DNA of 64,000 bases from Lacibacter luteus. Lineage in GTDB: Bacteria; Bacteroidota; Bacteroidia; Chitinophagales; Chitinophagaceae. The notes beneath the pieces were generated by a model. It was not told the origin of the DNA, did no database searches, and worked only from the letters and a program-made list of their open reading frames with translations. Positions 1 through 64,000 of the stretch are shown here, piece by piece (position 1 is the stretch's first letter; each line of letters opens with the position of its first letter). The DNA lies in assembly GCF_004118265.1 (NCBI RefSeq), contig NZ_SDHW01000003.1, forward strand, positions 186,001 to 250,000. Reading direction: 5' to 3'. The translations under genes and the position numbers were made by a program.

Positions 1-170
1 GCCAAAATTACTTTATTTGGGTCAAAATCATTTGATTAGAAAAGCTGACAACTAACAGCCAACTTTATGCGTCTGAATAGTTGGTTTGTGGCATGTTTTT
101 CGTACTCATTGCATGCAGACGTGACCGTAAATCCGGGTCGCATGCAGAAAACTTAATTAAACAGGAACGT

Positions 171-557
171 ATGAAAATGAAACATTTTTTACACTCGATG
201 TTTTTGATGTTGTTGGTAACGGCCTTGGTTGCTTTTACCCAAAAAGACGATATTGTTGCTGCGCTTAAAACAGGAAGCGTAGAAAAAATGTCGAAGCACT
301 TTGATAACATGGTTGATGTTACATTGCCCGGCAAAAGCAACTCTTTCAGTAAAGGACAGGCAGAGTTAGTGATTAAAGATTTCTTCACGTTAAATAAAGT
401 AAAGGGATTTGAGTTACAGCATTCCGGAAGTAACTCTTCTTCTAACTTTATCATCGGTACATTAGTAACCAGCGGCGGCACTTACCGAACAACGGTTTAT
501 ATGCGTACCAAAGGCGATAAAAATCTCATTCAGGGAGTAGAATTCGAACAAAAATAA
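171..557 (+). CDS. DUF4783 family exported protein
   Basis: Small exported protein of unknown function. I place the start at the ATG at 171, because it puts a hydrophobic signal peptide (about residues 5-22) at the very N terminus; the frame stays open further upstream but that stretch looks non-coding. The mature part begins near TQKDDIVAALKTG and matches my recollection of the Bacteroidota family DUF4783, a compact fold of about 110 residues resembling NTF2-like proteins. A hairpin terminator follows 20 bases after the stop, so the gene ends its transcript before nadC. Family assignment is from remembered pattern; no catalytic residues are evident. Confidence 0.75.
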   Translation: MKMKHFLHSMFLMLLVTALVAFTQKDDIVAALKTGSVEKMSKHFDNMVDVTLPGKSNSFSKGQAELVIKDFFTLNKVKGFELQHSGSNSSSNFIIGTLVTSGGTYRTTVYMRTKGDKNLIQGVEFEQK

Positions 558-578
558 AAGAGAACATAAATATGAGGA

Positions 579-608
579 GGCCCACTGTTTCAGAACAGCG
601 GGCCTTTT
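579..608 (+). terminator. intrinsic terminator after the DUF4783 gene
   Basis: Arms GGCCCaCTGTT and AACAGcGGGCC around a TCAG loop, with one A/C mismatch, followed by TTTT. It separates the first gene from nadC. Confidence 0.8.
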
Positions 609-632
609 ACATTTTAGTGCTCACTATTCCTT

Positions 633-640
633 TAGTTTTG
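633..640 (+). promoter_or_regulatory. candidate -7 box of nadC
   Basis: TAGTTTTG fits the Bacteroidota -7 consensus TAnnTTTG. The ATG of nadC begins only 4 bases after it, so the mRNA would start at or beside the start codon (leaderless or nearly so). No convincing -33 TTG was found. Confidence 0.45.
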
Positions 641-644
641 TAAC

Positions 645-1505
645 ATGGTAGCCAATTACAACGAACTGTTACAGGAACTTATTTCTTCGGCATTAAAAGA
701 AGATATTGGCGAAGGCGATCATTCAACACTCAGTTGTATATCGGCCGATGCAAAGGGGAAAGCTGTTTTAAAAATTAAGGAAGCAGGAGTGTTGGCAGGT
801 ATGAAGTTGGCAGAAGCCGTTTTTCGTCATCGCCAGCCCGATATTGTTTTTCATGCGCATAAACATGATGGTGATGCGATGCAGCCCGGCGAAATTGCTT
901 TTGATGTAGAAGCATCTGTACATACCATTTTACAATGCGAACGGTTGGTGTTGAATTGTATGCAACGCATGAGCGGTATTGCTACCCTTACACGTACCTA
1001 TGCAGAAAAGCTGAAAGGCTATAAAACACGTATTCTCGATACACGGAAAACAACACCCAATTTTCGTTTGCTGGAAAAAGATGCTGTGGCTATTGGTGGA
1101 GGGTACAATCATCGTTTTGCTTTGTACGATATGATTATGCTGAAGGATAATCATATCGATTACTGCGGTGGTATTGAAGCCGCTGTTGAAAAAGCATACA
1201 ACTATGTACAAACAGTAAAACCCGGTTTAAAAATTGAAGTTGAAACCCGCAACATCGACGATGTAAAGCGTGTGCTTGCAACAGGCAAAGCTAACCGCAT
1301 AATGCTCGATAACTTTACTCCCGAGTTGATAAAAGAAGCGGTAGCGTTAATAGGCGAACAGGCCGAAACAGAAGCAAGCGGAGGAATTAATCTCAACAAT
1401 ATTGAAACCTATGCGGCAACAGGTGTAGATTTTATTAGTGTAGGCGCATTAATACACCAGGCACGCAGTTTGGATTTAAGTTTAAAAGCAGTTATAAACA
1501 ATTAA
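645..1505 (+). CDS. nadC: nicotinate-nucleotide diphosphorylase (carboxylating)
   Basis: Quinolinate phosphoribosyltransferase: converts quinolinate and PRPP to nicotinate mononucleotide, CO2 and pyrophosphate in de novo NAD synthesis. At 286 residues it has the usual family length. Visible signatures are the N-terminal LKEDIGEGDHST, the substrate-binding segment DTRKTTPNFR followed by EKDAVAIGGGYNHR, then MLKDNHID, and the phosphate-binding ASGGINLNN and SVGALIHQA near the C terminus. nadB lies 53 kb away and nadE about 4 kb away in this window, so the pathway is not one operon here. A SUI1-like gene starts 3 bases after the stop and is probably cotranscribed. Confidence 0.97.
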   Translation: MVANYNELLQELISSALKEDIGEGDHSTLSCISADAKGKAVLKIKEAGVLAGMKLAEAVFRHRQPDIVFHAHKHDGDAMQPGEIAFDVEASVHTILQCERLVLNCMQRMSGIATLTRTYAEKLKGYKTRILDTRKTTPNFRLLEKDAVAIGGGYNHRFALYDMIMLKDNHIDYCGGIEAAVEKAYNYVQTVKPGLKIEVETRNIDDVKRVLATGKANRIMLDNFTPELIKEAVALIGEQAETEASGGINLNNIETYAATGVDFISVGALIHQARSLDLSLKAVINN

Positions 1506-1508
1506 ACG

Positions 1509-1853
1509 ATGAGTAAGAAAAATAAACCGGATAACAGGGGCTTTGTGTTTAGCACCGATCCGAACTTTCGTTTTGAAGAAGAGCGTGAAGAACAGGAAAC
1601 CTTACCGCCGGCACAGCAAAATTTACGGGTGAAACTGGAAACCAAACATCGTGCTGGTAAAACGGTTACATTGGTAGATGGTTTTGCAGGTACAGATGAA
1701 GATGCAGAGAAGCTGGGCAAACAGCTAAAGAATTTGTGTGGCACAGGAGGTTCGGTAAAAGACGGCGAAATAATTGTGCAGGGCGATCATAGGGAAAAAG
1801 TGCTGCAGTTTCTTTTGAAGAACGGTTACAGTAAAACGAAAAAAGCAGGGTAA
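1509..1853 (+). CDS. SUI1/YciH-like translation initiation factor
   Basis: Small eIF1-like protein (114 residues) of the bacterial YciH/SUI1 family, thought to influence initiation-codon fidelity; its bacterial role is poorly defined. The SUI1 fold occupies roughly residues 40-110, with VKLETKHRAGKTVTLVDGF, a GTGGSVKDGEI turn and VQGDHREKVLQFL. The N-terminal 35 residues are charged and probably flexible. The gene follows nadC after a 3-base gap, suggesting cotranscription without an obvious functional link. Confidence 0.9.
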   Translation: MSKKNKPDNRGFVFSTDPNFRFEEEREEQETLPPAQQNLRVKLETKHRAGKTVTLVDGFAGTDEDAEKLGKQLKNLCGTGGSVKDGEIIVQGDHREKVLQFLLKNGYSKTKKAG

Positions 1854-1915
1854 GTCTTTTTTTGTTTTAATTACCTTTACAATCATTCAAAGCTATAAAA
1901 ACCAACTGACCCGTG

Positions 1916-2164
1916 ATGTCTATTATTCTTCTTGGAGCATATACTGCAAGACTTGAACTGTTTAAATTCTTTTTCTTTTTCTCCTTTGGTATGCTAATCT
2001 GGAGTTGCTATTTGTTTTACGAAAGTTCGGGTTCGAACAGTCGCAAAAAGAAGAAAAAAAGAGCAGTCATCTTAATGGTTCTTTCTTCAGTAATTGTTGC
2101 AGGAATGTCGGTTATATGGTTCCTGAGTAAAACCAATATTGGAGAATACTGGTTCAGGAAATAG
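1916..2164 (+). CDS. small two-helix membrane protein, unknown
   Basis: Predicted protein of 82 residues that I do not recognise. It has two hydrophobic helices (about residues 15-34 and 50-68) separated by a very basic loop containing a KKKKKR run, which should face the cytoplasm. Start chosen at the ATG at 1916; a GTG lies one codon earlier. It converges on the Fe-S protein gene and overlaps its 3' end by 11 bases. Possibly real because it fills the gap, but short and without known homologues to me. Confidence 0.5.
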   Translation: MSIILLGAYTARLELFKFFFFFSFGMLIWSCYLFYESSGSNSRKKKKKRAVILMVLSSVIVAGMSVIWFLSKTNIGEYWFRK

Positions 2165-2399
2165 AGTTGTGTGAAGCACCTTCTTCATTCATAAAATAGC
2201 TGAGCGCACCACTCGGGCATTTTTTTACCTGTTCAATAATAGCATTGGTTGCTGCGGCATTTGCGTTGATCCAGGGCCGTTTGCCGGGGTTAAACACAGT
2301 GTTCAAACCTTTCCAGCAAAGTTTGGAATGTTTACAAAGTTCAGGTTGCCATACTATGGTTACTTCGCCGTTTGAATAATGATGTATTTTTTGTGACAT
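2154..2399 (-). CDS. YjdI-like (4Fe-4S) mono-cluster protein
   Basis: Protein of 81 residues resembling the divergent mono-cluster ferredoxin family (Fer4_19, YjdI type). Cysteines sit in ELCKHSKLC near residues 22-28 and in KKCPSGAL near residue 60, the spacing typical of that family. Between them lie the usual KRPWINANAA segment and a helix. The function is unknown; the family is often found with acetyltransferases. ATG at 2399. It overlaps the convergent small membrane gene by 11 bases. Confidence 0.85.
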   Translation of the reverse strand: MSQKIHHYSNGEVTIVWQPELCKHSKLCWKGLNTVFNPGKRPWINANAAATNAIIEQVKKCPSGALSYFMNEEGASHNSIS

Positions 2400-2478
2400 A
2401 AGCAGTGAGTTTTAACCGTTCTTCAACCAAGTGAACGTATTTTATAAAATTCGATTATTTTTATATCAAATAAATAAA

Positions 2479-2865
2479 GTGGTATTTCAAATTTCAGAAG
2501 GAGTAAAGGTAAGTGTAGAAACCTACTACCAGCCGGATTACAGTAACCCGGTTGCTTCTGAATTTATGTTTGCCTACCGTATTACCATCGAAAACAACAA
2601 CACATTTGCGGTTAAACTTTTACAACGGCACTGGAATATTTTCGACAGCAATGGATCGTATAAAGAAATTGATGGTGATGGGGTAGTGGGTGTACAACCC
2701 GTTATTCTTCCGGGCGATCAGTACCAATATGTAAGCGGCTGTAACCTTAAAACCGAAATGGGAAAAATGCAGGGCAGCTATACCATGGAAAATATACACA
2801 CAAAAAAGGAATTTGATGTACGGATTCCGATGTTTGAAATGATTGCACCATTTAAAGTCAATTAA
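2479..2865 (+). CDS. apaG: ApaG domain protein (DUF525)
   Basis: ApaG family protein, a fibronectin-III-like fold linked genetically to Co2+/Mg2+ resistance in enterobacteria; its biochemical role is uncertain. Recognisable segments are VSVETYYQPDYSNP, FAYRITIENNN, LLQRHWNIFDSNG, GEGVVG-like DGDGVVGVQPVI, and MGKMQGSYTMEN. I prefer the GTG start at 2479, which gives 128 residues, the usual family length, with the N terminus VFQISEGVKVSVETYYQ. An upstream GTG at 2431 would add 16 residues that look unlike the family. Confidence 0.9.
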   Translation: MVFQISEGVKVSVETYYQPDYSNPVASEFMFAYRITIENNNTFAVKLLQRHWNIFDSNGSYKEIDGDGVVGVQPVILPGDQYQYVSGCNLKTEMGKMQGSYTMENIHTKKEFDVRIPMFEMIAPFKVN

Positions 2866-2978
2866 ACTTCTGTAAAGCTTTGTTACGATAGCCCTTAAAA
2901 AGGAGATAGCTGGGTAATTAAGGTTATCTTCACGCACTGTCATTGTCGTTTCGATATAAAAAGGCAGTAATTTAACAA

Positions 2979-4061
2979 GTGGCAAGAGTTTCTTTCAATA
3001 ATTCCAATGCAGTTTTCTTTACAGATCTGAAGCAATCGGTAGAACAATATTTTACGAATGAATGCATCAGGAAAACAGGCAATTTTAAATTGTATCTGAA
3101 GACAATTGTACTCATACCAACAGCGATTGCCATTTACATTCTACTGTTATCTGTTTCAATGCCGGCATGGGTAGCAATTGTATTATGTGCAATGTTTGGT
3201 TTTGTATCTGCAAGTATTGGTTTTAATGTTATGCACGATGCATGTCATGGAAGTTACAGCCGTAAAAAATGGGTAAACACACTTTTAGGCTATTCACTCA
3301 ATGCATTGGGTGGCAATGCATTTATCTGGAAGTTTAAACATAACATCATACATCATACGTATACCAATGTAGACGGGGTAGATGATGATATTGCACGAAG
3401 CCCTTTGCTTCGTCAATGCAGTACGCAGTTATGGAAACCTGCACATAAGTATCAGCATGTTTATGTGGTATTCCTGTACGCTATTTCATCGTTGGCATGG
3501 GTAGCCTATCTTGATTTTGATAAATACTTTAAACAGAAGGTGAACAATACGATGATGCAGAAAATGAAAATTTCTGATCATGTTATTTTCTGGGCGAGTA
3601 AAGTACTCTATGTTTTTTTCTATGCGGTTCTTCCCATTATGGTTCTTGGATTTGCTAAATGGTTGGTGGGCTTTTTCGTAATGCAGTTGGTACTTGGTTT
3701 TGTTCTGGCAATTGTATTTCAGCTGGCACATGTAGTGGAAGACACTGAATTTAAATATGCCGGCGTTAATGAGCAGGTTCTCATCGAAAACGAATGGGCT
3801 GTGCATCAAATTAAAACCACATCAAACTTTGCCGCACGCAATAAAATTCTTTCCTGGTTTGCAGGCGGTTTAAATTACCAGGTGGAGCATCATTTGTTTC
3901 CACGCATCAGCCATATTCATTATCCGGCTATCAGCAAAATTATTCGGCAGAAATGCAAAGAATATCAACTGCAGTATAATTCTATCAGAACCATGCGAGG
4001 TGCTATTGCTTCACATTTCCGAATGATGAAACAGATGGGGCGTAATCCACAAACTGCTTAA
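2979..4061 (+). CDS. membrane fatty acid desaturase (acyl-lipid/acyl-CoA type)
   Basis: Di-iron integral membrane desaturase that inserts a double bond into long-chain acyl groups. All three histidine boxes are present: HDACH at residues 86-90, HNIIHH at 121-126 and QVEHH at 301-305. The third box starts with Q, as in front-end (delta-5/6) desaturases, so linoleoyl-CoA desaturase-like activity is plausible, but no cytochrome b5 domain is fused. Hydrophobic helices lie near residues 40-85, 160-180 and 205-250. The start is a GTG at 2979. Its stop overlaps the stop of convergent gldB by 3 bases. Confidence 0.93.
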   Translation: MARVSFNNSNAVFFTDLKQSVEQYFTNECIRKTGNFKLYLKTIVLIPTAIAIYILLLSVSMPAWVAIVLCAMFGFVSASIGFNVMHDACHGSYSRKKWVNTLLGYSLNALGGNAFIWKFKHNIIHHTYTNVDGVDDDIARSPLLRQCSTQLWKPAHKYQHVYVVFLYAISSLAWVAYLDFDKYFKQKVNNTMMQKMKISDHVIFWASKVLYVFFYAVLPIMVLGFAKWLVGFFVMQLVLGFVLAIVFQLAHVVEDTEFKYAGVNEQVLIENEWAVHQIKTTSNFAARNKILSWFAGGLNYQVEHHLFPRISHIHYPAISKIIRQKCKEYQLQYNSIRTMRGAIASHFRMMKQMGRNPQTA

Positions 4062-5101
4062 TGGGGTTTATACCCCGATTCATTAAAGATTGTTTTGTTG
4101 GGGGTACGCATCAGTTGAGCTACTGTAACAGAAGGCTTTTTCTCCATATATGCTTTTACAATTTCCCAGCCAAGATAAGCACCGATGTTACCGGGGCTTT
4201 GTTCGGGCATACCCTGCGTGGTTGGCCCATCGGTGGTAAAGTTTTGCGTTAATGCAGGGTCAATTTCAAACAACAGGTTTTGTTGAATAAAGAAGTTGTA
4301 CATGCTGCGTTCATTTTCTTTACACCATTCGAGTTGTTTGCCTGTATAACCTATAAGTAAAGTATCGTTAGTGGTTGGTAAAAACTGTTGCAACAAATAC
4401 AAACGCTTTCCCTTTTCAATAAAACGTTCAATTAATGGATAGCGGCTGCTGCTGTCGGGATACAAATCGTCGATCACCAGTTTAAATACATCGCCTGCAA
4501 TATATTCTTTGCTGAAACGGGCGCTTCTGTATTGCGGTGCTACACTGCTGATATAACCCGGATCATTATAAATGCTGAAATCTTTTCCGAGGTAAAACTG
4601 TAAGCCAATGGCGAGAAAATCTTCGCCCATATAATTGGGACTTGGTTCGTTGTTACTCATTGGGGCCAGTGCATCCATTGGGCCAACAGTGGTAATGATC
4701 GTTGGTACTTTATAATCGGGGAAATAATATTTTACATAACGGAAACCATTCTCCAGTTCTTTGGTTGTGCTGCTGAAATCTTTATACAATTTCTGCGATT
4801 CCTTATACACCACCTGGTTGAGATTGAGAAAACGTTTGCTTCCTTCAAACGCCAGCTCGTTGGTATCATTCACCGGTCCAAGCCCCAGTACATGATTCAC
4901 AAACAGGGGAAGAAAAACAGGATACTTTTCTTCCAGTTTAAATACTCCGGTTTTGGCATTGTTGCTGTCAATGGCAAAGAAATCCTGCTCAAAGCGTTCT
5001 GTTTTTAAGCTGAGCTTGATATGCGAAACATCGGGTGCATTGTTGCCGCTGTTGCAGGCAGCAATGCTGATAAGCAGTAGGATGGGTATTAATTTTTTCA
5101 T
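4058..5101 (-). CDS. gldB: gliding motility lipoprotein GldB
   Basis: Lipoprotein of 347 residues similar to GldB, one of the Gld proteins required for gliding and type IX secretion in Flavobacterium. The signal peptide ends in a lipobox around SIAAC (residues 12-16 region), after which comes the GldB-type sequence FEQDFFAIDSNN, NHVLGLGP and a peptidase-like (DUF2268-related) core with DLYPDSSSRYPL and GNIGAYLGWEIVKAYM. Start set at 5101 because the lipoprotein signal begins there; an in-frame ATG at 5155 would bury it. Stands alone, convergent with the desaturase and divergent from nadE. Confidence 0.87.
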   Translation of the reverse strand: MKKLIPILLLISIAACNSGNNAPDVSHIKLSLKTERFEQDFFAIDSNNAKTGVFKLEEKYPVFLPLFVNHVLGLGPVNDTNELAFEGSKRFLNLNQVVYKESQKLYKDFSSTTKELENGFRYVKYYFPDYKVPTIITTVGPMDALAPMSNNEPSPNYMGEDFLAIGLQFYLGKDFSIYNDPGYISSVAPQYRSARFSKEYIAGDVFKLVIDDLYPDSSSRYPLIERFIEKGKRLYLLQQFLPTTNDTLLIGYTGKQLEWCKENERSMYNFFIQQNLLFEIDPALTQNFTTDGPTTQGMPEQSPGNIGAYLGWEIVKAYMEKKPSVTVAQLMRTPNKTIFNESGYKPH

Positions 5102-5292
5102 GTGTTCATTTTTACTGTTCTTTTTGCCACATAGTAGAACCATAAAAACCAGCATCGCTGTTGGTAAAATTAGCTTGCTGATTTTTATGGTTATTTCATG
5201 TTGTTCACTAACGGCATATTGTTGGGTTTGTTGTAAGCCGCCCTGTTAAAAGAAGCAGCTTAAAAGAAACGCAAATTCCTGAAATTTGTGGA

Positions 5293-6975
5293 ATGAAGAT
5301 TTTCTTAGCGCAACAAAATTATCATATCGGCAATTTCGAAAGTAATACACAAAAAATAATTACCGCTATTGAAGAAGCCAAACGACAGGGCGGAGATCTC
5401 ATCCTCTTCAGCGAACTGAGTGTTTGCGGCTATGCGCCCCGTGATTTTCTGGAGTTCAATGATTTTATTGAGAAATCGTACAAAGCCATTGATGAAATAA
5501 AACAACATGCCGATGGTATTGCTGTGCTTGTTGGCGCTCCAGATCGTAACAAGCAGCGTGAAGGAAAGGATCTGCATAATGCTGCTTTCTTTTTACACGA
5601 GCAGCAAATAAAAGCAGTGGTGCACAAAACCTGTTTGCCCAACTACGATGTGTTTGATGAGTACCGCTATTTTGAACCGGCTTACGATTGGAACATTGTT
5701 GAGTTTAAAGGAAAGAAATTAGCCATCACCATTTGTGAAGATATCTGGAACCTCGGCGATAATCCACTCTATCGCATTTGCCCGATGGATGAACTGATGA
5801 AGTTTTCTCCTGATCTGATGTTGAATCTTTCTGCATCGCCATTTGATTATACGCATGTGGAAGACCGCAAGGCAATTGTTAAACTGAATGTACAGAAATA
5901 CAAACTGCCGATGCTGTATTGCAACAGTGTGGGCAGTCAAACAGAAATTGTTTTTGATGGCGGTTCGCTGGTGTTTGATAAACATGCAAACATGATTGAA
6001 CATTTGCCATTGTTTGAAGAAGCATTGGTAAGTGTGGAGTTGAATGATGACGGAACATTTGTACAGCCCATACAAACAAAAGCCGAAGCTGTACCCAACG
6101 AAGAATTAAATCCCTTGCATTTAGATGAAACACTCAGCGTAAAAGAAATTCATGATGCCATTATTCTGGGTATTCGTGATTATTTTAAAAAGATGGGTTT
6201 CAGCAAAGCAATACTCGGCAGCAGTGGCGGTATCGACAGTGCAGTAACATTGGCATTGGCCTGTACAGCATTGGGTAAAGAAAATGTGCGTGCTATTTTA
6301 ATGCCTTCACATTATTCAACCGAACATAGTGTGAGCGATGCTGAACAGTTGAGTAAGAAGCTTGGCAATCCCTATGATATTGTACCCATCAAAAATATTT
6401 ACGATAGTTTCTTAACCGAACTGAAACCGATCTTCAACGATCTGCCTTTTTCGTTGGCCGAAGAAAATATTCAAAGCCGCAGCAGGGGAAACTTGTTGAT
6501 GGCTATTGCCAATAAGTTTGGGTACATCTTACTCAATACATCCAACAAAAGTGAACTGGCAACGGGCTACGGTACGTTGTATGGTGATATGGCTGGTGGA
6601 CTTGGTGTGCTGGGTGATTGTTACAAACTGCAGGTATACGAACTGGCGAAATACATTAACCGCAACGAAGAAATTATTCCGGATAACATCATCACCAAAC
6701 CGCCAAGTGCAGAATTAAGACCGGGACAAAAAGACTCCGATTCATTACCCGATTACTCCATACTTGATAAAGTGTTGTATCAATACATCGAACGCCGTCA
6801 AGGACCCAAAGAAATTAAAGCACTGGGTTACGATGCTGCATTGGTTGATCGTGTATTGAAAATGGTAAACGTAAATGAATACAAGCGTAACCAGTTTTGT
6901 CCCATCATTCGTGTAAGCCCCAAAGCGTTTGGAGTGGGAAGAAGATTGCCGATTGTGGCGAAGTATTTAAGTTGA
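5293..6975 (+). CDS. nadE: glutamine-dependent NAD+ synthetase
   Basis: Catalyses the last step of NAD synthesis, amidating NaAD with ammonia from glutamine. Residues 1-260 are a nitrilase-type glutaminase domain, with Glu in FSELSVCGY, Lys in HKTCLPNYDVFDE and the nucleophile Cys in TICEDIWN. Residues about 285-560 are the synthetase domain with the ATP-binding loop SSGGIDSAVT and the segment SNKSELATGYGTLYGDMAGG. At 560 residues it matches the two-domain bacterial type. It starts 191 bases upstream-divergent from gldB. Confidence 0.97.
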   Translation: MKIFLAQQNYHIGNFESNTQKIITAIEEAKRQGGDLILFSELSVCGYAPRDFLEFNDFIEKSYKAIDEIKQHADGIAVLVGAPDRNKQREGKDLHNAAFFLHEQQIKAVVHKTCLPNYDVFDEYRYFEPAYDWNIVEFKGKKLAITICEDIWNLGDNPLYRICPMDELMKFSPDLMLNLSASPFDYTHVEDRKAIVKLNVQKYKLPMLYCNSVGSQTEIVFDGGSLVFDKHANMIEHLPLFEEALVSVELNDDGTFVQPIQTKAEAVPNEELNPLHLDETLSVKEIHDAIILGIRDYFKKMGFSKAILGSSGGIDSAVTLALACTALGKENVRAILMPSHYSTEHSVSDAEQLSKKLGNPYDIVPIKNIYDSFLTELKPIFNDLPFSLAEENIQSRSRGNLLMAIANKFGYILLNTSNKSELATGYGTLYGDMAGGLGVLGDCYKLQVYELAKYINRNEEIIPDNIITKPPSAELRPGQKDSDSLPDYSILDKVLYQYIERRQGPKEIKALGYDAALVDRVLKMVNVNEYKRNQFCPIIRVSPKAFGVGRRLPIVAKYLS

Positions 6976-7051
6976 CTGTAATTAGGTCGTCACGTCTGAC
7001 GCCTCGTCTGAAGGATGTAACAAATGCACCACAAACAAAAATATTATCATC

Positions 7052-7486
7052 ATGCCAAAAGAAGGTTTTGCTATTACTACTGAAACTGATTTTTTTAATG
7101 TAGAATACATTCATGCATTTCTCTCTGCATCGTATTGGGCAGAAAACATTCCCATTGAAACAGTACAGAAGTCGATCGATCATTCATTGTGCTTTGGTGT
7201 GTTTCATTTGGGGCGGCAAATCGGTTTTGCAAGAGTGATCACTGATAAAGCCACCTTTGCTTATCTCGCCGATGTGTTTATTGATGAAGCTTATCGTGGA
7301 CAAGGGTTAAGCAAATGGCTGATGGAAGAGATCATGGCGCATCCTGACGTACAGGGCATTCGTCGCTTTATGCTTGCTACAAGAGATGCACATGGCTTAT
7401 ATACACAATTTGGTTTTGGACCAATAACATTTGTTGACCGCTGGATGCAGATTCACAAACCGGATATTTATAAGAAGGCAGAGTAA
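7052..7486 (+). CDS. GNAT family N-acetyltransferase
   Basis: Acetyltransferase of 144 residues with substrate unknown. The acetyl-CoA-binding motif A is seen as FIDEAYRGQGLSKWLMEEI (about residues 76-95), followed by the motif B segment DAHGLYTQFGFGP. The beta-strands FARVITDKATFAYLADVF precede motif A as expected. The ATG at 7052 is preceded by no clear ribosome binding site. The gene lies 76 bases after nadE and could be cotranscribed. Confidence 0.88.
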   Translation: MPKEGFAITTETDFFNVEYIHAFLSASYWAENIPIETVQKSIDHSLCFGVFHLGRQIGFARVITDKATFAYLADVFIDEAYRGQGLSKWLMEEIMAHPDVQGIRRFMLATRDAHGLYTQFGFGPITFVDRWMQIHKPDIYKKAE

Positions 7487-7552
7487 GTAAGAGTAAATGC
7501 TTTCTGTTTTAAACAACGCCCATCTCGACTCCGCTTGATGGGTTTAACCGTC

Positions 7553-7592
7553 CTTCGACCCGATTGCTATCGGGTTCGCTCAGGACTTAATG
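7553..7592. repeat. intergenic interrupted palindrome
   Basis: Arms GTCCT..ACCCGAT and ATCGGGT..AGGAC surround a TGCT loop, in the gap between the GNAT gene and serS. There is no T-tract, so it is not a classic terminator. It resembles dispersed intergenic palindromes that I associate with Bacteroidota genomes; only one copy is seen here. Confidence 0.55.
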
Positions 7593-7629
7593 GTTTCGTA
7601 GCTCGTACTTCTAACTTCGTACTTCCGCT

Positions 7630-7637
7630 TATCTTTG
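7630..7637 (+). promoter_or_regulatory. candidate -7 box of serS
   Basis: TATCTTTG matches TAnnTTTG, 17 bases before the serS ATG, implying a leader of about a dozen bases. No -33 TTG is visible. Confidence 0.5.
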
Positions 7638-7654
7638 CCGCAAATTTTTGAGTT

Positions 7655-8926
7655 ATGTTACAATTGGCATTTATTCGCCAGAACAGGGATTTGGTGAAAG
7701 AAAGGCTGGCCGTAAAACATTTTGCTGATGTAAGCCTTGTTGATCAGATCATTGATCTGGATGAACAACGCAGGAAAACACAGTTAGAGAATGATGAGCT
7801 GGCAGCGAAAGTAAATGCAGCATCGAAAGAAATAGGGATGCTGATGAGTAAAGGACAGAAGGAAGAAGCCGAAGCGAAAAAAGCAGAGGTGGCACAGTAT
7901 AAAGAATCGTCGAAAAACATCGCTGATCAATTAAGTGCATTGGAGCAGCAGGTAAATGATTTGTTGGTGCGTTTACCCAATCTTCCCTCAACATTAGTGC
8001 CTGTTGGAAAAACAGCAGAAGATAATGTGAATGTGAAAGAAAGCGGCGATGAACCGGTGTTACATGCCAAAGCAAAACCGCATTGGGATCTGATTGAACA
8101 ATACGATATTGTAAATTTTGAATTGGGTGTAAAGATCACGGGCAGAGGTTTTCCTGTGTACAAAGGAAAAGGAGCGAAGCTGCAACGTGCATTGATCCAG
8201 TATTTTTTAGATTACAATACAGCTGCAGGTTATATCGAATACCTTCCGCCGTTTATGGTAAATGAAGCATCTGCTTACGGTACCGGTCAGCTACCCGATA
8301 AAGAAGGACAGATGTATTACATGCAGGCCGATAACTTTTACATGATCCCCACTGCAGAAGTACCTGTTACCAATGTGTATCGTGATGAGATTGTAAAAGA
8401 AAATGAACTGCCGATAAAGATGACAGCCTACACACCTTGTTTCCGCAGAGAAGCAGGAAGCTTTGGTGCCGATGTGCGTGGGTTGAATCGTGTACACCAG
8501 TTCGATAAAGTTGAGATCATTCAGCTTACGCATCCTGATAAAAGCTATGCAACATTGGATGAAATGGTGGCGCATGTAGAAAAGCTGTTGCAGAACCTCG
8601 GTTTGAAGTATCGTATTCTGCGTTTATGCGGTGGCGATATGAGTTTCACTTCTGCTCTTACTTACGATTTTGAAGTGTGGAGTGCAGCGCAAAAGAAATG
8701 GCTGGAATGCAGCAGCGTAAGCAATTTCGAAAGCTTCCAGACCAATCGTATGAAGATCCGTTTCAAAGATGAAAAAGGTAAAACACAATTGGCTCATTCA
8801 TTAAACGGAAGTTCATTGGCGTTGCCACGAATTATGGCGGCGTTGCTGGAAAACAATCAAACCGAAAGTGGTATTGTAATACCTGAAGTATTGCGTACTT
8901 ACTTTGGTTCGGATATGATCAACTAA
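7655..8926 (+). CDS. serS: seryl-tRNA synthetase
   Basis: Class II aminoacyl-tRNA synthetase charging tRNA-Ser (423 residues, standard length). The N-terminal antiparallel coiled coil covers roughly residues 30-100 (DQIIDLDEQRRKTQLENDEL onward). The catalytic domain has motif 2 as CFRREAGSFGADVRGLNRVH and motif 3 as NGSSLALPRIMAALLENNQ. Single gene with its own -7 box and a strong terminator. Confidence 0.98.
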   Translation: MLQLAFIRQNRDLVKERLAVKHFADVSLVDQIIDLDEQRRKTQLENDELAAKVNAASKEIGMLMSKGQKEEAEAKKAEVAQYKESSKNIADQLSALEQQVNDLLVRLPNLPSTLVPVGKTAEDNVNVKESGDEPVLHAKAKPHWDLIEQYDIVNFELGVKITGRGFPVYKGKGAKLQRALIQYFLDYNTAAGYIEYLPPFMVNEASAYGTGQLPDKEGQMYYMQADNFYMIPTAEVPVTNVYRDEIVKENELPIKMTAYTPCFRREAGSFGADVRGLNRVHQFDKVEIIQLTHPDKSYATLDEMVAHVEKLLQNLGLKYRILRLCGGDMSFTSALTYDFEVWSAAQKKWLECSSVSNFESFQTNRMKIRFKDEKGKTQLAHSLNGSSLALPRIMAALLENNQTESGIVIPEVLRTYFGSDMIN

Positions 8927-8947
8927 GAAAAGTGCTATCAATAAAAA

Positions 8948-8976
8948 ATGCCCTGCTAACAGCAGGGCATTTTTTA
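8948..8976. terminator. bidirectional terminator, serS / M43 protease
   Basis: Arms ATGCCCTGCT and AGCAGGGCAT, perfect 10-bp stem with AAC loop, A-run on the left and T-run on the right. Serves serS (+) and the convergent protease gene (-). Confidence 0.93.
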
Positions 8977-8988
8977 TTTTAAAGAATC

Positions 8989-9969
8989 CTATCGGGCAAG
9001 CGATTCACGAGGCCCACCAATAGCATAAGTTGCCTGCACACGCAATGCCTGGCCTTTTGTAAACATATACATGCAGGCATCATCGGTATAATCCATATAA
9101 TTCATGGTCATTTCAATGCCACCATCGCAAGTGCTTATTTTATTTGCCGGCGGGCAACCAAAGTTGTAGGTATAATGGAGCGGCGTATCATCAACATAAT
9201 CATTACCACACTGGCGATCGCCCCAGATATGCCGAAGATTAAAATAATGACCTACTTCATGCGTGGCAGTGCGGCCAAGATCATAATCGGTATAAAGACC
9301 AAAGCCACCACCACGGCCAAATGCAAGTGTATTGATCACCACACCATCGGTTGCTTTATTACCACCGGGGAATTGTGCATAGCCAAGAATGCCGCCACCT
9401 AAATTACATACCCACATGTTTAGTGATGTTTCGGGGCTGGTTGCATCAATACCACCACGTTTCGCATACTTCATTGCGTTGTTGGTAGAAAATGCTGTTA
9501 TTGTTGTGTGTTTGCGGATGACCTGCGTTAATACAAAACGTATTTTGATATCACCCGATTTTACATCGTTATAAGTATTGGTTGTAAACAGATCTCTGTT
9601 CGTTGCAGCAAAGTCTTCATTCAAAACATCTAACTGCGATTGAATCTGTCTGTCAGAAATATTTTGTTCAGGAGTATTGTACAATACGTTTACAACAACA
9701 GGTAATTCAAGAACGCCGTTTACTACTTTGCGATAGGCAGCAGGGTTTTGCATAAACCGGTTTGTAAATGCTTCAATTTCGCTCATGCGGTCTTTTAAAG
9801 TTGGGTCTGCTTTTAATTGTTCCAGGAAAACTTCATAGGTACGGCAGGCTTTTCCCGGAGCTGCTGCGATGAACAATTCTTCAGCTTTCGGTGCGCTTAC
9901 CTGTCGATCCGTTTTTTCACAACCGATCACAATCAATAACAGAATGATGAAAGAATATTTTGTTCTCAT
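8989..9969 (-). CDS. M43-family zinc metalloprotease lipoprotein (copy 1)
   Basis: Predicted exported metalloprotease of 326 residues. The signal peptide ends with a lipobox at IVIGC (Cys 17), so the protein should be membrane anchored. The zinc site HEVGHYFNLRH (His 237, His 241, His 247) followed by IWGD, and a Met-turn MNYMDYTDDACMYMF, are diagnostic of pappalysin-type family M43B. It lacks a T9SS C-terminal domain, unlike many M43 proteases of this phylum. The paralogue at 10115 has nearly the same layout, so the two arose by tandem duplication. Confidence 0.92.
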   Translation of the reverse strand: MRTKYSFIILLLIVIGCEKTDRQVSAPKAEELFIAAAPGKACRTYEVFLEQLKADPTLKDRMSEIEAFTNRFMQNPAAYRKVVNGVLELPVVVNVLYNTPEQNISDRQIQSQLDVLNEDFAATNRDLFTTNTYNDVKSGDIKIRFVLTQVIRKHTTITAFSTNNAMKYAKRGGIDATSPETSLNMWVCNLGGGILGYAQFPGGNKATDGVVINTLAFGRGGGFGLYTDYDLGRTATHEVGHYFNLRHIWGDRQCGNDYVDDTPLHYTYNFGCPPANKISTCDGGIEMTMNYMDYTDDACMYMFTKGQALRVQATYAIGGPRESLAR

Positions 9970-10054
9970 ACATGTAGTTTAGAATAATGAATAAAAACCA
10001 CCTATAAGCTACAATATTTACGGCACTATTAAAAGCATACTACGCATGTTTTTC

Positions 10055-10086
10055 ATAAAAAAATAGTCCCGCCATTTGGCGGGACT
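10055..10086 (-). terminator. terminator of M43 copy 2
   Basis: On the minus strand, arms AGTCCCGCC and GGCGGGACT with a 4-base loop are followed by a run of T. It closes the gene at 10115-11104, so the two protease genes are separate transcripts or joined only by read-through. Confidence 0.9.
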
Positions 10087-10114
10087 TGTTTTCTCATGTT
10101 GATTATATAAAACC

Positions 10115-11104
10115 TTAGGGAATTAAACTGGCTCTTGGTCCACCTATTGCATATGTTGCCTGCATGCGTGAAGCCTGTCCGGCAGTAAACATATACATAC
10201 ATGCATCATAGGTATAATCCATGTAGTTCATTGTCATTTCAACTGGATTGCCTGCGCAAGTGCTGTAATGAGGGTATGTTGGGCATCCGCCATTCGATGT
10301 GTTGTGTGTAGGCGTATCACTCACACCGTCATTACCGCAAGTGGCATCGCCCCAGATGTGACGTAAATTAAAGTAGTGACCAATTTCATGTGTGGCTGTT
10401 CTGCCTAAGCCATAAGGGGCAGTTGCAGTACCAACCCGGCCAAAGTATTTTGAATCAATAACTACACCATCTGTTGCAAGACTTCCACCAGGAAACTGTG
10501 CGTAACCAAGTATACCACCTCCAATTGTACAAACCCACATATTAAGTGTTGTAGCAGGACTTGTAGGATCGATACCGCCTTGTTTAGATTTTTTCATTGC
10601 ATCTCTGGTACCCCAAGAGTTTTTAGATGTTTGTTTTCTGGTTGTATTAGCTGATGTCCAGATAAAGCGAATCTTAGTATCACCTGAACGGGCACCCTGA
10701 AATAAAGCAGGCGTTAATGAATAATCACTGTTTGTTGCACCAAAATCTTCGTTCAATACATCAATTTGCGATTGAATTTGTGCATCGGAAATATTTTCTG
10801 CTGATGTTCTCCAAAGCACATTTACTTGCACAGGCACTTCCATTACCCCATTTACAAGTTTGTATGCAGATGGGTTTTCTAATACTTTTTGGGTGAACTT
10901 TTCAATTTCATCCATTCTTTTTTTAATTGTTGGGTCTGCCTTAATGTTTTCCTCCAACACTTCATAACTGAAGCAACTACGCAACGTAGTATTGTTTGTT
11001 TCAACCACAGCATCTTCTTGCTTGGTTTGTTTGTCCGATACGGATTTGCTACATCCAAATAACAGCAGCAATGAACCCGCTGCTAACACAGATAACTTCT
11101 TCAT
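10115..11104 (-). CDS. M43-family zinc metalloprotease lipoprotein (copy 2)
   Basis: Tandem paralogue of the preceding protease (329 residues). Signal peptide with lipobox LLFGC near residue 17; zinc motif HEIGHYFNLRH then IWGD; Met-turn MNYMDYTYDACMYMF. A prodomain-like region of about 90 residues (ADPTIKKRMDEIEKFTQKVL) is conserved with copy 1. Substrate unknown; family members cleave extracellular proteins. Ends with its own terminator. Confidence 0.92.
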   Translation of the reverse strand: MKKLSVLAAGSLLLLFGCSKSVSDKQTKQEDAVVETNNTTLRSCFSYEVLEENIKADPTIKKRMDEIEKFTQKVLENPSAYKLVNGVMEVPVQVNVLWRTSAENISDAQIQSQIDVLNEDFGATNSDYSLTPALFQGARSGDTKIRFIWTSANTTRKQTSKNSWGTRDAMKKSKQGGIDPTSPATTLNMWVCTIGGGILGYAQFPGGSLATDGVVIDSKYFGRVGTATAPYGLGRTATHEIGHYFNLRHIWGDATCGNDGVSDTPTHNTSNGGCPTYPHYSTCAGNPVEMTMNYMDYTYDACMYMFTAGQASRMQATYAIGGPRASLIP

Positions 11105-11363
11105 GCTTTTTTAAAGTTTGGTTTAAGTGTAAAAAAAAGACATCGGAAGTTATAGATTTTTTGCTCCCAATTGTTAGTTACGGAAATATTTTTTTTGAAA
11201 CAAGGCTGCGTTTTATTCGCTTATAGTAGAACTACTGTGGATAAGCTGCTTTTTTATTGGAATTATACAAGTGAGATATTTTCTTAATGTTTTTATAAGA
11301 AACATTTCTTTAAGATTTTTTATGATTACAGGTATCTAACATTGTGTTTAACAACTAAATGCT

Positions 11364-12020
11364 ATGAAAAAAATTATTACACTTTCAATTATTGTATTGC
11401 TTGCGTTCAATGCTTCAGCTCAGTTTCAAAAAGGAAATAAAGTATTGGGATTTGGATTGAATGTAAACAGCTCCTCACGTGAAATTACCTACGACCCGGG
11501 CACACGACTAATCAAAACAAATACGCTTAATCTAAATGCGGAATTAGGCTTTGCAAAATCAGCAAGCCAACTCAACGGTTTTTATTTGAGCTCTGGTTAT
11601 GGTAAAACAAAATCGTTTGCCGCTTCTTCTTCATCCGTTTACAATACAAACCAAGCGCTTCATTTAGGAGCTGGCTATTTTGCAAGAAAGTATATGCCAT
11701 TGGCAAATCGCTTTTTTGTTTTTGGTGAAGTAAGAGCAGGCGGCTTTTATTCTGCTAACTATCGTGCACGTTTGGAAGATGCCTATCAGCAGGAATTCGG
11801 TGCATCTGTTTCATTAAAGCCTGGCTTGGCATATAAAATTAATGAGCGGTTTTTAGTAGAGTTAAGTTTTGCCGATCTGGCTAATGTAACTTATTCGCAA
11901 CTGGAATATGAAACGGGTTTAGGTAATAAAAATATCAATCGCAATTTCAATCTTGGCACAAGTCTTGGCCTTGGTTATCTCAGCAATATCGGTATCGGTG
12001 CACGCTGGATCATTAAATAA
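11364..12020 (+). CDS. outer-membrane beta-barrel protein
   Basis: Protein of 218 residues with a clear signal peptide ending at NASAQ (about residue 20). The rest alternates hydrophobic and polar residues with Gly/aromatic-rich strands (VLGFGLNVNSSSREI, GYFARKYMPLANRFFVFGE) and ends in an aromatic-basic strand (GARWIIK), typical of 8-10-stranded barrels in Bacteroidota. No specific family recognised. The 259-base gap upstream holds no other gene. Confidence 0.8.
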   Translation: MKKIITLSIIVLLAFNASAQFQKGNKVLGFGLNVNSSSREITYDPGTRLIKTNTLNLNAELGFAKSASQLNGFYLSSGYGKTKSFAASSSSVYNTNQALHLGAGYFARKYMPLANRFFVFGEVRAGGFYSANYRARLEDAYQQEFGASVSLKPGLAYKINERFLVELSFADLANVTYSQLEYETGLGNKNINRNFNLGTSLGLGYLSNIGIGARWIIK

Positions 12021-12054
12021 TTATCAACTTATTATAAGAACACCTATAGCAGAA

Positions 12055-12078
12055 GGGACACGCAGGTGTCTCTTTTTT
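12055..12078 (+). terminator. terminator after beta-barrel gene
   Basis: Arms GGGACAC and GTGTCTC (one G-T wobble) with loop GCAG followed by six T. Confidence 0.8.
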
Positions 12079-12161
12079 ATTTGCAATAAGTTTTTTTGTT
12101 TTTAAACGTTCATAGTTAAACCTTTAAAGAACGAAAACGTCAATAGCAAATAATATTTCTC

Positions 12162-13586
12162 ATGGCAGTATCTGTTCAGTTAAAAAATCAGCATTTATTG
12201 TGGCGTGCAGGCTTTGGTCCGGCAGTTGAGCAATGGGGCGATCTTGCAAAAACATCTCCTTCTAAATTTTACGAAGCTTTAGTGAAAGCTTCCGGAAAGG
12301 AACCCATGCCGTTAAAGGTTGCAAAGAATTTTGTAGACGGATTAATGAATGGGGTAGATGGCGTGCGCCGTACGGAGATGAGTAAAGAAGAAATGCAGGC
12401 CATGCAAAAAAAGTCGAGAGAAGAAATACGCAATCTCAACTTAGAGTGGTTAGATGAAATGGTAAACAGCGAGCAGCAGTTGCGTGAAAAAGTTGCATTG
12501 TTTTGGCACGGACATTTTGCATGTCGTAATCTCAACGCATTGTATCAACAGGATCTGTTACAGGTTATCCGTGCAAATGCATTGGGCAGTTTCGGAAACT
12601 TGCTGAAAGAAGTAAGCAGAAGCGCAGCCATGCTTGCATTTCTGAACAATCAACAGAACAGAAAACAAAAGCCCAATGAAAATTTTGCCCGTGAAGTAAT
12701 GGAGTTGTTTACCATGGGGCGTGGTAACTATACCGAAAAAGATATTAAAGAAGCTGCACGAGCATTTACCGGTTGGCAGTTTAAATTAAACGGCGAATTT
12801 GTTTTTCGCCCTGCTATACACGACGATGGACAAAAAACAGTGCTTGGTAAAACAGGCAATTTTGATGGAGATGATATATTGGATATTCTGTTAGAACAAA
12901 AGCAAACAGCTGTCTATCTTACAAAAAAGATCTATCGCTTTTTTGTAAACGAGCAGGTTGATGAACAACATGTACAATGGCTCGCAGACAGGTTTTATAA
13001 ATCCGGTTATGAAATTAAATCGCTGCTCAAAGATGTTTTTACCAGCGACTGGTTTTACGATGAAAAGAATATTGGCTCACATGTAAAATCGCCTGTTGAA
13101 TTGCTGGTGGGTATTCGTCGTGCAATGCCTATGCAGATAGCTAATGAAGATGCACAACTGTATTTGCAAAAAATATTAGGACAGGTTTTATTCTATCCGC
13201 CCAATGTAGCCGGTTGGCCCGGTGGTTTAAACTGGATCGATAGTTCATCGCTCATGTTTCGTATGCGGATACCACAACTTGTAGCAACAAAAGAAGCATT
13301 CAACATCAAAGCAAAAACAGACGATGACCAGGATATGGGCAGGGGAAATAAATTACCCGGCCGGGTTGTTGAAACAACCATTAATTGGGAGCCTGCAACA
13401 AAGCAATTGGAAAAAGTAAAGCGTGAAGAGTTGCTGCAGCAAATTACATCCATTATGTGGCAAACAAATTCGGATAAGTTTAATAAGGCAATGGTTGAAA
13501 AGTTTGTTGATGCAGGTTCTCGTGAACGTTACATTCAAACAGCAATCATTCAGTTAATGTGTACACCGGAATATCAAATGAGCTGA
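12162..13586 (+). CDS. DUF1800 family protein
   Basis: Member of DUF1800, a large uncharacterised family commonly paired with DUF1501 proteins; 474 residues. Family marks are HLLWRAGFGP at the N terminus, WHGHFACRN near residue 120, NENFAREVMELFTMGRGNYTE, and LFYPPNVAGWPGG near residue 345. No signal peptide is evident. The DUF1501 gene follows after 76 bases that contain a dispersed repeat. Function unknown; such pairs have been proposed to act in secretion or surface biology, without proof. Confidence 0.93.
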   Translation: MAVSVQLKNQHLLWRAGFGPAVEQWGDLAKTSPSKFYEALVKASGKEPMPLKVAKNFVDGLMNGVDGVRRTEMSKEEMQAMQKKSREEIRNLNLEWLDEMVNSEQQLREKVALFWHGHFACRNLNALYQQDLLQVIRANALGSFGNLLKEVSRSAAMLAFLNNQQNRKQKPNENFAREVMELFTMGRGNYTEKDIKEAARAFTGWQFKLNGEFVFRPAIHDDGQKTVLGKTGNFDGDDILDILLEQKQTAVYLTKKIYRFFVNEQVDEQHVQWLADRFYKSGYEIKSLLKDVFTSDWFYDEKNIGSHVKSPVELLVGIRRAMPMQIANEDAQLYLQKILGQVLFYPPNVAGWPGGLNWIDSSSLMFRMRIPQLVATKEAFNIKAKTDDDQDMGRGNKLPGRVVETTINWEPATKQLEKVKREELLQQITSIMWQTNSDKFNKAMVEKFVDAGSRERYIQTAIIQLMCTPEYQMS

Positions 13587-13594
13587 CACAATTT

Positions 13595-13660
13595 CTGATT
13601 TCAGATTGCAGATGTTCGATTTTAAATCTGCAATCGCCATTCTAAAATCTAAAATCGACC
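13595..13660. repeat. dispersed inverted-repeat element, family A copy 1
   Basis: Lies between the DUF1800 and DUF1501 genes. It contains arms GATTGCAGAT / ATCTGCAATC and a CGATTTTA...TAAAATC pairing, plus tandem TCTAAAATC units. Shares the blocks TCTAAAATC and CTGCAATC with copy 2 upstream of ispG (50151-50232). Confidence 0.65.
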
Positions 13661-13662
13661 TC

Positions 13663-14862
13663 ATGTTAATACAGCGTAAAGAATTTTTACAGATCGGTTC
13701 ACTGGCAACAGCATCGTTAATGATGCCGCAGTTTTTAAAAGCTTTTGAATCGGGTAAGCTTGTGCCTCCGGGCAATAAGGTTACGGTTATTATTCAGCTA
13801 AGTGGTGGTAACGATGGCTTGAATACTGTAATCCCTTACCGCAACGATTTGTATTACAGCAATCGTCCAAAGCTGGGTATTCAACGTAATGCTGCTTTGT
13901 CGTTAACCGATGAAGCAGGATTGCACCCTTCGCTTACTGCGTTTAAAGATTTATACGATGAGGGAAGCATGGGCATCTTTAACAGTGTAGGTTATCCCAA
14001 TCCCGATAAAAGTCATTTCCGCAGTATGGATATATGGCATACCGCAAGCGACAGTAAAGATTACTGGAACACAGGTTGGGTTGGTCGTTACCTCGATGCA
14101 CAATGTAAAGGTTGCGATAAACCAACACAGGCACTGGAAATTGATGATGTATTAAGTCTTGCATTGAAAGGTGAAAACATAAAAGGACTTGCACTGGAAG
14201 ATCCGAGACGTTTGTATACTACAAGCCAGGAACGTTATTTCAAAGAGATGATGGCACAGCATCAACACGATGCACATGAACAACCGGTTGATTATTTGTA
14301 TAAAACAATGGCCGAAACAATTTCAAGTGCCGATTATATTTTTAAACAAAGCAAACAACACCCATCATCCGAATCTTACCCGGCAACCGATCTGGGTAAA
14401 GGATTAAAAACAATCGCATCACTTATTTTCAGCGAAATCAATACAAAAGTGTATTACATATCGCTTGGAAGCTTTGATACACATATTAACCAGGAAGGAC
14501 AACAGAAAAGGTTGTTTACAGAATTGAATGATGCTGTAAAAGCTTTTGTAAAAGATCTGAAAGCAAATAACCGGTTTGATGATGTGTTGTTGTTTACCTT
14601 CTCCGAATTTGGAAGAAGAGTTGCACAAAACGCCAGCAACGGAACCGACCATGGTAAAGCAAACAATATGTTCTTTATTGGTGGCGGATTAAAAAAGCAA
14701 GGTATCTACAACCCATTGCCCGATCTAACTAATCTTGACGATGGTGATGTGAAGTTTCAGTTAGACTTTAAACAGGTTTATACAACTGTGCTTAATAAAT
14801 GGTTGGGTGCGGATGCAGGGAGTATTTTAAAACAAGCTTATCAACCATTGGATTTTATATAG
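13663..14862 (+). CDS. DUF1501 family protein
   Basis: Exported sulfatase-fold protein of DUF1501 (399 residues). Start placed at the ATG at 13663, giving the N terminus MLIQRKEFLQIGSLATAS, a Tat-like signal with RK instead of RR. Core motifs are VIIQLSGGNDGLNTVIPY, the STQ-like block MDIWHTASD, LGSFDTHINQEGQQ, and TFSEFGRRVAQNASNGTDHG, the metal-binding end of the alkaline-phosphatase-like fold. Partner of the DUF1800 gene immediately upstream. Confidence 0.93.
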   Translation: MLIQRKEFLQIGSLATASLMMPQFLKAFESGKLVPPGNKVTVIIQLSGGNDGLNTVIPYRNDLYYSNRPKLGIQRNAALSLTDEAGLHPSLTAFKDLYDEGSMGIFNSVGYPNPDKSHFRSMDIWHTASDSKDYWNTGWVGRYLDAQCKGCDKPTQALEIDDVLSLALKGENIKGLALEDPRRLYTTSQERYFKEMMAQHQHDAHEQPVDYLYKTMAETISSADYIFKQSKQHPSSESYPATDLGKGLKTIASLIFSEINTKVYYISLGSFDTHINQEGQQKRLFTELNDAVKAFVKDLKANNRFDDVLLFTFSEFGRRVAQNASNGTDHGKANNMFFIGGGLKKQGIYNPLPDLTNLDDGDVKFQLDFKQVYTTVLNKWLGADAGSILKQAYQPLDFI

Positions 14863-14891
14863 CCCATCAATTATTTCCTTTTTATTTCTTT

Positions 14892-14920
14892 AAAGCAGGC
14901 CATCTCCGGATGGCCGCTTT
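14892..14920 (+). terminator. terminator after DUF1501 gene
   Basis: Stem GGCCATC-TCCG-GATGGCC extended by AAAGC/GCTTT with one bulge; T-tract is short and interrupted. Confidence 0.65.
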
Positions 14921-15015
14921 CGTTATAACTTCTTGGTTTGTAGTGCAAACATTAAGCCTGCCGTAAAATTACTGTAGTAAGATTAGGTGGTAACTCCTAT
15001 TGTTTAAAGGGGCTG

Positions 15016-16125
15016 GTGATTCTATATTTGTATTGTCCAATTATTCGAGAAACCAAACATCGTCCAATGTCCATGGAAGTAGCATACTTCTTTCGCAAAA
15101 AAAGATTGCATGCATTCAGTATTGAATCCTTGTTCAATAATGTGCAGGCGCAGGTTGCAGAAACCACACACTTCAAAGCATCTAAGATTGAAGTGCCTTC
15201 CATCAGAAATGTATTTCTCAACATTTTTAATTCAAACAAAAAGCAGGCGGAGATCAACCACATTACCGGTGATATCCACTATGTATCGCTTGGCTTAAAA
15301 AAGAGCAATACCATTCTTACTATTCATGATTGTGTGTTCTTAACCAAGTACAGCAAAACAAATCTGAAGTATTGGATGTTTAAGTTTTTCTGGTACCAGT
15401 TACCCATGTGGCGTGCAAACACCATTACGGTTATCAGCGAAAAAACAAAACGTGAACTGATTGCACTTACCGGTGTGCGTGCAGATAAAGTAAAAGTGGT
15501 TCCCAACTTTGTAGATCCACGCTTTGAGTTTACGCCTAAAGAATTCAATACGCAAAAGCCACGCATCTTACAGATCGGTACAAAAGAAAATAAGAATATT
15601 CACAACCTGGCGAAAGCATTAAAAGGCATTAGTTGCGAATTGCATATTGTTGGAAGCATTGATGTGCAGACACAGCTTGTACTCCAGGAAAATAAAATTG
15701 ATTTTAAAACACATACCAATCTTTCGTTTGATGAATTGAAGCAACAATACATTCAAAGTGATATGGTAGTGTTTGCATCTACTTACGAAGGATTTGGCTT
15801 ACCCATTCTTGAAGCATGTTCTGTTGGTCGTCCGTTGGTAACCAGCCGCATTTCGCCAATGGATGAAATTGCAGATGATGCAGCATGTAAAGTAAATCCT
15901 TACAATGTACTCGATATACGTCGTGGTATTTTAAATGTTATTGAAAACGAAGAATACCGTGACCGTTTAATTAACAATGGCTGGAAAATGCGTTACCAAT
16001 ACAGCATAGCCAATGTTACCGGTAAGTATACAGCGCTGTACGAAGAAATTGCAAACCGTAAAGAGCAGGCGTTTTCTATTCTTGGTCCTGCAAAAGCAGC
16101 AGCTTCTTTTTTAGGTTTAATGTAA
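15016..16125 (+). CDS. glycosyltransferase family 4 (GT-B)
   Basis: Glycosyltransferase of 369 residues; donor and acceptor unknown. The C-terminal GT-B domain shows VVPNFVD, RILQIGTKENKN, and the nucleotide-sugar-binding block FASTYEGFGLPILEACSVGRPLV, where EGFGLPxLE is the GT4 hallmark. The start is a GTG at 15016 preceded by AAAGGGG at a suitable distance; ATG codons at 15067 and 15073 are alternatives, but they would remove the first beta-strand (VILYLYCP). It is a single gene, so the glycan pathway is not identifiable. Confidence 0.9.
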   Translation: MILYLYCPIIRETKHRPMSMEVAYFFRKKRLHAFSIESLFNNVQAQVAETTHFKASKIEVPSIRNVFLNIFNSNKKQAEINHITGDIHYVSLGLKKSNTILTIHDCVFLTKYSKTNLKYWMFKFFWYQLPMWRANTITVISEKTKRELIALTGVRADKVKVVPNFVDPRFEFTPKEFNTQKPRILQIGTKENKNIHNLAKALKGISCELHIVGSIDVQTQLVLQENKIDFKTHTNLSFDELKQQYIQSDMVVFASTYEGFGLPILEACSVGRPLVTSRISPMDEIADDAACKVNPYNVLDIRRGILNVIENEEYRDRLINNGWKMRYQYSIANVTGKYTALYEEIANRKEQAFSILGPAKAAASFLGLM

Positions 16126-16163
16126 TCGTACTTTCTGACCCATTCGCATAGTTGTAGTTTTAG

Positions 16164-16188
16164 AAAAAGAGCCTCCATTCGGAGGCTC
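16164..16188. terminator. terminator between the glycosyltransferase and OPT genes
   Basis: Stem GAGCCTCC-ATTC-GGAGGCTC. On the minus strand it is followed by TTTTT, serving the OPT gene; it may also stop forward transcription. Confidence 0.85.
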
Positions 16189-16215
16189 TCATATTTTACA
16201 ACAAAGTCATTGTGT

Positions 16216-18273
16216 TTACGACTCCTGTATCTTTTCTGTTTTTTGTATGCCGATGCGGTATAGCACAAAGCCCATCAACACAAAGAACAATGCACCGAGC
16301 AAATAATAGCCATTTTCAGAAAGCCCATCAACCAACAAATGCTCAAGATTAACTGCTTTCAAAAAGTTACGTGTAACGTCAGGGGCAGAAATGAAAGCAA
16401 CAATAACTCCTGTTAATGCACCTCCGGCAACAAGACCGGTAGCAAATAAATTGCCTTTGCCTAAATCTTCTTCTTCTGCACTTAATACTTCTCCTGATTT
16501 CTTTTTCTTCATGTCAACAATACCACGGATAGCACCACCGATAAAAATGGGTAATGTAGTTGATAAAGGAAGATATAAACCTACCGCAAAGCTGAGCGAT
16601 TTAATGCCGCAGAGCTCCATGGTAATAGCAATTGCAACACCCACCAACACAAACTGCCAGTCAAGATTAAATGAAAGAATTCCTTTTATCAATGTTGCCA
16701 TTAATGTTCCTTGTGGTGCAGGATATTCATCGGTACCAATGGCATGTGTAATACCTTGTGCAGCCATTTCTGCTGTTGGGGTATCCAATACTTTAATGGT
16801 TGCGCCAATAGCAATTGATGAAACGATAGCACCAATGAATAAAGCCAACTGTTGGTTTTTTGGTGTGGCACCAACAATGTACCCTGTCTTGAGATCCTGC
16901 GATGTTGCACCTGCATTCGCTGCTGCAATACAGATCATACCACCAACAACAAGTGCCATTGGTTCAAATACTTTACCCGTCCAGCCAACTGCAATAAAGA
17001 TGAGACAAGTACCCATGAGTGTAGCAATGGTCATACCGCTGATGGGATTGTTGCTCGAGCCAATCAAACCAACAATGCGTGATGATACAGTAACAAAGAA
17101 TGCACCGAACACAACTACGAGTAAGCCGAGTAATAATTTGCTGCCGATACTGTCGCCGGGCACTTGTGGTAAAACTGCCATTAACGCAATCAATACCAAA
17201 CTGCCGATGCCAACGATCTTAATGTTGAGGTCACGCTCTGTTCTTCTTACTTCAACAGCTTCGCCGTCTTGTTTTTTAATTGAACCAAGACTGCTTTTGA
17301 ACGATGAAATAATTGTTGGAATGGTTTTGATCAACGTGATAAAACCTCCTGCTGCTACAGCACCTGCACCAATCTGGCGAATGTATGCACGATAGATGGC
17401 TGTTGAATAATCGCCGAAGCTATGTGTAACAGGATCCCACCCACCGGGGCCACCTGCTTTTGTAACATCTGCTAAGTAACCAAGTTTTGCTAATTGTGCT
17501 GCAATAGTATCGGGTGGTACAAGCGATGCCAGTAATGGTGTAAATGCAAACCATGCAATAACACCACCGGCCACAAGTACACCACTGATCTTTGGGCCAA
17601 TGATGTAACCAACACCTAAATACTCCGGTGTAATTTCACCACTCACTTTTGCAGAAGGAAAAAATTTGTTTGCCTGCTTCGTCATCCAGAAAGGAGTTTC
17701 TGCAATTACATGAAAGATCTTTTGCAGAATGGCATACACAAATGCAAAGCCCAACCCCATAAAAGCAGTTTTGGCAAATGATCCTCCACGTTCACCGGCT
17801 TTTAACACACTGGCGCAAGCCGTTCCTTCGGGGTAGGGAAGTGTGCCATGTTCTTTTACAATCAATGATCGCCGCAAGGGGATCATCATTAACGTACCAA
17901 GAATACCACCAAAAATGGCAAGCGTAAGAATGGTAAAGTAGTTGAAAAATTGCGAGCTGTCTTTCTCACTTAAAAACAAAAAGCCCGGTAATGTAAACAC
18001 TACACCTGCAGCAATACTTTCGCCGGCACTGCCTGTTGTTTGAATGATATTGTTTTCGAGAATAGTTGTTTTGAGTGCCCACCTTCCTAATGTAATGGCA
18101 ATAACAGCAATGGGAATAGATGCACTCACGGTTAAACCGGCTTTTAATGCAAGGTAAACGGTGGATGCACCAAAGATGATTCCGAACGCAGCACCAACGA
18201 GTACACTTTTAATAGTGAACTCAGGCATCTTACTGTCGTCGGGAACAAAGGGTTGAAACTTTTGCTCGGACAT
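16216..18273 (-). CDS. OPT family oligopeptide transporter
   Basis: Polytopic inner-membrane transporter (685 residues, about 15-16 hydrophobic helices) of the OPT superfamily, which moves oligopeptides or metal-siderophore complexes by ion coupling. Family marks include KAGLTVSASIPIAVIAI, the GGSF/PEGTACASVLKAGE segment, a repeat of NPISGMTIATLMGT, and GATSQDLKTGYIVGATP. The start is set at 18273 (MSEQKFQPFVPDD); an upstream in-frame ATG would add an unlikely 15 residues. Substrate not predictable. Confidence 0.93.
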   Translation of the reverse strand: MSEQKFQPFVPDDSKMPEFTIKSVLVGAAFGIIFGASTVYLALKAGLTVSASIPIAVIAITLGRWALKTTILENNIIQTTGSAGESIAAGVVFTLPGFLFLSEKDSSQFFNYFTILTLAIFGGILGTLMMIPLRRSLIVKEHGTLPYPEGTACASVLKAGERGGSFAKTAFMGLGFAFVYAILQKIFHVIAETPFWMTKQANKFFPSAKVSGEITPEYLGVGYIIGPKISGVLVAGGVIAWFAFTPLLASLVPPDTIAAQLAKLGYLADVTKAGGPGGWDPVTHSFGDYSTAIYRAYIRQIGAGAVAAGGFITLIKTIPTIISSFKSSLGSIKKQDGEAVEVRRTERDLNIKIVGIGSLVLIALMAVLPQVPGDSIGSKLLLGLLVVVFGAFFVTVSSRIVGLIGSSNNPISGMTIATLMGTCLIFIAVGWTGKVFEPMALVVGGMICIAAANAGATSQDLKTGYIVGATPKNQQLALFIGAIVSSIAIGATIKVLDTPTAEMAAQGITHAIGTDEYPAPQGTLMATLIKGILSFNLDWQFVLVGVAIAITMELCGIKSLSFAVGLYLPLSTTLPIFIGGAIRGIVDMKKKKSGEVLSAEEEDLGKGNLFATGLVAGGALTGVIVAFISAPDVTRNFLKAVNLEHLLVDGLSENGYYLLGALFFVLMGFVLYRIGIQKTEKIQES

Positions 18274-18343
18274 GTTGTAAGTTGATTTAGAAAAAGGAAG
18301 ATAGGGAAAAACGATCAACTGTTATTACTGATGCTGAGCAGCA

Positions 18344-18370
18344 ATAAAAAACGCCGCTAAAGAAGCGGCG
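18344..18370 (-). terminator. terminator of the Bax inhibitor-1 gene
   Basis: Minus-strand stem CGCCGCT / AGCGGCG with a short loop followed by TTTTTT. Located 25 bases past the stop of the YccA-like gene. Confidence 0.9.
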
Positions 18371-18394
18371 CTGTAATTCTTTGCAAAGGCGATT

Positions 18395-19153
18395 TTATTT
18401 TCTGTCGTTCAGTTTTGAAAGTAAACGGAGTATCTCAAGGTAGAGCCATACCAATGTTACCAGCAAACCAAATGCACCATACCATTCCATAAATTTTGGC
18501 GCACCCATTTCGCTGCCACGTTCAATCATATCAAAATCCAACAACAGGTTTAATGCTGCAATGCCAATTACTGCAAGCGAAAAGACAATACCGAATGTTG
18601 AGCCTGTTGTAAGAAATGCGAAGTGAATGCCGAAGAAACCGAGTATCCATGTAAGAAGATAGAAAACAGCAATACTTGCGGTTGCTACAAACAGGATGGA
18701 GCGAAAACGTTCGGTTACTTTAATAATGCGGAACGAATACAACAGGTACATACTTGCAGCTACTGCAAAGGTGAGCAATACTGCGTGCATAATAATATCA
18801 GGATACTTTTCCTGGAAAGCAAAGTTGAAGTAAGCTGAAATTGCACCTACAAACAAGCCTTCCAATATGCCGTAAGCAGGAGCTAAATAACCACTCCATT
18901 CTTTTTTAAACGTAATTACCAATGCAACAACCAAACCGCCCAATGCTCCGATCAACAAATAAGGCAGAATATTTTTTCCCTCGTTAAAAGCTTGCCAGCT
19001 GAATGCAGCACCCGCCATTACCATCAGCATCAGGAATGCGAATTTGTTCATCGTTCCCCTTACTGTCATTGTTTCGTAGCTGTTATAGCCCGTTGTTGTT
19101 TGCTGAAATTGTTTTTCGCTGAGGGTAGGGTTGCCCGATTTAAATAAAGACAT
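18395..19153 (-). CDS. Bax inhibitor-1/YccA family membrane protein
   Basis: Inner-membrane protein of 252 residues with seven hydrophobic helices. The N terminus NPTLSEKQFQ plus TMTVRGTMNKFAFLM, and the C-terminal block LLLDFDMIERGSEMG...WYGAFGLLVTLVWLYLEILRLL, are typical of the Bacteroidota/actinobacterial YccA branch. Members of the BI-1 family are pH-dependent calcium leak channels or FtsH regulators; no specific role can be assigned here. Confidence 0.94.
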   Translation of the reverse strand: MSLFKSGNPTLSEKQFQQTTTGYNSYETMTVRGTMNKFAFLMLMVMAGAAFSWQAFNEGKNILPYLLIGALGGLVVALVITFKKEWSGYLAPAYGILEGLFVGAISAYFNFAFQEKYPDIIMHAVLLTFAVAASMYLLYSFRIIKVTERFRSILFVATASIAVFYLLTWILGFFGIHFAFLTTGSTFGIVFSLAVIGIAALNLLLDFDMIERGSEMGAPKFMEWYGAFGLLVTLVWLYLEILRLLSKLNDRK

Positions 19154-19225
19154 AAATCAAATAATTTATTGGGTGAAGGTAAAAATTGTTTTTTACGCTA
19201 CACACATTTTTAAGCCATGTTTTGT

Positions 19226-20032
19226 TTATTGATTGGTTTTGTAAATAAACCAGATGCCGGCGCCGTGTGCTTCACGATCGTAAAATTTTTTCATGCGGTA
19301 ACGATTATCTACAATGCCAAAATCAAATTCAAGCCGAACTGCGTAGTTTTTCTTTTTTGTAAAAGCATATTCAAAACCTATTGGAATCATTGCCTGTGTT
19401 TGGAAGTGTTTTCGGCCTTTTAGATCAGGCATTTTTGTAGTGGTTTGCAGCCAACCTATTTGTGTACCGTAAATCAATGTATCAATTTGTTGTTTGTATC
19501 GATTTCTTATTGTGTAGCCTGTTTGTAAATGCAGTCCTAAAAGCAATTGAAAATTTTTAGCAAGTGTAAATCTTCTGTTGAAACCTATATTAATGCCAAG
19601 AAATTGATGCCGATGGGTTATGGAGTATTGATAGGCGATTCTTGATGTATCGCTGTTCAATTGATAAGTAACGTTACTAATCGTTCCTGTTCGCCGGCCG
19701 TCGTATTCTGTAAGAAACAAGCCAAATTGTATGTTGTGTTTTTTCCAAAAGTTTGTTCGTCCTTTTTGCTTACCAATCTCTGCGTTCAGGTAAAACGAAT
19801 GAAGGTTTGTAGTGGACGGATTTCCTGTAAGCTCGTTGTAAGGAAAATTGTTCAAAAAATTATTGTAACTATCTGGGTCTTTTAAAAAATTACTAATGGT
19901 CAGCGGATTATTTCCTTTTGAACCATATTCAAATACTCTATACCCGGCACTGTAATTTTTAATTTGCCATTGCTGGGGGAATGCAGTTATAAGGAGAATT
20001 AATGCAAACAGAAATAGAATAAGCTTCTTCAT
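19226..20032 (-). CDS. predicted outer-membrane beta-barrel protein
   Basis: Protein of 268 residues with a signal peptide (residues 1-19, LITAFPQQ). From about residue 75 onward there are alternating strands rich in aromatics (HSFYLNAEIG, HNIQFGLFLTEYDGRR, HRHQFLGINIGFNRRF, LLLGLHLQTGYTIRNRY, YAVRLEFDFGIVDN) and the chain ends near GAGIWFIYKTNQ, as in outer-membrane barrels. I recognise no named family. Confidence 0.7.
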   Translation of the reverse strand: MKKLILFLFALILLITAFPQQWQIKNYSAGYRVFEYGSKGNNPLTISNFLKDPDSYNNFLNNFPYNELTGNPSTTNLHSFYLNAEIGKQKGRTNFWKKHNIQFGLFLTEYDGRRTGTISNVTYQLNSDTSRIAYQYSITHRHQFLGINIGFNRRFTLAKNFQLLLGLHLQTGYTIRNRYKQQIDTLIYGTQIGWLQTTTKMPDLKGRKHFQTQAMIPIGFEYAFTKKKNYAVRLEFDFGIVDNRYRMKKFYDREAHGAGIWFIYKTNQ

Positions 20033-20116
20033 ACAGTCAGGTGTTTTATTTTTAGTAACAGCGTTTATCTGTATACCTACTGCAAATTAAATATTATTTT
20101 AAATCAACAATATTGG

Positions 20117-20974
20117 TTACTTCAATCCCGGATAACGACTGATGAATTCGATTTCATATTCCTGTTTCGTTTTCATCTGCTTAATAAAATTTCTGAGTGA
20201 TGCAGTGCTGATTGAATCAACAAACGTCTGGTCGTGTGTAAGCAGCACAATATGATCGGGTGTTTTTGTTTTGTTGTATACAAGCATACTGTCAACCTGC
20301 TGTATTAATTCAGCGCTGCTTTGCTTCAATTTCATCGAATCGTTGTAATGCCATTCAAGGTCCCAACCCATTACAACAAAACCGTTGCTGTATAACGAGT
20401 CGGCAGCAGCTTTGCTTTTAGCAATATCACTTGCATTAATCGTAGTGGTACGCCACATGTTACGGCCGGGTGTTCGTACAATGCGGTTGTTGAGTTGCAG
20501 CGAATCCTGTGTGCGTTCAAAATCGGCAACAACAGCTGTGTCGTTACTGTAAAATTTTGAAAACTTGTTGTGCGCATGTGTGTAACTATGGTTGCAGATC
20601 TCAACCCAGGCATTGTGTTGCAAACTGTCCCATGTAACTTGTTGTTCTCTGCTGCCATATACATGTTCGCCCACAACAAAAAAGCTAACCGGAACCTGCT
20701 CTTCATTCAGCACCTGCAATACATTGCGAGTGCCTTTGTTAGGTCCGTCATCAAACGTAATGTAGAGTTTCTTTTTCTTTTTGGGCGGGGGTGCTGGTTT
20801 GGCTGCAGGAAGTTTACTTTCTGTAACCGGCAGTACAATACTTACCAGTTCGTTGTTGACTTTACTATAACTGCAGCTACTGAAAAAAAGGAGAAGAAAA
20901 AAATGGGGAAGATAGCGGGTGAGGTTTACAGGCTCACCTTCATCGTCGGCAGACGATGATACATTTTGGTTCAT
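20117..20974 (-). CDS. polysaccharide deacetylase (NodB domain) lipoprotein
   Basis: Carbohydrate esterase family 4 type enzyme of 285 residues, probably acting on peptidoglycan or an exopolysaccharide. A hydrophobic segment followed by FFSSC near residue 34 suggests a lipoprotein signal, preceded by an unusually long polar N-terminal stretch. NodB motif 1 is ITFDDGPN (catalytic Asp-Asp) and motif 2 is NHSYTHAH (metal-binding His). The later motifs (RTPGRNMW in place of RxPxG; LLTHD) are recognisable. Confidence 0.88.
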   Translation of the reverse strand: MNQNVSSSADDEGEPVNLTRYLPHFFLLLFFSSCSYSKVNNELVSIVLPVTESKLPAAKPAPPPKKKKKLYITFDDGPNKGTRNVLQVLNEEQVPVSFFVVGEHVYGSREQQVTWDSLQHNAWVEICNHSYTHAHNKFSKFYSNDTAVVADFERTQDSLQLNNRIVRTPGRNMWRTTTINASDIAKSKAAADSLYSNGFVVMGWDLEWHYNDSMKLKQSSAELIQQVDSMLVYNKTKTPDHIVLLTHDQTFVDSISTASLRNFIKQMKTKQEYEIEFISRYPGLK

Positions 20975-21062
20975 AAAAATTTAATTGATTGTTTAATTCG
21001 GACATGAAATTATTCTGCAGCAACATCACTTGCAACTGTAACATCGTTAAAGATTGTGTAAA

Positions 21063-21095
21063 ACAAAAAAGCGTTTTCATGTGCAATGAAAACGC
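21063..21095 (-). terminator. terminator of the YtxH gene
   Basis: Perfect 10-bp stem GCGTTTTCAT / ATGAAAACGC with a 5-base loop, followed on the minus strand by TTTTTTGTTT. Confidence 0.92.
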
Positions 21096-21144
21096 CTAAC
21101 AATTTAAGATACATCCGGTCAATCATTCAAATTACTTAGCTGAA

Positions 21145-21444
21145 TTAAACGGTGCCGTTGTTCGTACCACCAGTTTCTTTTTTCTTAAACAGATCATTAA
21201 AAAAAGTTTCCGCTTCGCCCATATAATCTTTCATACTGTCGGCGCCTTTGGTTTTTAATTCTTCAAAATAATCACCTGCTTTACCTGCAGCTTTTTCAGC
21301 TTCGTCTTTCAGGTTGTTGGCTTTTGCTTTCAGGTCGGCGTAAAGCTTTTCCTTTTCTTCATCGGAGAGGCTGTTGTATTTGAACAAAGCATAACCGGCA
21401 GCTGCGCCCAACAAAAATGTTGCGATGTGTTTGGGGTTAACCAT
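21145..21444 (-). CDS. YtxH-like small envelope stress protein
   Basis: Protein of 99 residues with one N-terminal hydrophobic helix (IATFLLGAAAGYALFKY) followed by a long, Lys/Glu/Ala-rich amphipathic helix (KANNLKDEAEKAAGKAGDYFEELKTKG), as in YtxH/apolipophorin-like proteins, often stress-induced. Start chosen at 21444 to place the membrane helix near the N terminus. Confidence 0.8.
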   Translation of the reverse strand: MVNPKHIATFLLGAAAGYALFKYNSLSDEEKEKLYADLKAKANNLKDEAEKAAGKAGDYFEELKTKGADSMKDYMGEAETFFNDLFKKKETGGTNNGTV

Positions 21445-21577
21445 AGTTGTGAGTTTTATTATGATCAATCAATTATCAGTCCAGTTAATGCGGCTGCCAG
21501 CTAGTCACAGATGCTAAAAGAAAGCAATTCTATTTCTTACGCCAGAACTTATATTTGTAGATACCAAAAACCAGCGC

Positions 21578-22927
21578 ATGAAAAAAAGCTATCTTTCTGT
21601 ACTGTTTTTACTTTTTGTTTTTTTCTCGCACGCCCAATTTACAACAGGGAATTTAGTGGTTGTACGACTCGGGGACGGTGTTACTGTTTACAATGGAGGC
21701 GCCGCAGCCCGTTGTTTCCTTGATGAATATACTACAGCAGGCACATTTGTACAATCAGTGCCAATGCCTGTTACCACTTCGGGTGCAAACAGACGGTTTA
21801 TGCTGAACAACGGATTTACCGGTGGGCTCATCACGTTGTCGCTTGATAACCGCTATTTATTATTGCCGGGATACGATGTGGCTGAATCTTCTCAACCCCT
21901 CACATCGCTTACCGCTGCTGTTGCTCCGAGAATTGTGGCAAGGATAAATAAAAACGCAGTCATAAACACAACAACAGTTACCGGGGCTTATGATGGGGAA
22001 GCTGTTGAAAGTGCTTACAGCCCTAACGGTACAGATATTGCCGTGGCAGGATCGTCGGGCAATCCGGTTGTTACAGGAACGGGTGGTGTACGCTATGTTG
22101 TAGCAGGTGGTACATCTTCACTTACTGTAAACCTTGCCAGCTTATCCAACTATCAACTGAATGTCTTTAATAATCAGCTTTATCTTTCTTCCGAATTCAA
22201 CAATGTTTCAATTGGCGTTTTTTCCGGAACCTTTCCGGTAACAGTAACACCCTCTATTACCAATCTGCCGGGATTACCTACTACAGGTGCTACTCCTGTA
22301 GGTTATTTTTTTGCCGATCTTGATAACACAATTACAGGCGTTGATGTGCTGTACATGTGCGATAGAAATGCATTTGGCGGTGCTACCGGAAACACAATTA
22401 CAAAATATTCGCTTGTTGCAGGGAGTTGGGTAAAAAACAATTCTGTTGCGGTAACTAATCCGTTGGGATTAACTGCTACTGTAAGTGGCTCTACTGTTAC
22501 ATTGTATGCAACAAGCAGTACCAAACTGTATTCACTGGTTGATGCATCGGGCTACAATTCCAATATCAGTGCTTCGCTTACAACACTTGCAACCGCTTCA
22601 GCAAATACAACTTTTAAAGGGCTTGCTTTTGCACCATCAGTATCCGATGGTGTAACTGCTGTTCGTGAAGAAGAATTCCTGAATGTTTCAAAAGTGTTTC
22701 AGTCGTCTGCTGCCAGTTTACAGGTAGCTTGGACAGCAAAGAAAACGGAAGTGATTATTCTTTCTATTACAGATCTTTCGGGAAGAACAGTTTATCGTTC
22801 ATCAACCAAAGCTACAGCCGGTTTTAATGAGCGGTCGTTACCAATTCAATCGCTGGCAAGAGGATCGTATGTTTTAAAAATAACAAATGGCAGAGAACAA
22901 AAAGTTCATCAGTTCATTAAACAATAA
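21578..22927 (+). CDS. secreted protein with type A T9SS sorting domain
   Basis: Exported protein of 449 residues. Signal peptide residues 1-19 (FFSHAQ). Middle region is Thr/Ser/Val/Gly-rich and resembles repeated beta-propeller blades. The last 75 residues form a type A T9SS C-terminal domain, seen as VFQSSAASLQVAWTAKK, ILSITDLSGRTVYRS and SLARGSYVLKITNG followed by KVHQFIKQ. Destined for the surface by the gliding-linked type IX system. Function of the cargo unknown. Confidence 0.88.
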   Translation: MKKSYLSVLFLLFVFFSHAQFTTGNLVVVRLGDGVTVYNGGAAARCFLDEYTTAGTFVQSVPMPVTTSGANRRFMLNNGFTGGLITLSLDNRYLLLPGYDVAESSQPLTSLTAAVAPRIVARINKNAVINTTTVTGAYDGEAVESAYSPNGTDIAVAGSSGNPVVTGTGGVRYVVAGGTSSLTVNLASLSNYQLNVFNNQLYLSSEFNNVSIGVFSGTFPVTVTPSITNLPGLPTTGATPVGYFFADLDNTITGVDVLYMCDRNAFGGATGNTITKYSLVAGSWVKNNSVAVTNPLGLTATVSGSTVTLYATSSTKLYSLVDASGYNSNISASLTTLATASANTTFKGLAFAPSVSDGVTAVREEEFLNVSKVFQSSAASLQVAWTAKKTEVIILSITDLSGRTVYRSSTKATAGFNERSLPIQSLARGSYVLKITNGREQKVHQFIKQ

Positions 22928-22961
22928 AAACTAAACCCACCAATTGGTGGGTTTAGTTTTT
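22926..22961. terminator. perfect palindromic terminator after T9SS cargo gene
   Basis: 36-base perfect palindrome (AAAAACTAAACCCACC... mirrored about AATT) that overlaps the stop codon; functional in both directions. Confidence 0.93.
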
Positions 22962-23221
22962 GAATTGCGATTTTGCATTTAATACATGTTGAGTGCGTTA
23001 CTGCAATTTGCAAACGAGTTGCGATGAGTTTATGTTTAGCCATGGTTGCAACACTTTTCCATACAGCTCTACTAAAAGAGCCCGATTTACTTATAGATTA
23101 AAAGCAGGCAGTGCCGGAATTGCCCGAAAAGATTGCCTGTACATAAACAAATGCCCGTTTGCCTGAAAAAAATGTGGCTTAAAAATGATTAATATCAATT
23201 TTTTCATAGCTTGAAGCGGCC
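22962..23221. other. intergenic gap upstream of korA
   Basis: About 260 bases without a credible gene. There is a weak inverted repeat around GCAGGCA...TGCCTGT (23103-23140 region). No tRNA or recognised riboswitch was found. The right edge carries the korA -7 box. Confidence 0.5.
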
Positions 23222-23229
23222 TAACTTTG
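23222..23229 (+). promoter_or_regulatory. candidate -7 box of korA
   Basis: TAACTTTG matches TAnnTTTG, with the ATG 7 bases downstream, implying a very short leader. Confidence 0.5.
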
Positions 23230-23236
23230 CCCCGTT

Positions 23237-25081
23237 ATGACTAGAACCCAGGAAGTTTTACAAGACGTAGTAATCAAGTTCGCCGGCGATAGCGGCGATG
23301 GTATGCAATTGACCGGTAGCCAGTTTACCAACAATACTGCTTTAATGGGTATTGACCTGGCAACCTTCCCCGATTTCCCTGCCGAAATCCGTGCTCCGCA
23401 AGGAACCCTTGCCGGTGTAAGTGGTTACCAGTTGCGCTTTAGCAGCGACAGTGTGTTTACCCCCGGTGATGAGTGCGATGTGTTGGTAGCCATGAATGCT
23501 GCTGCACTGAAAGCAAACCTCAAGGCTATCAAGAAGAGCGGAACAATCATTGTGAATACCGATGGTTTTGATGCAAAAAATCTTCGCCTTGCCAATTATG
23601 CCGATGGTGTAAATCCGTTGGAAGATGATAGTCTTACCAACTACACGGTTATTAAGATGGATGTTACCAAAATGACCCGTGAAGCATTGAGCGATATTAC
23701 AATGGGTATGAAAGAAAAGGACCGTGCAAAGAACATGTTTGTACTCGGGTTCCTTTACTTTATGTACAACCGTGACATGGAGAATACCATCAACTTCCTG
23801 AAAGAAAAGTTTGGTAAGAAACCCGATATTTTAGAAAGTAATATCCGTGTACTCCGTGCCGGTTATAACTATGGCGATACTACCGAAACATTCACTACTA
23901 CTTACAAAGTAGAGAGAGCCAAAATGGAAAGCGGTGTGTACCGTTCTATTATGGGTAACCAGGCGGTGAGTTATGGTTTAATTGCAGCTGCACAGAAAAG
24001 TGGTTTGCAAATGTTCCTCGGTTCTTATCCTATTACTCCTGCGAGCGATATCCTGCACGAACTTTCACGCCACAAAGCTTTTGGCATTAAAACCTTCCAG
24101 GCCGAAGACGAAATTGCTGCAATTACTTCAGCCATTGGTGCTGCTTATGGTGGAGCGTTGGGTGTAACAACCAGCAGTGGTCCGGGTATTGCATTGAAAG
24201 GCGAAGCAATGGGTTTGGCGGTGATGTTGGAAATTCCTTTATTGGTCATCAATATTCAGCGTGGTGGCCCTTCTACAGGTTTGCCAACCAAAACTGAGCA
24301 GAGTGATCTGATGCAGGCTTATTATGGCCGTAACGGCGAATGCCCAATGCCAATTGTTTCTGCATCAACACCTGCCGATTGTTTCGATGCAGTGTATGAA
24401 GCTGTGCGTATTGCAGTACAACACATGACTCCGGTAATGTTCCTCAGCGATGGTTATATCGCCAATGGCGCAGAGCCCTGGCGTTTTCCGAAAGAAGCTG
24501 ATTTACCTGCGATCAATGTAAACTTCAAAAAAGGACTCGACGAAGGCGAAGAAAAATTACAACCGTATAAGCGTGATGAAAAACTGGTTCGTCCATGGGC
24601 TATACCCGGAACAGCCGGTTTGGAACACCGAATTGGAGGTTTGGAAAAACAAGATGGTACGGGTAACATCAGTTACGATGCCGATAACCACCAGCACATG
24701 GTGAAAACAAGACAGGCAAAGGTTGATAAGATCGCTGATTATATTCCTTTACAAAAATTAGACAGCGGTGCTGCAACCGGTAAAGTATTGGTTGTGGGCT
24801 GGGGTAGCACCTATGGTGCAATTAAAAGTGCCTGCAGCGAATTACAGGCGCAGGGTAAACAGGTAGCACATGCACATCTGCGTTATATCCGTCCTTTTCC
24901 TAAAAACCTCGGCGAAATGCTGAAGAGTTATGATACGGTATTGGTGCCTGAGATCAACAACGGCCAGCTCATTCGTATTCTGCGTGATGAATATTTTGTA
25001 GATGCGAAAGGTTACAATAAGATCAAAGGTGTACCCATCACCAAAGGGGAGTTGATTGAAGAGATCGGTAAGTATTTGTAA
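23237..25081 (+). CDS. korA: 2-oxoacid:ferredoxin oxidoreductase, alpha subunit (gamma-alpha fusion)
   Basis: Large subunit (614 residues) of a 2-oxoglutarate/2-oxoacid:acceptor oxidoreductase. Residues 1-190 are the gamma domain (KFAGDSGDGMQLTG, FPAEIRAPQGTLAGVSG); residues 240-460 are the alpha pyrimidine-binding domain (GSYPITPASDILHEL, FQAEDEIAAI, TTSSGPGIALKGEAMG, QRGGPSTGLPTKTEQSDL); residues 500-614 are the transketolase C-like domain (VVGWGSTYGAIKSA). The enzyme needs a beta subunit (KorB) carrying thiamine diphosphate and an Fe-S cluster, normally encoded next door. None is present downstream or elsewhere in this window. Its last codons and terminator are repeated at 26308. Confidence 0.95.
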   Translation: MTRTQEVLQDVVIKFAGDSGDGMQLTGSQFTNNTALMGIDLATFPDFPAEIRAPQGTLAGVSGYQLRFSSDSVFTPGDECDVLVAMNAAALKANLKAIKKSGTIIVNTDGFDAKNLRLANYADGVNPLEDDSLTNYTVIKMDVTKMTREALSDITMGMKEKDRAKNMFVLGFLYFMYNRDMENTINFLKEKFGKKPDILESNIRVLRAGYNYGDTTETFTTTYKVERAKMESGVYRSIMGNQAVSYGLIAAAQKSGLQMFLGSYPITPASDILHELSRHKAFGIKTFQAEDEIAAITSAIGAAYGGALGVTTSSGPGIALKGEAMGLAVMLEIPLLVINIQRGGPSTGLPTKTEQSDLMQAYYGRNGECPMPIVSASTPADCFDAVYEAVRIAVQHMTPVMFLSDGYIANGAEPWRFPKEADLPAINVNFKKGLDEGEEKLQPYKRDEKLVRPWAIPGTAGLEHRIGGLEKQDGTGNISYDADNHQHMVKTRQAKVDKIADYIPLQKLDSGAATGKVLVVGWGSTYGAIKSACSELQAQGKQVAHAHLRYIRPFPKNLGEMLKSYDTVLVPEINNGQLIRILRDEYFVDAKGYNKIKGVPITKGELIEEIGKYL

Positions 25082-25133
25082 GTCTTACTTTCAAAAATAC
25101 CAAAAGGCCTATCAGAAATGATGGGCTTTTTTT
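25061..25133 (+). repeat. 73-bp direct repeat, copy 1 (korA 3' end + terminator)
   Basis: Encodes the C terminus EIGKYL-stop of KorA and the following terminator. Identical to copy 2 at 26308-26380 except one synonymous change (ATC here, ATT there). From GGTAAG onward about 67 bases are identical. Confidence 0.92.
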
Positions 25134-25135
25134 TT
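25107..25135 (+). terminator. korA terminator
   Basis: Stem GCCTATCA / TGATGGGC (one T-G wobble) closed by a GAAA tetraloop and followed by nine T. A second copy lies at 26354-26379. Confidence 0.88.
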
Positions 25136-25270
25136 GTGTAGATTTTCTTATCGGTTGGTGGAGATACGAACCGATAAGGTAAGGCGGAAAGACAATACTT
25201 ATTATGGTTACCATCCATTTTCAGGAAGTGATATATTTAGGAAATAGAAATTCTTCATACTAAGGAGTTA

Positions 25271-25708
25271 ATGAAAAAGATGATATTTTACAGTTTATTA
25301 GTTGTATTTTTTTTGTCTTGCGGATCTGCTGATAAAAAGCTATTTATCAAGTCAATGCAGCTGAATACCTCAGTAAGAGTTGATTGGTACTTTTACAGTT
25401 TGGTTTCTAATTTTTCCAGAAGTTACATTCAGATATCTAAATCAGATACCGAAACTAAATTTTTTGAAAGCTTTTATATTTCTGATTTTAATTTCAGGGC
25501 TGATACATTGGCGGTTCAGTTGTATAAGAATGGTTACAAAATAGACTCAGCGGCACTTTTACAAAGTGGTTTTAAAATTATCATTGATACAACCGGCGGT
25601 ATATGGAATCAAGCTTCGAGTAGATTAGGGCGTCTTCAAAGAAGAAACATTGAGTGTTCTAAACCTCATTTTGAGGATAGTCATTGTCCTAAAAATGAAT
25701 GTTACTGA
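25271..25708 (+). CDS. hypothetical lipoprotein in the AT-rich insert
   Basis: Predicted protein of 145 residues, not recognised. The first 17 residues form a signal peptide ending in the lipobox FFLSC. The body is rich in Lys, Ser, Phe and Ile and contains only one Cys besides the lipobox before a C-terminal tail with CSKPHFEDSHCPKNEC, a small cysteine cluster. It lies inside the segment bounded by the 73-bp repeats; its base composition is clearly more AT-rich than korA, in keeping with acquisition. Confidence 0.6.
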   Translation: MKKMIFYSLLVVFFLSCGSADKKLFIKSMQLNTSVRVDWYFYSLVSNFSRSYIQISKSDTETKFFESFYISDFNFRADTLAVQLYKNGYKIDSAALLQSGFKIIIDTTGGIWNQASSRLGRLQRRNIECSKPHFEDSHCPKNECY

Positions 25709-25836
25709 CAAATATAAAGCCCAGTAGCTCTGGTCTTATCTTTTTATTTGCTGCCGAGTACAGCATTGCCATTCAACACCTAACCTAAAAAATGCAGGAG
25801 ACTCAACAGGTAAGGAAATAGGACGATATATAGTAA

Positions 25837-26130
25837 TTAATATGGAATAAAGCTGTTTGGAATAACTCTAAAATGGCTTAACAAATAAAGAAAAGTAATT
25901 ATCACAATACTCAACACAATACTATCACTGTCAAGATCTTTTTTATGACTAAATCTATTATACAATAAAAGTATTAGCACTTGAATCAAAAAAGACGGTA
26001 AGTAATCCCAAAAACTATATACATAATTATTTCCCATTTTCCCTTTTAAAAATAAATGAAGAATATTCAAATATCTTAACCCAATGAAGATGGCAATATT
26101 GATTGCTATGAAAACTGTTTTTCTAACCAT
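25837..26130 (-). CDS. hypothetical small membrane protein in the insert
   Basis: Predicted protein of 97 residues with three hydrophobic helices (about residues 5-27, 43-60, 70-88). Unrecognised. The segment YSFWDYLPSFLIQVLILLLYNRF loosely resembles the last membrane segment of the DUF2975 protein encoded at 26450 (YDCLPSFFLAVLVFAIYIAF), so it may be a remnant or short relative of that family. An opposite-strand frame covers the 3' part but is less convincing. Confidence 0.45.
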   Translation of the reverse strand: MVRKTVFIAINIAIFIGLRYLNILHLFLKGKMGNNYVYSFWDYLPSFLIQVLILLLYNRFSHKKDLDSDSIVLSIVIITFLYLLSHFRVIPNSFIPY

Positions 26131-26307
26131 TACTTTGAAAATACTAATTAACTATTACTTTAACACCATGTGGTACTTTCATACTTTGGATAGAGTAATT
26201 AGCAACATTCGTATTGGCAACCTTTTAATATGTTTTGCCTTTGTTGCTGTTGCAATTGTTGAATGTTGTACAAAGATTAGAGCAGTAAGTACTACAGCCC
26301 ACTGTCG

Positions 26308-26380
26308 GAGATTGGTAAGTATTTGTAAGTCTTACTTTCAAAAATACCAAAAGGCCTATCAGAAATGATGGGCTTTTTTT
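26308..26380 (+). repeat. 73-bp direct repeat, copy 2
   Basis: Second copy of the korA tail plus terminator, 1,247 bp after the first. Upstream of it the sequence no longer resembles korA, so the copy is limited to the last six codons, the stop and the terminator. Confidence 0.92.
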
Positions 26381-26449
26381 ATTTGAAGGAATTCTGAAAA
26401 AAGGTAATAATTTATTGTTTATCGGTAAATTTTATTCTATAATTGCGAT

Positions 26450-27397
26450 ATGAAAAAACTCCTACAAAATCCCATCGCTATCATTTTATCTGTACTTGCA
26501 AGTGCCTATTTCCTTTTTCTTTTTCTGAGTTGGACGTCAGAATCCGTAAGCTTGTCAAATAGTTATAACTCCTCGGTAATTGATAATCCTGTAAATGACA
26601 CTTCGTACGGAGGATTATTTTATAAACCAACTATCAATGATTCTTTACCGCATTTTCAATACAAACAAATTGAAGACAGCCTTATACAAAAAAATGAACT
26701 TCGATTAGGAAACAATGAGATTGGTGGTAACAGTTTTTCTAATGGGCTGATTGGGTTTACTGAATCGGCTGAAAATGATCAGACAGCGTTGAATAGCAAA
26801 AAAAGTAAGCAATACTTTTTATCGCTTGGAGGTTTTGAACTGGAAGAAGATGTGAAGTTTTATATTGAAAGGAACTCATACAATCTTGTGTATGTGCAAT
26901 GGGATACTGTTCAGAGAACTGGTGATAATATAGAAAGGATAGGTACTTATAAAAGTGTTGTAATTCCTGTACAATATTCAAAAAGAGAGAAAAAAATACT
27001 AATTCCTATCTCGGCTAAGCAATATAAAATAGGTTACATTTTACTAATAGTACTAAGTATATTAATGGGTGCGATGGCATTGTATGTAATCTTTGGTTAT
27101 CCAATACAGTTCTTAGTACGTATATCAAAAGGCCAGGCTTTTACTGAAGTTAATGTTGCAGGGTTACGAATGACTACACTTTTGCTCTTTCTTTTTTTTA
27201 TTGGCTCAGTAGTATTTCCGTTTATTCTTCGAGTTATATTTTCTTCGTATATACATCCACTATTTAAGCCGCTCAAATTCTGGTCGCAACTCTATGATTG
27301 TTTGCCATCGTTTTTTTTAGCCGTGCTTGTTTTTGCCATTTACATTGCATTTAAAAAAGGGTATAAATTGCAAAAGGAACAGGAGTTAACTGTATAA
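26450..27397 (+). CDS. DUF2975 family membrane protein
   Basis: Membrane protein of 315 residues. There is one helix at residues 8-28, a long polar region to about residue 180, then three helices (about 190-215, 240-262, 280-305). The C-terminal half with the pattern GYILLIVLSILMGAMALYVIFGYPIQFLVRISKGQAF matches DUF2975, and the adjacent small HTH protein is the family's standard partner (as in Bacillus YoaS/YozG). The polar N-terminal extension is longer than the simple family core. Role unknown. Confidence 0.8.
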   Translation: MKKLLQNPIAIILSVLASAYFLFLFLSWTSESVSLSNSYNSSVIDNPVNDTSYGGLFYKPTINDSLPHFQYKQIEDSLIQKNELRLGNNEIGGNSFSNGLIGFTESAENDQTALNSKKSKQYFLSLGGFELEEDVKFYIERNSYNLVYVQWDTVQRTGDNIERIGTYKSVVIPVQYSKREKKILIPISAKQYKIGYILLIVLSILMGAMALYVIFGYPIQFLVRISKGQAFTEVNVAGLRMTTLLLFLFFIGSVVFPFILRVIFSSYIHPLFKPLKFWSQLYDCLPSFFLAVLVFAIYIAFKKGYKLQKEQELTV

Positions 27398-27398
27398 C

Positions 27399-27635
27399 AT
27401 GCCCATTGTAGTAAACCTTGATGTAATGCTGGCAAAACGTAAAATGTCGCTCACCGAATTGAGCGAACGTGTCAATATTACCATGGGGAATCTCAGTATT
27501 CTTAAAACCGGTAAAGCAAAAGCAATTCGTTTTTCTACGTTAGACGATATCTGTAAAGTATTACAATGCCAGCCAGGCGATATTCTGGAATATATGTCGA
27601 ATGAAGATTATGAACGACTGATGTCTAAAGAATAA
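27399..27635 (+). CDS. Cro/C1-type HTH regulator (YozG-like)
   Basis: Small DNA-binding protein of 78 residues. The helix-turn-helix is LTELSERVNITMGNLSILKTGK, followed by FSTLDDICKVLQCQPGDILEY, the signature of the HTH_26/YozG group. It begins 1 base after the DUF2975 stop, so the pair is translationally linked. These pairs are accessory genes; the regulator probably controls its own operon, by inference. Confidence 0.9.
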   Translation: MPIVVNLDVMLAKRKMSLTELSERVNITMGNLSILKTGKAKAIRFSTLDDICKVLQCQPGDILEYMSNEDYERLMSKE

Positions 27636-27705
27636 ATTACCACTGATGGATTTTTCGTTTTTCCATCTGACAATAGCATTTAATTTGTTTTCAAATCTTA
27701 TGATC

Positions 27706-28152
27706 ATGAACAGAATATTCTTTCTTGCTATGTGCATTGTTTTATCGCTTACAACAATTGCACAGCAAACAAAGGCCCCAATTGAAAAAGAAAAATGGCA
27801 TTGGGGCAATCCCAACAAACAAGATACTGCATCGGGTTATGCACAAACACTTAAAGTGGGTGATGTGCTGTACATATCGGGTACGGTTTCAACAACACTT
27901 GATGAAGCAGGAGTAAAACGTTTGTACAGCGGACTGGAACGCTCATTGAAACAATACGGATTAACTTTTCAGCATGTGGTAAAAGAAAATCTGTACACTA
28001 CCGATATTGAAGCGATGAAGCAATTGAACGATGTGCGCAAACAGTTTTACAAAGGCGATTTTCCTGCTGCTACCTGGGTACAGATAACCCGGTTGTTTAT
28101 GCCCGAAGCAAAACTGGAAGTTGAGTTGGTAGCACATTTTCCAAAGCAATAA
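27706..28152 (+). CDS. RidA/YjgF family protein with signal peptide
   Basis: RidA-fold protein (148 residues) that, unusually for a family of mostly cytosolic enamine/imine deaminases, carries a signal peptide (MNRIFFLAMCIVLSLTTIAQ). Family marks: YAQTLKVGDVLYISGTVS, VVKENLYTTDIEAMKQLNDV and FPAATWVQITRLFMPEAKLEVELVA. The Arg of the usual P-x-R-x-x-V catalytic block is replaced: here it reads FPAATWVQI, so deaminase activity is doubtful. Start chosen at 27706; 27700 is equally possible. Confidence 0.85.
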   Translation: MNRIFFLAMCIVLSLTTIAQQTKAPIEKEKWHWGNPNKQDTASGYAQTLKVGDVLYISGTVSTTLDEAGVKRLYSGLERSLKQYGLTFQHVVKENLYTTDIEAMKQLNDVRKQFYKGDFPAATWVQITRLFMPEAKLEVELVAHFPKQ

Positions 28153-28797
28153 TTACCGGTTATTCTTCTCAAAATATTTACAGCAATGCTGCAAGCCACA
28201 TTCCCTGCATTTGGGTGTGCGTGCAAGACAAACATAACGGCCATGTAAAATAAGCCAGTGATGTGCTTTATGAATAAGTTCGGTTGGAAAATTTTTGATG
28301 AGTTCTTTTTCTACTGCTAAAGGAGTAGTAGCAGTTTGTTTTACAAGGCCAATTCGTTTGCTTACACGAAACACATGCGTATCAACCGCCATATTGGGTT
28401 GCTCATCCACAACAGAAGTAATTACATTGGCTGTTTTACGTCCAACGCCGGGCAATGTTACAAGTTCATCAACTGTAAGCGGCACTTCACTGTTAAACTC
28501 GTTTACAAGCTTTTGTGCCATGCCAATAAGATGCTTGGTTTTGTTGTTGGGATAAGAAATGCTTTTGATCAGCGGAAACAACTCGTCGAAGCTCGCTTTG
28601 CTTAAACTTTCTGCATCGGGGTATTGTTCAAAAATGGCAGGAGTCGTCAGGTTTACCCGTTTATCGGTGCATTGGGCACTTAAAATAACAGCTACAAGTA
28701 ATTGGTACGGGTTGTCGTACAAAAGTTCGGTTTCTGCATCGGGTGCATGTACAGTAAAATAATCGATAACCGATTGGTAACGTTCTTTGGTAGTCAT
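28153..28797 (-). CDS. nth: endonuclease III
   Basis: DNA glycosylase/AP lyase of base-excision repair removing oxidised pyrimidines (214 residues). Helix-hairpin-helix LPGVGRKTANV with the catalytic Lys 121, catalytic Asp 139 in AVDTHVFR, and a C-terminal 4Fe-4S loop C-x6-C-x2-C-x5-C (CLARTPKCRECGLQHCC). The N-terminal LLVAVILSAQCTD is also typical. Stop abuts the convergent RidA gene. Confidence 0.97.
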   Translation of the reverse strand: MTTKERYQSVIDYFTVHAPDAETELLYDNPYQLLVAVILSAQCTDKRVNLTTPAIFEQYPDAESLSKASFDELFPLIKSISYPNNKTKHLIGMAQKLVNEFNSEVPLTVDELVTLPGVGRKTANVITSVVDEQPNMAVDTHVFRVSKRIGLVKQTATTPLAVEKELIKNFPTELIHKAHHWLILHGRYVCLARTPKCRECGLQHCCKYFEKNNR

Positions 28798-28836
28798 TCA
28801 AACATGGTATTGAACGACGGCGAAATTAGGGAAAGA

Positions 28837-29088
28837 TCAGTTTGAAGAAATATCTGTTGTTGCCAGCGATTTGTTGGCATATTTAAGAATGGATAATACC
28901 GTTTCTGTTCGGGGTGCAAAACTTACTTGTGAGAGTCGTTGAGCGGCTTTTTTAATTACTTCGAACTTTTCTCTCAGTGTCCAGTCTTCGGCTAAAGCTT
29001 TCTCAATAGCCTCATTTTCTGCTGGGGTCGTTTCCTTATAGAGATATTGTAACAAGTCTTCCGGCGTAAATTTTTGTGTCATAAGCAA
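28837..29088 (-). CDS. small conserved-looking hypothetical protein
   Basis: Protein of 83 residues (or 81 from the ATG at 29082). The first 40 residues, FTPEDLLQYLYKETTPAENEAIEKALAED, resemble the helical N-terminal module of anti-sigma factors such as that encoded at 43078 (same pattern of a Leu/Tyr helix, T-P/A and a helix before D/N), but there is no membrane helix or zinc ligand. It lies 40 bases upstream of nth and is probably cotranscribed with it. Confidence 0.6.
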   Translation of the reverse strand: MLMTQKFTPEDLLQYLYKETTPAENEAIEKALAEDWTLREKFEVIKKAAQRLSQVSFAPRTETVLSILKYANKSLATTDISSN

Positions 29089-29173
29089 TCCTTTTTGTTT
29101 AGGTGGCTTTCCATAAGGATGCTTTTCTATTAAACGCTGTTGGTAAACTTGTATTGTGTGGGACGAAGCTATT

Positions 29174-29467
29174 TTATTCGTCGAAGAGGAAAATGTCCTC
29201 GTTGTCCTTTTTCATGTAATACTTCTCCCTGGCGAGACGTTCGTAGGCTGCCGGGTCGTTTTTACGGCTTTCAAGCTCAGTTTTAGCCGCTTCGATCTTC
29301 TGATTATAATAAGTATTACTGCTTCTCAGTTCGCTGAGTTTGCGGTAACGGCTTACCTGAGTAAGAAAATCGTTCCTGTCAACAAACAGCATCCAAACCG
29401 CAAAACCAATAATGGTTAAAACGTATTTGTTTTTTAAGATGGGAGGAATGCCTGTTAACAGTTTCAT
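29174..29467 (-). CDS. septum formation initiator (FtsB/DivIC-like)
   Basis: Bitopic cell-division protein of 97 residues. One membrane helix (about residues 14-30) is followed by a coiled coil (VSRYRKLSELRSSNTYYNQKIEAAKTELESRK) and the family's conserved tail YERLAREKYYMKKDNEDIFLF. FtsB/DivIC proteins act with FtsL and FtsQ in the divisome. It follows eno by 69 bases, an arrangement common in Bacteroidota. Confidence 0.9.
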   Translation of the reverse strand: MKLLTGIPPILKNKYVLTIIGFAVWMLFVDRNDFLTQVSRYRKLSELRSSNTYYNQKIEAAKTELESRKNDPAAYERLAREKYYMKKDNEDIFLFDE

Positions 29468-29481
29468 ATTTTGTTTATGGA

Positions 29482-29528
29482 TAATAGTTTATGGTTCATA
29501 GCAAACTACTATGAACCATGAACTATTA
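29482..29528. repeat. 20-bp-arm hairpin between eno and divIC-like gene
   Basis: Arms 29482-29501 and 29509-29528 (TAATAGTT.ATGGTTCATAG and its complement) pair over 20 bases with one G-T wobble and a 7-base loop. There is no T-tract on either side. It could be a dispersed palindromic element or an mRNA-processing hairpin within the eno transcript. Confidence 0.75.
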
Positions 29529-29535
29529 ACGAATG

Positions 29536-30965
<1,430 letters not shown>

Positions 30966-31056
30966 TTGTTTGCGCTGCAAAGAAAAGACATTCAACGGGA
31001 GGAACAATGATTATAAGCAGTGAAAATGATTATTTTTAACTACAACAAACGATTGT

Positions 31057-31623
31057 ATGGAAGTACAACTGGTTACAGCTGCTGCTATGGGAATTGCATT
31101 GAGTGCCTGTTGCGGTTTTCGTGTGTTTGTGCCAATGCTGGGCGCAAGTTTTGCAGCCTGGCAGCACTGGTATGCATTACCTGCAGATATGCAATGGCTG
31201 GGTTCGTTGCCGGCCCTGCTTTGTTTTGCTACAGCGGCAGTATTGGAAATTGTTGCGTACTATATTCCGTTTGTAGATAATCTGCTCGATACAATTGCCA
31301 CACCTTTGGCAGTTGCTGCAGGAACTGTTCTTGCAGCTTCGTTTTTACCTATTGCCGATTTTAACCCGTTGTTGAAATGGATACTTGCCATTATTGCCGG
31401 AGGTGGTGCTGCGGGTACAGTACAGGCAGGTACCGGTTTGCTCCGTTTGTTTTCTACAAAAACAACAGCCGGTGCCGGAAATGTAGTTGTATCAACAAGC
31501 GAAAATGCAGCAGCCATCAGCGGAACAGCATTAAGCTTTATTGCTCCAATAGTTATTGCAGTGCTGATGTTGTTGTTGATTGGATGGATATTGGTGAAGG
31601 GGCTGGGGAGTATAAGAGGCTGA
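31057..31623 (+). CDS. DUF4126 family membrane protein
   Basis: Inner-membrane protein of 188 residues with about five hydrophobic segments, rich in Ala/Gly. The pattern SACCGFRVFVPML...LPALLCFATAAVLEIVAYYIPFVDNLLDTIATPLAVAAGT is characteristic of DUF4126. Function unknown. Single gene. Confidence 0.88.
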   Translation: MEVQLVTAAAMGIALSACCGFRVFVPMLGASFAAWQHWYALPADMQWLGSLPALLCFATAAVLEIVAYYIPFVDNLLDTIATPLAVAAGTVLAASFLPIADFNPLLKWILAIIAGGGAAGTVQAGTGLLRLFSTKTTAGAGNVVVSTSENAAAISGTALSFIAPIVIAVLMLLLIGWILVKGLGSIRG

Positions 31624-31638
31624 TGATCACAGGAAAGT

Positions 31639-32067
31639 TTAATCAAAAAAAACTTTGTACAAAAATCCTAAGTTCAAGCTGACCAGAACAATTGCTATCA
31701 GAATAATCTCCATTGCTTTAGAAAGTAAATAAGTGTTGTAATTGGCAATCACTTCTTTCGGATTGTTGCTATCATAACAAATACCAATTGAGGATCCTAC
31801 TACTGGTTTCTTAAATGAAAAATTATCCGTTTGATATTCGTACCTGGTATTATTGACGAAATACCGGATCAATGGGGCGTATTGCGTATGGCCGTCGGAA
31901 TCGTCTTTTTCTGCAAATCCAATGATTTCTCCTTGATCCTTCTGTCCGTTCACAACGAGTTTGTTTAACCTGAAAAATTCAGGGATTGCATTTTTCAAAA
32001 AAACACGATAGCTAATGATATCGAAAATTAAAATTCCAACAATCGATAAATACAATAAGATATTCAT
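31639..32067 (-). CDS. DUF3592-like membrane protein
   Basis: Protein of 142 residues with a hydrophobic helix at each end (about 4-20 and 115-138) and a beta-rich soluble domain between: GEIIGFAEKDDSDGHTQYAPLIRYFVNNTRYEY, PVVGSSIGICYDSNNPKEVIA. That arrangement (Y-x-P-x-x-x-Y, G-x-x-V/I-x-V-x-YD-x-x-NP) is the DUF3592 pattern. Function unknown. Confidence 0.75.
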   Translation of the reverse strand: MNILLYLSIVGILIFDIISYRVFLKNAIPEFFRLNKLVVNGQKDQGEIIGFAEKDDSDGHTQYAPLIRYFVNNTRYEYQTDNFSFKKPVVGSSIGICYDSNNPKEVIANYNTYLLSKAMEIILIAIVLVSLNLGFLYKVFFD

Positions 32068-32133
32068 TTATTTCTTCGATCTGTCTTAATTTGAAGAAAT
32101 TCTGTTACGATGATTGCAATTGATTATACATTC

Positions 32134-33027
32134 CTACGATGTCAAACTCCTGAACACATCTTCCAGCGAGTTTTCGTCACTCTTCAACGAAAGCACATTC
32201 AGTTTTTTTTCGATCGATAATTGCAACAATTGTTTCTTTACTGCATCAGGATTATCTGTGTTAAATTTCCACGTTGTATTATTTAAGCGAATACAATTTT
32301 GAATGCCTTGAAACAATGATTCATCCACTTCTTCTTTAATTTCAAGAGTAACAGAACCCGAGTGTGCATTTTTTACCAAGAGCGAAAGCTTATCATCTGC
32401 AACAATAGTTCCTTTATTAATGATGATAACACGTTCGCAAAGTGCCTGTACTTCCTGCATGATGTGCGAAGAGAATAAAACTGTTTTATTTTTACCCAAC
32501 TCTTTGATCACATTTCTGATCTCAACAATTTGATTTGGATCTAATCCGCTTGTTGGTTCATCCAGGATCAATACTTCAGGATCATGAATAAGTGCTGCTG
32601 CCAAACCAACACGTTGCTTATAACCTTTTGAAAGTTGTGCAATTTTTTTATGCGCTTCCGGCGTTAAGCCAACCTGCTCAATTGTTTTTTGGATTTTGTC
32701 TTTTGGATTTTCTACAGCATGTACTTCAGCAATAAACGAAAGATATTCCCGTACATACATATCGTAATACAAGGCATTGCTTTCGGGCAGGTAACCGATC
32801 TTTTGTTTTGTTTCAGTCGATTGATCGTTAACCTTGATGTTGCACACCAACGCTTCACCTCCGCTTGGTTGCAGATAGCCTGTGATCATTTTCATAGTTG
32901 TGCTTTTGCCTGCACCATTGGGACCAAGAAAACCAACGATCTCGCCTTTATTCACTTTAAACGAAATACCGTTTACAGCTTTTTGTTCGCCGTAAATTTT
33001 TACCAGGTTATTTACCTCAATCGACAT
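32134..33027 (-). CDS. gldA: GldA-like ABC transporter ATPase
   Basis: ATP-binding subunit of 297 residues most like GldA, the ATPase of the GldA-GldF-GldG complex linked to gliding in Flavobacteriia and Sphingobacteriia. Walker A is GPNGAGKST, the Q-loop region is YLPESNALYYDMYVREYL, the signature is QLSKGYKQRVGLA, Walker B is EVLILDEPTSGLDP, and the switch is SSHIM. Start set at 33027. No permease (gldFG) is adjacent, so another ABC-2 exporter role is possible. Confidence 0.82.
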   Translation of the reverse strand: MSIEVNNLVKIYGEQKAVNGISFKVNKGEIVGFLGPNGAGKSTTMKMITGYLQPSGGEALVCNIKVNDQSTETKQKIGYLPESNALYYDMYVREYLSFIAEVHAVENPKDKIQKTIEQVGLTPEAHKKIAQLSKGYKQRVGLAAALIHDPEVLILDEPTSGLDPNQIVEIRNVIKELGKNKTVLFSSHIMQEVQALCERVIIINKGTIVADDKLSLLVKNAHSGSVTLEIKEEVDESLFQGIQNCIRLNNTTWKFNTDNPDAVKKQLLQLSIEKKLNVLSLKSDENSLEDVFRSLTS

Positions 33028-33073
33028 ACACTGTGTTTGGGTCAAAAATAAAGTAAAATCAATTCAGTAGTTG

Positions 33074-34981
33074 CTAAGGAATAAGCAATACAGTTCCCTT
33101 TTGTTTGTAGAGTTTATCGTTGCGTTTATACACAAGTGTCCATACATACTGCCCGGGAGGCGCTTTCTGATTATTCATTGTGCCATTCCAGCCAATGTTT
33201 AAAGAACTTGAAACAAAGATTTGTTGCCCCCATCGATTGTAGATCTTGAGCTCAAAGGAGTCGATACGGAAATAAGCTTTTGCTTTTAAAACATCATTTA
33301 AGCCATCGCTGTTAGGTGTAAATATATTCGGCACAAAGATCATGTCTGCGCAATCTTTAAAATCGATCATGATTTCATCGGTAGCCACGCCGCAGAAATT
33401 ACTTACTGCTACGGTATATAATCCCGGAGTTGTAACGGTAATACTTGTATCAGTTGAATTATTACTCCACAAGTATGCTTCAGCCAATGGATGTTTTGCA
33501 TGCAGTGTAACCTGCTCGCTGTAGCAAAGCGATGTGTCGTTGCCCAATGCAACAGTTGGTGTAAAGTTGCGGCTGATGATGAATGTATCTCTGCGGCTGC
33601 AAACATTATCAGTTGTAAGTAAAGTATAGGTGCCAATGTTAGAGAAAGTTCGTTGAGCCGATGTATTACCATCGTTCCATAAATAAGTTGTAGGAGCTGT
33701 TTGCTGTACATCAACCGGCAGCACTTGTGCATCGCATAACACCGTATCTGTTGGTGTTAATTGCTGAAAAAGATTGGGCTGCACTGCAACAGTAATAGAA
33801 CCGTTGCTTACACAACCACCATTTGTTATTAGCTGAAGATTATAAGTACCTCCATCATTTACACTTGCAGTTGAAAAGATCAAAGAATCATTTTGGTTAT
33901 TGATGATTGTTGATCCCTTCGACCAATTGTATTGCAAAGCTGTTACAGGTGTTGAAATATACAGAGGCAGTTGTTCGCAAACAGGTGCATTGCTGCGTAA
34001 CTGTGCTGCCTGCGGCCTGTAGACGTTTGCATTGATAACAGGAGAAATGGCTCTGCAGTTTGTGGAATTAATATTCACTGCTTCTGCAACAAGTAAACGA
34101 TACGCACCGCTGTCGCTTGTTTGTGCATTGCTAATGCTGAGACTGGTTGTTGTTGCAAATGGAATATTCGCCCAACCATTACCGTTATTAAACTGCCATT
34201 GATAAGCAGGGTTTGCATAAAAACCATTAGCAACATTTACACTTAATTGCAGGTTGCTGCCAATGCATGCATCGTTACTGTTTTGGTAAGCACCATTTAA
34301 ACTGGTGGTCATTGCCGGTCCGCACAATGTAAATTCAATATCATCCAACGCAAGATCGTTGCCGATGCCACCGGCCTGGTTATTGAAGATGCGGAGTATT
34401 ACAGAGGTTTCGCCAGTAGGTAATGCAAAGGGAAATCCATAACGCTCCCATGTAAAATTGCTGTAACGGGGAATTGTTGGAGTAATAAAACTTGCCAGAA
34501 CATTACCTGATGTTGCACTGCTTATTTCAAACCGGATAACAGGATCGAGTGGGTTACTTAAACCAAGTGGAATAAGATTAGCGATCCATGCAGAGAAATA
34601 GAGTTGCGAACCCGAGCACAAATTATTTACTCTTGTTTCATAAAATTTTCCTGCAGTATAATCTGCATTGATCACCATCATATTTCCGCCCGAAGAATGA
34701 TCGTAACCGATATGCCAGGAATTAAATTGCCTGCCACCTGTTGCAATATCGGCAGTTGTTTTTCTGATGCCATACTCGCCATCATTGATCAAACCAAGCG
34801 AATCAAACGCATAGGTTGTAATGCCCGGTGCAAGTGGTGAGCCTGTTAACGGTGAACTAAGGCCACCGCCAAAATTTTCATAAAATAAAACATTGCCTGT
34901 GCATTGTGCCGCAACAAACTTGGTGCAGGTTGTAAGCAAAAAAAGAAAGACAAATGTTAACGCTAATCGATAGTTGTGCAT
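33074..34981 (-). CDS. large secreted protein with type B T9SS (gliding-associated) C-terminal domain
   Basis: Exported protein of 635 residues. Signal peptide residues 1-25 (TKFVAAQ). Residues 40-220 resemble a jelly-roll-like N-terminal domain, followed by several Ig-like/PKD-like repeats (DSGAYRLLVAEAV, DGGTYNLQLITNGG, NIGTYTLLTTDN, TPGLYTVAVSNFCG). The C-terminal 80 residues are the CHU_C/type B sorting domain: FVPNIFTPNSDGLNDVLKA, LKIYNRWGQQIF, WNGTMNNQKAPPGQYVW. Surface adhesin-like cargo of the type IX system. Confidence 0.92.
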   Translation of the reverse strand: MHNYRLALTFVFLFLLTTCTKFVAAQCTGNVLFYENFGGGLSSPLTGSPLAPGITTYAFDSLGLINDGEYGIRKTTADIATGGRQFNSWHIGYDHSSGGNMMVINADYTAGKFYETRVNNLCSGSQLYFSAWIANLIPLGLSNPLDPVIRFEISSATSGNVLASFITPTIPRYSNFTWERYGFPFALPTGETSVILRIFNNQAGGIGNDLALDDIEFTLCGPAMTTSLNGAYQNSNDACIGSNLQLSVNVANGFYANPAYQWQFNNGNGWANIPFATTTSLSISNAQTSDSGAYRLLVAEAVNINSTNCRAISPVINANVYRPQAAQLRSNAPVCEQLPLYISTPVTALQYNWSKGSTIINNQNDSLIFSTASVNDGGTYNLQLITNGGCVSNGSITVAVQPNLFQQLTPTDTVLCDAQVLPVDVQQTAPTTYLWNDGNTSAQRTFSNIGTYTLLTTDNVCSRRDTFIISRNFTPTVALGNDTSLCYSEQVTLHAKHPLAEAYLWSNNSTDTSITVTTPGLYTVAVSNFCGVATDEIMIDFKDCADMIFVPNIFTPNSDGLNDVLKAKAYFRIDSFELKIYNRWGQQIFVSSSLNIGWNGTMNNQKAPPGQYVWTLVYKRNDKLYKQKGTVLLIP

Positions 34982-35023
34982 GATGTTGGGCCAAACTCAA
35001 ATGTAACCATTATTTATATGCAG

Positions 35024-35058
35024 AAAAAAGCCCCCTGATGAAGATCAGGGGGCTTAAA
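35024..35058. terminator. bidirectional terminator at 35 kb
   Basis: Perfect 11-bp stem AGCCCCCTGAT / ATCAGGGGGCT with loop GAAG, A-run on the left and A-run on the right of the T-rich complement; functions best for the minus-strand gene at 35170. Confidence 0.92.
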
Positions 35059-35169
35059 AAAACCAACCATATGAACAGACATCGAACAGAATCAATAGGG
35101 AATTGTCCGTGTTCTTTCAATAAAAAAGACCACGCTGCTGCTCAATTCGCTGCACTGGTAATATATTTT

Positions 35170-35415
35170 TTAGTCTGCAACATCGTCCGAATTTTCCGGC
35201 AATTGATCATATTCACCTTGCAAAGCATACCATCCGAAAATGACCATGCCAATTGCAATTGGTATAAATACAATTACAAAAACAGCCCATTGAATTTTTG
35301 TATCAATAACAGGCTTGCTTTTTATTTCGGCAATGGCAGTGCTTATAAGGAAGTAACAGGTTAATGGCCCCAGTAACATCCAAAGAATGCCGGCATATCG
35401 TTTCAATTTATTCAT
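35170..35415 (-). CDS. small two-helix membrane protein beside MHS transporter
   Basis: Protein of 81 residues with two hydrophobic helices (about residues 8-28 and 43-62) and an acidic tail (LPENSDDVAD). It follows the transporter gene by 42 bases and probably shares its transcript, suggesting an accessory subunit by inference. It resembles small Bacteroidota proteins that I recall seeing next to MFS transporters, but I cannot name the family securely. Confidence 0.7.
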   Translation of the reverse strand: MNKLKRYAGILWMLLGPLTCYFLISTAIAEIKSKPVIDTKIQWAVFVIVFIPIAIGMVIFGWYALQGEYDQLPENSDDVAD

Positions 35416-35457
35416 AACATATATTGTAAAGCGTAAAGGAATGATTTATTGTAAGTA

Positions 35458-36987
35458 TTAATCGTTTACGTTCGGGTCAATTTTATTGTTAATGTATAGC
35501 GTACCAATGATCATACAAACTGCTGCTACAACAATCGGGTACCACAAACCAATTAATGCATCGTTGGTATAAATGGTGGTAAGTAATGTTGCAATAAACG
35601 GTGTTAAACCTCCAAACACACCATTGCCAATGTGGTAGGGCAAACTCATAGATGTATAACGGATCTTTGTCGGGAAAAGTTCAACAAGAAATGCAGCAAT
35701 CGGACCATACACCATTGTAACAAAAAGAATCAACAGAAATACCAATGCTGCAAATTTTGTGTACGTTGCTGTATTTAAGGTAACGCCCGAATACAGGGGT
35801 TTGGTATCGGCAATACGCATATTGTTTGCCTGCAGAGTATCAGTTTTTGTTTCAGTAAATTGTATGTTGTCTTTAGTTTGAAAAACTGTTTTTGTTATTG
35901 CCAGTGTTTGATTTACAAGAACAGTAGTGCTGCTGTCTTGCTTTACAACAACAAGCTCCTGTTGCAGCCATTCTTTTACATTGGTATCGTTTTTAAACAT
36001 GGTAAAGATTGGCCGGTACAATAAAACACCCGCCAGCATACCAATGATCATGATCCACTTTCGGCCAATCCTATCACTCAAACTTCCAAACACCACAAAA
36101 AATGGAGTTGCAAATACAATTGCCCAAATAAGTATTGTACGGCTCTGATCAAAATCGAGTTTACAAACATTTTCTAAAAATGATTGCGCATAAAACTGTC
36201 CGGTGTACCAGATAACACCCTGGCCCATGGTTGCGCCAAACAATGCAAGCAGCACCATTTTTAAATTGCCTTTGTGTGCAAAGCTTTCCTTCAATGGATT
36301 CACCGATGTTTTGCCTTCTGATTTTAATTTGGCATACAAAGGCGATTCGCTCATTTTTAAACGGATGTAAATTGATACACCTACCAATAGAATGGAAACA
36401 AGAAAAGGAATACGCCAACCCCAATCGTTAAACTTGGCAATTGATTTTGCAGGATCACTATCCAAACCATGTCGTGTTAAAAGAATTACACCCAACGATA
36501 CAAATAAACCAAGAGTTGCAGTTGTTTGAATCCACGAAGTAAAATAACCACGCTTGTCTGCAGGTGCATGTTCTGCAACATAAGTTGCTGCACCACCATA
36601 TTCGCCACCCAATGCAAGGCCCTGCAGTAAACGCAACAGCAATACAATAATAGGTGCTGCAAAGCCAATTTTATCATAACCCGGTACCAGGCCAATACCA
36701 AATGTGGCACCACCCATTAATACCAATGTTAAAAGAAAAGTGTACTTGCGCCCAATCATATCGCCGAGGCGGCCAAACACCAATGCACCAAAAGGGCGCA
36801 CAATAAAACCTGCAGCAAATGTTGCAAGAGTGGAAAGTAATGCTGCTGTTGGATTTGTTTTCGGAAAAAACTGGTTGGCAATAACCGTTGCAAGGCTGCC
36901 GAAAATGTAAAAGTCGTACCATTCAATTAAAGTGCCCAGCGATGATGCACCGATAATCTTCCAGATACCTTTGTTCTGAGGCTTCAT
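35458..36987 (-). CDS. MFS transporter, metabolite:H+ symporter type
   Basis: Transporter of 509 residues with 12 predicted helices. MFS motif A occurs twice, as GRLGDMIGRK (about 72-81) and GSLSDRIGRKW (301-311); GTLIEWYDFYIFG and LQGLALGGEYGGAATYVAEHAP place it in the MHS group (ProP, KgtP, citrate/ketoglutarate carriers). An unusual Thr/Lys-rich hydrophilic insertion of about 80 residues (332-410) separates two late helices. Start set at 36987. Divergent from acs, so a carboxylate such as acetate-related substrates is conceivable but unproven. Confidence 0.9.
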   Translation of the reverse strand: MKPQNKGIWKIIGASSLGTLIEWYDFYIFGSLATVIANQFFPKTNPTAALLSTLATFAAGFIVRPFGALVFGRLGDMIGRKYTFLLTLVLMGGATFGIGLVPGYDKIGFAAPIIVLLLRLLQGLALGGEYGGAATYVAEHAPADKRGYFTSWIQTTATLGLFVSLGVILLTRHGLDSDPAKSIAKFNDWGWRIPFLVSILLVGVSIYIRLKMSESPLYAKLKSEGKTSVNPLKESFAHKGNLKMVLLALFGATMGQGVIWYTGQFYAQSFLENVCKLDFDQSRTILIWAIVFATPFFVVFGSLSDRIGRKWIMIIGMLAGVLLYRPIFTMFKNDTNVKEWLQQELVVVKQDSSTTVLVNQTLAITKTVFQTKDNIQFTETKTDTLQANNMRIADTKPLYSGVTLNTATYTKFAALVFLLILFVTMVYGPIAAFLVELFPTKIRYTSMSLPYHIGNGVFGGLTPFIATLLTTIYTNDALIGLWYPIVVAAVCMIIGTLYINNKIDPNVND

Positions 36988-37170
36988 GCAAAAAACATAT
37001 TGAGTTAGTGATCGTAAAAAATACGCATTGATTAATGCATGCAGCACATGCTTGCAAACAGGCTGCGGCAAATCAATCGTATCAGTCTTGAAATATAAGC
37101 TATCTGTTTCAACACAGTTGTTTGCTTTTGAAAAATAAATATGCAAACGTTCCCAAACAGCCTGTACGGC

Positions 37171-37178
37171 TATTTTTG
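37171..37178 (+). promoter_or_regulatory. candidate -7 box of acs
   Basis: TATTTTTG matches TAnnTTTG, 37 bases before the acs ATG. Lies in the 228-base divergent region shared with the MHS transporter. Confidence 0.45.
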
Positions 37179-37215
37179 CTAACTTGTGACCCTTAAAATT
37201 TTCAGATCGTTTGCT

Positions 37216-39156
37216 ATGAGTTATCCTTACCAAATTACTTCGTTAGAACAGTACAAAGCTGATTATAAAAAAAGTGTGGAAGAGCCCGAAGCTTTCTGGG
37301 GCAACATTGCTGAAAACTTTCAGTGGCGCAAAAAATGGAACAAAGTTTTAGATTGGAATTTTCGTGAACCGAAAGTAGAATGGTTCCAGGGTGCAAAACT
37401 CAACATCACCGAAAACTGTATCGATCGTCATTTGGCAACAATGGGCGATAAGCCCGCCATTATTTGGGAACCCAACAATCCCGAAGAGCGTGTGCGTATT
37501 GTAACCTATAACCGTTTGCATAAACGTGTTTGCCAGTTTGCGCAGGTGTTAAAAAACAATGGTGTTAAAAAAGGCGATCGTGTTTGTATTTATATGGGCA
37601 TGGTACCCGAGCTGGCGTATGCTGTGTTAGGCTGTGCAAGAATTGGTGCTATACATAGTGTGATCTTTGGTGGCTTTAGTGCACAAAGTATTGCCGATCG
37701 TTTGTACGATGCACAGGCTGAATTTATTGTTACCTGCGATGGTGCTTACCGTGGCAATAAAGATATTCCACTTAAGAGTGTTATTGACGATGCGTTAATC
37801 GGTAACCGCACTGTAAAAAAAGTAATTGTGTACACCCGTACACGCACGCCTGTATCAATGTTAAAAGGAAGAGATGTATGGTGGGAAGATGAAATGGAAC
37901 ATGCAGAACACCAGGTGGAACAAAATGGTGTGGTATCTTTTCCTGCAGAAGAAATGGATGCAGAAGATCCGTTGTTTATTTTATATACAAGTGGTTCAAC
38001 AGGTAAACCAAAAGGTGTGGTGCACAGCAGTGCCGGTTATATGTTGTGGACCAACTACACATTTGTAAACGTCTTTCAATACAAGCCAGGTGATGTGCAT
38101 TTTTGTACTGCAGATATTGGCTGGATAACAGGACACAGTTATATCCTTTACGGTCCGTTAAGTGCAGGCGGCACATCATTAATGTTCGAAGGTATTCCTA
38201 CATGGCCCGATGCAGGACGTTTCTGGGATATTGTTGATAAGCATAAAGTAAATATTCTGTACACTGCACCAACAGCCATACGCAGTTTAATGGGTTTTGG
38301 TTTGGAACCTTTGAAAGGAAAAGATCTTTCCTCATTAAAAATATTGGGTACTGTAGGCGAACCAATTAATGAAGAAGCATGGCATTGGTACGATGAGCAT
38401 GTTGGTAAAGGCAAATGCCCCATTGTTGATACCTGGTGGCAAACAGAAACAGGTGGCTGTTTAATTTCAAATATGGCAGGCGTTACGCCGGCCAAACCAA
38501 GCTGGGCTACATTACCAATGCCGGGTGTGCAACCGATACTGGTTGATGAAAAAGGAGAGGAGGTAACAGAGGCAGATGAAGACGGCATTATTAAAGGTAA
38601 CCTGTGTATTAAAGCGCCATGGCCTGCTATTCTTCGTACAACTTATGGCGATCATGAACGTTGCAGACAAAACTATTTTGCAACGTATGAGAATTTATAT
38701 TTTACAGGTGATGGTGCATTGAAAGATGCCGATGGCAATTTCCGTATTACAGGTCGTGTGGATGATGTATTGAATGTAAGCGGCCATCGTATTGGTACAG
38801 CCGAAGTAGAGAATGCCCTTAATATGCACGCAGGTGTTGTGGAAAGTGCAGTAGTGGGTTATCCGCACGATGTAAAAGGACAAGGCATTTATGCTTATGT
38901 TATTTATGGGCACATGCACAACAACGATGAAGAGCTTACACGAAAGGATATTCTGCAAACAGTAACACGTGTAATTGGCCCCATTGCAAAGCCCGATAAA
39001 ATTCAGTTTGTAAGCGGCTTGCCTAAAACTCGTAGCGGAAAAATTATGCGCCGCATCTTACGCAAAATTGCAGAAGGTGAAACCGGTAGTCTTGGCGATA
39101 CAAGTACTTTGCTTGACCCTGCTGTTGTAGATGAAATTGTAAAAGGAAAATTATAA
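37216..39156 (+). CDS. acs: acetyl-CoA synthetase (AMP-forming)
   Basis: Activates acetate to acetyl-CoA through acetyl-AMP; 646 residues, standard length. Signatures: YTSGSTGKPKGV (P-loop-like A3), WWQTETGG (A5), TGDGALKDADGNFRITGR (A7/A8), VSGHRIGTAEVENAL and the C-terminal acetylation-site motif PKTRSGKIMRRILR, whose final Lys is the regulatory residue known in other species. The start was set at 37216 (MSYPYQITSLEQY). Divergent transporter upstream; terminator downstream. Confidence 0.97.
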   Translation: MSYPYQITSLEQYKADYKKSVEEPEAFWGNIAENFQWRKKWNKVLDWNFREPKVEWFQGAKLNITENCIDRHLATMGDKPAIIWEPNNPEERVRIVTYNRLHKRVCQFAQVLKNNGVKKGDRVCIYMGMVPELAYAVLGCARIGAIHSVIFGGFSAQSIADRLYDAQAEFIVTCDGAYRGNKDIPLKSVIDDALIGNRTVKKVIVYTRTRTPVSMLKGRDVWWEDEMEHAEHQVEQNGVVSFPAEEMDAEDPLFILYTSGSTGKPKGVVHSSAGYMLWTNYTFVNVFQYKPGDVHFCTADIGWITGHSYILYGPLSAGGTSLMFEGIPTWPDAGRFWDIVDKHKVNILYTAPTAIRSLMGFGLEPLKGKDLSSLKILGTVGEPINEEAWHWYDEHVGKGKCPIVDTWWQTETGGCLISNMAGVTPAKPSWATLPMPGVQPILVDEKGEEVTEADEDGIIKGNLCIKAPWPAILRTTYGDHERCRQNYFATYENLYFTGDGALKDADGNFRITGRVDDVLNVSGHRIGTAEVENALNMHAGVVESAVVGYPHDVKGQGIYAYVIYGHMHNNDEELTRKDILQTVTRVIGPIAKPDKIQFVSGLPKTRSGKIMRRILRKIAEGETGSLGDTSTLLDPAVVDEIVKGKL

Positions 39157-39162
39157 AAGTAA

Positions 39163-39188
39163 ACCCCGCCGAAGCGGGGTTCTTTTTT
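39163..39188 (+). terminator. acs terminator
   Basis: ACCCCGC-CGAA-GCGGGGT followed by TCTTTTTT. Confidence 0.93.
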
Positions 39189-39226
39189 ACAACGTGGATT
39201 TTGGGTAAACTCCTGTCGAAAAATTT

Positions 39227-40870
39227 TTATTCTAAAGGCATTTTAGCAAACCACAATGTTTTACCGCTTTTGTTTTCGCCAAGGAAAACAAGTTGCCCTT
39301 TACCAATTGGCAGGAAGGGATATTTGTTGTTTACATAGTAATCGCTCTTGCCCTGACCAAACTGTGCAAACTCACCAATGGCTGCATTGTTAATATTAAT
39401 TACACTTACACTTGGATAAACAAGAAACTTGTATTTGCTTTCGCCGAGTTCACGTTCTGTTTTAACACCGGCCATTTCCATAATCATCCAGTACAGTTTA
39501 CTTCCATCGTTGCTGAACACAAGTGTTTGGCTGTTGGGCGACATGCTTGCTTCTTTATCATTTTCTTCTCGGCGTACACCATAAGCTGCTTTTAACGAAC
39601 CGGTGCTGCTGAAGTGCATCATGATGATATCTTCATACTTGATTGTGGGGCCACCACCTGAGCCTAACACTTTTACACCTCCCGATTTTTTATACTTCTG
39701 TCCGGTTAAGAAAATGTCGCCTGTTGGTGAAACTTTCAGATCGGCGATGCGGAATTTTTTTCCGGTGTATTCAGGTTTTTTCTTTTGCGATGCAGGCGAT
39801 TTTGCTTTTGCTTCAAAATCATCCAACGTATTGTTGGTAACAAAATCTACTTTTCCATTACTGATCTTAACTATCTGGAAACCTTTTGCTTTAAACTCAT
39901 CGTTTTGTCCTTCTCTTGCATCAGACGAAGGTTGCGGAGCACTGAATTTTTCATTGTAATAATCATCGTCGCTGCCTGTTGCTCCAAGAATCAATACGCC
40001 GTCGTTTGTTTGTACAAACATGTTACCATTAAAAATCCCGGTCTTCGATTTAACAGCAATGCGTTCTTTTATTTTTCCATTGTAACCTAAACGTACAAAT
40101 GTGTAATTGGTAGGATCAGCATCTGCAATGTTTTTCATACCCTTGCCGCCCATTGGTGCAAACAGGATGAGAATATCATCTTCTGCATTTGCATCTTCGT
40201 CGTTATCGGCACTGCTGATGCCCGCAATGGATTGTGGTGTATCGAAGTTGATGGTTTGATCGCCAATGCGGTTCATCTCTGTATCAAACCGCATTACATG
40301 TATTTCTTTGTACTGGCGCATAGGGTCTTTGGCCATTGGTCCTTTTGCGCCTGCAATTACTAATATACTTTCCAGTTCATCCTGTTCGGTATGAGCGAGG
40401 TAAAACAGTTTTTCACCATCATCGGTTTTGGGTTTCAGTTTGTCGGCTAACGAAATTTTTGAATCGTAGCCGCCCCAGAACCAGTTCCATTTTCGTTTAA
40501 TGATCTTACGGCGAAGCACCAATGTGCCCATGAAGTTTGTTTCAACTGTAAGCGAGTTGAGTGTGTATTCTTCTCCTTTATCAACCCTATAGCCTTTTAC
40601 TTTTTCCATCGGCTGTTCGCTCTCTTCCATTCCTTTAAAATTGAAATCGAGATCGAAGCGATAGGTTTCGAATTTTGCTTTTTTATTGGTGGCTTTGGTA
40701 ACGTAGGTCATCGTAAGCTCGTTCTTACCATCTTCAATAACGGGTTCGTACAAATAACCTTTGTTGGCTTTCTTAGAAATTTCGTGTGTGCCTTCTTTCG
40801 AAATTTTTTGTGCAGATAAGCTGATGCCGCTGCAGATAAAAATCAGCATCAGGCTGAGTTTCGGTTTCAT
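39227..40870 (-). CDS. exported hypothetical protein, beta-propeller-like
   Basis: Protein of 547 residues with a signal peptide (residues 1-20, GISLSAQ). The rest shows repeated beta-rich blocks of the form (I/V)-x-(I/V)-x-(D/N)-G-x-(I/L) with interspersed acidic loops, such as ESILVIAGAKGP, FVRLGYNGKIKERIAV and DIFLTGQKYKKSGG, consistent with a propeller-like fold. No cysteines and no T9SS sorting domain are seen. I do not recognise a named family; periplasmic or surface location inferred from the signal only. Confidence 0.75.
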   Translation of the reverse strand: MKPKLSLMLIFICSGISLSAQKISKEGTHEISKKANKGYLYEPVIEDGKNELTMTYVTKATNKKAKFETYRFDLDFNFKGMEESEQPMEKVKGYRVDKGEEYTLNSLTVETNFMGTLVLRRKIIKRKWNWFWGGYDSKISLADKLKPKTDDGEKLFYLAHTEQDELESILVIAGAKGPMAKDPMRQYKEIHVMRFDTEMNRIGDQTINFDTPQSIAGISSADNDEDANAEDDILILFAPMGGKGMKNIADADPTNYTFVRLGYNGKIKERIAVKSKTGIFNGNMFVQTNDGVLILGATGSDDDYYNEKFSAPQPSSDAREGQNDEFKAKGFQIVKISNGKVDFVTNNTLDDFEAKAKSPASQKKKPEYTGKKFRIADLKVSPTGDIFLTGQKYKKSGGVKVLGSGGGPTIKYEDIIMMHFSSTGSLKAAYGVRREENDKEASMSPNSQTLVFSNDGSKLYWMIMEMAGVKTERELGESKYKFLVYPSVSVININNAAIGEFAQFGQGKSDYYVNNKYPFLPIGKGQLVFLGENKSGKTLWFAKMPLE

Positions 40871-40936
40871 GTTGTGGAGTTTGAAACCAAAGGAACTTTT
40901 TTTTGCAGGCTTATGCCATACCGTGCTGCGGGTATT

Positions 40937-41497
40937 TTAATGGAGGATGGTTACTTCGGTACCAACGGGTAGCAGATCGTACAATTCTTTTGCATATTCC
41001 CGTTTGGTAGAAATACAACCGAGCGTCCAGTTATAATAGTAATCAACAAACCTGTCTTCGTTACGTCGTGTGGCATGGATGCCGATACCGCCACCGGGTT
41101 TTGCATTGGCCGGAATTACACCTTGTGATTTGCGTGTGTTGAATTTTTCAAGATCTGTTTGTGTTGGATAATCAAGCAGGAGAAAATGTCCCCATTCGGG
41201 ATGAAGTTTTTTTGCAATGATTTTGAAATGACCTTCAGGTGTCCGGCGGTCGCCCTCCATCATCTTATCCGTCATTTCGCTGGTGCCAAAAACAACCGGG
41301 TAAGTAGATACCCATCCTTCCTCATCGTACAGCTTCAATTCGTAATGACTTTTGTCAATAACGATCCGGTAATTGCTAGAAACACGAACGGGCTTTTTAG
41401 AAACCGTAGCTGTTTTGTTTCGATGAAAAAAACTGAAACCCGACAGGGCCAGCATTACTGCACTGCAAATAACCAGCAAGGTTGATTGGCTTTTCAT
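40937..41497 (-). CDS. L,D-transpeptidase (YkuD domain)
   Basis: Periplasmic cross-linking enzyme of 186 residues, acting on the third residue of peptidoglycan stems or on lipoprotein anchoring. An N-terminal membrane/signal segment (residues 5-22) precedes the YkuD domain: YRIVIDKSHYELKLYDEEGW, MMEGDRRTPEGHFKI, GIGIHATRR and the catalytic Cys in WTLGCISTKREYAKELYDLLPVGTEV. Similar to the YafK/ErfK branch. Single gene. Confidence 0.93.
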   Translation of the reverse strand: MKSQSTLLVICSAVMLALSGFSFFHRNKTATVSKKPVRVSSNYRIVIDKSHYELKLYDEEGWVSTYPVVFGTSEMTDKMMEGDRRTPEGHFKIIAKKLHPEWGHFLLLDYPTQTDLEKFNTRKSQGVIPANAKPGGGIGIHATRRNEDRFVDYYYNWTLGCISTKREYAKELYDLLPVGTEVTILH

Positions 41498-41617
41498 TTT
41501 ACACGTTGTTTTCGATGGTACGTATATAACGACGGAAAATTATTCCATATTTTCTGTTGTAAATCTAATTAACAAACTATTGATGGCAATGGGGATAAAT
41601 AAGCGAGCTACAGAAAA

Positions 41618-41652
41618 TAAGAAAGCCGCTTGTTGGTAAGCGGCTTTTTTAT
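41618..41652. terminator. terminator of DUF4332 gene
   Basis: Stem AAAGCCGCTT / AAGCGGCTTT with a 6-base loop; T-rich on both sides. Confidence 0.85.
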
Positions 41653-41670
41653 TGTACATCGAAAAATTGC

Positions 41671-42078
41671 TTAGTGAAAAACTTTTTGCTCCAGTGTTTT
41701 TGCCTGCGCAATCATATCGGCTAATGTATCGGCTGATGGTATTTTACCTGTTAAACCAAATTGCTCATTGGTTTCAACAAGTTTACTGTGCAGGTTGTCG
41801 GCGTTGCGTGTAGCCAATTCTTTTACTGTATCTACACCGGCAGCTTCCAGCAACTCTGCTGTTTGCCCGGCAACACCGTTGATGCGATGAAGGTCTGCAT
41901 GATTAACCCAGGTAAGAATCAGGTTTTCGGGAATACCCGTTACTTCATTAATACCCGATCTTCCTTTTTTGGTACCACCTTGTGCAAGCAGATCGTTTGT
42001 TGTAAAAATGGCCATAGTTTCAAGTCTTGCTGCATAGTTGGGGCCAATCCCTTCAATATCGATTACTTTATAGTTCAT
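41671..42078 (-). CDS. DUF4332 protein (helix-hairpin-helix)
   Basis: Protein of 135 residues with two helix-hairpin-helix-like halves: IEGIGPNYAARLETMAIFTTNDLL and INGVAGQTAELLEAAGVDTVKELA. This matches DUF4332, thought to bind nucleic acids non-specifically. Start set at 42078 (MNYKVIDIEGIG). No membrane helix. Function unknown. Confidence 0.87.
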   Translation of the reverse strand: MNYKVIDIEGIGPNYAARLETMAIFTTNDLLAQGGTKKGRSGINEVTGIPENLILTWVNHADLHRINGVAGQTAELLEAAGVDTVKELATRNADNLHSKLVETNEQFGLTGKIPSADTLADMIAQAKTLEQKVFH

Positions 42079-42140
42079 CTGTTTTTTTTGAGTGAGCAAA
42101 TTAAGGAAAATACCCACCCCAACACCAATCGGCAGACTAT

Positions 42141-42168
42141 AAAAAAGCCGCTCCCTTTCAGGAGCGGC
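42141..42168 (-). terminator. terminator of the sigma/anti-sigma/barrel operon
   Basis: Minus-strand stem GCCGCTCC-TGAAAG-GGAGCGGC followed by TTTTTTAT. It separates this operon from the DUF4332 gene. Confidence 0.92.
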
Positions 42169-42195
42169 CTGCCAGAGAATACAGCGTTAGCTGTA

Positions 42196-43053
42196 TTACC
42201 AGCTGCTAAGCCGGATACCAATATTGTAAGGTGTTTGTTGTAATCCGTTTTTGTGTAATTCGTTTAAGGCATAGCTACCATAAAGACGCACTGCACCAAG
42301 ATTTAATTCGCCAACAGCAGAAAGTTTCCAGGGCTCGAGGTTAAAATCGCTTCTTACTTTTTCTTTTCCGTTTTGTTCGCTTTTCATTTTCTGGCGGGCA
42401 GCATACAGGTAACCTGCACTTACACCTGCACTGAAACCATAACCTTTTTTACGTTTAGGTGCAAAGTTGAAATCGAGCATAACAGGTACAGTTAAATAAT
42501 CGGCTGCCAGTTTGTTTTTACGGTATTTGATATTGTCGATGGTAATGTTAGTAGTTGGCTCTGTATTGTAACGCACACTTTTTTCGAAACTGTAGTTGTT
42601 CATTTCAACACCTAAACCATATTTAAGATTTACTACGTGTTGAATAAGATTAACACGCTGCATAAAGAACCAAACGTTTACGTTTATTGAACGGCCATTG
42701 CGTAACTCAAGTTGTTCTTTTGTACCACCGGGGAAAAAGGCCTGTGTAGCAGGTGCTGCGTAATTTGTTTGATCGTTTACATTGGAGAAACCAAGATCAA
42801 CGATCAGCCAGTTGGTACTCACGTTCGATTTTTTTGATTCTTTCCGTTTTTTAATTTCAACGGTAGTACCATCGTTATCATTGTCATCATCATCAGACTT
42901 CTGATCTTTCTTTTCTTTACCATCATTCTTTTTAATGATGACCATGTTGCCGATTTTAATCGTGTCGGCACTTTGTGGTTTTGTGGTGTCGGTTTGTGCA
43001 TTAACGCCAAGGCATACGATGAGACCAAGCAATGCGAGTAGAGACTGCTTCAT
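42196..43053 (-). CDS. outer-membrane beta-barrel protein (PorT-like)
   Basis: Protein of 285 residues. Signal peptide residues 1-19 (VCLGVNAQ). Residues 35-75 form a charged, acidic/Lys-rich low-complexity linker (KKDQKSDDDDNDNDG). The remainder has barrel strands (WLIVDLGFSNVNDQTNY, INVNVWFFMQRVNL, LKYGLGVEMNNYSF, YLTVPVMLDFNFAPKRKKGYG, GFSAGVSAGYLYAARQK, RLYGSYALNELHKNG) ending near IGIRLSSW. It is last in an ECF sigma operon, suggesting an envelope stress-linked output. Confidence 0.8.
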   Translation of the reverse strand: MKQSLLALLGLIVCLGVNAQTDTTKPQSADTIKIGNMVIIKKNDGKEKKDQKSDDDDNDNDGTTVEIKKRKESKKSNVSTNWLIVDLGFSNVNDQTNYAAPATQAFFPGGTKEQLELRNGRSINVNVWFFMQRVNLIQHVVNLKYGLGVEMNNYSFEKSVRYNTEPTTNITIDNIKYRKNKLAADYLTVPVMLDFNFAPKRKKGYGFSAGVSAGYLYAARQKMKSEQNGKEKVRSDFNLEPWKLSAVGELNLGAVRLYGSYALNELHKNGLQQTPYNIGIRLSSW

Positions 43054-43077
43054 AAAATTTCCGTTTAAAGTTTTTTG

Positions 43078-44157
43078 TTATTGGGTGTTTACTGCAAACA
43101 CAGCAAAGCGTACTTCGGAGCTGCCTGATTGAATACCGGTTTTACGTTCAAACGTCCGTTTTGCTTTTTTAAGTAAGCCCGCTATACCTGTTCTGCGTTG
43201 TCTTTCTTCGGTAAGAAGTTCATTGCCTTCTTCGTTGTCAACTGCAGCAACATCGTTATTGTAAATGGTATAAGCGGCGTTGGTTGCTGTGCTTGTTTCT
43301 ATAGGTTGTACGGTTGGTGTTGTAGAAATGTTACGTGGAAAATCAGAATTATTTTTCGCAACATCTGTTTTTGTTGTTGTTACTGGAGTTAACTCAACAT
43401 CGGGTTGCTTAATTGTAGCTGTTTTGCCTGTATTGTTGGTTACTACAGGTGTAGATCCTGTAACAGTATTTGTTTTACTATTGCTTTGTACGTTGTTTGT
43501 TTCAGCTGCAGCAACAAAATTATTTTCCTGATGTTGAAGTTGATTTTCTTCTTTCAATATTTCTTTAACTGTCTTTTGATTTTGTTTCCCTGTTTGTTTT
43601 CCATTTTTAAGATCAGCAGTTACAAACTTTGTCGGGTCGGTTGTATTTTCTTTACCTATCAATAACCACATTGCACTGCCAAGCAATACAACAACTGCTG
43701 CAGCTGCACTCCAGCGGCGTGCTGTTGCACTTAACGAAAACACACGGGCCGGTTCGGTTTGTTTGTACAGTAGTTGTTTATCGGGAAATACTATTGAGTT
43801 GTCAGGCGTTACCTGGCTGCGGCGTAACCACAAAAGATCTTTCTGCAGATCGACATTTGTAAGTAATTCTTTTTCTACGTTGGCTTTGTCGGCAGCAGTT
43901 AATTCTTCATCAACATACATTAACAGTTGCTCTTCGCTTATTGCAGGTTCTTCAACCGGTTTTAATAAGGATTGCACAAACGATTCATCAAGTTTGGCAT
44001 CGGTATTAAACGTAGATTGACTGATGAGGTTGAACTCTTCTTTCAGGTCGGGGTTGGCCGCCACGAAAGCTTCCACAATTTTCCGTTGCCCGGCTGTCAA
44101 CTCATTGTCGACATACAGGAGGAAAAACTCTTCGTAATTATGGCGGTTAATGTTCAT
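43078..44157 (-). CDS. membrane anti-sigma-like protein with duplicated N-terminal module
   Basis: Protein of 359 residues. Two copies of a helical module occur at residues 8-42 (EEFFLLYVDNELTAGQRKIVEAF) and 75-108 (EEQLLMYVDEELTAADKANVEKEL), both resembling the sigma-binding module of bacterial anti-sigma factors. One membrane helix follows (about 150-168, AAAAVVVLLGSAMWLLIG) and then a long Asn/Thr-rich periplasmic region. No zinc-binding H-x3-C-x2-C is seen. Its place directly after an ECF sigma gene supports an anti-sigma role, by inference. Confidence 0.75.
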   Translation of the reverse strand: MNINRHNYEEFFLLYVDNELTAGQRKIVEAFVAANPDLKEEFNLISQSTFNTDAKLDESFVQSLLKPVEEPAISEEQLLMYVDEELTAADKANVEKELLTNVDLQKDLLWLRRSQVTPDNSIVFPDKQLLYKQTEPARVFSLSATARRWSAAAAVVVLLGSAMWLLIGKENTTDPTKFVTADLKNGKQTGKQNQKTVKEILKEENQLQHQENNFVAAAETNNVQSNSKTNTVTGSTPVVTNNTGKTATIKQPDVELTPVTTTKTDVAKNNSDFPRNISTTPTVQPIETSTATNAAYTIYNNDVAAVDNEEGNELLTEERQRRTGIAGLLKKAKRTFERKTGIQSGSSEVRFAVFAVNTQ

Positions 44158-44168
44158 TGTTTGTTTTT

Positions 44169-44244
44169 TGTCCGAAAGTCGGTAAGACCGAAGTCCGGAA
44201 GATTATTCATCTGTCAGCATTTTTCTTTCTGACTTTCCGACTAA
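44169..44244. repeat. dispersed inverted-repeat element, family B copy 2
   Basis: Lies between the sigma gene and its anti-sigma gene. Arms GTCCGAAAGTCGGTAAG and the complement of GTCGGAAAGTCAGAAAG, with an extra GACCGAAGTCCGGAAG unit; related to copy 1 at 30855. Confidence 0.65.
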
Positions 44245-44254
44245 TAACTTCTAA

Positions 44255-44740
44255 CTACATCACGTTCTCAATACTCACTAAATAATTCTTCAACTGCAAA
44301 CGTGCCCTGTGCAAATACACTTTTACCTGGCTTTCGTTCAATCCCGTTATTTCACCAATCTCTTCGTAACTGTATCCTTCATAATCTTTCAGCAGTACCA
44401 GGCTGCGGGCTGTTTCGCTTAAGCGTGCCAATGCTTCTTCCAGTACTTTCTTCATATTGTGCTGCGGCCTGTCCTGTATACGCACTTCTTCTGCAAATTC
44501 ATCTTTCAACGTCATCCGTTTGTGTTTGCGTATATGATCGATCATTTGGTTATACGCAATCGTAAACAGGTACGATTTGCTCCGCTCGGCATCCACATTG
44601 TCCTTATTCACCCACAATTTTTCGAAAGCACTCTGCACAACATCCCGTGCATCTTCTTCGTGCCCCAAATTTTTGAGGATAAAACGGTACACGTTGTCGG
44701 CATACCGGGTCACACATTCATTATATTCTCTGGCGGTCAT
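44255..44740 (-). CDS. ECF RNA polymerase sigma factor
   Basis: Sigma-70 family ECF protein of 161 residues. Region 2 is seen as ARDVVQSAFEKLWVNKDNVD and YLFTIAYNQMIDHIRKHKR (-10 recognition); region 4 as ARLSETARSLVLLKDYEGYSYEEIGEITGLNESQVKVYLHRARLQLKNYL (-35 recognition helix). No extra C-terminal domain. First gene of a three-gene operon with the anti-sigma-like protein and a barrel protein. Confidence 0.95.
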   Translation of the reverse strand: MTAREYNECVTRYADNVYRFILKNLGHEEDARDVVQSAFEKLWVNKDNVDAERSKSYLFTIAYNQMIDHIRKHKRMTLKDEFAEEVRIQDRPQHNMKKVLEEALARLSETARSLVLLKDYEGYSYEEIGEITGLNESQVKVYLHRARLQLKNYLVSIENVM

Positions 44741-44827
44741 AAATCAGTTAGTGATCCGTGATGATAAGTTTAACTATCTGTGTTACGGACACATCAATAA
44801 AAAGTTACAGCTAAAGGAAAATATTTT

Positions 44828-45028
44828 TTAGAGCGATCCTGAAAACGAATCTAAAATAAAGAACCCTGTTTGGGGAGCATTGTTGCTGGCAGGTTTTTCC
44901 TGGCAGGTTTTTTTGCATTTGGGTGAAGCAGGTGCGAGTTTCTTAGATGTAGATGTACCGGAAAGCAATGCCCATGAAGAAACTGCTACAAGAATAACAG
45001 CGGCCAATAAGATTAATTGCTTTTTCAT
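44828..45028 (-). CDS. small exported protein with CKKTC motif
   Basis: Predicted 66-residue protein. A hydrophobic signal or anchor (residues 3-22, LILLAAVILVAVSSWALL) precedes a short basic, Pro/Ser-rich tail with CKKTC. Not recognised. It sits 88 bases upstream of the ECF sigma gene on the same strand and could be cotranscribed. Small size lowers confidence, but the signal and stop-bounded frame look real. Confidence 0.5.
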   Translation of the reverse strand: MKKQLILLAAVILVAVSSWALLSGTSTSKKLAPASPKCKKTCQEKPASNNAPQTGFFILDSFSGSL

Positions 45029-45202
45029 CTGCTTTGTAATTGCTTTTTCTTTTACCGGTTATTCTGCTTTGGAACAGCCAAACTGAAACCCGGTTACGAT
45101 ATACGACGAAGGTAGAGCTAAAATGTTACAAACGCCCCACATATTTATGTGAATTTCTAAAAGGTGCAATCGGTTACACGTGCAAGGAGTGGTGAATCGC
45201 CC

Positions 45203-45210
45203 TAAATTTG
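45203..45210 (+). promoter_or_regulatory. candidate -7 box of kbl
   Basis: TAAATTTG matches TAnnTTTG, 19 bases before the kbl ATG. Confidence 0.5.
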
Positions 45211-45229
45211 TCGCCTAAACTATTGACGT

Positions 45230-46429
45230 ATGAATGCGAAACTTGTGCAACGAATTGCAAATGAACTGGATGAGATAAAAGCCAATGGGCTTTTTAAGAC
45301 CGAACGAATTATTGAAAGTGCGCAGGGACCTGAGATAATGGTTAACGGAAAGATTGTTCTTAACTTCTGCGCCAATAACTATCTGGGGCTTTCATCGCAC
45401 CCGAAAGTAATTGAAGCGTCGAAAAAATACATCGACCTGCGTGGTTACGGTATGAGCAGTGTTCGCTTCATTTGTGGTACACAGGATATTCATAAAGAAC
45501 TGGAAGCTAAAATTTCGAAATTCCTCGGTACAGAAGATACTATTTTATATGCAGCTGCTTTCGATGCAAATGGTGGTGTGTTTGAACCGTTGTTTGGCGA
45601 ACAGGATGCCATCATCAGCGATGCATTGAACCATGCAAGTATTATCGATGGTGTGCGTTTGTGCAAAGCTCAGCGTTTTCGTTACGAACATAACAACATG
45701 GCCGATCTTGAAACAAAACTCCAGGAAGCAGCCGGTGCCCGCAACCGTGTAATTGTTACTGATGGAAGTTTCAGCATGGATGGTACTATTGCGCAACTGG
45801 ATAAAATAGTTGAACTGGCAGAAAAATATGATGCAGCAATTATGGTTGACGAATGCCATAGCAGTGGTTTCTTAGGTAAAACCGGCCGTGGCACACACGA
45901 ATACCGTGGTGTAATGGGTAAGATTGATATCATTACCGGCACATTGGGTAAAGCACTCGGCGGTGCAAGCGGTGGTTTTACCAGCGGAAGTAAAGAAGTA
46001 ATTGAAATGCTTCGTCAGCGTTCACGCCCATATCTTTTCAGTAATACATTAGCACCAAGTATTGTTGGTGCATCCATTGCAGTAATGGATCTGTTAAGCG
46101 AAACAACAGAGTTGCGTGATAAACTGGAAACAAATACCAAATACTTCCGTAGTAAAATGACAGCGGCAGGGTTTGATATTAAGCCAGGCGACCACCCGAT
46201 TGTACCTATTATGTTGTACGATGCAGTGGTGGCACAAAACTTTGCAGCCAAATTGCTGGCTGAAGGTATTTATGTGATCGGCTTCTTCTTCCCTGTTGTT
46301 GCAAAAGGCCAGGCACGCATTCGTGTACAGTTAAGTGCTGCACACGATCAGCAACATTTAGATAAAGCCATTGCTGCATTTACAAAAGTGGGTAAAGAGT
46401 TAGGTGTGTTGAAGGAAGTAACAGCATAA
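45230..46429 (+). CDS. kbl: glycine C-acetyltransferase (2-amino-3-ketobutyrate CoA ligase)
   Basis: PLP-dependent alpha-oxoamine synthase family enzyme (399 residues) linking threonine breakdown to glycine and acetyl-CoA. Signatures: FCANNYLGLSSHPKVIEASKK, LYAAAFDANGGVFEPL, VDECHSSGFLGKTGRGTHEY and the PLP-lysine site TGTLGKALGGASGGFTSG. The residues suit Kbl rather than KBL-like 8-amino-7-oxononanoate synthase, but related acyl-CoA specificity cannot be excluded. The usual partner, threonine dehydrogenase, is not adjacent. Confidence 0.93.
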   Translation: MNAKLVQRIANELDEIKANGLFKTERIIESAQGPEIMVNGKIVLNFCANNYLGLSSHPKVIEASKKYIDLRGYGMSSVRFICGTQDIHKELEAKISKFLGTEDTILYAAAFDANGGVFEPLFGEQDAIISDALNHASIIDGVRLCKAQRFRYEHNNMADLETKLQEAAGARNRVIVTDGSFSMDGTIAQLDKIVELAEKYDAAIMVDECHSSGFLGKTGRGTHEYRGVMGKIDIITGTLGKALGGASGGFTSGSKEVIEMLRQRSRPYLFSNTLAPSIVGASIAVMDLLSETTELRDKLETNTKYFRSKMTAAGFDIKPGDHPIVPIMLYDAVVAQNFAAKLLAEGIYVIGFFFPVVAKGQARIRVQLSAAHDQQHLDKAIAAFTKVGKELGVLKEVTA

Positions 46430-46442
46430 ATGCTGAATTCAT

Positions 46443-46480
46443 AAAAAAAGCCGGTACAAATTTTTTGCACCGGCTTTTTT
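46443..46480. terminator. terminator after kbl
   Basis: GCCGGT...ACCGGC stem extended by CAAA/TTTG, A-run to the left and T-run to the right; bidirectional with the minus-strand gene at 46498. Confidence 0.88.
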
Positions 46481-46497
46481 ATTGGTATCAGTTTAGT

Positions 46498-47409
46498 TTA
46501 TTTGATTGTTGGAATTAATCCACGCACGCCCATATCAACCAGTGTTTCCTGTTTCAAAGGTTCCCATTTGCCATTTGGGTTAAGGTCTTTCCACTCTACA
46601 CTTTTGTTGGTGCTGAAACTGCATTCCACAACTATATCTTTTGTTTCATTACCGGTAATTTTCAACTTGCCGTTTGCAAATGCAGCGGTAACTACGCAAC
46701 TGCCTGCGGGAATAGGTGAAGTATTGAAGAGTGGATTTACAACAGTGGTAGCACCTGCAGGCGCTTGTCCGCTTTGCACAACGGGAATAGTTGTACCAAG
46801 TACAGACACATTTGTTTCAAATCCCCAAAAACCTTGCGTACGATTACCGTTCACTGTAACACTTTGTGCTTTTACCGTAAAGTTTTTGATGTAGGTATTA
46901 AAACCAATGAATGAAGCCAGTGTGGCATTCATATCCTGGTTAATGGATACGCCGTTGATGCTTGTATCAACTCTTATTTTTACATCTCCATTTTGATAGG
47001 CAAGTGAAATACGTATCCATTCATATTCACCAATTGCAACCTGGTTGATGGGTACTTCATAGAATACTTCGTTATTACCTGCTTGTGGAGCTTTTTCATA
47101 ATCAATGGCATTGCTGCCGCCAGTAGTTGTTTCGGCAGCACGGTATAAAACCGCCCCTTTTCCAAGCAGTGTAAGTGCATTTGGAGCCAGCTCAATATAA
47201 TGCGCACTCATTTTATTCATCACGCCACTTTGCGCTGCGTTACCTGCCGGTATGGTAGAAGGCTGCCCGATATTGTTGAGTCGCACCTGTGTTGAATCGA
47301 ATTTAAATTTGAAGATGAGTTTGGCGTTACTGTTGCCTGTTTCATTTTTCTTACAACCTGTTATAAAGAGCACTATTGCCAACAATGAGCAGATAAGAAT
47401 ACGGTACAT
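46498..47409 (-). CDS. hypothetical lipoprotein
   Basis: Protein of 303 residues with a lipoprotein signal ending FITGC near residue 19. The mature part is beta-rich (KLIFKFKFDSTQVRLNN, YEWIRISLAYQNGDVKIRV, ITGNETKDIVVECSFSTNKSVEW) with an RTQGFWGFETN segment and a final LNPNGKWEPL-type block. No family recognised. Divergent from the class D beta-lactamase gene. Confidence 0.75.
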   Translation of the reverse strand: MYRILICSLLAIVLFITGCKKNETGNSNAKLIFKFKFDSTQVRLNNIGQPSTIPAGNAAQSGVMNKMSAHYIELAPNALTLLGKGAVLYRAAETTTGGSNAIDYEKAPQAGNNEVFYEVPINQVAIGEYEWIRISLAYQNGDVKIRVDTSINGVSINQDMNATLASFIGFNTYIKNFTVKAQSVTVNGNRTQGFWGFETNVSVLGTTIPVVQSGQAPAGATTVVNPLFNTSPIPAGSCVVTAAFANGKLKITGNETKDIVVECSFSTNKSVEWKDLNPNGKWEPLKQETLVDMGVRGLIPTIK

Positions 47410-47497
47410 GGGTGGTTGGTTTTAGCTTCTCTAAACGTCGTGTAAAAAAGCTTATTGTTTTCCCTGAAGTTTTAAGAGCGCATTCACATTCTAACTT

Positions 47498-47505
47498 TAC
47501 TTTTG
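47498..47505 (+). promoter_or_regulatory. candidate -7 box of the class D beta-lactamase
   Basis: TACTTTTG matches TAnnTTTG, 17 bases before the ATG at 47523; supports that start over the longer frame. Confidence 0.5.
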
Positions 47506-47522
47506 TGCCAAATTTCAACGGT

Positions 47523-48329
47523 ATGCGTCTTGTTTCTGTTTTGGTAGCGGTTGTGCTAGTCTTCAATTCCTGCTCCATTAATAATTTTTCGATCGATAAC
47601 GACCTGCAGCAATATTTCGACAAATACAAAGTAAAAGGGTCGTTTGCCATGTTCGATAATGCACAGGCGCATTTTACCATTTACGATTCAGCAAATTTCC
47701 GCAAGCGCTATACACCTGCTTCAACATTTAAAATTGTTAACTCGTTAATTGGATTAGAAACCGGAAAGATCTTCGATGAAAAAATGATCATTAAATGGGA
47801 TGGTGTTGTAAGAGAAAGGGAAGAATTGAATAAAGATATGAGCATGGAAGAAGCGTTTAAAGTTTCTTCTGTTCCTTACTACCAGGAAGTGGCCCGCCGC
47901 ATAGGAAAAGATACCATGCAATATTGGCTCGATTCGATCAAGTATGGTAACATGCAAATTGGCAATGCTGTCGATTCGTTCTGGCTCAACAATCAATTAA
48001 AAATTTCGCCCGATGAGCAATTGGGTTTGGTGAAGCGTTTATACTTCGAACAATTACCTTTTCAAAAACGTACACAACAGATCGTTCGTAAAGTAATGTT
48101 GCAGGAAGATAACTCACTCTACAAACTATCGTACAAAACAGGTTGGGGCTTCGATGAAAAAGGCGATAATGTAGGTTGGATTGTTGGCTGGATTGAAGAA
48201 AACCGTCACCCATATTTCTTTGTACTGCTGGTACAATCGCCCGACCGTAATTACGATATGCGTGCAAACCGCAAAGCATTGCTCAACGATATTCTGAAGC
48301 ATTACGACTTTATGCAGGGAAAGAAGTAA
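47523..48329 (+). CDS. class D (OXA-type) beta-lactamase
   Basis: Serine beta-lactamase of 268 residues. All class D marks are present in order: S-T-F-K at 67-70 (nucleophile Ser 67, carbamylatable Lys 70), S-x-V at 115-117 followed by PYYQEVARRIG, Y-G-N at 141-143, the Trp 154 in DSFWLNNQLKIS, and K-T-G at 205-207 followed by WG. The N terminus has a lipoprotein signal (VFNSC, Cys 17). The start is set at 47523; the upstream extension lacks coding character. The family hydrolyses penicillins and sometimes carbapenems; the spectrum cannot be read from sequence. Confidence 0.93.
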   Translation: MRLVSVLVAVVLVFNSCSINNFSIDNDLQQYFDKYKVKGSFAMFDNAQAHFTIYDSANFRKRYTPASTFKIVNSLIGLETGKIFDEKMIIKWDGVVREREELNKDMSMEEAFKVSSVPYYQEVARRIGKDTMQYWLDSIKYGNMQIGNAVDSFWLNNQLKISPDEQLGLVKRLYFEQLPFQKRTQQIVRKVMLQEDNSLYKLSYKTGWGFDEKGDNVGWIVGWIEENRHPYFFVLLVQSPDRNYDMRANRKALLNDILKHYDFMQGKK

Positions 48330-48484
48330 AGCAGTTTATAGTTTCTGGTTTCTTGTTTATTGTTGAATGGTCTTCGACAGACTATCTGCTAATGACTATT
48401 GGCCATCGACTTTACAAACCTTGGCGCAACTTTTGCAGGCTCTTTGTCGTTATTCCGGTATCTTGTAACTGAAAAACGCAAACT

Positions 48485-49507
48485 TTGTTTTCCTTCGCCC
48501 ATATTGCATATTTATTGTTACTGCTGCTGCTTATTCCCGCAGCAATCTTGTTTGTATTCAACAAACGCTGGAAGAAGAAAACAAAAAAGAAGATCGGTGA
48601 TGAACAATTGGTCGATCTGCTTACGGCTAATCATTCAAAGAAAAAATTCTCTGTAAAATTTTATTTCATTTTAGGGGCAATGGCACTTACTGCTTTAGGC
48701 GCTGCTAATTTGCGTACAGCCGGTAAAGCAGAGTTGGTTAACAGAAAGGGGAGAGATATTGTTATTGCCATGGATGTAAGCAAAAGCATGCTGGCCGATG
48801 ATGTTAAACCCACACGTTTAGACAAAGCCAAACAGTTTGCAACAAAATTGCTGGATCAATTGCCCGACGATCGTATTGGTTTGATCTGGTTTGCAGGTAA
48901 AGCGTATTTGCCCATGCCGTTAACGGCCGATCAGGGTGCTGCCAAACTTTTTATTCAATCTGCAGCTCCCGATGCGGTACCCACACAAGGCACTGTAGTT
49001 GGCGAAGCATTACGACTTGCAGTTGAAAGTTTTCCGCAGGATAGCAAACGCTATAAAATTATTGTGCTGATAACCGATGGAGAAGATCACGATGATGCTG
49101 CAGAAAGAATGGCGAAGGAACTAAAAGACCGGGGCATTCTTTTATTGACCATTGGTTTAGGTTCTTTGGAAGGTTCGGCCATACCTGATCCTGAAACAAA
49201 AAATTATAAGAAAGATAAATTCGGCCAAACTGTTATTACAAAACTGAACGAGCCTTTGCTGAAGCAACTGGCTGCTGTAAGCGGTGGCTTGTATGGCAAC
49301 CTGGAAAATACGGATGATATGCTGAAGGATGTAATTGCAACAATCAACCAGGTTGAAAAGAAAGCAGTGGAAGGTGAAGTAAGTCCAACAAATTACAACA
49401 ACTACTTTATGTGGTTTTTGCTTGGGGCATTGCTGTTGCTTATTGCAGAACTTTTTATATCAGAACGAAATAAACCAGCAACAGTTGTTGCGAAGAAAAA
49501 AGGATGA
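48485..49507 (+). CDS. batB: BatB-like VWA-domain membrane protein
   Basis: Protein of 340 residues with a TTG start (48485). N-terminal and mid helices (about 5-25, 56-72) precede a von Willebrand A domain with MIDAS residues DVSKSM, a Thr loop (PTQGTVVG) and ITDGEDHDDA; a final helix is at 307-327. This is the BatB/YehP-like layout of the aerotolerance (Bat) operon. Only batB and batC are here; batA, batD and moxR are not in the window. Confidence 0.88.
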   Translation: MFSFAHIAYLLLLLLLIPAAILFVFNKRWKKKTKKKIGDEQLVDLLTANHSKKKFSVKFYFILGAMALTALGAANLRTAGKAELVNRKGRDIVIAMDVSKSMLADDVKPTRLDKAKQFATKLLDQLPDDRIGLIWFAGKAYLPMPLTADQGAAKLFIQSAAPDAVPTQGTVVGEALRLAVESFPQDSKRYKIIVLITDGEDHDDAAERMAKELKDRGILLLTIGLGSLEGSAIPDPETKNYKKDKFGQTVITKLNEPLLKQLAAVSGGLYGNLENTDDMLKDVIATINQVEKKAVEGEVSPTNYNNYFMWFLLGALLLLIAELFISERNKPATVVAKKKG

Positions 49508-50136
49508 AACTGATTTTTACCATATGCAGTTTAATGTTGAGTGTGTTTACGTACGCACAGGAGGGTGATGTGGTAAAAGGAAACCGTTATTACAAAGAAG
49601 GGAATTACGAAAAAGCAGAAGAAGCTTATCGCAAAGCATTGGAAAAAAAGCCAACACCTGTTGCCGGTTATAACCTTGGCAACACTTTGTATAAGCGTGA
49701 AGAAATTGAAAAGGCTTTAAAAGCATTTGATGAAGCAATTGAAGCTACAGATGATCCTGCTTTAAAAACAAAAGCACTTTATAACAAAGCTGTGCTCTTG
49801 CATAAAAACAACCGTATACCTGAAGCAATTGCGGCATATAAACAAGCATTACGTTTATCGCCCAATGATGAGGAAGTACGGAAGAACTTGCAGATAGCTT
49901 TGCGCACACAAAAGCAACCGGAAGAAAAAAAGAAAGAGCAGAAGAAGCAGCAAAAGCCCAAAGAGGAAAAGAAAAAAGAGCAACCAAAACCACAGCAACC
50001 CAAGCCTCAAAAAAGCAAGCTTACCAAAAAGCAGGCAGAGCAATACCTGAAAGCACTGGAACAAAAGGAAAAAGAGCTCCAGGAAAAAGTTCAGAAAAAA
50101 ACAGGTGCTCCCAACCAGCCCGAAAAAGACTGGTAG
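49504..50136 (+). CDS. batC: BatC-like tetratricopeptide protein
   Basis: Exported TPR protein of 210 residues with a signal peptide (residues 1-19). TPR repeats run from GNRYYKEGNYEKAEEAYRKALEKKP to KNNRIPEAIAAYKQALRLSPND. The C-terminal third is a Lys/Glu/Pro/Gln-rich low-complexity charged region (KEQKKQQKPKEEKKKEQPK). ATGA overlap with batB (4 bases) indicates translational coupling. Confidence 0.88.
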   Translation: MKLIFTICSLMLSVFTYAQEGDVVKGNRYYKEGNYEKAEEAYRKALEKKPTPVAGYNLGNTLYKREEIEKALKAFDEAIEATDDPALKTKALYNKAVLLHKNNRIPEAIAAYKQALRLSPNDEEVRKNLQIALRTQKQPEEKKKEQKKQQKPKEEKKKEQPKPQQPKPQKSKLTKKQAEQYLKALEQKEKELQEKVQKKTGAPNQPEKDW

Positions 50137-50150
50137 GCCATTTATGAGTT

Positions 50151-50232
50151 CAGATTTACGATTTTAGATTTATTGGAAGTAATTAGGCATCACAACTGTA
50201 ATTTTACATATCTAAAATCGAAATTCTGCAAT
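50151..50232. repeat. dispersed inverted-repeat element, family A copy 2
   Basis: Arms CGATTTTAGAT (50159-50169) and ATCTAAAATCG (50210-50220), extended by CAGATTT / AAATTCTG. Ends 7 bases before the ispG ATG. Same sequence blocks as copy 1 at 13595-13660. Confidence 0.75.
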
Positions 50233-50239
50233 CTCAATT

Positions 50240-52342
50240 ATGCATTTATATACTCCTTCCTTAACGGATTACAAACGACTGGCCACAAGGGAAGTTAAGA
50301 TTGGCGATCTGCTATTGGGCAACTTCAATCCTATTCGTGTGCAAACAATGACCACGACTGACACCATGGATACGCTTGGTACAGTAGAGCAGAGCATCCG
50401 TTGTATTGAAGCCGGTGCAGAACTGGTGCGGATAACAGCCCCGTCAAAAAAAGAAGCAGAGAATTTACAGAACATAAAAGATGAGTTACGCAAACGTGGT
50501 TATAATACTCCGCTTGTTGCTGATATTCATTTTACACCCAACGCTGCCGAAATTGCTGCACGCATTGTAGAGAAGGTTCGTGTAAATCCCGGCAACTATG
50601 TTGATAAGAAAAAATTTGAGCAGATAGAATATACCGATGCGGAATATCTGGAAGAGATCGATCGTATTCGTGAACGCTTTACACCACTGGTAAAAATCTG
50701 TAAAGAGCATGGCACTGCTATGCGTATCGGCACCAATCATGGTTCTTTGAGCGACCGCATTATGAGTCGTTATGGTGATACTGCAATTGGTATGGTTGAA
50801 AGTGCAATGGAGTTTTTGCGTATTGCACGTGCAGAAAGCTTTCACAATATTGTGCTGAGTATGAAGAGCAGTAATCCACAGGTGATGGTGCAGGCTTATC
50901 GTTTACTGATACAGCATATGGATGGTGAGTTTAACGAATGTTATCCCTTACATCTTGGTGTAACCGAAGCAGGCGATGGCGAAGATGGTCGTGTAAAAAG
51001 TGCAGCAGGTATTGGTACATTGCTTGAAGATGGCATTGGTGATACCATTCGTGTAAGCTTAACAGAAGATCCGGAATTTGAAATTCCTGTGTGTCGTGAT
51101 TTAGTAAAACGTTATTCAGTAGGCAGTCGACAGACAACGGTCAAAAGTATCGTGCCTGCTATGAATGGTAACAATTTGAATAGCGGGGATAGTGGGGTTG
51201 TGGCCTCACCCTTCGGGGGAGGTCGGGAGGGGGCTTCTTTACCTTATTCTCCTTTTCAATACAAACGAAGAGAAACATTTGAAGTGGGCAACATTGGCAG
51301 TAAACATGTGCCCGTGGTAATAGCTGATTTGAGTAAGTTGAAAAACATCACTCCAAAAGATCTTGAGCAAGTAGGTTATAAATACGATGCGGATACTGAT
51401 AAGTGGAGTATTGGCGATATGGCAGCCGACTATATTTTTACAGCTAACCGTAAGCTTAATTTTGATTTGCCCGGTACATTAAAAGTGATCGTTTATCCGG
51501 AGATATGGAAAGAAACAAACGCAACAATTGCAGGTGAACAAAAGTATTATCCCATTTTCATGGATAGTGGTTACGCTGAAGCAGAAGAGAAAAACGATCA
51601 ATTGAATTTTGTGATGATTGATTGTTATAATGACGAAGAAACCATTAACGATTATACTTATCTCGATCAGTTGGCAAATGACCCAACAGTTGTACTTTGT
51701 TTAAGCAGCACCAATAAAAATGCCATGCAGAGTGTACGCAGGATGTTTGTTGAATTGATGAACCGTAGTATTAAAAACCCGGTTGTATTAATTACCGATA
51801 GTAACTGGAGCACAGCCGATGAACATCTTATTCATTACTCAACCGAATGCGGTGCATTGTTGCTCGATGGTATGGGCGATGGTATTTGCCTGGGTATGAG
51901 TGCAGGCAGTTACGAAATGCAAGCTGCAAGCTATTCGCAAAATACAAGTGGCAGAAATTATCTCAGTAATCAATCACCTGAGCAGTTTATCAATAACACA
52001 GCATTCAGTTTGTTGCAGGCAACACGTACACGCATTTCTAAAACAGAATACATCAGTTGTCCAAGTTGCGGAAGAACATTGTTCGATCTGCAGGAAACAA
52101 CTGCAAAGATCCGTGCAGTTACCAACCATCTCAAGGGTGTTAAAATTGCAATTATGGGTTGTATTGTAAATGGCCCCGGTGAAATGGCAGATGCGGATTT
52201 TGGTTATGTAGGCAGTGGTCCCGGAAAAATTACATTGTATAAAGGAAAAGAAGTTGTAAAACGCAGTGTAGACAGTGAAGTAGCTGTTGATGAGCTGATT
52301 AATCTTTTAAAAGAAAACGAGGCTTGGGTAGAGCCTGCATAA
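50240..52342 (+). CDS. ispG: 4-hydroxy-3-methylbut-2-enyl diphosphate synthase (long type)
   Basis: Fe-S enzyme of the MEP isoprenoid pathway converting MEcPP to HMBPP. At 700 residues it is the three-domain form found in Bacteroidota, Chlamydia and plants. The TIM barrel spans about 10-290 (VQTMTTTDTMDTLGTVEQ, PLVADIHFTPNAAEIAA, MRIGTNHGSLSDRIMSRYGDT), the inserted domain about 340-590, and the Fe-S domain is at the C terminus with CPSCGRTLFDLQ and IMGCIVNGPGEMADADFGYVG. Residues about 294-338 form a linker that includes an in-frame GC-rich repeat (51199-51235). Confidence 0.96.
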   Translation: MHLYTPSLTDYKRLATREVKIGDLLLGNFNPIRVQTMTTTDTMDTLGTVEQSIRCIEAGAELVRITAPSKKEAENLQNIKDELRKRGYNTPLVADIHFTPNAAEIAARIVEKVRVNPGNYVDKKKFEQIEYTDAEYLEEIDRIRERFTPLVKICKEHGTAMRIGTNHGSLSDRIMSRYGDTAIGMVESAMEFLRIARAESFHNIVLSMKSSNPQVMVQAYRLLIQHMDGEFNECYPLHLGVTEAGDGEDGRVKSAAGIGTLLEDGIGDTIRVSLTEDPEFEIPVCRDLVKRYSVGSRQTTVKSIVPAMNGNNLNSGDSGVVASPFGGGREGASLPYSPFQYKRRETFEVGNIGSKHVPVVIADLSKLKNITPKDLEQVGYKYDADTDKWSIGDMAADYIFTANRKLNFDLPGTLKVIVYPEIWKETNATIAGEQKYYPIFMDSGYAEAEEKNDQLNFVMIDCYNDEETINDYTYLDQLANDPTVVLCLSSTNKNAMQSVRRMFVELMNRSIKNPVVLITDSNWSTADEHLIHYSTECGALLLDGMGDGICLGMSAGSYEMQAASYSQNTSGRNYLSNQSPEQFINNTAFSLLQATRTRISKTEYISCPSCGRTLFDLQETTAKIRAVTNHLKGVKIAIMGCIVNGPGEMADADFGYVGSGPGKITLYKGKEVVKRSVDSEVAVDELINLLKENEAWVEPA
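51199..51235. repeat. GC-rich palindromic repeat inserted in frame within ispG
   Basis: CCTCACCC-TTC-GGGGGAGG pairing (one A/G mismatch) followed by TCGGGAGGGGGC. Its G+C content contrasts with the surrounding gene; it is translated as VASPFGGGREGAS in the linker between the TIM barrel and the inserted domain. Confidence 0.7.
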
Positions 52343-52374
52343 ATTCAATCAAACACTTTTAATAAACACAAATC

Positions 52375-53148
52375 ATGTATAAGTATTTTTCTGTTGTTAT
52401 TGCAGCCTTATTGTTTTTAACATCGTGCAGCATGCACGAAGAAATTGATCTTGCAAAAGAAGGGAACGGGTTTTATAAGATCGATGTTGATATGAGCCAG
52501 ATGATGGCGATGGTAAAGAGTATGAGTGGTGAAAAAATTCCCGACAGTGTTTCCAACAAAGTAATGGATACCGTGTATTCGTTAAAGGGAATGATTGATT
52601 CTTCGGGAGGTGATTTTACAGCAGAAGAAAAAAAATATTTCTACAACGGAACCATGCATGCAAAAATGAACATGCCGGAAAACAAGATGAGTGTTGTGTT
52701 GCAGTTTCCGGTAAAGAACGCAGCAGACTTAAAAAAGTTTTTTGCAGTGTATGATAAAGTTGATTCACTGAACAAACAAAAGCGCCAACAGGAAAAGGAA
52801 GCTGAGGCAACGGCAGAAAATAATGCTCAGCTCGATCCTTCGAAAGGAATGATGAATGGCAATTTGCCGTTTAAGCGTACTCCTTATATAATTACCGATA
52901 CAAGTATTGAACGTATTGCTGTAACAAAAGAAGCAATGCAGGAGCAAATGGGCGAAGAAATGAAAGGTGCTGAAATGTTTATGTCGCAAATGAACATGAT
53001 GGTTACAATTAAGTTACCACGCCCTGCAAAAAGACTGGAAGGTAAGAATGCAAAACTTTCAGAAGATAAACGTACCGTATTCCTTTCGGCTTCGATGGCA
53101 GAAATGATGGATAATGCCGATGCAAATACATTTAAAGTAATTTTCTAA
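52375..53148 (+). CDS. hypothetical lipoprotein
   Basis: Protein of 257 residues with a lipobox FLTSC near residue 18. The body is rich in Met (MSQMMAMVKSMSG, MFMSQMNMMVTIKL) and Lys/Glu, with a central charged helix around residues 125-145. I recognise no named family. It follows ispG by 32 bases and is probably cotranscribed. Confidence 0.75.
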   Translation: MYKYFSVVIAALLFLTSCSMHEEIDLAKEGNGFYKIDVDMSQMMAMVKSMSGEKIPDSVSNKVMDTVYSLKGMIDSSGGDFTAEEKKYFYNGTMHAKMNMPENKMSVVLQFPVKNAADLKKFFAVYDKVDSLNKQKRQQEKEAEATAENNAQLDPSKGMMNGNLPFKRTPYIITDTSIERIAVTKEAMQEQMGEEMKGAEMFMSQMNMMVTIKLPRPAKRLEGKNAKLSEDKRTVFLSASMAEMMDNADANTFKVIF

Positions 53149-53571
53149 CAACTGCTTGTATGGTTGGGGGTGTATGCATAAAAAAATTCTGCACATGCCC
53201 CCATCATTGCATAAAAGCTGATAAGCTAGAGCCCGTGCAGAAGAGTTTTTTTATGGATATCTATCTTCCTTTTTCTAAACAAATTCAATACCAAAAAACG
53301 TGTATTTGTAAAAATTACAAACATGTCGTTTTTATACGTTCAATTACATTCGTGTATGTTTAACGAACATAATTTCATTAATGATTTACAAAGGGAATTG
53401 GGTGTTTTTCTATAATGAGGAGCTGTAATAACAGGTCAGCTTCATATTAGAATTCAAAGGTATGCATCAAACATTTTTTTCGCAAGCTTTTTTTTAAAAA
53501 AAATCTTCACAAAAGTTGCAAACAAACATAAACATCTATGTTTCATTAACTTTAGTTTTTGATAGAATAAT
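53149..53571. other. 423-base intergenic region upstream of nadB
   Basis: No credible gene. It contains an imperfect hairpin at about 53294-53333 (AAAAACG..TTGTAA / TTACAA..CGTTTTT) ending in a T-run, which could be a terminator or a leader hairpin. A frame of 67 codons here is Cys-rich but runs through the hairpin and is rejected. Confidence 0.55.
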
Positions 53572-55173
53572 ATGCAAACAGATTTTCTCGTAATTGGTTC
53601 GGGCATTGCAGGGTTAACGTATGCAATTAAAGTAGCAGAGGCATGCCCCGATAAACAAGTGTTGATTGTTACAAAATCAATGGCAGACGAAACCAATACA
53701 AAGTATGCACAAGGTGGTATTGCTGTTGTTAACGATTTGGAGAACGATAGTTTTGAAAAGCATATTGATGACACGTTAATAGCAGGCGATGGCCTGTGCA
53801 ATAAAGAAATTGTTGAAGTTGTAGTGAAGGAAGGGGCTTTAAGAGTAAACGAAATTATTGAATGGGGCGCCCGTTTCGATAAAGAAAAGGATGGCGATTA
53901 TGCCTTAGGAAAAGAGGGCGGGCACAGCGAGCACCGTATTCTGCATCATAAAGATGTTACCGGTGCCGAAATGGAAAGAGCATTGCTGGAAACAGTTAAG
54001 AATCTTCCAAATGTTCAATTTGTTAATCATTTTTTTATTGTTGATCTTATTACACAACACCACTTTGGGTACCTGGTAACAAAATCAACACCCGATATTC
54101 AATGCTTTGGGGTGTATGCTCTTAACCTGCAAACGAACCGTATAGAAATTATTCAATCGAAAATTACCATGTTGGCAGCAGGCGGTAATGGCCAGGTATA
54201 CAGAACCACAACTAACCCTTCCATTGCGAGTGGCGATGGGGTTGCAATGGTTTATCGTGCAAAAGGCCGCATTGAAAATATGGAGTTCATCCAGTTTCAT
54301 CCAACTGCATTGTACCAGGCAGGACAAAAAGGGCAGGCCTTTTTAATAACAGAAGCCGTGCGTGGCGATGGTGGAATTTTACGCAATCATAAAGGTGAAG
54401 CATTCATGGAACGTTACGATGAGCGAAAGGATCTTGCTCCACGTGATATTGTTGCAAGAGCCATCGATAGTGAAATGAAAATAAATGGTACAGAACATGT
54501 TTGGCTTGATTGCAGGCATATGGATCTTGAAAAATTTATTCATCATTTTCCGAATATTTACGAAAAATGTAAAAGCCTTGGTATTGATGTTGCACAACAC
54601 ATGATACCTGTTGCACCGGCTGCACATTATAGTTGTGGCGGTATTAAAACCGATGAGTGGGGCTGTACTTCTATTAAATATTTATATGCAGCAGGAGAAT
54701 GTGCAAGCACCGGGCTTCATGGAGCTAACCGGCTTGCCAGCAATTCTTTACTTGAAGCGATGGTATTTGCTCATCGAAGTAACCTCGATGCTGTAGAAAA
54801 AATGAAAACATTTGTTGCAGTACAAACAGAATTGCCCGAATGGAATGCGAAAGGAACGAGTGTGCCTAAAGAAATGATTTTAATTACACAAAGCTTGAAA
54901 GAACTGCAACAGGTAATGAGCGATTATGTAGGTATTGTGCGCAACGATATTCGTTTGCAACGTGCCATGCGCAGGCTCGATTTGTTGTGGGAGGAAACAG
55001 AGGAGCTTTATCGTAACACAACTATTTCACCCCAAATAATGGAGTTACGAAATATGATTACCGTTGGTTATCTTATTACAAAAGGAGCTGCTTTTCGTAA
55101 AGAAAGCAGGGGCCTGCATTTTAATACCGATTATCCGGAGAAAAATCCGCTGTTGCAGAACATTGTATTGTAA
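53572..55173 (+). CDS. nadB: L-aspartate oxidase
   Basis: FAD enzyme oxidising aspartate to iminoaspartate in de novo NAD synthesis (533 residues). FAD-binding GSGIAGLTYAIKVAEA at the N terminus, TKYAQGGIAVV, the KEGGHSEHRILHHKDVTG block, MLAAGGNGQVY, PVAPAAHYSCGGIKTDEWG, and GECASTGLHGANRLASNSLLEA are typical. nadC lies about 53 kb away; nadA is not in the window. The long leader upstream is noted separately. Confidence 0.96.
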   Translation: MQTDFLVIGSGIAGLTYAIKVAEACPDKQVLIVTKSMADETNTKYAQGGIAVVNDLENDSFEKHIDDTLIAGDGLCNKEIVEVVVKEGALRVNEIIEWGARFDKEKDGDYALGKEGGHSEHRILHHKDVTGAEMERALLETVKNLPNVQFVNHFFIVDLITQHHFGYLVTKSTPDIQCFGVYALNLQTNRIEIIQSKITMLAAGGNGQVYRTTTNPSIASGDGVAMVYRAKGRIENMEFIQFHPTALYQAGQKGQAFLITEAVRGDGGILRNHKGEAFMERYDERKDLAPRDIVARAIDSEMKINGTEHVWLDCRHMDLEKFIHHFPNIYEKCKSLGIDVAQHMIPVAPAAHYSCGGIKTDEWGCTSIKYLYAAGECASTGLHGANRLASNSLLEAMVFAHRSNLDAVEKMKTFVAVQTELPEWNAKGTSVPKEMILITQSLKELQQVMSDYVGIVRNDIRLQRAMRRLDLLWEETEELYRNTTISPQIMELRNMITVGYLITKGAAFRKESRGLHFNTDYPEKNPLLQNIVL

Positions 55174-55208
55174 GCTGATTGCGATTACAGAATTTATACC
55201 TTCATACC

Positions 55209-56093
55209 ATGTACTATATCCTGTACGGATTTTTAAAACTGCTTTCCCTTACTCCACTACGCATGCTCTATTTTTTGAGCGACTTTGTGTATACATTACT
55301 TTTTTATGTTTTCGGCTACAGAAAGAAAGTGGTGATGAATAATTTAATGATCGCCTTTCCAGAAAAAACAGAGAACGAACGGAAAGAAATTATGAAACAG
55401 TTCTATCATAATTTCTGCGACAATTTTATTGAAATGATCAAACTGATGTCGTGGAGTACCGAAGAAATTAAACGACGCTTTACGTGTAATATTGAAGTGT
55501 TGAATGATCTGGTAGGAAAAGAACAAAGTGTGCAAATAGTTTCTGGGCATTATTTCAACTGGGAAATGGCTAATCTTGGCTTGGGTGCATTATCAAAAAT
55601 GCCATTTGTGGTTGTATACATGCCCATACGTAATAAAGTTGTCAATAGAATTGTGTATGATTTAAGAAGCAAGACCGGTGTAATATTGGTTGCTGCTACT
55701 GATTTCCAAAATCAGGTAAAGGAGCATTTAAAAAAGCAGTATGCATTAATTCTCGTAGGGGATCAAAATCCCGGGAATCCGGGGAAAGCTTATTGGACAA
55801 ATTTTTTCAGCAAACCTGCACCGTTTGTACGTGGCCCGGAAAAGGGTGCAAGAAGAAATAATACGGTTGTTATATATGCTGATTATTATAAAGTAAAACG
55901 GGGGTATTATGAATGCAGATTTGAAGTGGTTACAACAGATCCAAATAGTTATAAAGAAGGAGAACTTACTCGCCTCATTGTAAATAAAATTGAACATTCC
56001 ATTCGCCAACGTCCTTCAAATTATTTGTGGAGCCACAGAAGGTGGAAACATGAATGGAATGAAGCGTACAGAAGTAAATGGATCTCGTCTTGA
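55209..56093 (+). CDS. LpxL/HtrB-type lipid A acyltransferase
   Basis: Inner-membrane acyltransferase of 294 residues that transfers a secondary acyl chain to lipid A precursor. N-terminal anchor (residues 1-25), then the H-x4-E catalytic pair in SGHYFNWEM, VVYMPIRNKVVNRI, VILVAATDF and LVGDQNPGNPG, and the C-terminal RPSNYLWSHRRWKHEW typical of HtrB. Start at 55209. Follows nadB by 35 bases. Confidence 0.9.
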   Translation: MYYILYGFLKLLSLTPLRMLYFLSDFVYTLLFYVFGYRKKVVMNNLMIAFPEKTENERKEIMKQFYHNFCDNFIEMIKLMSWSTEEIKRRFTCNIEVLNDLVGKEQSVQIVSGHYFNWEMANLGLGALSKMPFVVVYMPIRNKVVNRIVYDLRSKTGVILVAATDFQNQVKEHLKKQYALILVGDQNPGNPGKAYWTNFFSKPAPFVRGPEKGARRNNTVVIYADYYKVKRGYYECRFEVVTTDPNSYKEGELTRLIVNKIEHSIRQRPSNYLWSHRRWKHEWNEAYRSKWISS

Positions 56094-56391
56094 TCGTGTG
56101 AGTGATTATTCGCTAAATCTTGTAAAGAATAATATCTTTTTCTCTAATTCATTTTTGGGAAAGCATTTTACTACAGAGCGAAAAGCTTTGATCAAGTATC
56201 CCATTGGTAGGCATTTGTCTTACACGCTTTCTTAACCTCACACAGGCATCCATATAAATGCAAAGCTGAAAAATCTTTACAGGGGTATTGTGTTTTGAAC
56301 AAGGGGTGAAAACACCCATTCAAATAAGTCCCATATTATTTTTATTTGATTCAGGTAGTTAATGTATTGTTTTAAAACTTAAATTGAAAAG
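56094..56391. other. intergenic region before the signalling cassette
   Basis: 298 bases, AT-rich, with no convincing gene, RNA or repeat. It presumably holds the promoter of the cassette; I could not place a TAnnTTTG box with confidence. Confidence 0.5.
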
Positions 56392-56868
56392 ATGTCCAGA
56401 ATTTCCACAGGTAAAGCCAGAGGGCTTGCAAAAAATTATCGTGATCATAAACTCGACAAAAAATTAAAACCAAACGACACAAGAGGCATTTGGTTTGGTA
56501 AAGAAGTATTTTATGAAGCACTTGGGTTAGTTAGAGATTCGGAAACAGGAATGCTGAAGGAAACAAAACTCCCGTATATGGAGGCAGAAGTATTTCCTGA
56601 TGGAGTAAGAATTTACATGGCAGCTTATTCCGAAAATCACGAAGATGATAATAAAAAGGGAAGACTAACTGTAGTGCTGGTTCCAACAGGCGAAGGTAAA
56701 CCTGGTGGCCCGCTTCATTTCGATATTTTATCAAATCCGGATCAACCACCAAGTGGCCTTGATGATGAGGGAGATGATGACGAAGACGATGATAAGGACA
56801 CGCAGTTTAACGACGGTCAACTTTGTCCTCCTCCGGCTTGCGATCCGGAAGGACTTTTAAATTTTTGA
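56392..56868 (+). CDS. hypothetical acidic protein with CPPPAC tail
   Basis: Soluble protein of 158 residues with no signal peptide. N-terminal region is basic (GKARGLAKNYRDHKLDKKLKP), the middle mixes beta-strands (GVRIYMAAYSENHED, RLTVVLVPTGEGKPGG), and the C terminus has a strongly acidic stretch (DEGDDDEDDDKD) then CPPPACDPEGLL. I recognise similar small proteins only as uncharacterised Bacteroidota hypotheticals. First gene of a four-gene run ending with a two-component system. Confidence 0.75.
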   Translation: MSRISTGKARGLAKNYRDHKLDKKLKPNDTRGIWFGKEVFYEALGLVRDSETGMLKETKLPYMEAEVFPDGVRIYMAAYSENHEDDNKKGRLTVVLVPTGEGKPGGPLHFDILSNPDQPPSGLDDEGDDDEDDDKDTQFNDGQLCPPPACDPEGLLNF

Positions 56869-57518
56869 TTTTGATTGATTTTATCTACATCAGCTTCATT
56901 GCTGTTTCTGTAATTACGGGCTTGTTTTTGCTAAAAAAAACAAGCCCTCTTTGGACCAGAGTGTTGGTTATTTTTCTTTGTGTAACACTGGTTAATGAGG
57001 TGTTATGTTATTTCCTTAAAAAAAACAGGATTAACACGATTGTTTTTTACAATTGCTACTTGTACTTCCGTTTTCCGATGTTGGCGTGGGTTTACTTTGA
57101 TGTGCTGAGGAATAAGAAAATTCAAAAGAATATCTTTTTATCGTTTCTCGGTTTAACCGGTTTGTTTTTTGTTTTTAATTTATTCTTTTACAAAAGTTTT
57201 TTTGTATTTCATTCAGGTTATTTTCTTGCAGGGGGCATTTATGTAATTATATTATCGCTCCAGCACACTTACTTTTTAATGGATAAGGAAAGCCCTCACA
57301 ATCCTTTAAAGGAGCCTTTCTTTTGGATTAGCAGCGGATTCCTGTTGTATTTTTTAGGGGCGTTACCTTTTATAGGAGCAATCAAGTTACTTACAAAGTA
57401 TAACACCATACTTGCATCGCAACAATTGATCATAACAAAATCAATGAGCATTGTATTATATTCATTAATCACAATTGGCTTTATTCTTCAATGGCGGAGA
57501 AAGAATTACTCATATTAA
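56865..57518 (+). CDS. seven-helix membrane protein of the cassette
   Basis: Protein of about 217 residues with seven hydrophobic helices, unnamed. The start is most likely the TTG at 56865, whose bases overlap the TGA stop of the upstream gene; a TTG at 56823 would overlap it more. The 3' end overlaps the kinase gene by 28 bases. It may act as a separate sensor subunit, because the kinase lacks a large sensory domain (inference). Confidence 0.72.
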   Translation: MILIDFIYISFIAVSVITGLFLLKKTSPLWTRVLVIFLCVTLVNEVLCYFLKKNRINTIVFYNCYLYFRFPMLAWVYFDVLRNKKIQKNIFLSFLGLTGLFFVFNLFFYKSFFVFHSGYFLAGGIYVIILSLQHTYFLMDKESPHNPLKEPFFWISSGFLLYFLGALPFIGAIKLLTKYNTILASQQLIITKSMSIVLYSLITIGFILQWRRKNYSY

Positions 57519-58297
57519 TTATATCTGTAACAATCATTCTTTTATTACTTGGTCTGTTTATTTTGATACTGTTTGTGTTTTATCAAAAGCGACTGCTGAT
57601 TAATAAAGCAAAGCTTGAAAAGTTACAAAGTGAAACACTCAAGTCGCAACTTGAGATACAGGAGCACACGCTTAAAAACATTTCGCAGGAGATACACGAT
57701 AATGTTGGGCAAGTGCTAACATTAGCAAAACTTAATCTTGCAACTACTGTAATTGACGAAGTAACTTCTGCAGAAAAAATCAAAACAAGTCAACATCTTA
57801 TTGGTAAAGCCATACAGGATCTGAGAGATCTCAGCAGAAGCCTTAATACCGACTATGTTGAGGAAATGGGGCTGCTGCGAGCTATCGAATACGAGTTAAG
57901 CTTATTAAAAAAAACAGGTGCTATCGAAACCGGGTTCAGCATTAACGGTACTCCTGTACGACTTGAAAAGCAGAAAGAACTGATTCTTTTCCGCATAGTG
58001 CAGGAAGCAATTCATAACGTTATCAGGCATGCAGATGCTTCTGTATTAAATACTGCTATTGTATTTGGTAACGGCCAAATAGAAATAGCTATTAATGATA
58101 ATGGTAAAGGATTTAATCTTGCCCCATTGAATAATCCTGACAATTCAGGTTTTGGTCTTGGTATCCGCAATATGCATGCAAGGGCAACACTGATAGGAGC
58201 AAAGTTTTTTATGGATAGTAAACCGGGAACCGGTACAAAACTAAACCTTCAATTACCAATAAATAATATAACTGATGAAACAACACCCGAAAATTAA
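57491..58297 (+). CDS. NarL-type sensor histidine kinase, short form
   Basis: Sensor kinase of 268 residues with one membrane helix (about 8-30). HisKA_3 dimerisation domain has the phospho-acceptor His in SQEIHDNVGQVLTLAKLNL; the ATPase domain has N-box EAIHNVIRHADAS, G1 INDNGKGFNL and G2 GFGLGIRNMHARA. No periplasmic or PAS domain, so signals must come through the membrane partner. Overlaps the response regulator gene by 23 bases. Confidence 0.94.
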   Translation: MAEKELLILIISVTIILLLLGLFILILFVFYQKRLLINKAKLEKLQSETLKSQLEIQEHTLKNISQEIHDNVGQVLTLAKLNLATTVIDEVTSAEKIKTSQHLIGKAIQDLRDLSRSLNTDYVEEMGLLRAIEYELSLLKKTGAIETGFSINGTPVRLEKQKELILFRIVQEAIHNVIRHADASVLNTAIVFGNGQIEIAINDNGKGFNLAPLNNPDNSGFGLGIRNMHARATLIGAKFFMDSKPGTGTKLNLQLPINNITDETTPEN

Positions 58298-58940
58298 AGT
58301 AGCATTGGCGGATGACCATGTGCTGTTACGAAACGGATTGGCTGCAGTGGTTGGCAGCTTTGGCGATTATGCTGTTTTGTTCCAGGCCGATAATGGAAAA
58401 CATTTTCAACAACAGATCAAAGAGCATGGCGAACCGGATATTGTATTGATGGATATTAACATGCCGGAAATGGATGGTTATGCAACGTCGCAATGGTTAA
58501 AAGAACATTATCCGCTCGTACAGGTAATTGCACTTTCGATGTACGACAATGAAAATGCAATTATTAAAATGTTTAAAGCAGGAGCAAAAGGATATATTTT
58601 AAAAGATAGTGAACCTCCCGAGCTAAAACGTGCCCTTGATTCTGTAAGAGAAAAAGGTTTTTATTACTCAGAAATGGTAACCGGTCGGTTAATTCATACC
58701 ATTAACAAAATGGACGAAGCCAATGCTCCTAAGAATGAAGTAAACGGATTAAATGATCGTGAAGTTGAATTTCTGCGCCATGCATGTACCGAAATGACAT
58801 ACAAAGAAATTGCAGAAAAAATGTTTTTAAGTCCACGTACAATTGATGGCTATCGTGATGCTTTGTTTGAAAAGCTTGAACTTAAAACAAGAGTAGGCCT
58901 TGTAATGTATGCGATCAAAAACGGAATTGTGAATGTTTAA
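58275..58940 (+). CDS. NarL/FixJ-type response regulator
   Basis: DNA-binding response regulator of 221 residues. Receiver with acidic pocket LADDH (residues 12-14), phospho-acceptor Asp 60 in DIVLMDINMPEMDG and Lys 112 in YILKDSEP. LuxR-type HTH at the C terminus, NDREVEFLRHACTEMTYKEIAEKMFLSPRTIDGYR. Translationally coupled to the kinase; its targets are unknown. Confidence 0.95.
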   Translation: MKQHPKIKVALADDHVLLRNGLAAVVGSFGDYAVLFQADNGKHFQQQIKEHGEPDIVLMDINMPEMDGYATSQWLKEHYPLVQVIALSMYDNENAIIKMFKAGAKGYILKDSEPPELKRALDSVREKGFYYSEMVTGRLIHTINKMDEANAPKNEVNGLNDREVEFLRHACTEMTYKEIAEKMFLSPRTIDGYRDALFEKLELKTRVGLVMYAIKNGIVNV

Positions 58941-58974
58941 AAAAAGAAAGCCGGTAAATCCGGCTTTCTTTTTA
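58941..58974 (+). terminator. terminator of the signalling cassette
   Basis: GAAAGCCGG-TAAAT-CCGGCTTTC followed by TTTTT; abuts the convergent persulfide dioxygenase gene. Confidence 0.9.
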
Positions 58975-58975
58975 C

Positions 58976-60382
58976 TTAATTCAATACACTCTTTTCCTTC
59001 ACAATCTCAATCTTCTGTTCTTTAATTTTATCGAAACCGCCAACCACGTTACGGAGGTTATGAAATCCTTGTTTTTTTAAAATTGAGGAGGCAATTACAC
59101 TACGGTAGCCACCGGCACAATGCACATAAAGGTTATCTCTGTCCTCAATGTTGGCAATTAAACCGGGATCGTTCATTTCGGCTAATGGAAGATTTACAGC
59201 ATCTTTTAAATGTCCTTCTGCAAACTCTGTTTCTTTACGTACATCAACCACAACTAAATTATCATCGTGTGGAAGATCCATCGCAAGTTCATCTGCTTCC
59301 ACATCAATAATCATATCAATTTCTTCACCTGCCTGCTGCCATGCTTCAAACCCACCGGCTAAATGGCCGCTTATTTTTTCGAAACCAACACGTGCAAGCC
59401 GTGTAATGCTTTCTTCTTCTTTTCCCTGTTCACAAACAAGTACAATGTTTTCATCAAAAGATAACAGTGCTCCTGCCCATTCTGCAAAACGTCCTTCAAG
59501 GCCAATACTTACAGAGCCGGGCACAAAGCCGAAAGTAAATAGTGAAGACGGTCGTGTATCGAGTAAAAAAGTATTGGGTTCTTTAATAAGGTTTTTAAAT
59601 TCTTCGATTGTTAATGCTGTCATACCTTTTTCTAAAACTGTTTGTAATGATCCGTAACCTTCTTTGTTAATGCGTGCGTTAACGGGAAAATATTTTGGAG
59701 GTGCTTCCAGTCCTTCGGTTATGGCTTTAATAAATTGTTCTTTTGATTGCTGCTGTAAAGCATAGTTCGTTTTCTTTTGTTCACCTATAGTGCTGTGTGT
59801 ATCGGGTCCGAGGCTTTTACCACAGGAACTTCCGGGACCATGCGCAGGGTAAACAATAACATCGTCTGCAAGCGGTACAATTTTTTCCTGCAGTGAATGA
59901 TATAAATTTCCGGCAAGCTCATCTTTTGTTACTTCACCACCCTGTGCAAGATCGGGGCGACCAACATCGCCAACAAACAACGTATCGCCGGTAAAAACGC
60001 AATGGGCTTTTCCTTCTTCATCTTTCAATAAAAAACAGGAGCTTTCCATTGTATGGCCTGGTGTGTGCAGTACTTCAAGCGTAAGGTTGCCAATTTTAAA
60101 CTGTTCATGATCTTTTGCAACATAAATTGAAAATGCAGTTGATGCATCGGGCCCATAAACAATTGGAGCATTTGTTGCCTTGGCAAGATCGAGGTGGCCG
60201 CTTACAAAATCGGCGTGTATATGTGTTTCAAAAATATACTTGATGGTTGCTTTACGCTCTTTTGCAAGGTTGATGTAGGTATCAACATCTCTCATTGGAT
60301 CGATAATCGCACACTCACCCTCACTTTCAATATAATAAGCTGCTTCGCTAAGGCAGTTTGTGTAGAGTTGTTGAATGAACAT
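58976..60382 (-). CDS. CstB-like persulfide dioxygenase/rhodanese fusion
   Basis: Multidomain sulfur enzyme of 468 residues. Residues 1-240 are a metallo-beta-lactamase-fold persulfide dioxygenase with metal ligands in THIHADF (His 54, His 56, Asp 58), His 110, TGDTLF and PAHGPGSSCGK; this Cys is Cys 187 and aligns with the regulatory/transfer Cys of staphylococcal CstB. A central rhodanese-like domain (about 262-355) has Cys in VCEQGKEEE. The C-terminal rhodanese (about 365-455) has active-site Cys 422 in HCAGGYRS. Detoxifies persulfides. Adjacent ArsR-like gene probably regulates it. Confidence 0.9.
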   Translation of the reverse strand: MFIQQLYTNCLSEAAYYIESEGECAIIDPMRDVDTYINLAKERKATIKYIFETHIHADFVSGHLDLAKATNAPIVYGPDASTAFSIYVAKDHEQFKIGNLTLEVLHTPGHTMESSCFLLKDEEGKAHCVFTGDTLFVGDVGRPDLAQGGEVTKDELAGNLYHSLQEKIVPLADDVIVYPAHGPGSSCGKSLGPDTHSTIGEQKKTNYALQQQSKEQFIKAITEGLEAPPKYFPVNARINKEGYGSLQTVLEKGMTALTIEEFKNLIKEPNTFLLDTRPSSLFTFGFVPGSVSIGLEGRFAEWAGALLSFDENIVLVCEQGKEEESITRLARVGFEKISGHLAGGFEAWQQAGEEIDMIIDVEADELAMDLPHDDNLVVVDVRKETEFAEGHLKDAVNLPLAEMNDPGLIANIEDRDNLYVHCAGGYRSVIASSILKKQGFHNLRNVVGGFDKIKEQKIEIVKEKSVLN

Positions 60383-60466
60383 AAATAATTCAGTTTCTGC
60401 AAATGTACGTAAGCAGAAGAACTGTAAGCGATCGACGGCAGTTGTGTAGTAGAACGAAGATGTTAA

Positions 60467-60790
60467 TTACCCCAGCAGACTTTTAATAAACTGTTCTATT
60501 TCGTTAAGCCTGTCGTGGTTAACAGTGTACCAAATAAACTTTCCTTCACGTGTTGTTTTAACAATATTGCTCCGGCGTAAAATTGCTAAGTGCTGCGATG
60601 CAACAGATTGTTCTAAACGAAGCTTCACATAAATTTCAGTTACGGTTAACTGCCCATTTTCATTAATCAATTGCAATATCTGTTGCCTCAATTTGTGGTT
60701 GATGGCTCGTAAGATAAGCGCCGACTTTTTTACAGCATGGTAATCTAACGTAATAGGAGTATTACTTTCCTTTTTTTTGGTTACAGCCAT
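60467..60790 (-). CDS. ArsR-family HTH regulator without cysteine
   Basis: Winged-helix regulator of 107 residues. The HTH is seen as LTVTEIYVKLRLEQSVASQHLAILRRSNIVKTTREGKFIWY. Unlike metal sensors or the persulfide-sensing BigR/SqrR group, it has no cysteine at all. Lies 84 bases upstream of the persulfide dioxygenase gene on the same strand, so regulation of that gene is plausible but sensing chemistry is unclear. Confidence 0.92.
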   Translation of the reverse strand: MAVTKKKESNTPITLDYHAVKKSALILRAINHKLRQQILQLINENGQLTVTEIYVKLRLEQSVASQHLAILRRSNIVKTTREGKFIWYTVNHDRLNEIEQFIKSLLG

Positions 60791-60837
60791 GGGAGGGTAT
60801 ATTTTGTGGTTGGGTTCGTAATTTTTCGACTATCTCG

Positions 60838-60865
60838 AACCGTAAAACTAACCGTAAAATTACGG
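60838..60865. promoter_or_regulatory. candidate ArsR operator
   Basis: Direct repeats AACCGTAAAA at 60838-60847 and 60850-60859, the second part of the inverted repeat CCGTAA-AA-TTACGG (60852-60865). Lies 48 bases upstream of the regulator start. Confidence 0.4.
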
Positions 60866-60890
60866 AAATCATTGTCGTAAAGGACATAGT

Positions 60891-61565
60891 TTATTGCTTT
60901 CCAATATGAAAACCTTTGCCGTATTCCGGTGCAGAATATGCAAGGGAAAGGAAATTTCCAGCATTATAATATCGTTCGGCAATTGCAACTGCATTCTTTG
61001 AACTCCAATGAGTTGAGATAAATCTGGCATTTGCACTTGTGCAAATATTCTGCCATTTAACAGACCCATCGCCAAAAAAGTAAACCAACCGGGAGGTAAG
61101 CTCTTCTGTAAAAGAGGCTGAATCGAGCACTTTTGGGGTTATAGGAGACAATAATTCCAGCTCGGAAGAATAAACAGCGGTAAATACTTCCATTCTTCGG
61201 GCATCAATCATGGGGCAAAGTACAAACCCGGTTTCATCAGTTAGCTGTTCACGGGCGGCAACACTCATTACCAAGGTTGTTGGTATACCAATTAACGGAA
61301 TGTTTAGAGCAAAGCTCAGCCCTTTGGCTGTAGCCATACCAACACGCAAACCAGTATAAGAACCCGGGCCTGTTGTTATCGCCACACCGTTCAATTGAGT
61401 TAGTGTTAAACCTAATTCGTTCAGCAGGCTTTGTATTGCCGGTTGTAAAAAGGAAGCATGGTCTTTTTGCGAAGCACTTGTTTTTATACCATGCAGCACA
61501 GCGTCTTTTGCAACTGCAACAGATGCATGTGTTGTGGATGAATCGATGCAAAGCAACAAAGCCAT
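60891..61565 (-). CDS. tsaB: tRNA threonylcarbamoyladenosine biosynthesis protein TsaB
   Basis: Dimerisation partner of TsaD in the t6A tRNA-modification complex; 224 residues. ASKHA-fold signature: LCIDSSTTHASVAV at the N terminus, HASFLQPAIQSLLNELGLTLTQL and GVAITTGPGSYTGLRVGMATAKGLSFAL. The C-terminal half is shorter and more variable, as usual in TsaB. It starts 2 bases after the preceding gene, suggesting cotranscription. Confidence 0.93.
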   Translation of the reverse strand: MALLLCIDSSTTHASVAVAKDAVLHGIKTSASQKDHASFLQPAIQSLLNELGLTLTQLNGVAITTGPGSYTGLRVGMATAKGLSFALNIPLIGIPTTLVMSVAAREQLTDETGFVLCPMIDARRMEVFTAVYSSELELLSPITPKVLDSASFTEELTSRLVYFFGDGSVKWQNICTSANARFISTHWSSKNAVAIAERYYNAGNFLSLAYSAPEYGKGFHIGKQ

Positions 61566-61567
61566 TT

Positions 61568-62200
61568 TTAGTTCAATTGTTTTAAGATGGAAGATGCAGG
61601 TTGGTAGCGTTTATCGGTAGCTGAAAGTTTTTGCAATAAGAAAGCGATATGATTTAATCCTATCTTTTTGCTCCATTCAAATGGACCCATTGGATAGCTT
61701 GTTCCCAATTTCATGGCAATATCTATTTCTGCTTCAGCAGATACGTTTTCTTCATTGGTCAAAAATGCCTCATTAATAATCATACTTACGGTTCTTGCAC
61801 TTACAAAACCGGCAACATCTGCAGTAATACAGGCTTTGATCGAAAACTGTTTAAAAATGTTTTCGAATATTGATTGATGCGATGGATGTACTGCAAATTC
61901 AATTATTGGCCGATCTATAAAAACTGGCCAATGATTAAAACGTGCAATAGTATGTTGATGCTCAATTTCTAAATCTTTCAGTGTATGCACAACCGAGCCT
62001 ATTAAGACCGGCTTATTGATTGATTTATATAAACTGATCTGCTGCTGATTTTCTTCAAAACACAAATCAATAATCAGGTCTGCAAAGCCGATATCATCTG
62101 AATTTGCCTCTGGCTTAGTTCGGCATTGGAAACCATCGAATGGAAATGTTTTGCCAAAGAGCGAATTGCAGATGGCTGAACTGATGAGCAGAATATTCAT
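61568..62200 (-). CDS. degenerate 3-hydroxyacyl-CoA dehydrogenase homologue
   Basis: Protein of 210 residues. The C-terminal half matches the helical 3HCDH domain: AGFVSARTVSMIINEAFLTNEENVSAEAEIDIAMKLGTSYPMGPFEWSKKIGL. The N-terminal half is a shortened Rossmann-like region that lacks the NAD-binding GxGxxG (here MNILLISSAICNSLFG). About 80 residues shorter than catalytic enzymes. Likely non-catalytic or binding role; conserved position upstream of tsaB is notable. Start set at 62200. Confidence 0.75.
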   Translation of the reverse strand: MNILLISSAICNSLFGKTFPFDGFQCRTKPEANSDDIGFADLIIDLCFEENQQQISLYKSINKPVLIGSVVHTLKDLEIEHQHTIARFNHWPVFIDRPIIEFAVHPSHQSIFENIFKQFSIKACITADVAGFVSARTVSMIINEAFLTNEENVSAEAEIDIAMKLGTSYPMGPFEWSKKIGLNHIAFLLQKLSATDKRYQPASSILKQLN

Positions 62201-62271
62201 TGCCGCAAATTTATAGCGAAGCTTGGCAACTTGCTTTTTTTCTTGGGCCAAAGGAGTATGTTTGCGGTATG

Positions 62272-62652
62272 ATGGAAAAGAAAATTATTCAAACGGAAAT
62301 GGCGCCGGCGCCAATCGGTCCATACAACCAGGCAGTAGCTGCAGGAGGGTTCTTATTTATTTCCGGACAGGTTTGTATTAAACCCGGAACCAGCGAGCTG
62401 AACAATTCCGATATACAGGCAGAAACGCACCAGGTGATGCATAACCTTAAAGCAATTTTGCAGGAAGCCGGTACCGACTTTAACAGTGTAGTTAAAACAA
62501 CCATTTTCCTCAGCGATATGAATTTGTTTAGTGAGGTAAATGAGATTTACGGAAAGTATTTCGATGGTGCTTTTCCTGCACGAGAAACGGTTGCAGTAAA
62601 AGGACTACCGAAAAATGTGAATGTTGAAATTAGTATGATAGCAACTGTATAA
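62272..62652 (+). CDS. ridA: RidA family enamine/imine deaminase
   Basis: Cytosolic RidA of 126 residues that hydrolyses reactive 2-aminoacrylate-type enamines. Signatures: APAPIGPYNQAVAAGGFLFISGQ, TIFLSDMNLFSEVNEIYGKYF, FPARETVAVKGLPKNVNVEISMIA, in which the Arg of PARETV is the catalytic residue. Unlike the signal-bearing paralogue at 27706, it has the full catalytic block. ATG at 62272 (or 62269). Divergent from the degenerate dehydrogenase gene. Confidence 0.95.
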   Translation: MEKKIIQTEMAPAPIGPYNQAVAAGGFLFISGQVCIKPGTSELNNSDIQAETHQVMHNLKAILQEAGTDFNSVVKTTIFLSDMNLFSEVNEIYGKYFDGAFPARETVAVKGLPKNVNVEISMIATV

Positions 62653-62696
62653 CTAAACAAAAAAGGATGATCAATTGATCATCCTTTTTTGTTTAG
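62653..62696. terminator. 44-base perfect palindrome, ridA / rng terminator
   Basis: CTAAACAAAAAAGGATGATC and its full complement, centred on AATT. Bidirectional terminator whose right end overlaps the stop codon of the convergent rng gene. Confidence 0.93.
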
Positions 62697-64000
62697 AGTT
62701 TAATTTCTTCTTCGTGGTTATCAAAGAAATGATATTCAGTAAGGTGGTAAGCTGTATTTGCTTTTACCTTGATCTTTTGCTTATACTTCCAGCTCCACTT
62801 CATTCGCTTCGACGGGAAGCCTTTGCGTAAGTAAGCTTCCATGATCGGGTGTACAGCAATCAGCAGTTCTTTATGTTTTTGCATAACGAGGTAGCTGATG
62901 TTCTTTTCAATTTCATCTTCCAGTATTAATGTAGATGAAACTTTTCCGGTACCATTACAGCTTGGGCAAACTTCCTGTGTATTGATGTTTACCTCAGGCT
63001 TCATACGTTGCCTTGTAATCTGCATCAAACCAAACTTGGAGATGGGGAGGATTGCATGCTTGGCCCTGTCGGCACGCATGAATTCTTCCATTGCTTCTGC
63101 AAGTTTGCGTTTATTGTCGGGCAACTTCATGTCAATAAAGTCAACCACAATAATTCCACCTATATCACGCAAGCGTAATTGTCGTGCAATTTCCTCTGCT
63201 GCTTCAAGGTTTGTTTGTAAAGCATTCTCCTCCTGGTTGGCACTTACACTTTTGTAACCACTGTTAACATCAATAACGTGTAAAGCTTCAGTATGCTCTA
63301 TAATTAGATAAGCACCACTGGCAAGGTTCACTGTTTTACCAAACGAAGCTTTTACCTGTTTGGTAATTCCGTAGTTATCAAAAATGGGAGAGCCGTTTTG
63401 GTAGAACGTAACAATATCTGCTTTGTCGGGCGCAACTTTTTGAATGTAGTTAAGTGCGTCGTTATAAATATTTTTATCATTTACTACAATGCGGTTAAAA
63501 TCGGCATTGAGCAAATCACGCAGAATGCTTGTGGTCTTATCGGTTTCGCCAAGAATTTTTGCAGGTGCTACAGCGTTTTTAAGATTGTGCTGAATCTGCT
63601 GCCACATAGCGATGAGATTGTTAAGGTCTTCATGCAGTTCGGCAGTATTCTTTCCTTCAGCTGCAGTACGCACAATTACACCAAAGTTTTTGGTGCGGAT
63701 CGACTCTACAATCTTTTGTAAACGCTTACGCTCATCACTTGAATGTATTTTGCGTGATACAGCAACAATATCATTGAATGGGGTTAACACTACAAAACGA
63801 CCAGGCAACGAAATTTCGCAACTAAGGCGGGGGCCTTTTGCGGCAATCGGTTCTTTCAGAATCTGCACAAGAATATTAGGCTTGCCATTCAGCACTTCGC
63901 CTATTTTTCCTGTTTTGATAATTTCAGCTTCTGTTTGGAACTTACTGAAATCACTGATGCCTTCGCTTTTATCTGAAATGGAAAATGCTGTAAACTTCAG
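62693..64000 (-). CDS. rng: ribonuclease G/E, partial at right edge
   Basis: Rne/Rng-family endoribonuclease for RNA processing and decay. The reading frame stays open to the right edge of the window, so the N terminus is missing. Seen: S1-linked sequence ISLPGRFVVLTPF, catalytic domain with HTEALHVIDVNSGYKSV and GGIIVVDFIDMKLPDN (metal-binding Asp pair), RQRMKPE and the zinc-link CPSCNGTGKV. Followed by a long tail. The GTG at 63895 is internal, not the start. Confidence 0.96.
   Translation of the reverse strand: MKFTAFSISDKSEGISDFSKFQTEAEIIKTGKIGEVLNGKPNILVQILKEPIAAKGPRLSCEISLPGRFVVLTPFNDIVAVSRKIHSSDERKRLQKIVESIRTKNFGVIVRTAAEGKNTAELHEDLNNLIAMWQQIQHNLKNAVAPAKILGETDKTTSILRDLLNADFNRIVVNDKNIYNDALNYIQKVAPDKADIVTFYQNGSPIFDNYGITKQVKASFGKTVNLASGAYLIIEHTEALHVIDVNSGYKSVSANQEENALQTNLEAAEEIARQLRLRDIGGIIVVDFIDMKLPDNKRKLAEAMEEFMRADRAKHAILPISKFGLMQITRQRMKPEVNINTQEVCPSCNGTGKVSSTLILEDEIEKNISYLVMQKHKELLIAVHPIMEAYLRKGFPSKRMKWSWKYKQKIKVKANTAYHLTEYHFFDNHEEEIKL

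What the first reader, a model, noticed from the sequence alone, without database searches (positions are those of the whole stretch)
25061..26380. korA tail and terminator duplicated around a 1.2-kb AT-rich insert
A 73-base block holding the last six codons of korA, its stop and its terminator appears at 25061 and again at 26308. The copies differ by one synonymous base (ATC to ATT). Upstream of copy 2 the sequence is unrelated to korA. The enclosed segment is AT-rich and encodes only an unrecognised lipoprotein and a small membrane protein. This resembles an element inserted at a gene 3' end that brings its own restoring copy of the tail, but no integrase is visible. It could be a degraded or trans-mobilised mini-element, or a recombination product with a related korA allele.
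Basis: partly seen in the sequence, partly recalled or inferred. Interest (0 to 1): 0.62.

Follow-up and report, generated by a model that had tools for sequence, protein, structure and literature searches.

The report
Recombination scar after a metabolic gene
A short piece from the end of a housekeeping gene is repeated on the far side of about 1.2 kb of acquired DNA; this is most likely the scar left when the cell picked up foreign DNA by imprecise recombination, not a new kind of mobile element.

Summary
The korA 3' end with its terminator (25061-25133) recurs at 26308-26380, 72 of 73 bases identical, and the own-genome search found no other copy. The genus is taken to be Lacibacter. In 5 of 13 genus relatives korA, one short terminator and a RidA-family gene are adjacent: an empty site. 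Relative to L. cauensis, 25094-27631 replaces 21 bp, so the neighbouring DUF2975/HTH pair is also extra. No recombinase was found in the insert. Best reading: insertion by one homologous and one illegitimate junction (homology-facilitated illegitimate recombination, or single crossover of a small circle), which leaves a duplicated gene tail. A second tail scar lies about 60 kb away in the same contig; over its last 16 codons and stop the two copies differ only synonymously, as expected for an allele from another lineage. Another Chitinophagaceae genome has its korA terminator duplicated around a three-gene cargo. The lipoprotein may be an orphan immunity-type protein: 2 of 5 homolog loci read have it 5-12 nt behind related RHS-type C-termini. 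Real, but ordinary in kind; donor and mechanism are inferred.

The parts
23237..25081 (+). korA: 2-oxoacid:acceptor oxidoreductase subunit alpha, 614 aa, intact
   Evidence: TIGR03710 673.6 bits, cut-off 482.75; Pfam POR_N and POR
25061..25133 (+). Block copy 1: last six korA codons, stop, terminator
   Evidence: 72 of 73 identical to copy 2
25102..25131 (+). korA terminator hairpin (copy 1), followed by a T run
   Evidence: RNA fold of the block, z -4.3
25144..25178 (.). REP palindrome just behind copy 1
   Evidence: similar copies at own-genome C28:31694, C26:127082 and, weakly (E 0.06), C25:162605; inverted pair around a RAYT-like ORF in L049 (RAYT recognised by eye)
25271..25708 (+). Lipoprotein ORF, 145 aa; probable orphan immunity-type protein (inferred)
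   Evidence: homologs directly behind RHS-type C-termini in G070 and G545
25837..26130 (-). Small membrane-protein ORF, 97 aa, function unknown
   Evidence: best relative 27% identical, E 5.1e-5
26131..26307 (.). Right end of the insert, ending at the presumed illegitimate junction
   Evidence: 51 bp at 82% in G006; other family matches 20-59 bp
26308..26380 (+). Block copy 2: orphan korA tail and terminator
26450..27397 (+). DUF2975 protein, 315 aa, also absent from relatives at this site
   Evidence: PF11188 37.7 bits, cut-off 27
27399..27635 (+). Cro/C1-type HTH regulator, 78 aa, next to DUF2975
   Evidence: PF13443 84.4 bits, cut-off 22; 67-73% DNA matches over the end of DUF2975 and the HTH gene at other places in 10 of 14 genus genomes, own paralog at C22:56065 included
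27632..27661 (+). Remnant of the genus-type korA terminator; homology with relatives resumes here
   Evidence: aligned to L. cauensis, 0 of 2000 shuffles as good; blast edge
27646..28152 (+). RidA-family ORF, native right neighbour of korA (true start probably further in)
   Evidence: PF01042 61.9 bits; directly behind korA in G002, G003, G006, G009, G013

Best explanation
It is a scar of foreign-gene acquisition. A recipient with korA, terminator, DUF2975 and HTH took up DNA from a very close relative whose korA was followed by the REP, the lipoprotein gene and the membrane-protein gene. One junction was homologous, in the korA tail or further up in korA. The other was illegitimate and joined the end of the incoming cargo to the recipient's korA six codons before its stop. 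The result keeps an intact korA and terminator in front, inserts the cargo, and leaves the second korA tail and terminator behind it. The same product forms whether the incoming DNA was linear (homology-facilitated illegitimate recombination, with the illegitimate join upstream of the end of the homologous tract) or a 1247-bp circle integrating by one crossover in the tail. Shown: the two copies, the empty site in relatives, no recombinase in the insert, a second gene-tail duplication in the same genome. Inferred: donor, order of events, which copy came from whom, the route. The lipoprotein may protect against a non-self RHS-type toxin (inferred).
For: Empty site: korA, one terminator and RidA in 5 of 13 genus relatives; 21 bp in L. 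cauensis where the window has 25094-27631. In 13 genus relatives the lipoprotein/membrane-protein segment matches only as fragments of at most 52 bp. Block found at two places only. Second tail duplication in the same contig, 64 bp at 86%, around two genes: the last 16 codons and stop are the same in protein and differ at 5 of 51 bases, all synonymous; over 63 nt copies 1 and 2 share 53, copy 1 and L. cauensis 53, copy 2 and L. cauensis 55, so copy 2 is about as far from copy 1 as either is from another species, which points to divergence inside a working gene before truncation. The korA-nth gap holds extra genes in 5 of 9 relatives read. In G325 the korA terminator flanks a three-gene cargo; its two matches in that genome are these. 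Precedents, passages read: in E. coli 56 of 60 clones carried a partial duplication of the anchor gene's end, 109-950 bp in the 14 sequenced, assigned to single crossover of truncated circles (PMC3240628); in Vibrio cholerae displacement is proposed to leave effector 3' ends and orphan immunity genes (PMC5361080).
Against: No donor-type strain (korA, REP, lipoprotein, membrane protein in a row and then other DNA) was found, so the second junction and any microhomology cannot be read. The single korA difference cannot show which copy is resident. A tail copied up to the terminator T run also fits site-specific integration. I counted only 2 such gene-tail pairs in 2.01 of 5.07 Mb. At the second locus the DNA inserted next to the tail relative to L. 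cauensis is only about 150 bp of REP-like sequence plus the tail, and a following 150-aa ORF was not found in the L. cauensis stretch, so its history is not the simple two-step one. Competence or DNA uptake in this organism was not tested.
Confidence: 0.6

Rival explanations
1. A mini integrative element, degraded or mobilised in trans, uses the korA 3' end as attB and carries its own restoring tail as attP.
For: Position at a gene 3' end; 72 of 73 identity with one synonymous change; AT-rich cargo; six PF00589 matches elsewhere in the genome.
Against: No integrase in the insert; none found behind korA in 89 loci with a profile from three own integrases, no control run; the block occurs at this place only; the insert occurs once apart from REP palindromes; no tail duplication in 79 korA loci except one terminator-only case.
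Confidence: 0.17
2. The second tail is the remainder of a tandem korA duplication (or merodiploid) whose second gene body was deleted, with the cargo arriving before or during that deletion.
For: Gives an intact korA, intervening DNA and an orphan tail; gene duplications exist in this genome.
Against: No other korA remnant between the copies; needs more steps; for the pirin-like scar it would have to place copy 2 as far from copy 1 as the L. cauensis gene is.
Confidence: 0.12
3. A template-switch or replication-slippage rearrangement within one genome copied the korA tail and terminator to the end of a segment moved from elsewhere.
For: Copies nearly identical; REP palindrome at the left edge could stall replication.
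Against: No second copy of the moved segment in the genome; AT-rich content and absence from 13 genus relatives point to foreign DNA.
Confidence: 0.08

Closest known systems
Homology-facilitated illegitimate recombination and single-crossover products with partial anchor duplication (PMC3240628: abstract and passages read; the Acinetobacter, Pseudomonas stutzeri and Streptococcus reports seen only as citations)
   Same: Foreign DNA joined by homology on one side and illegitimately on the other; partial duplication of the end of the anchor gene around the insert
   Different: Inferred here from genome comparison in Lacibacter; no donor, no assay, no competence data
Displacement of T6SS effector genes with orphan immunity genes in Vibrio cholerae (PMC5361080: abstract and passages read)
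   Same: Leftover gene 3' end behind newly acquired genes; possible orphan immunity gene
   Different: Here the anchor is a housekeeping gene, no toxin gene is present, and the immunity role is only inferred from neighbours in two other genomes
Integrative elements at the 3' end of protein-coding genes (recalled, no paper read)
   Same: Gene 3' end repeated on both sides of foreign DNA, reading frame restored
   Different: No recombinase in the insert, 1.2 kb only, no second occurrence
REP sequences of RAYT transposases (recalled; copies seen)
   Same: The palindrome behind copy 1 recurs in the genome and flanks a RAYT-like ORF in L. cauensis
   Different: A REP does not account for the duplicated tail

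Membership tests
Acquisition scar (one homologous, one illegitimate junction) | Empty site in relatives | tested here: met
   5 of 13 genus relatives
Acquisition scar (one homologous, one illegitimate junction) | Partial duplication of the anchor gene around the insert | tested here: met
   72 of 73 bases
Acquisition scar (one homologous, one illegitimate junction) | Donor arrangement and illegitimate junction (microhomology) visible | tested here: inconclusive
   no donor-type locus among 13 genus relatives or 79 korA loci
Acquisition scar (one homologous, one illegitimate junction) | DNA uptake and RecA-dependent recombination in this organism | not testable with these tools
   needs experiment
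Integrative element at a gene 3' end | Own site-specific recombinase | tested here: not met
   insert holds two ORFs, neither a recombinase
Integrative element at a gene 3' end | Recombinase-bearing relatives at the same site | tested here: inconclusive
   none in 89 loci, narrow profile, no positive control
Integrative element at a gene 3' end | Excision as a circle | not testable with these tools
   no reads or strains
RHS-type immunity protein (lipoprotein ORF) | Family members directly behind toxin C-termini | tested here: inconclusive
   2 of 5 homolog loci read: G070, G545; not G288, G139, G082
RHS-type immunity protein (lipoprotein ORF) | Neutralises a toxin | not testable with these tools
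   needs experiment

The most novel reading that the evidence does not exclude
Gene ends with their terminators, korA's in particular, are preferred docking points in Chitinophagaceae: incoming cargo is joined so that a terminator copy is left on both sides, which insulates cargo and host gene, by a terminator-directed or trans-acting mechanism not yet described. The korA cases in this genome and in G325 and the pirin-like scar would be instances.
Probability: 0.08. Interest if true: 0.55.

Novelty: new member of a known kind. Interest (0 to 1): 0.25.

Why it matters
Such tail scars record gene gain without any mobile element. The pirin-like case shows that a scar can keep codon-level divergence from another lineage, so scars might be used to infer donor and direction. 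It also places a possible orphan immunity gene at a variable site behind a housekeeping gene. As a single locus it is a clean example of a known process.

Tried and rejected
Common terminator repeat: rejected, two places only. Vertical duplication shared by relatives: rejected. Cassette or attC-like end of the insert: the right end matches G006 over 51 bp; 37 of 394 family genomes, own included, gave short matches at E up to 0.01, and the eight loci I printed share no common structure; dropped. Phage or plasmid origin of the cargo: no relative in viral contigs for either protein nor for the 21-nt terminator core; no plasmid match for the lipoprotein; the membrane protein was not searched in plasmids and neither in the phage records. 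Rfam: three matches, all below gathering scores. Lipoprotein structure: single-sequence model with mean pLDDT 37, unusable; no fold search made. Terminator duplication in G012: its left remnant was no better than shuffles (372, 516 and 552 of 2000 as good); withdrawn although my notes state it. Block terminator as a diverged form of the genus terminator: 27 of 2000 shuffles as good, too weak to use. RHS link for the membrane protein: its best relative lies about 1.1 kb behind an RHS-like ORF with a gene on the other strand between them; not claimed. Papers on Lacibacter genomes: listing only, nothing used. A search for six terms on duplicated tails and terminators at insertion hotspots returned no paper; this shows only that no held paper holds all six terms. 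PMC2884548 passages on illegitimate recombination as a source of small variable segments were seen.

Full report
Observation. The direct repeat is real: 25061-25133 against 26308-26380, 72 of 73 bases, with a weaker match on to 88 nt. It contains six korA codons, the stop and a stable hairpin with a T run. The search of the own genome (5.07 Mb, 28 contigs) found no other copy. Apart from itself the insert DNA (25136-26307) matches three short places, the REP palindrome.

Where it is. The best named korA relative is Lacibacter cauensis NZ_VLLE01000003.1. Of 13 genus relatives, five (G002, G003, G006, G009, G013) have korA, a short terminator and the RidA-family gene in a row; in G004 the contig ends 93 bp after the korA stop, and the others have other neighbours. 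In L. cauensis the matches to the window end at 25093 and resume at 27632, with 21 bp between them. The window's 27632-27661 aligns to the genus-type korA terminator, 0 of 2000 shuffles as good. So 25094-27631 is extra relative to that species: lipoprotein and membrane protein between the blocks, then DUF2975 and HTH after copy 2. The korA-nth gap holds extra genes in 5 of 9 relatives read (G002, G008, G010, G011, G012) and none in G001, G006, G009 and G013, so it is a variable site.

Is the duplication general? A search for a second korA tail in the 9 relatives found only matches of 10-17 nt. Of 80 korA loci from named genomes, 79 had at least 500 bp downstream. Apart from the built-in 40-nt overlap of query and target, two showed anything: L147, a 36-nt repeat of the korA terminator about 1.6 kb on, and L159, a 14-nt match (E 0.004) taken as chance. 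Two of the 79 (L090, L091) are the same places as G009 and G011. In the genome of L147 (G325) the terminator matches twice, on both sides of three ORFs (cupin-, GNAT- and cupin-like by eye), the second copy at a contig end.

Other scars in the own genome. A scan of 2.01 Mb for repeats of at least 35 nt within 10 kb, both strands, gave 109 pairs. Most are repeats inside genes, paralogs or intergenic repeats. By my reading two carry a gene tail whose other copy has no gene, with other genes between: korA, and a pirin-like gene at C22:148494-148557/151087-151150 (the names pirin, PTPS and Gfo/Idh are recalled from the sequences, no family search was run). Other pairs bearing a tail label (for example C26:18655, C26:80633, C22:270668, C22:391300, C21:2971) I took for tandem or intergenic repeats; I printed the sequence of only C22:270668 and C22:391300 among these. 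No gene-head or mid-gene control count was made. In the pirin-like case the last 16 codons and the stop encode the same residues in copy 1, copy 2 and L. cauensis, while copies 1 and 2 differ at 5 of 51 bases there. Over 63 nt, copies 1 and 2 share 53, copy 1 and L. cauensis 53, copy 2 and L. cauensis 55. The leftover tail therefore seems to have diverged within a working gene of another lineage. L. cauensis has the same three genes with one tail. What is inserted next to the tail there is REP-like DNA, partly matched by G003 behind its PTPS-like gene, so the order of events at that locus stays open.

Mechanism. The minimum is one homologous and one illegitimate junction. A linear fragment anchored in korA whose free end joins the recipient's korA six codons before the stop gives the product; so does a 1247-bp circle with one crossover in the tail. 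The E. coli study reports such partial duplications in 56 of 60 clones, 109-950 bp in the 14 sequenced, and assigns them to single crossover of truncated circles (PMC3240628, abstract and passages read). The Vibrio study proposes the linear route for leftover effector 3' ends and orphan immunity genes (PMC5361080, abstract and passages read). The two routes cannot be told apart here.

Element reading. No recombinase lies in the insert. A profile built from three own integrases found nothing in up to 6 kb behind korA in 89 loci (464 kb; two places counted twice); the profile is narrow and was not tested on a positive control, so divergent recombinases could be missed. Six PF00589 matches lie elsewhere in the genome, so help in trans is not excluded.

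Cargo. The lipoprotein matches no Pfam or NCBIfam model. Searches gave matches in 8 of 294 family genomes at E 0.01 (own included; strongest G288, 44%, 1.8e-27) and, with a three-row profile, in 4 of 396 order genomes at E 1e-4 (own, G070, G545, G139; G070 is itself a row of the profile). In G070 it starts 12 nt after a 1608-aa protein with a DUF6443 domain and RHS-like core motifs, in G545 5 nt after a 229-aa ORF that is 38% identical over 201 residues to that protein's C-terminus (E 8e-36). In the stretches read around G288, G139 and G082 no such neighbour was seen. The own genome gave no match to the G545 ORF (an empty answer of limited weight). I infer an orphan immunity-type lipoprotein, moderately likely. 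The membrane protein has only weak relatives.

Verdict. Observation confirmed; insertion supported; a one-sided recombination scar is preferred over a mini-element. New member of a known kind, low to moderate interest.

Noticed in passing
own genome C21:463269-476144 (L269): Integrase-like ORF of about 399 aa, then methyltransferase- and Vsr-like genes and small genes separated by about 200-bp repeats (473085, 473843, 475262; 74-89% alike): looks like a cassette array or chromosomal integron (names by eye).
   Followed up: partly
own genome C22:148494-148557 and 151087-151150 (L177): Second gene-tail duplication: tail of a pirin-like gene repeated behind a PTPS-like and a Gfo/Idh-like gene, synonymous differences over the last 16 codons.
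   Followed up: yes
L147:6495-8214 (G325:C95): korA terminator duplicated around a cupin-, GNAT- and cupin-like cargo in another Chitinophagaceae MAG; second copy at the contig end.
   Followed up: partly
L074:5540-5676 and 6152-6464 (G288): Long imperfect palindromes between small genes around the 44% lipoprotein homolog, resembling an attC-type cassette array (by eye).
   Followed up: no
L049:1363-2029 (L. cauensis, G009:C1): RAYT-like ORF (1417-1962) flanked by inverted REP copies 91% alike, same palindrome family as window 25144-25178.
   Followed up: partly
L310:6606-11846 (G545): Run of RHS-type fragments and small genes, a likely array of displaced toxin C-termini and immunity genes.
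   Followed up: partly
L081 (G012), 1859-2578 on the reverse-complemented locus: 239-aa ORF without a Pfam match at E 0.01 as a different cargo in the same korA-RidA gap, with a REP-like palindrome behind it.
   Followed up: partly
window 9011-9837 and 10137-10966: Two neighbouring paralogous stretches, 66% alike.
   Followed up: no
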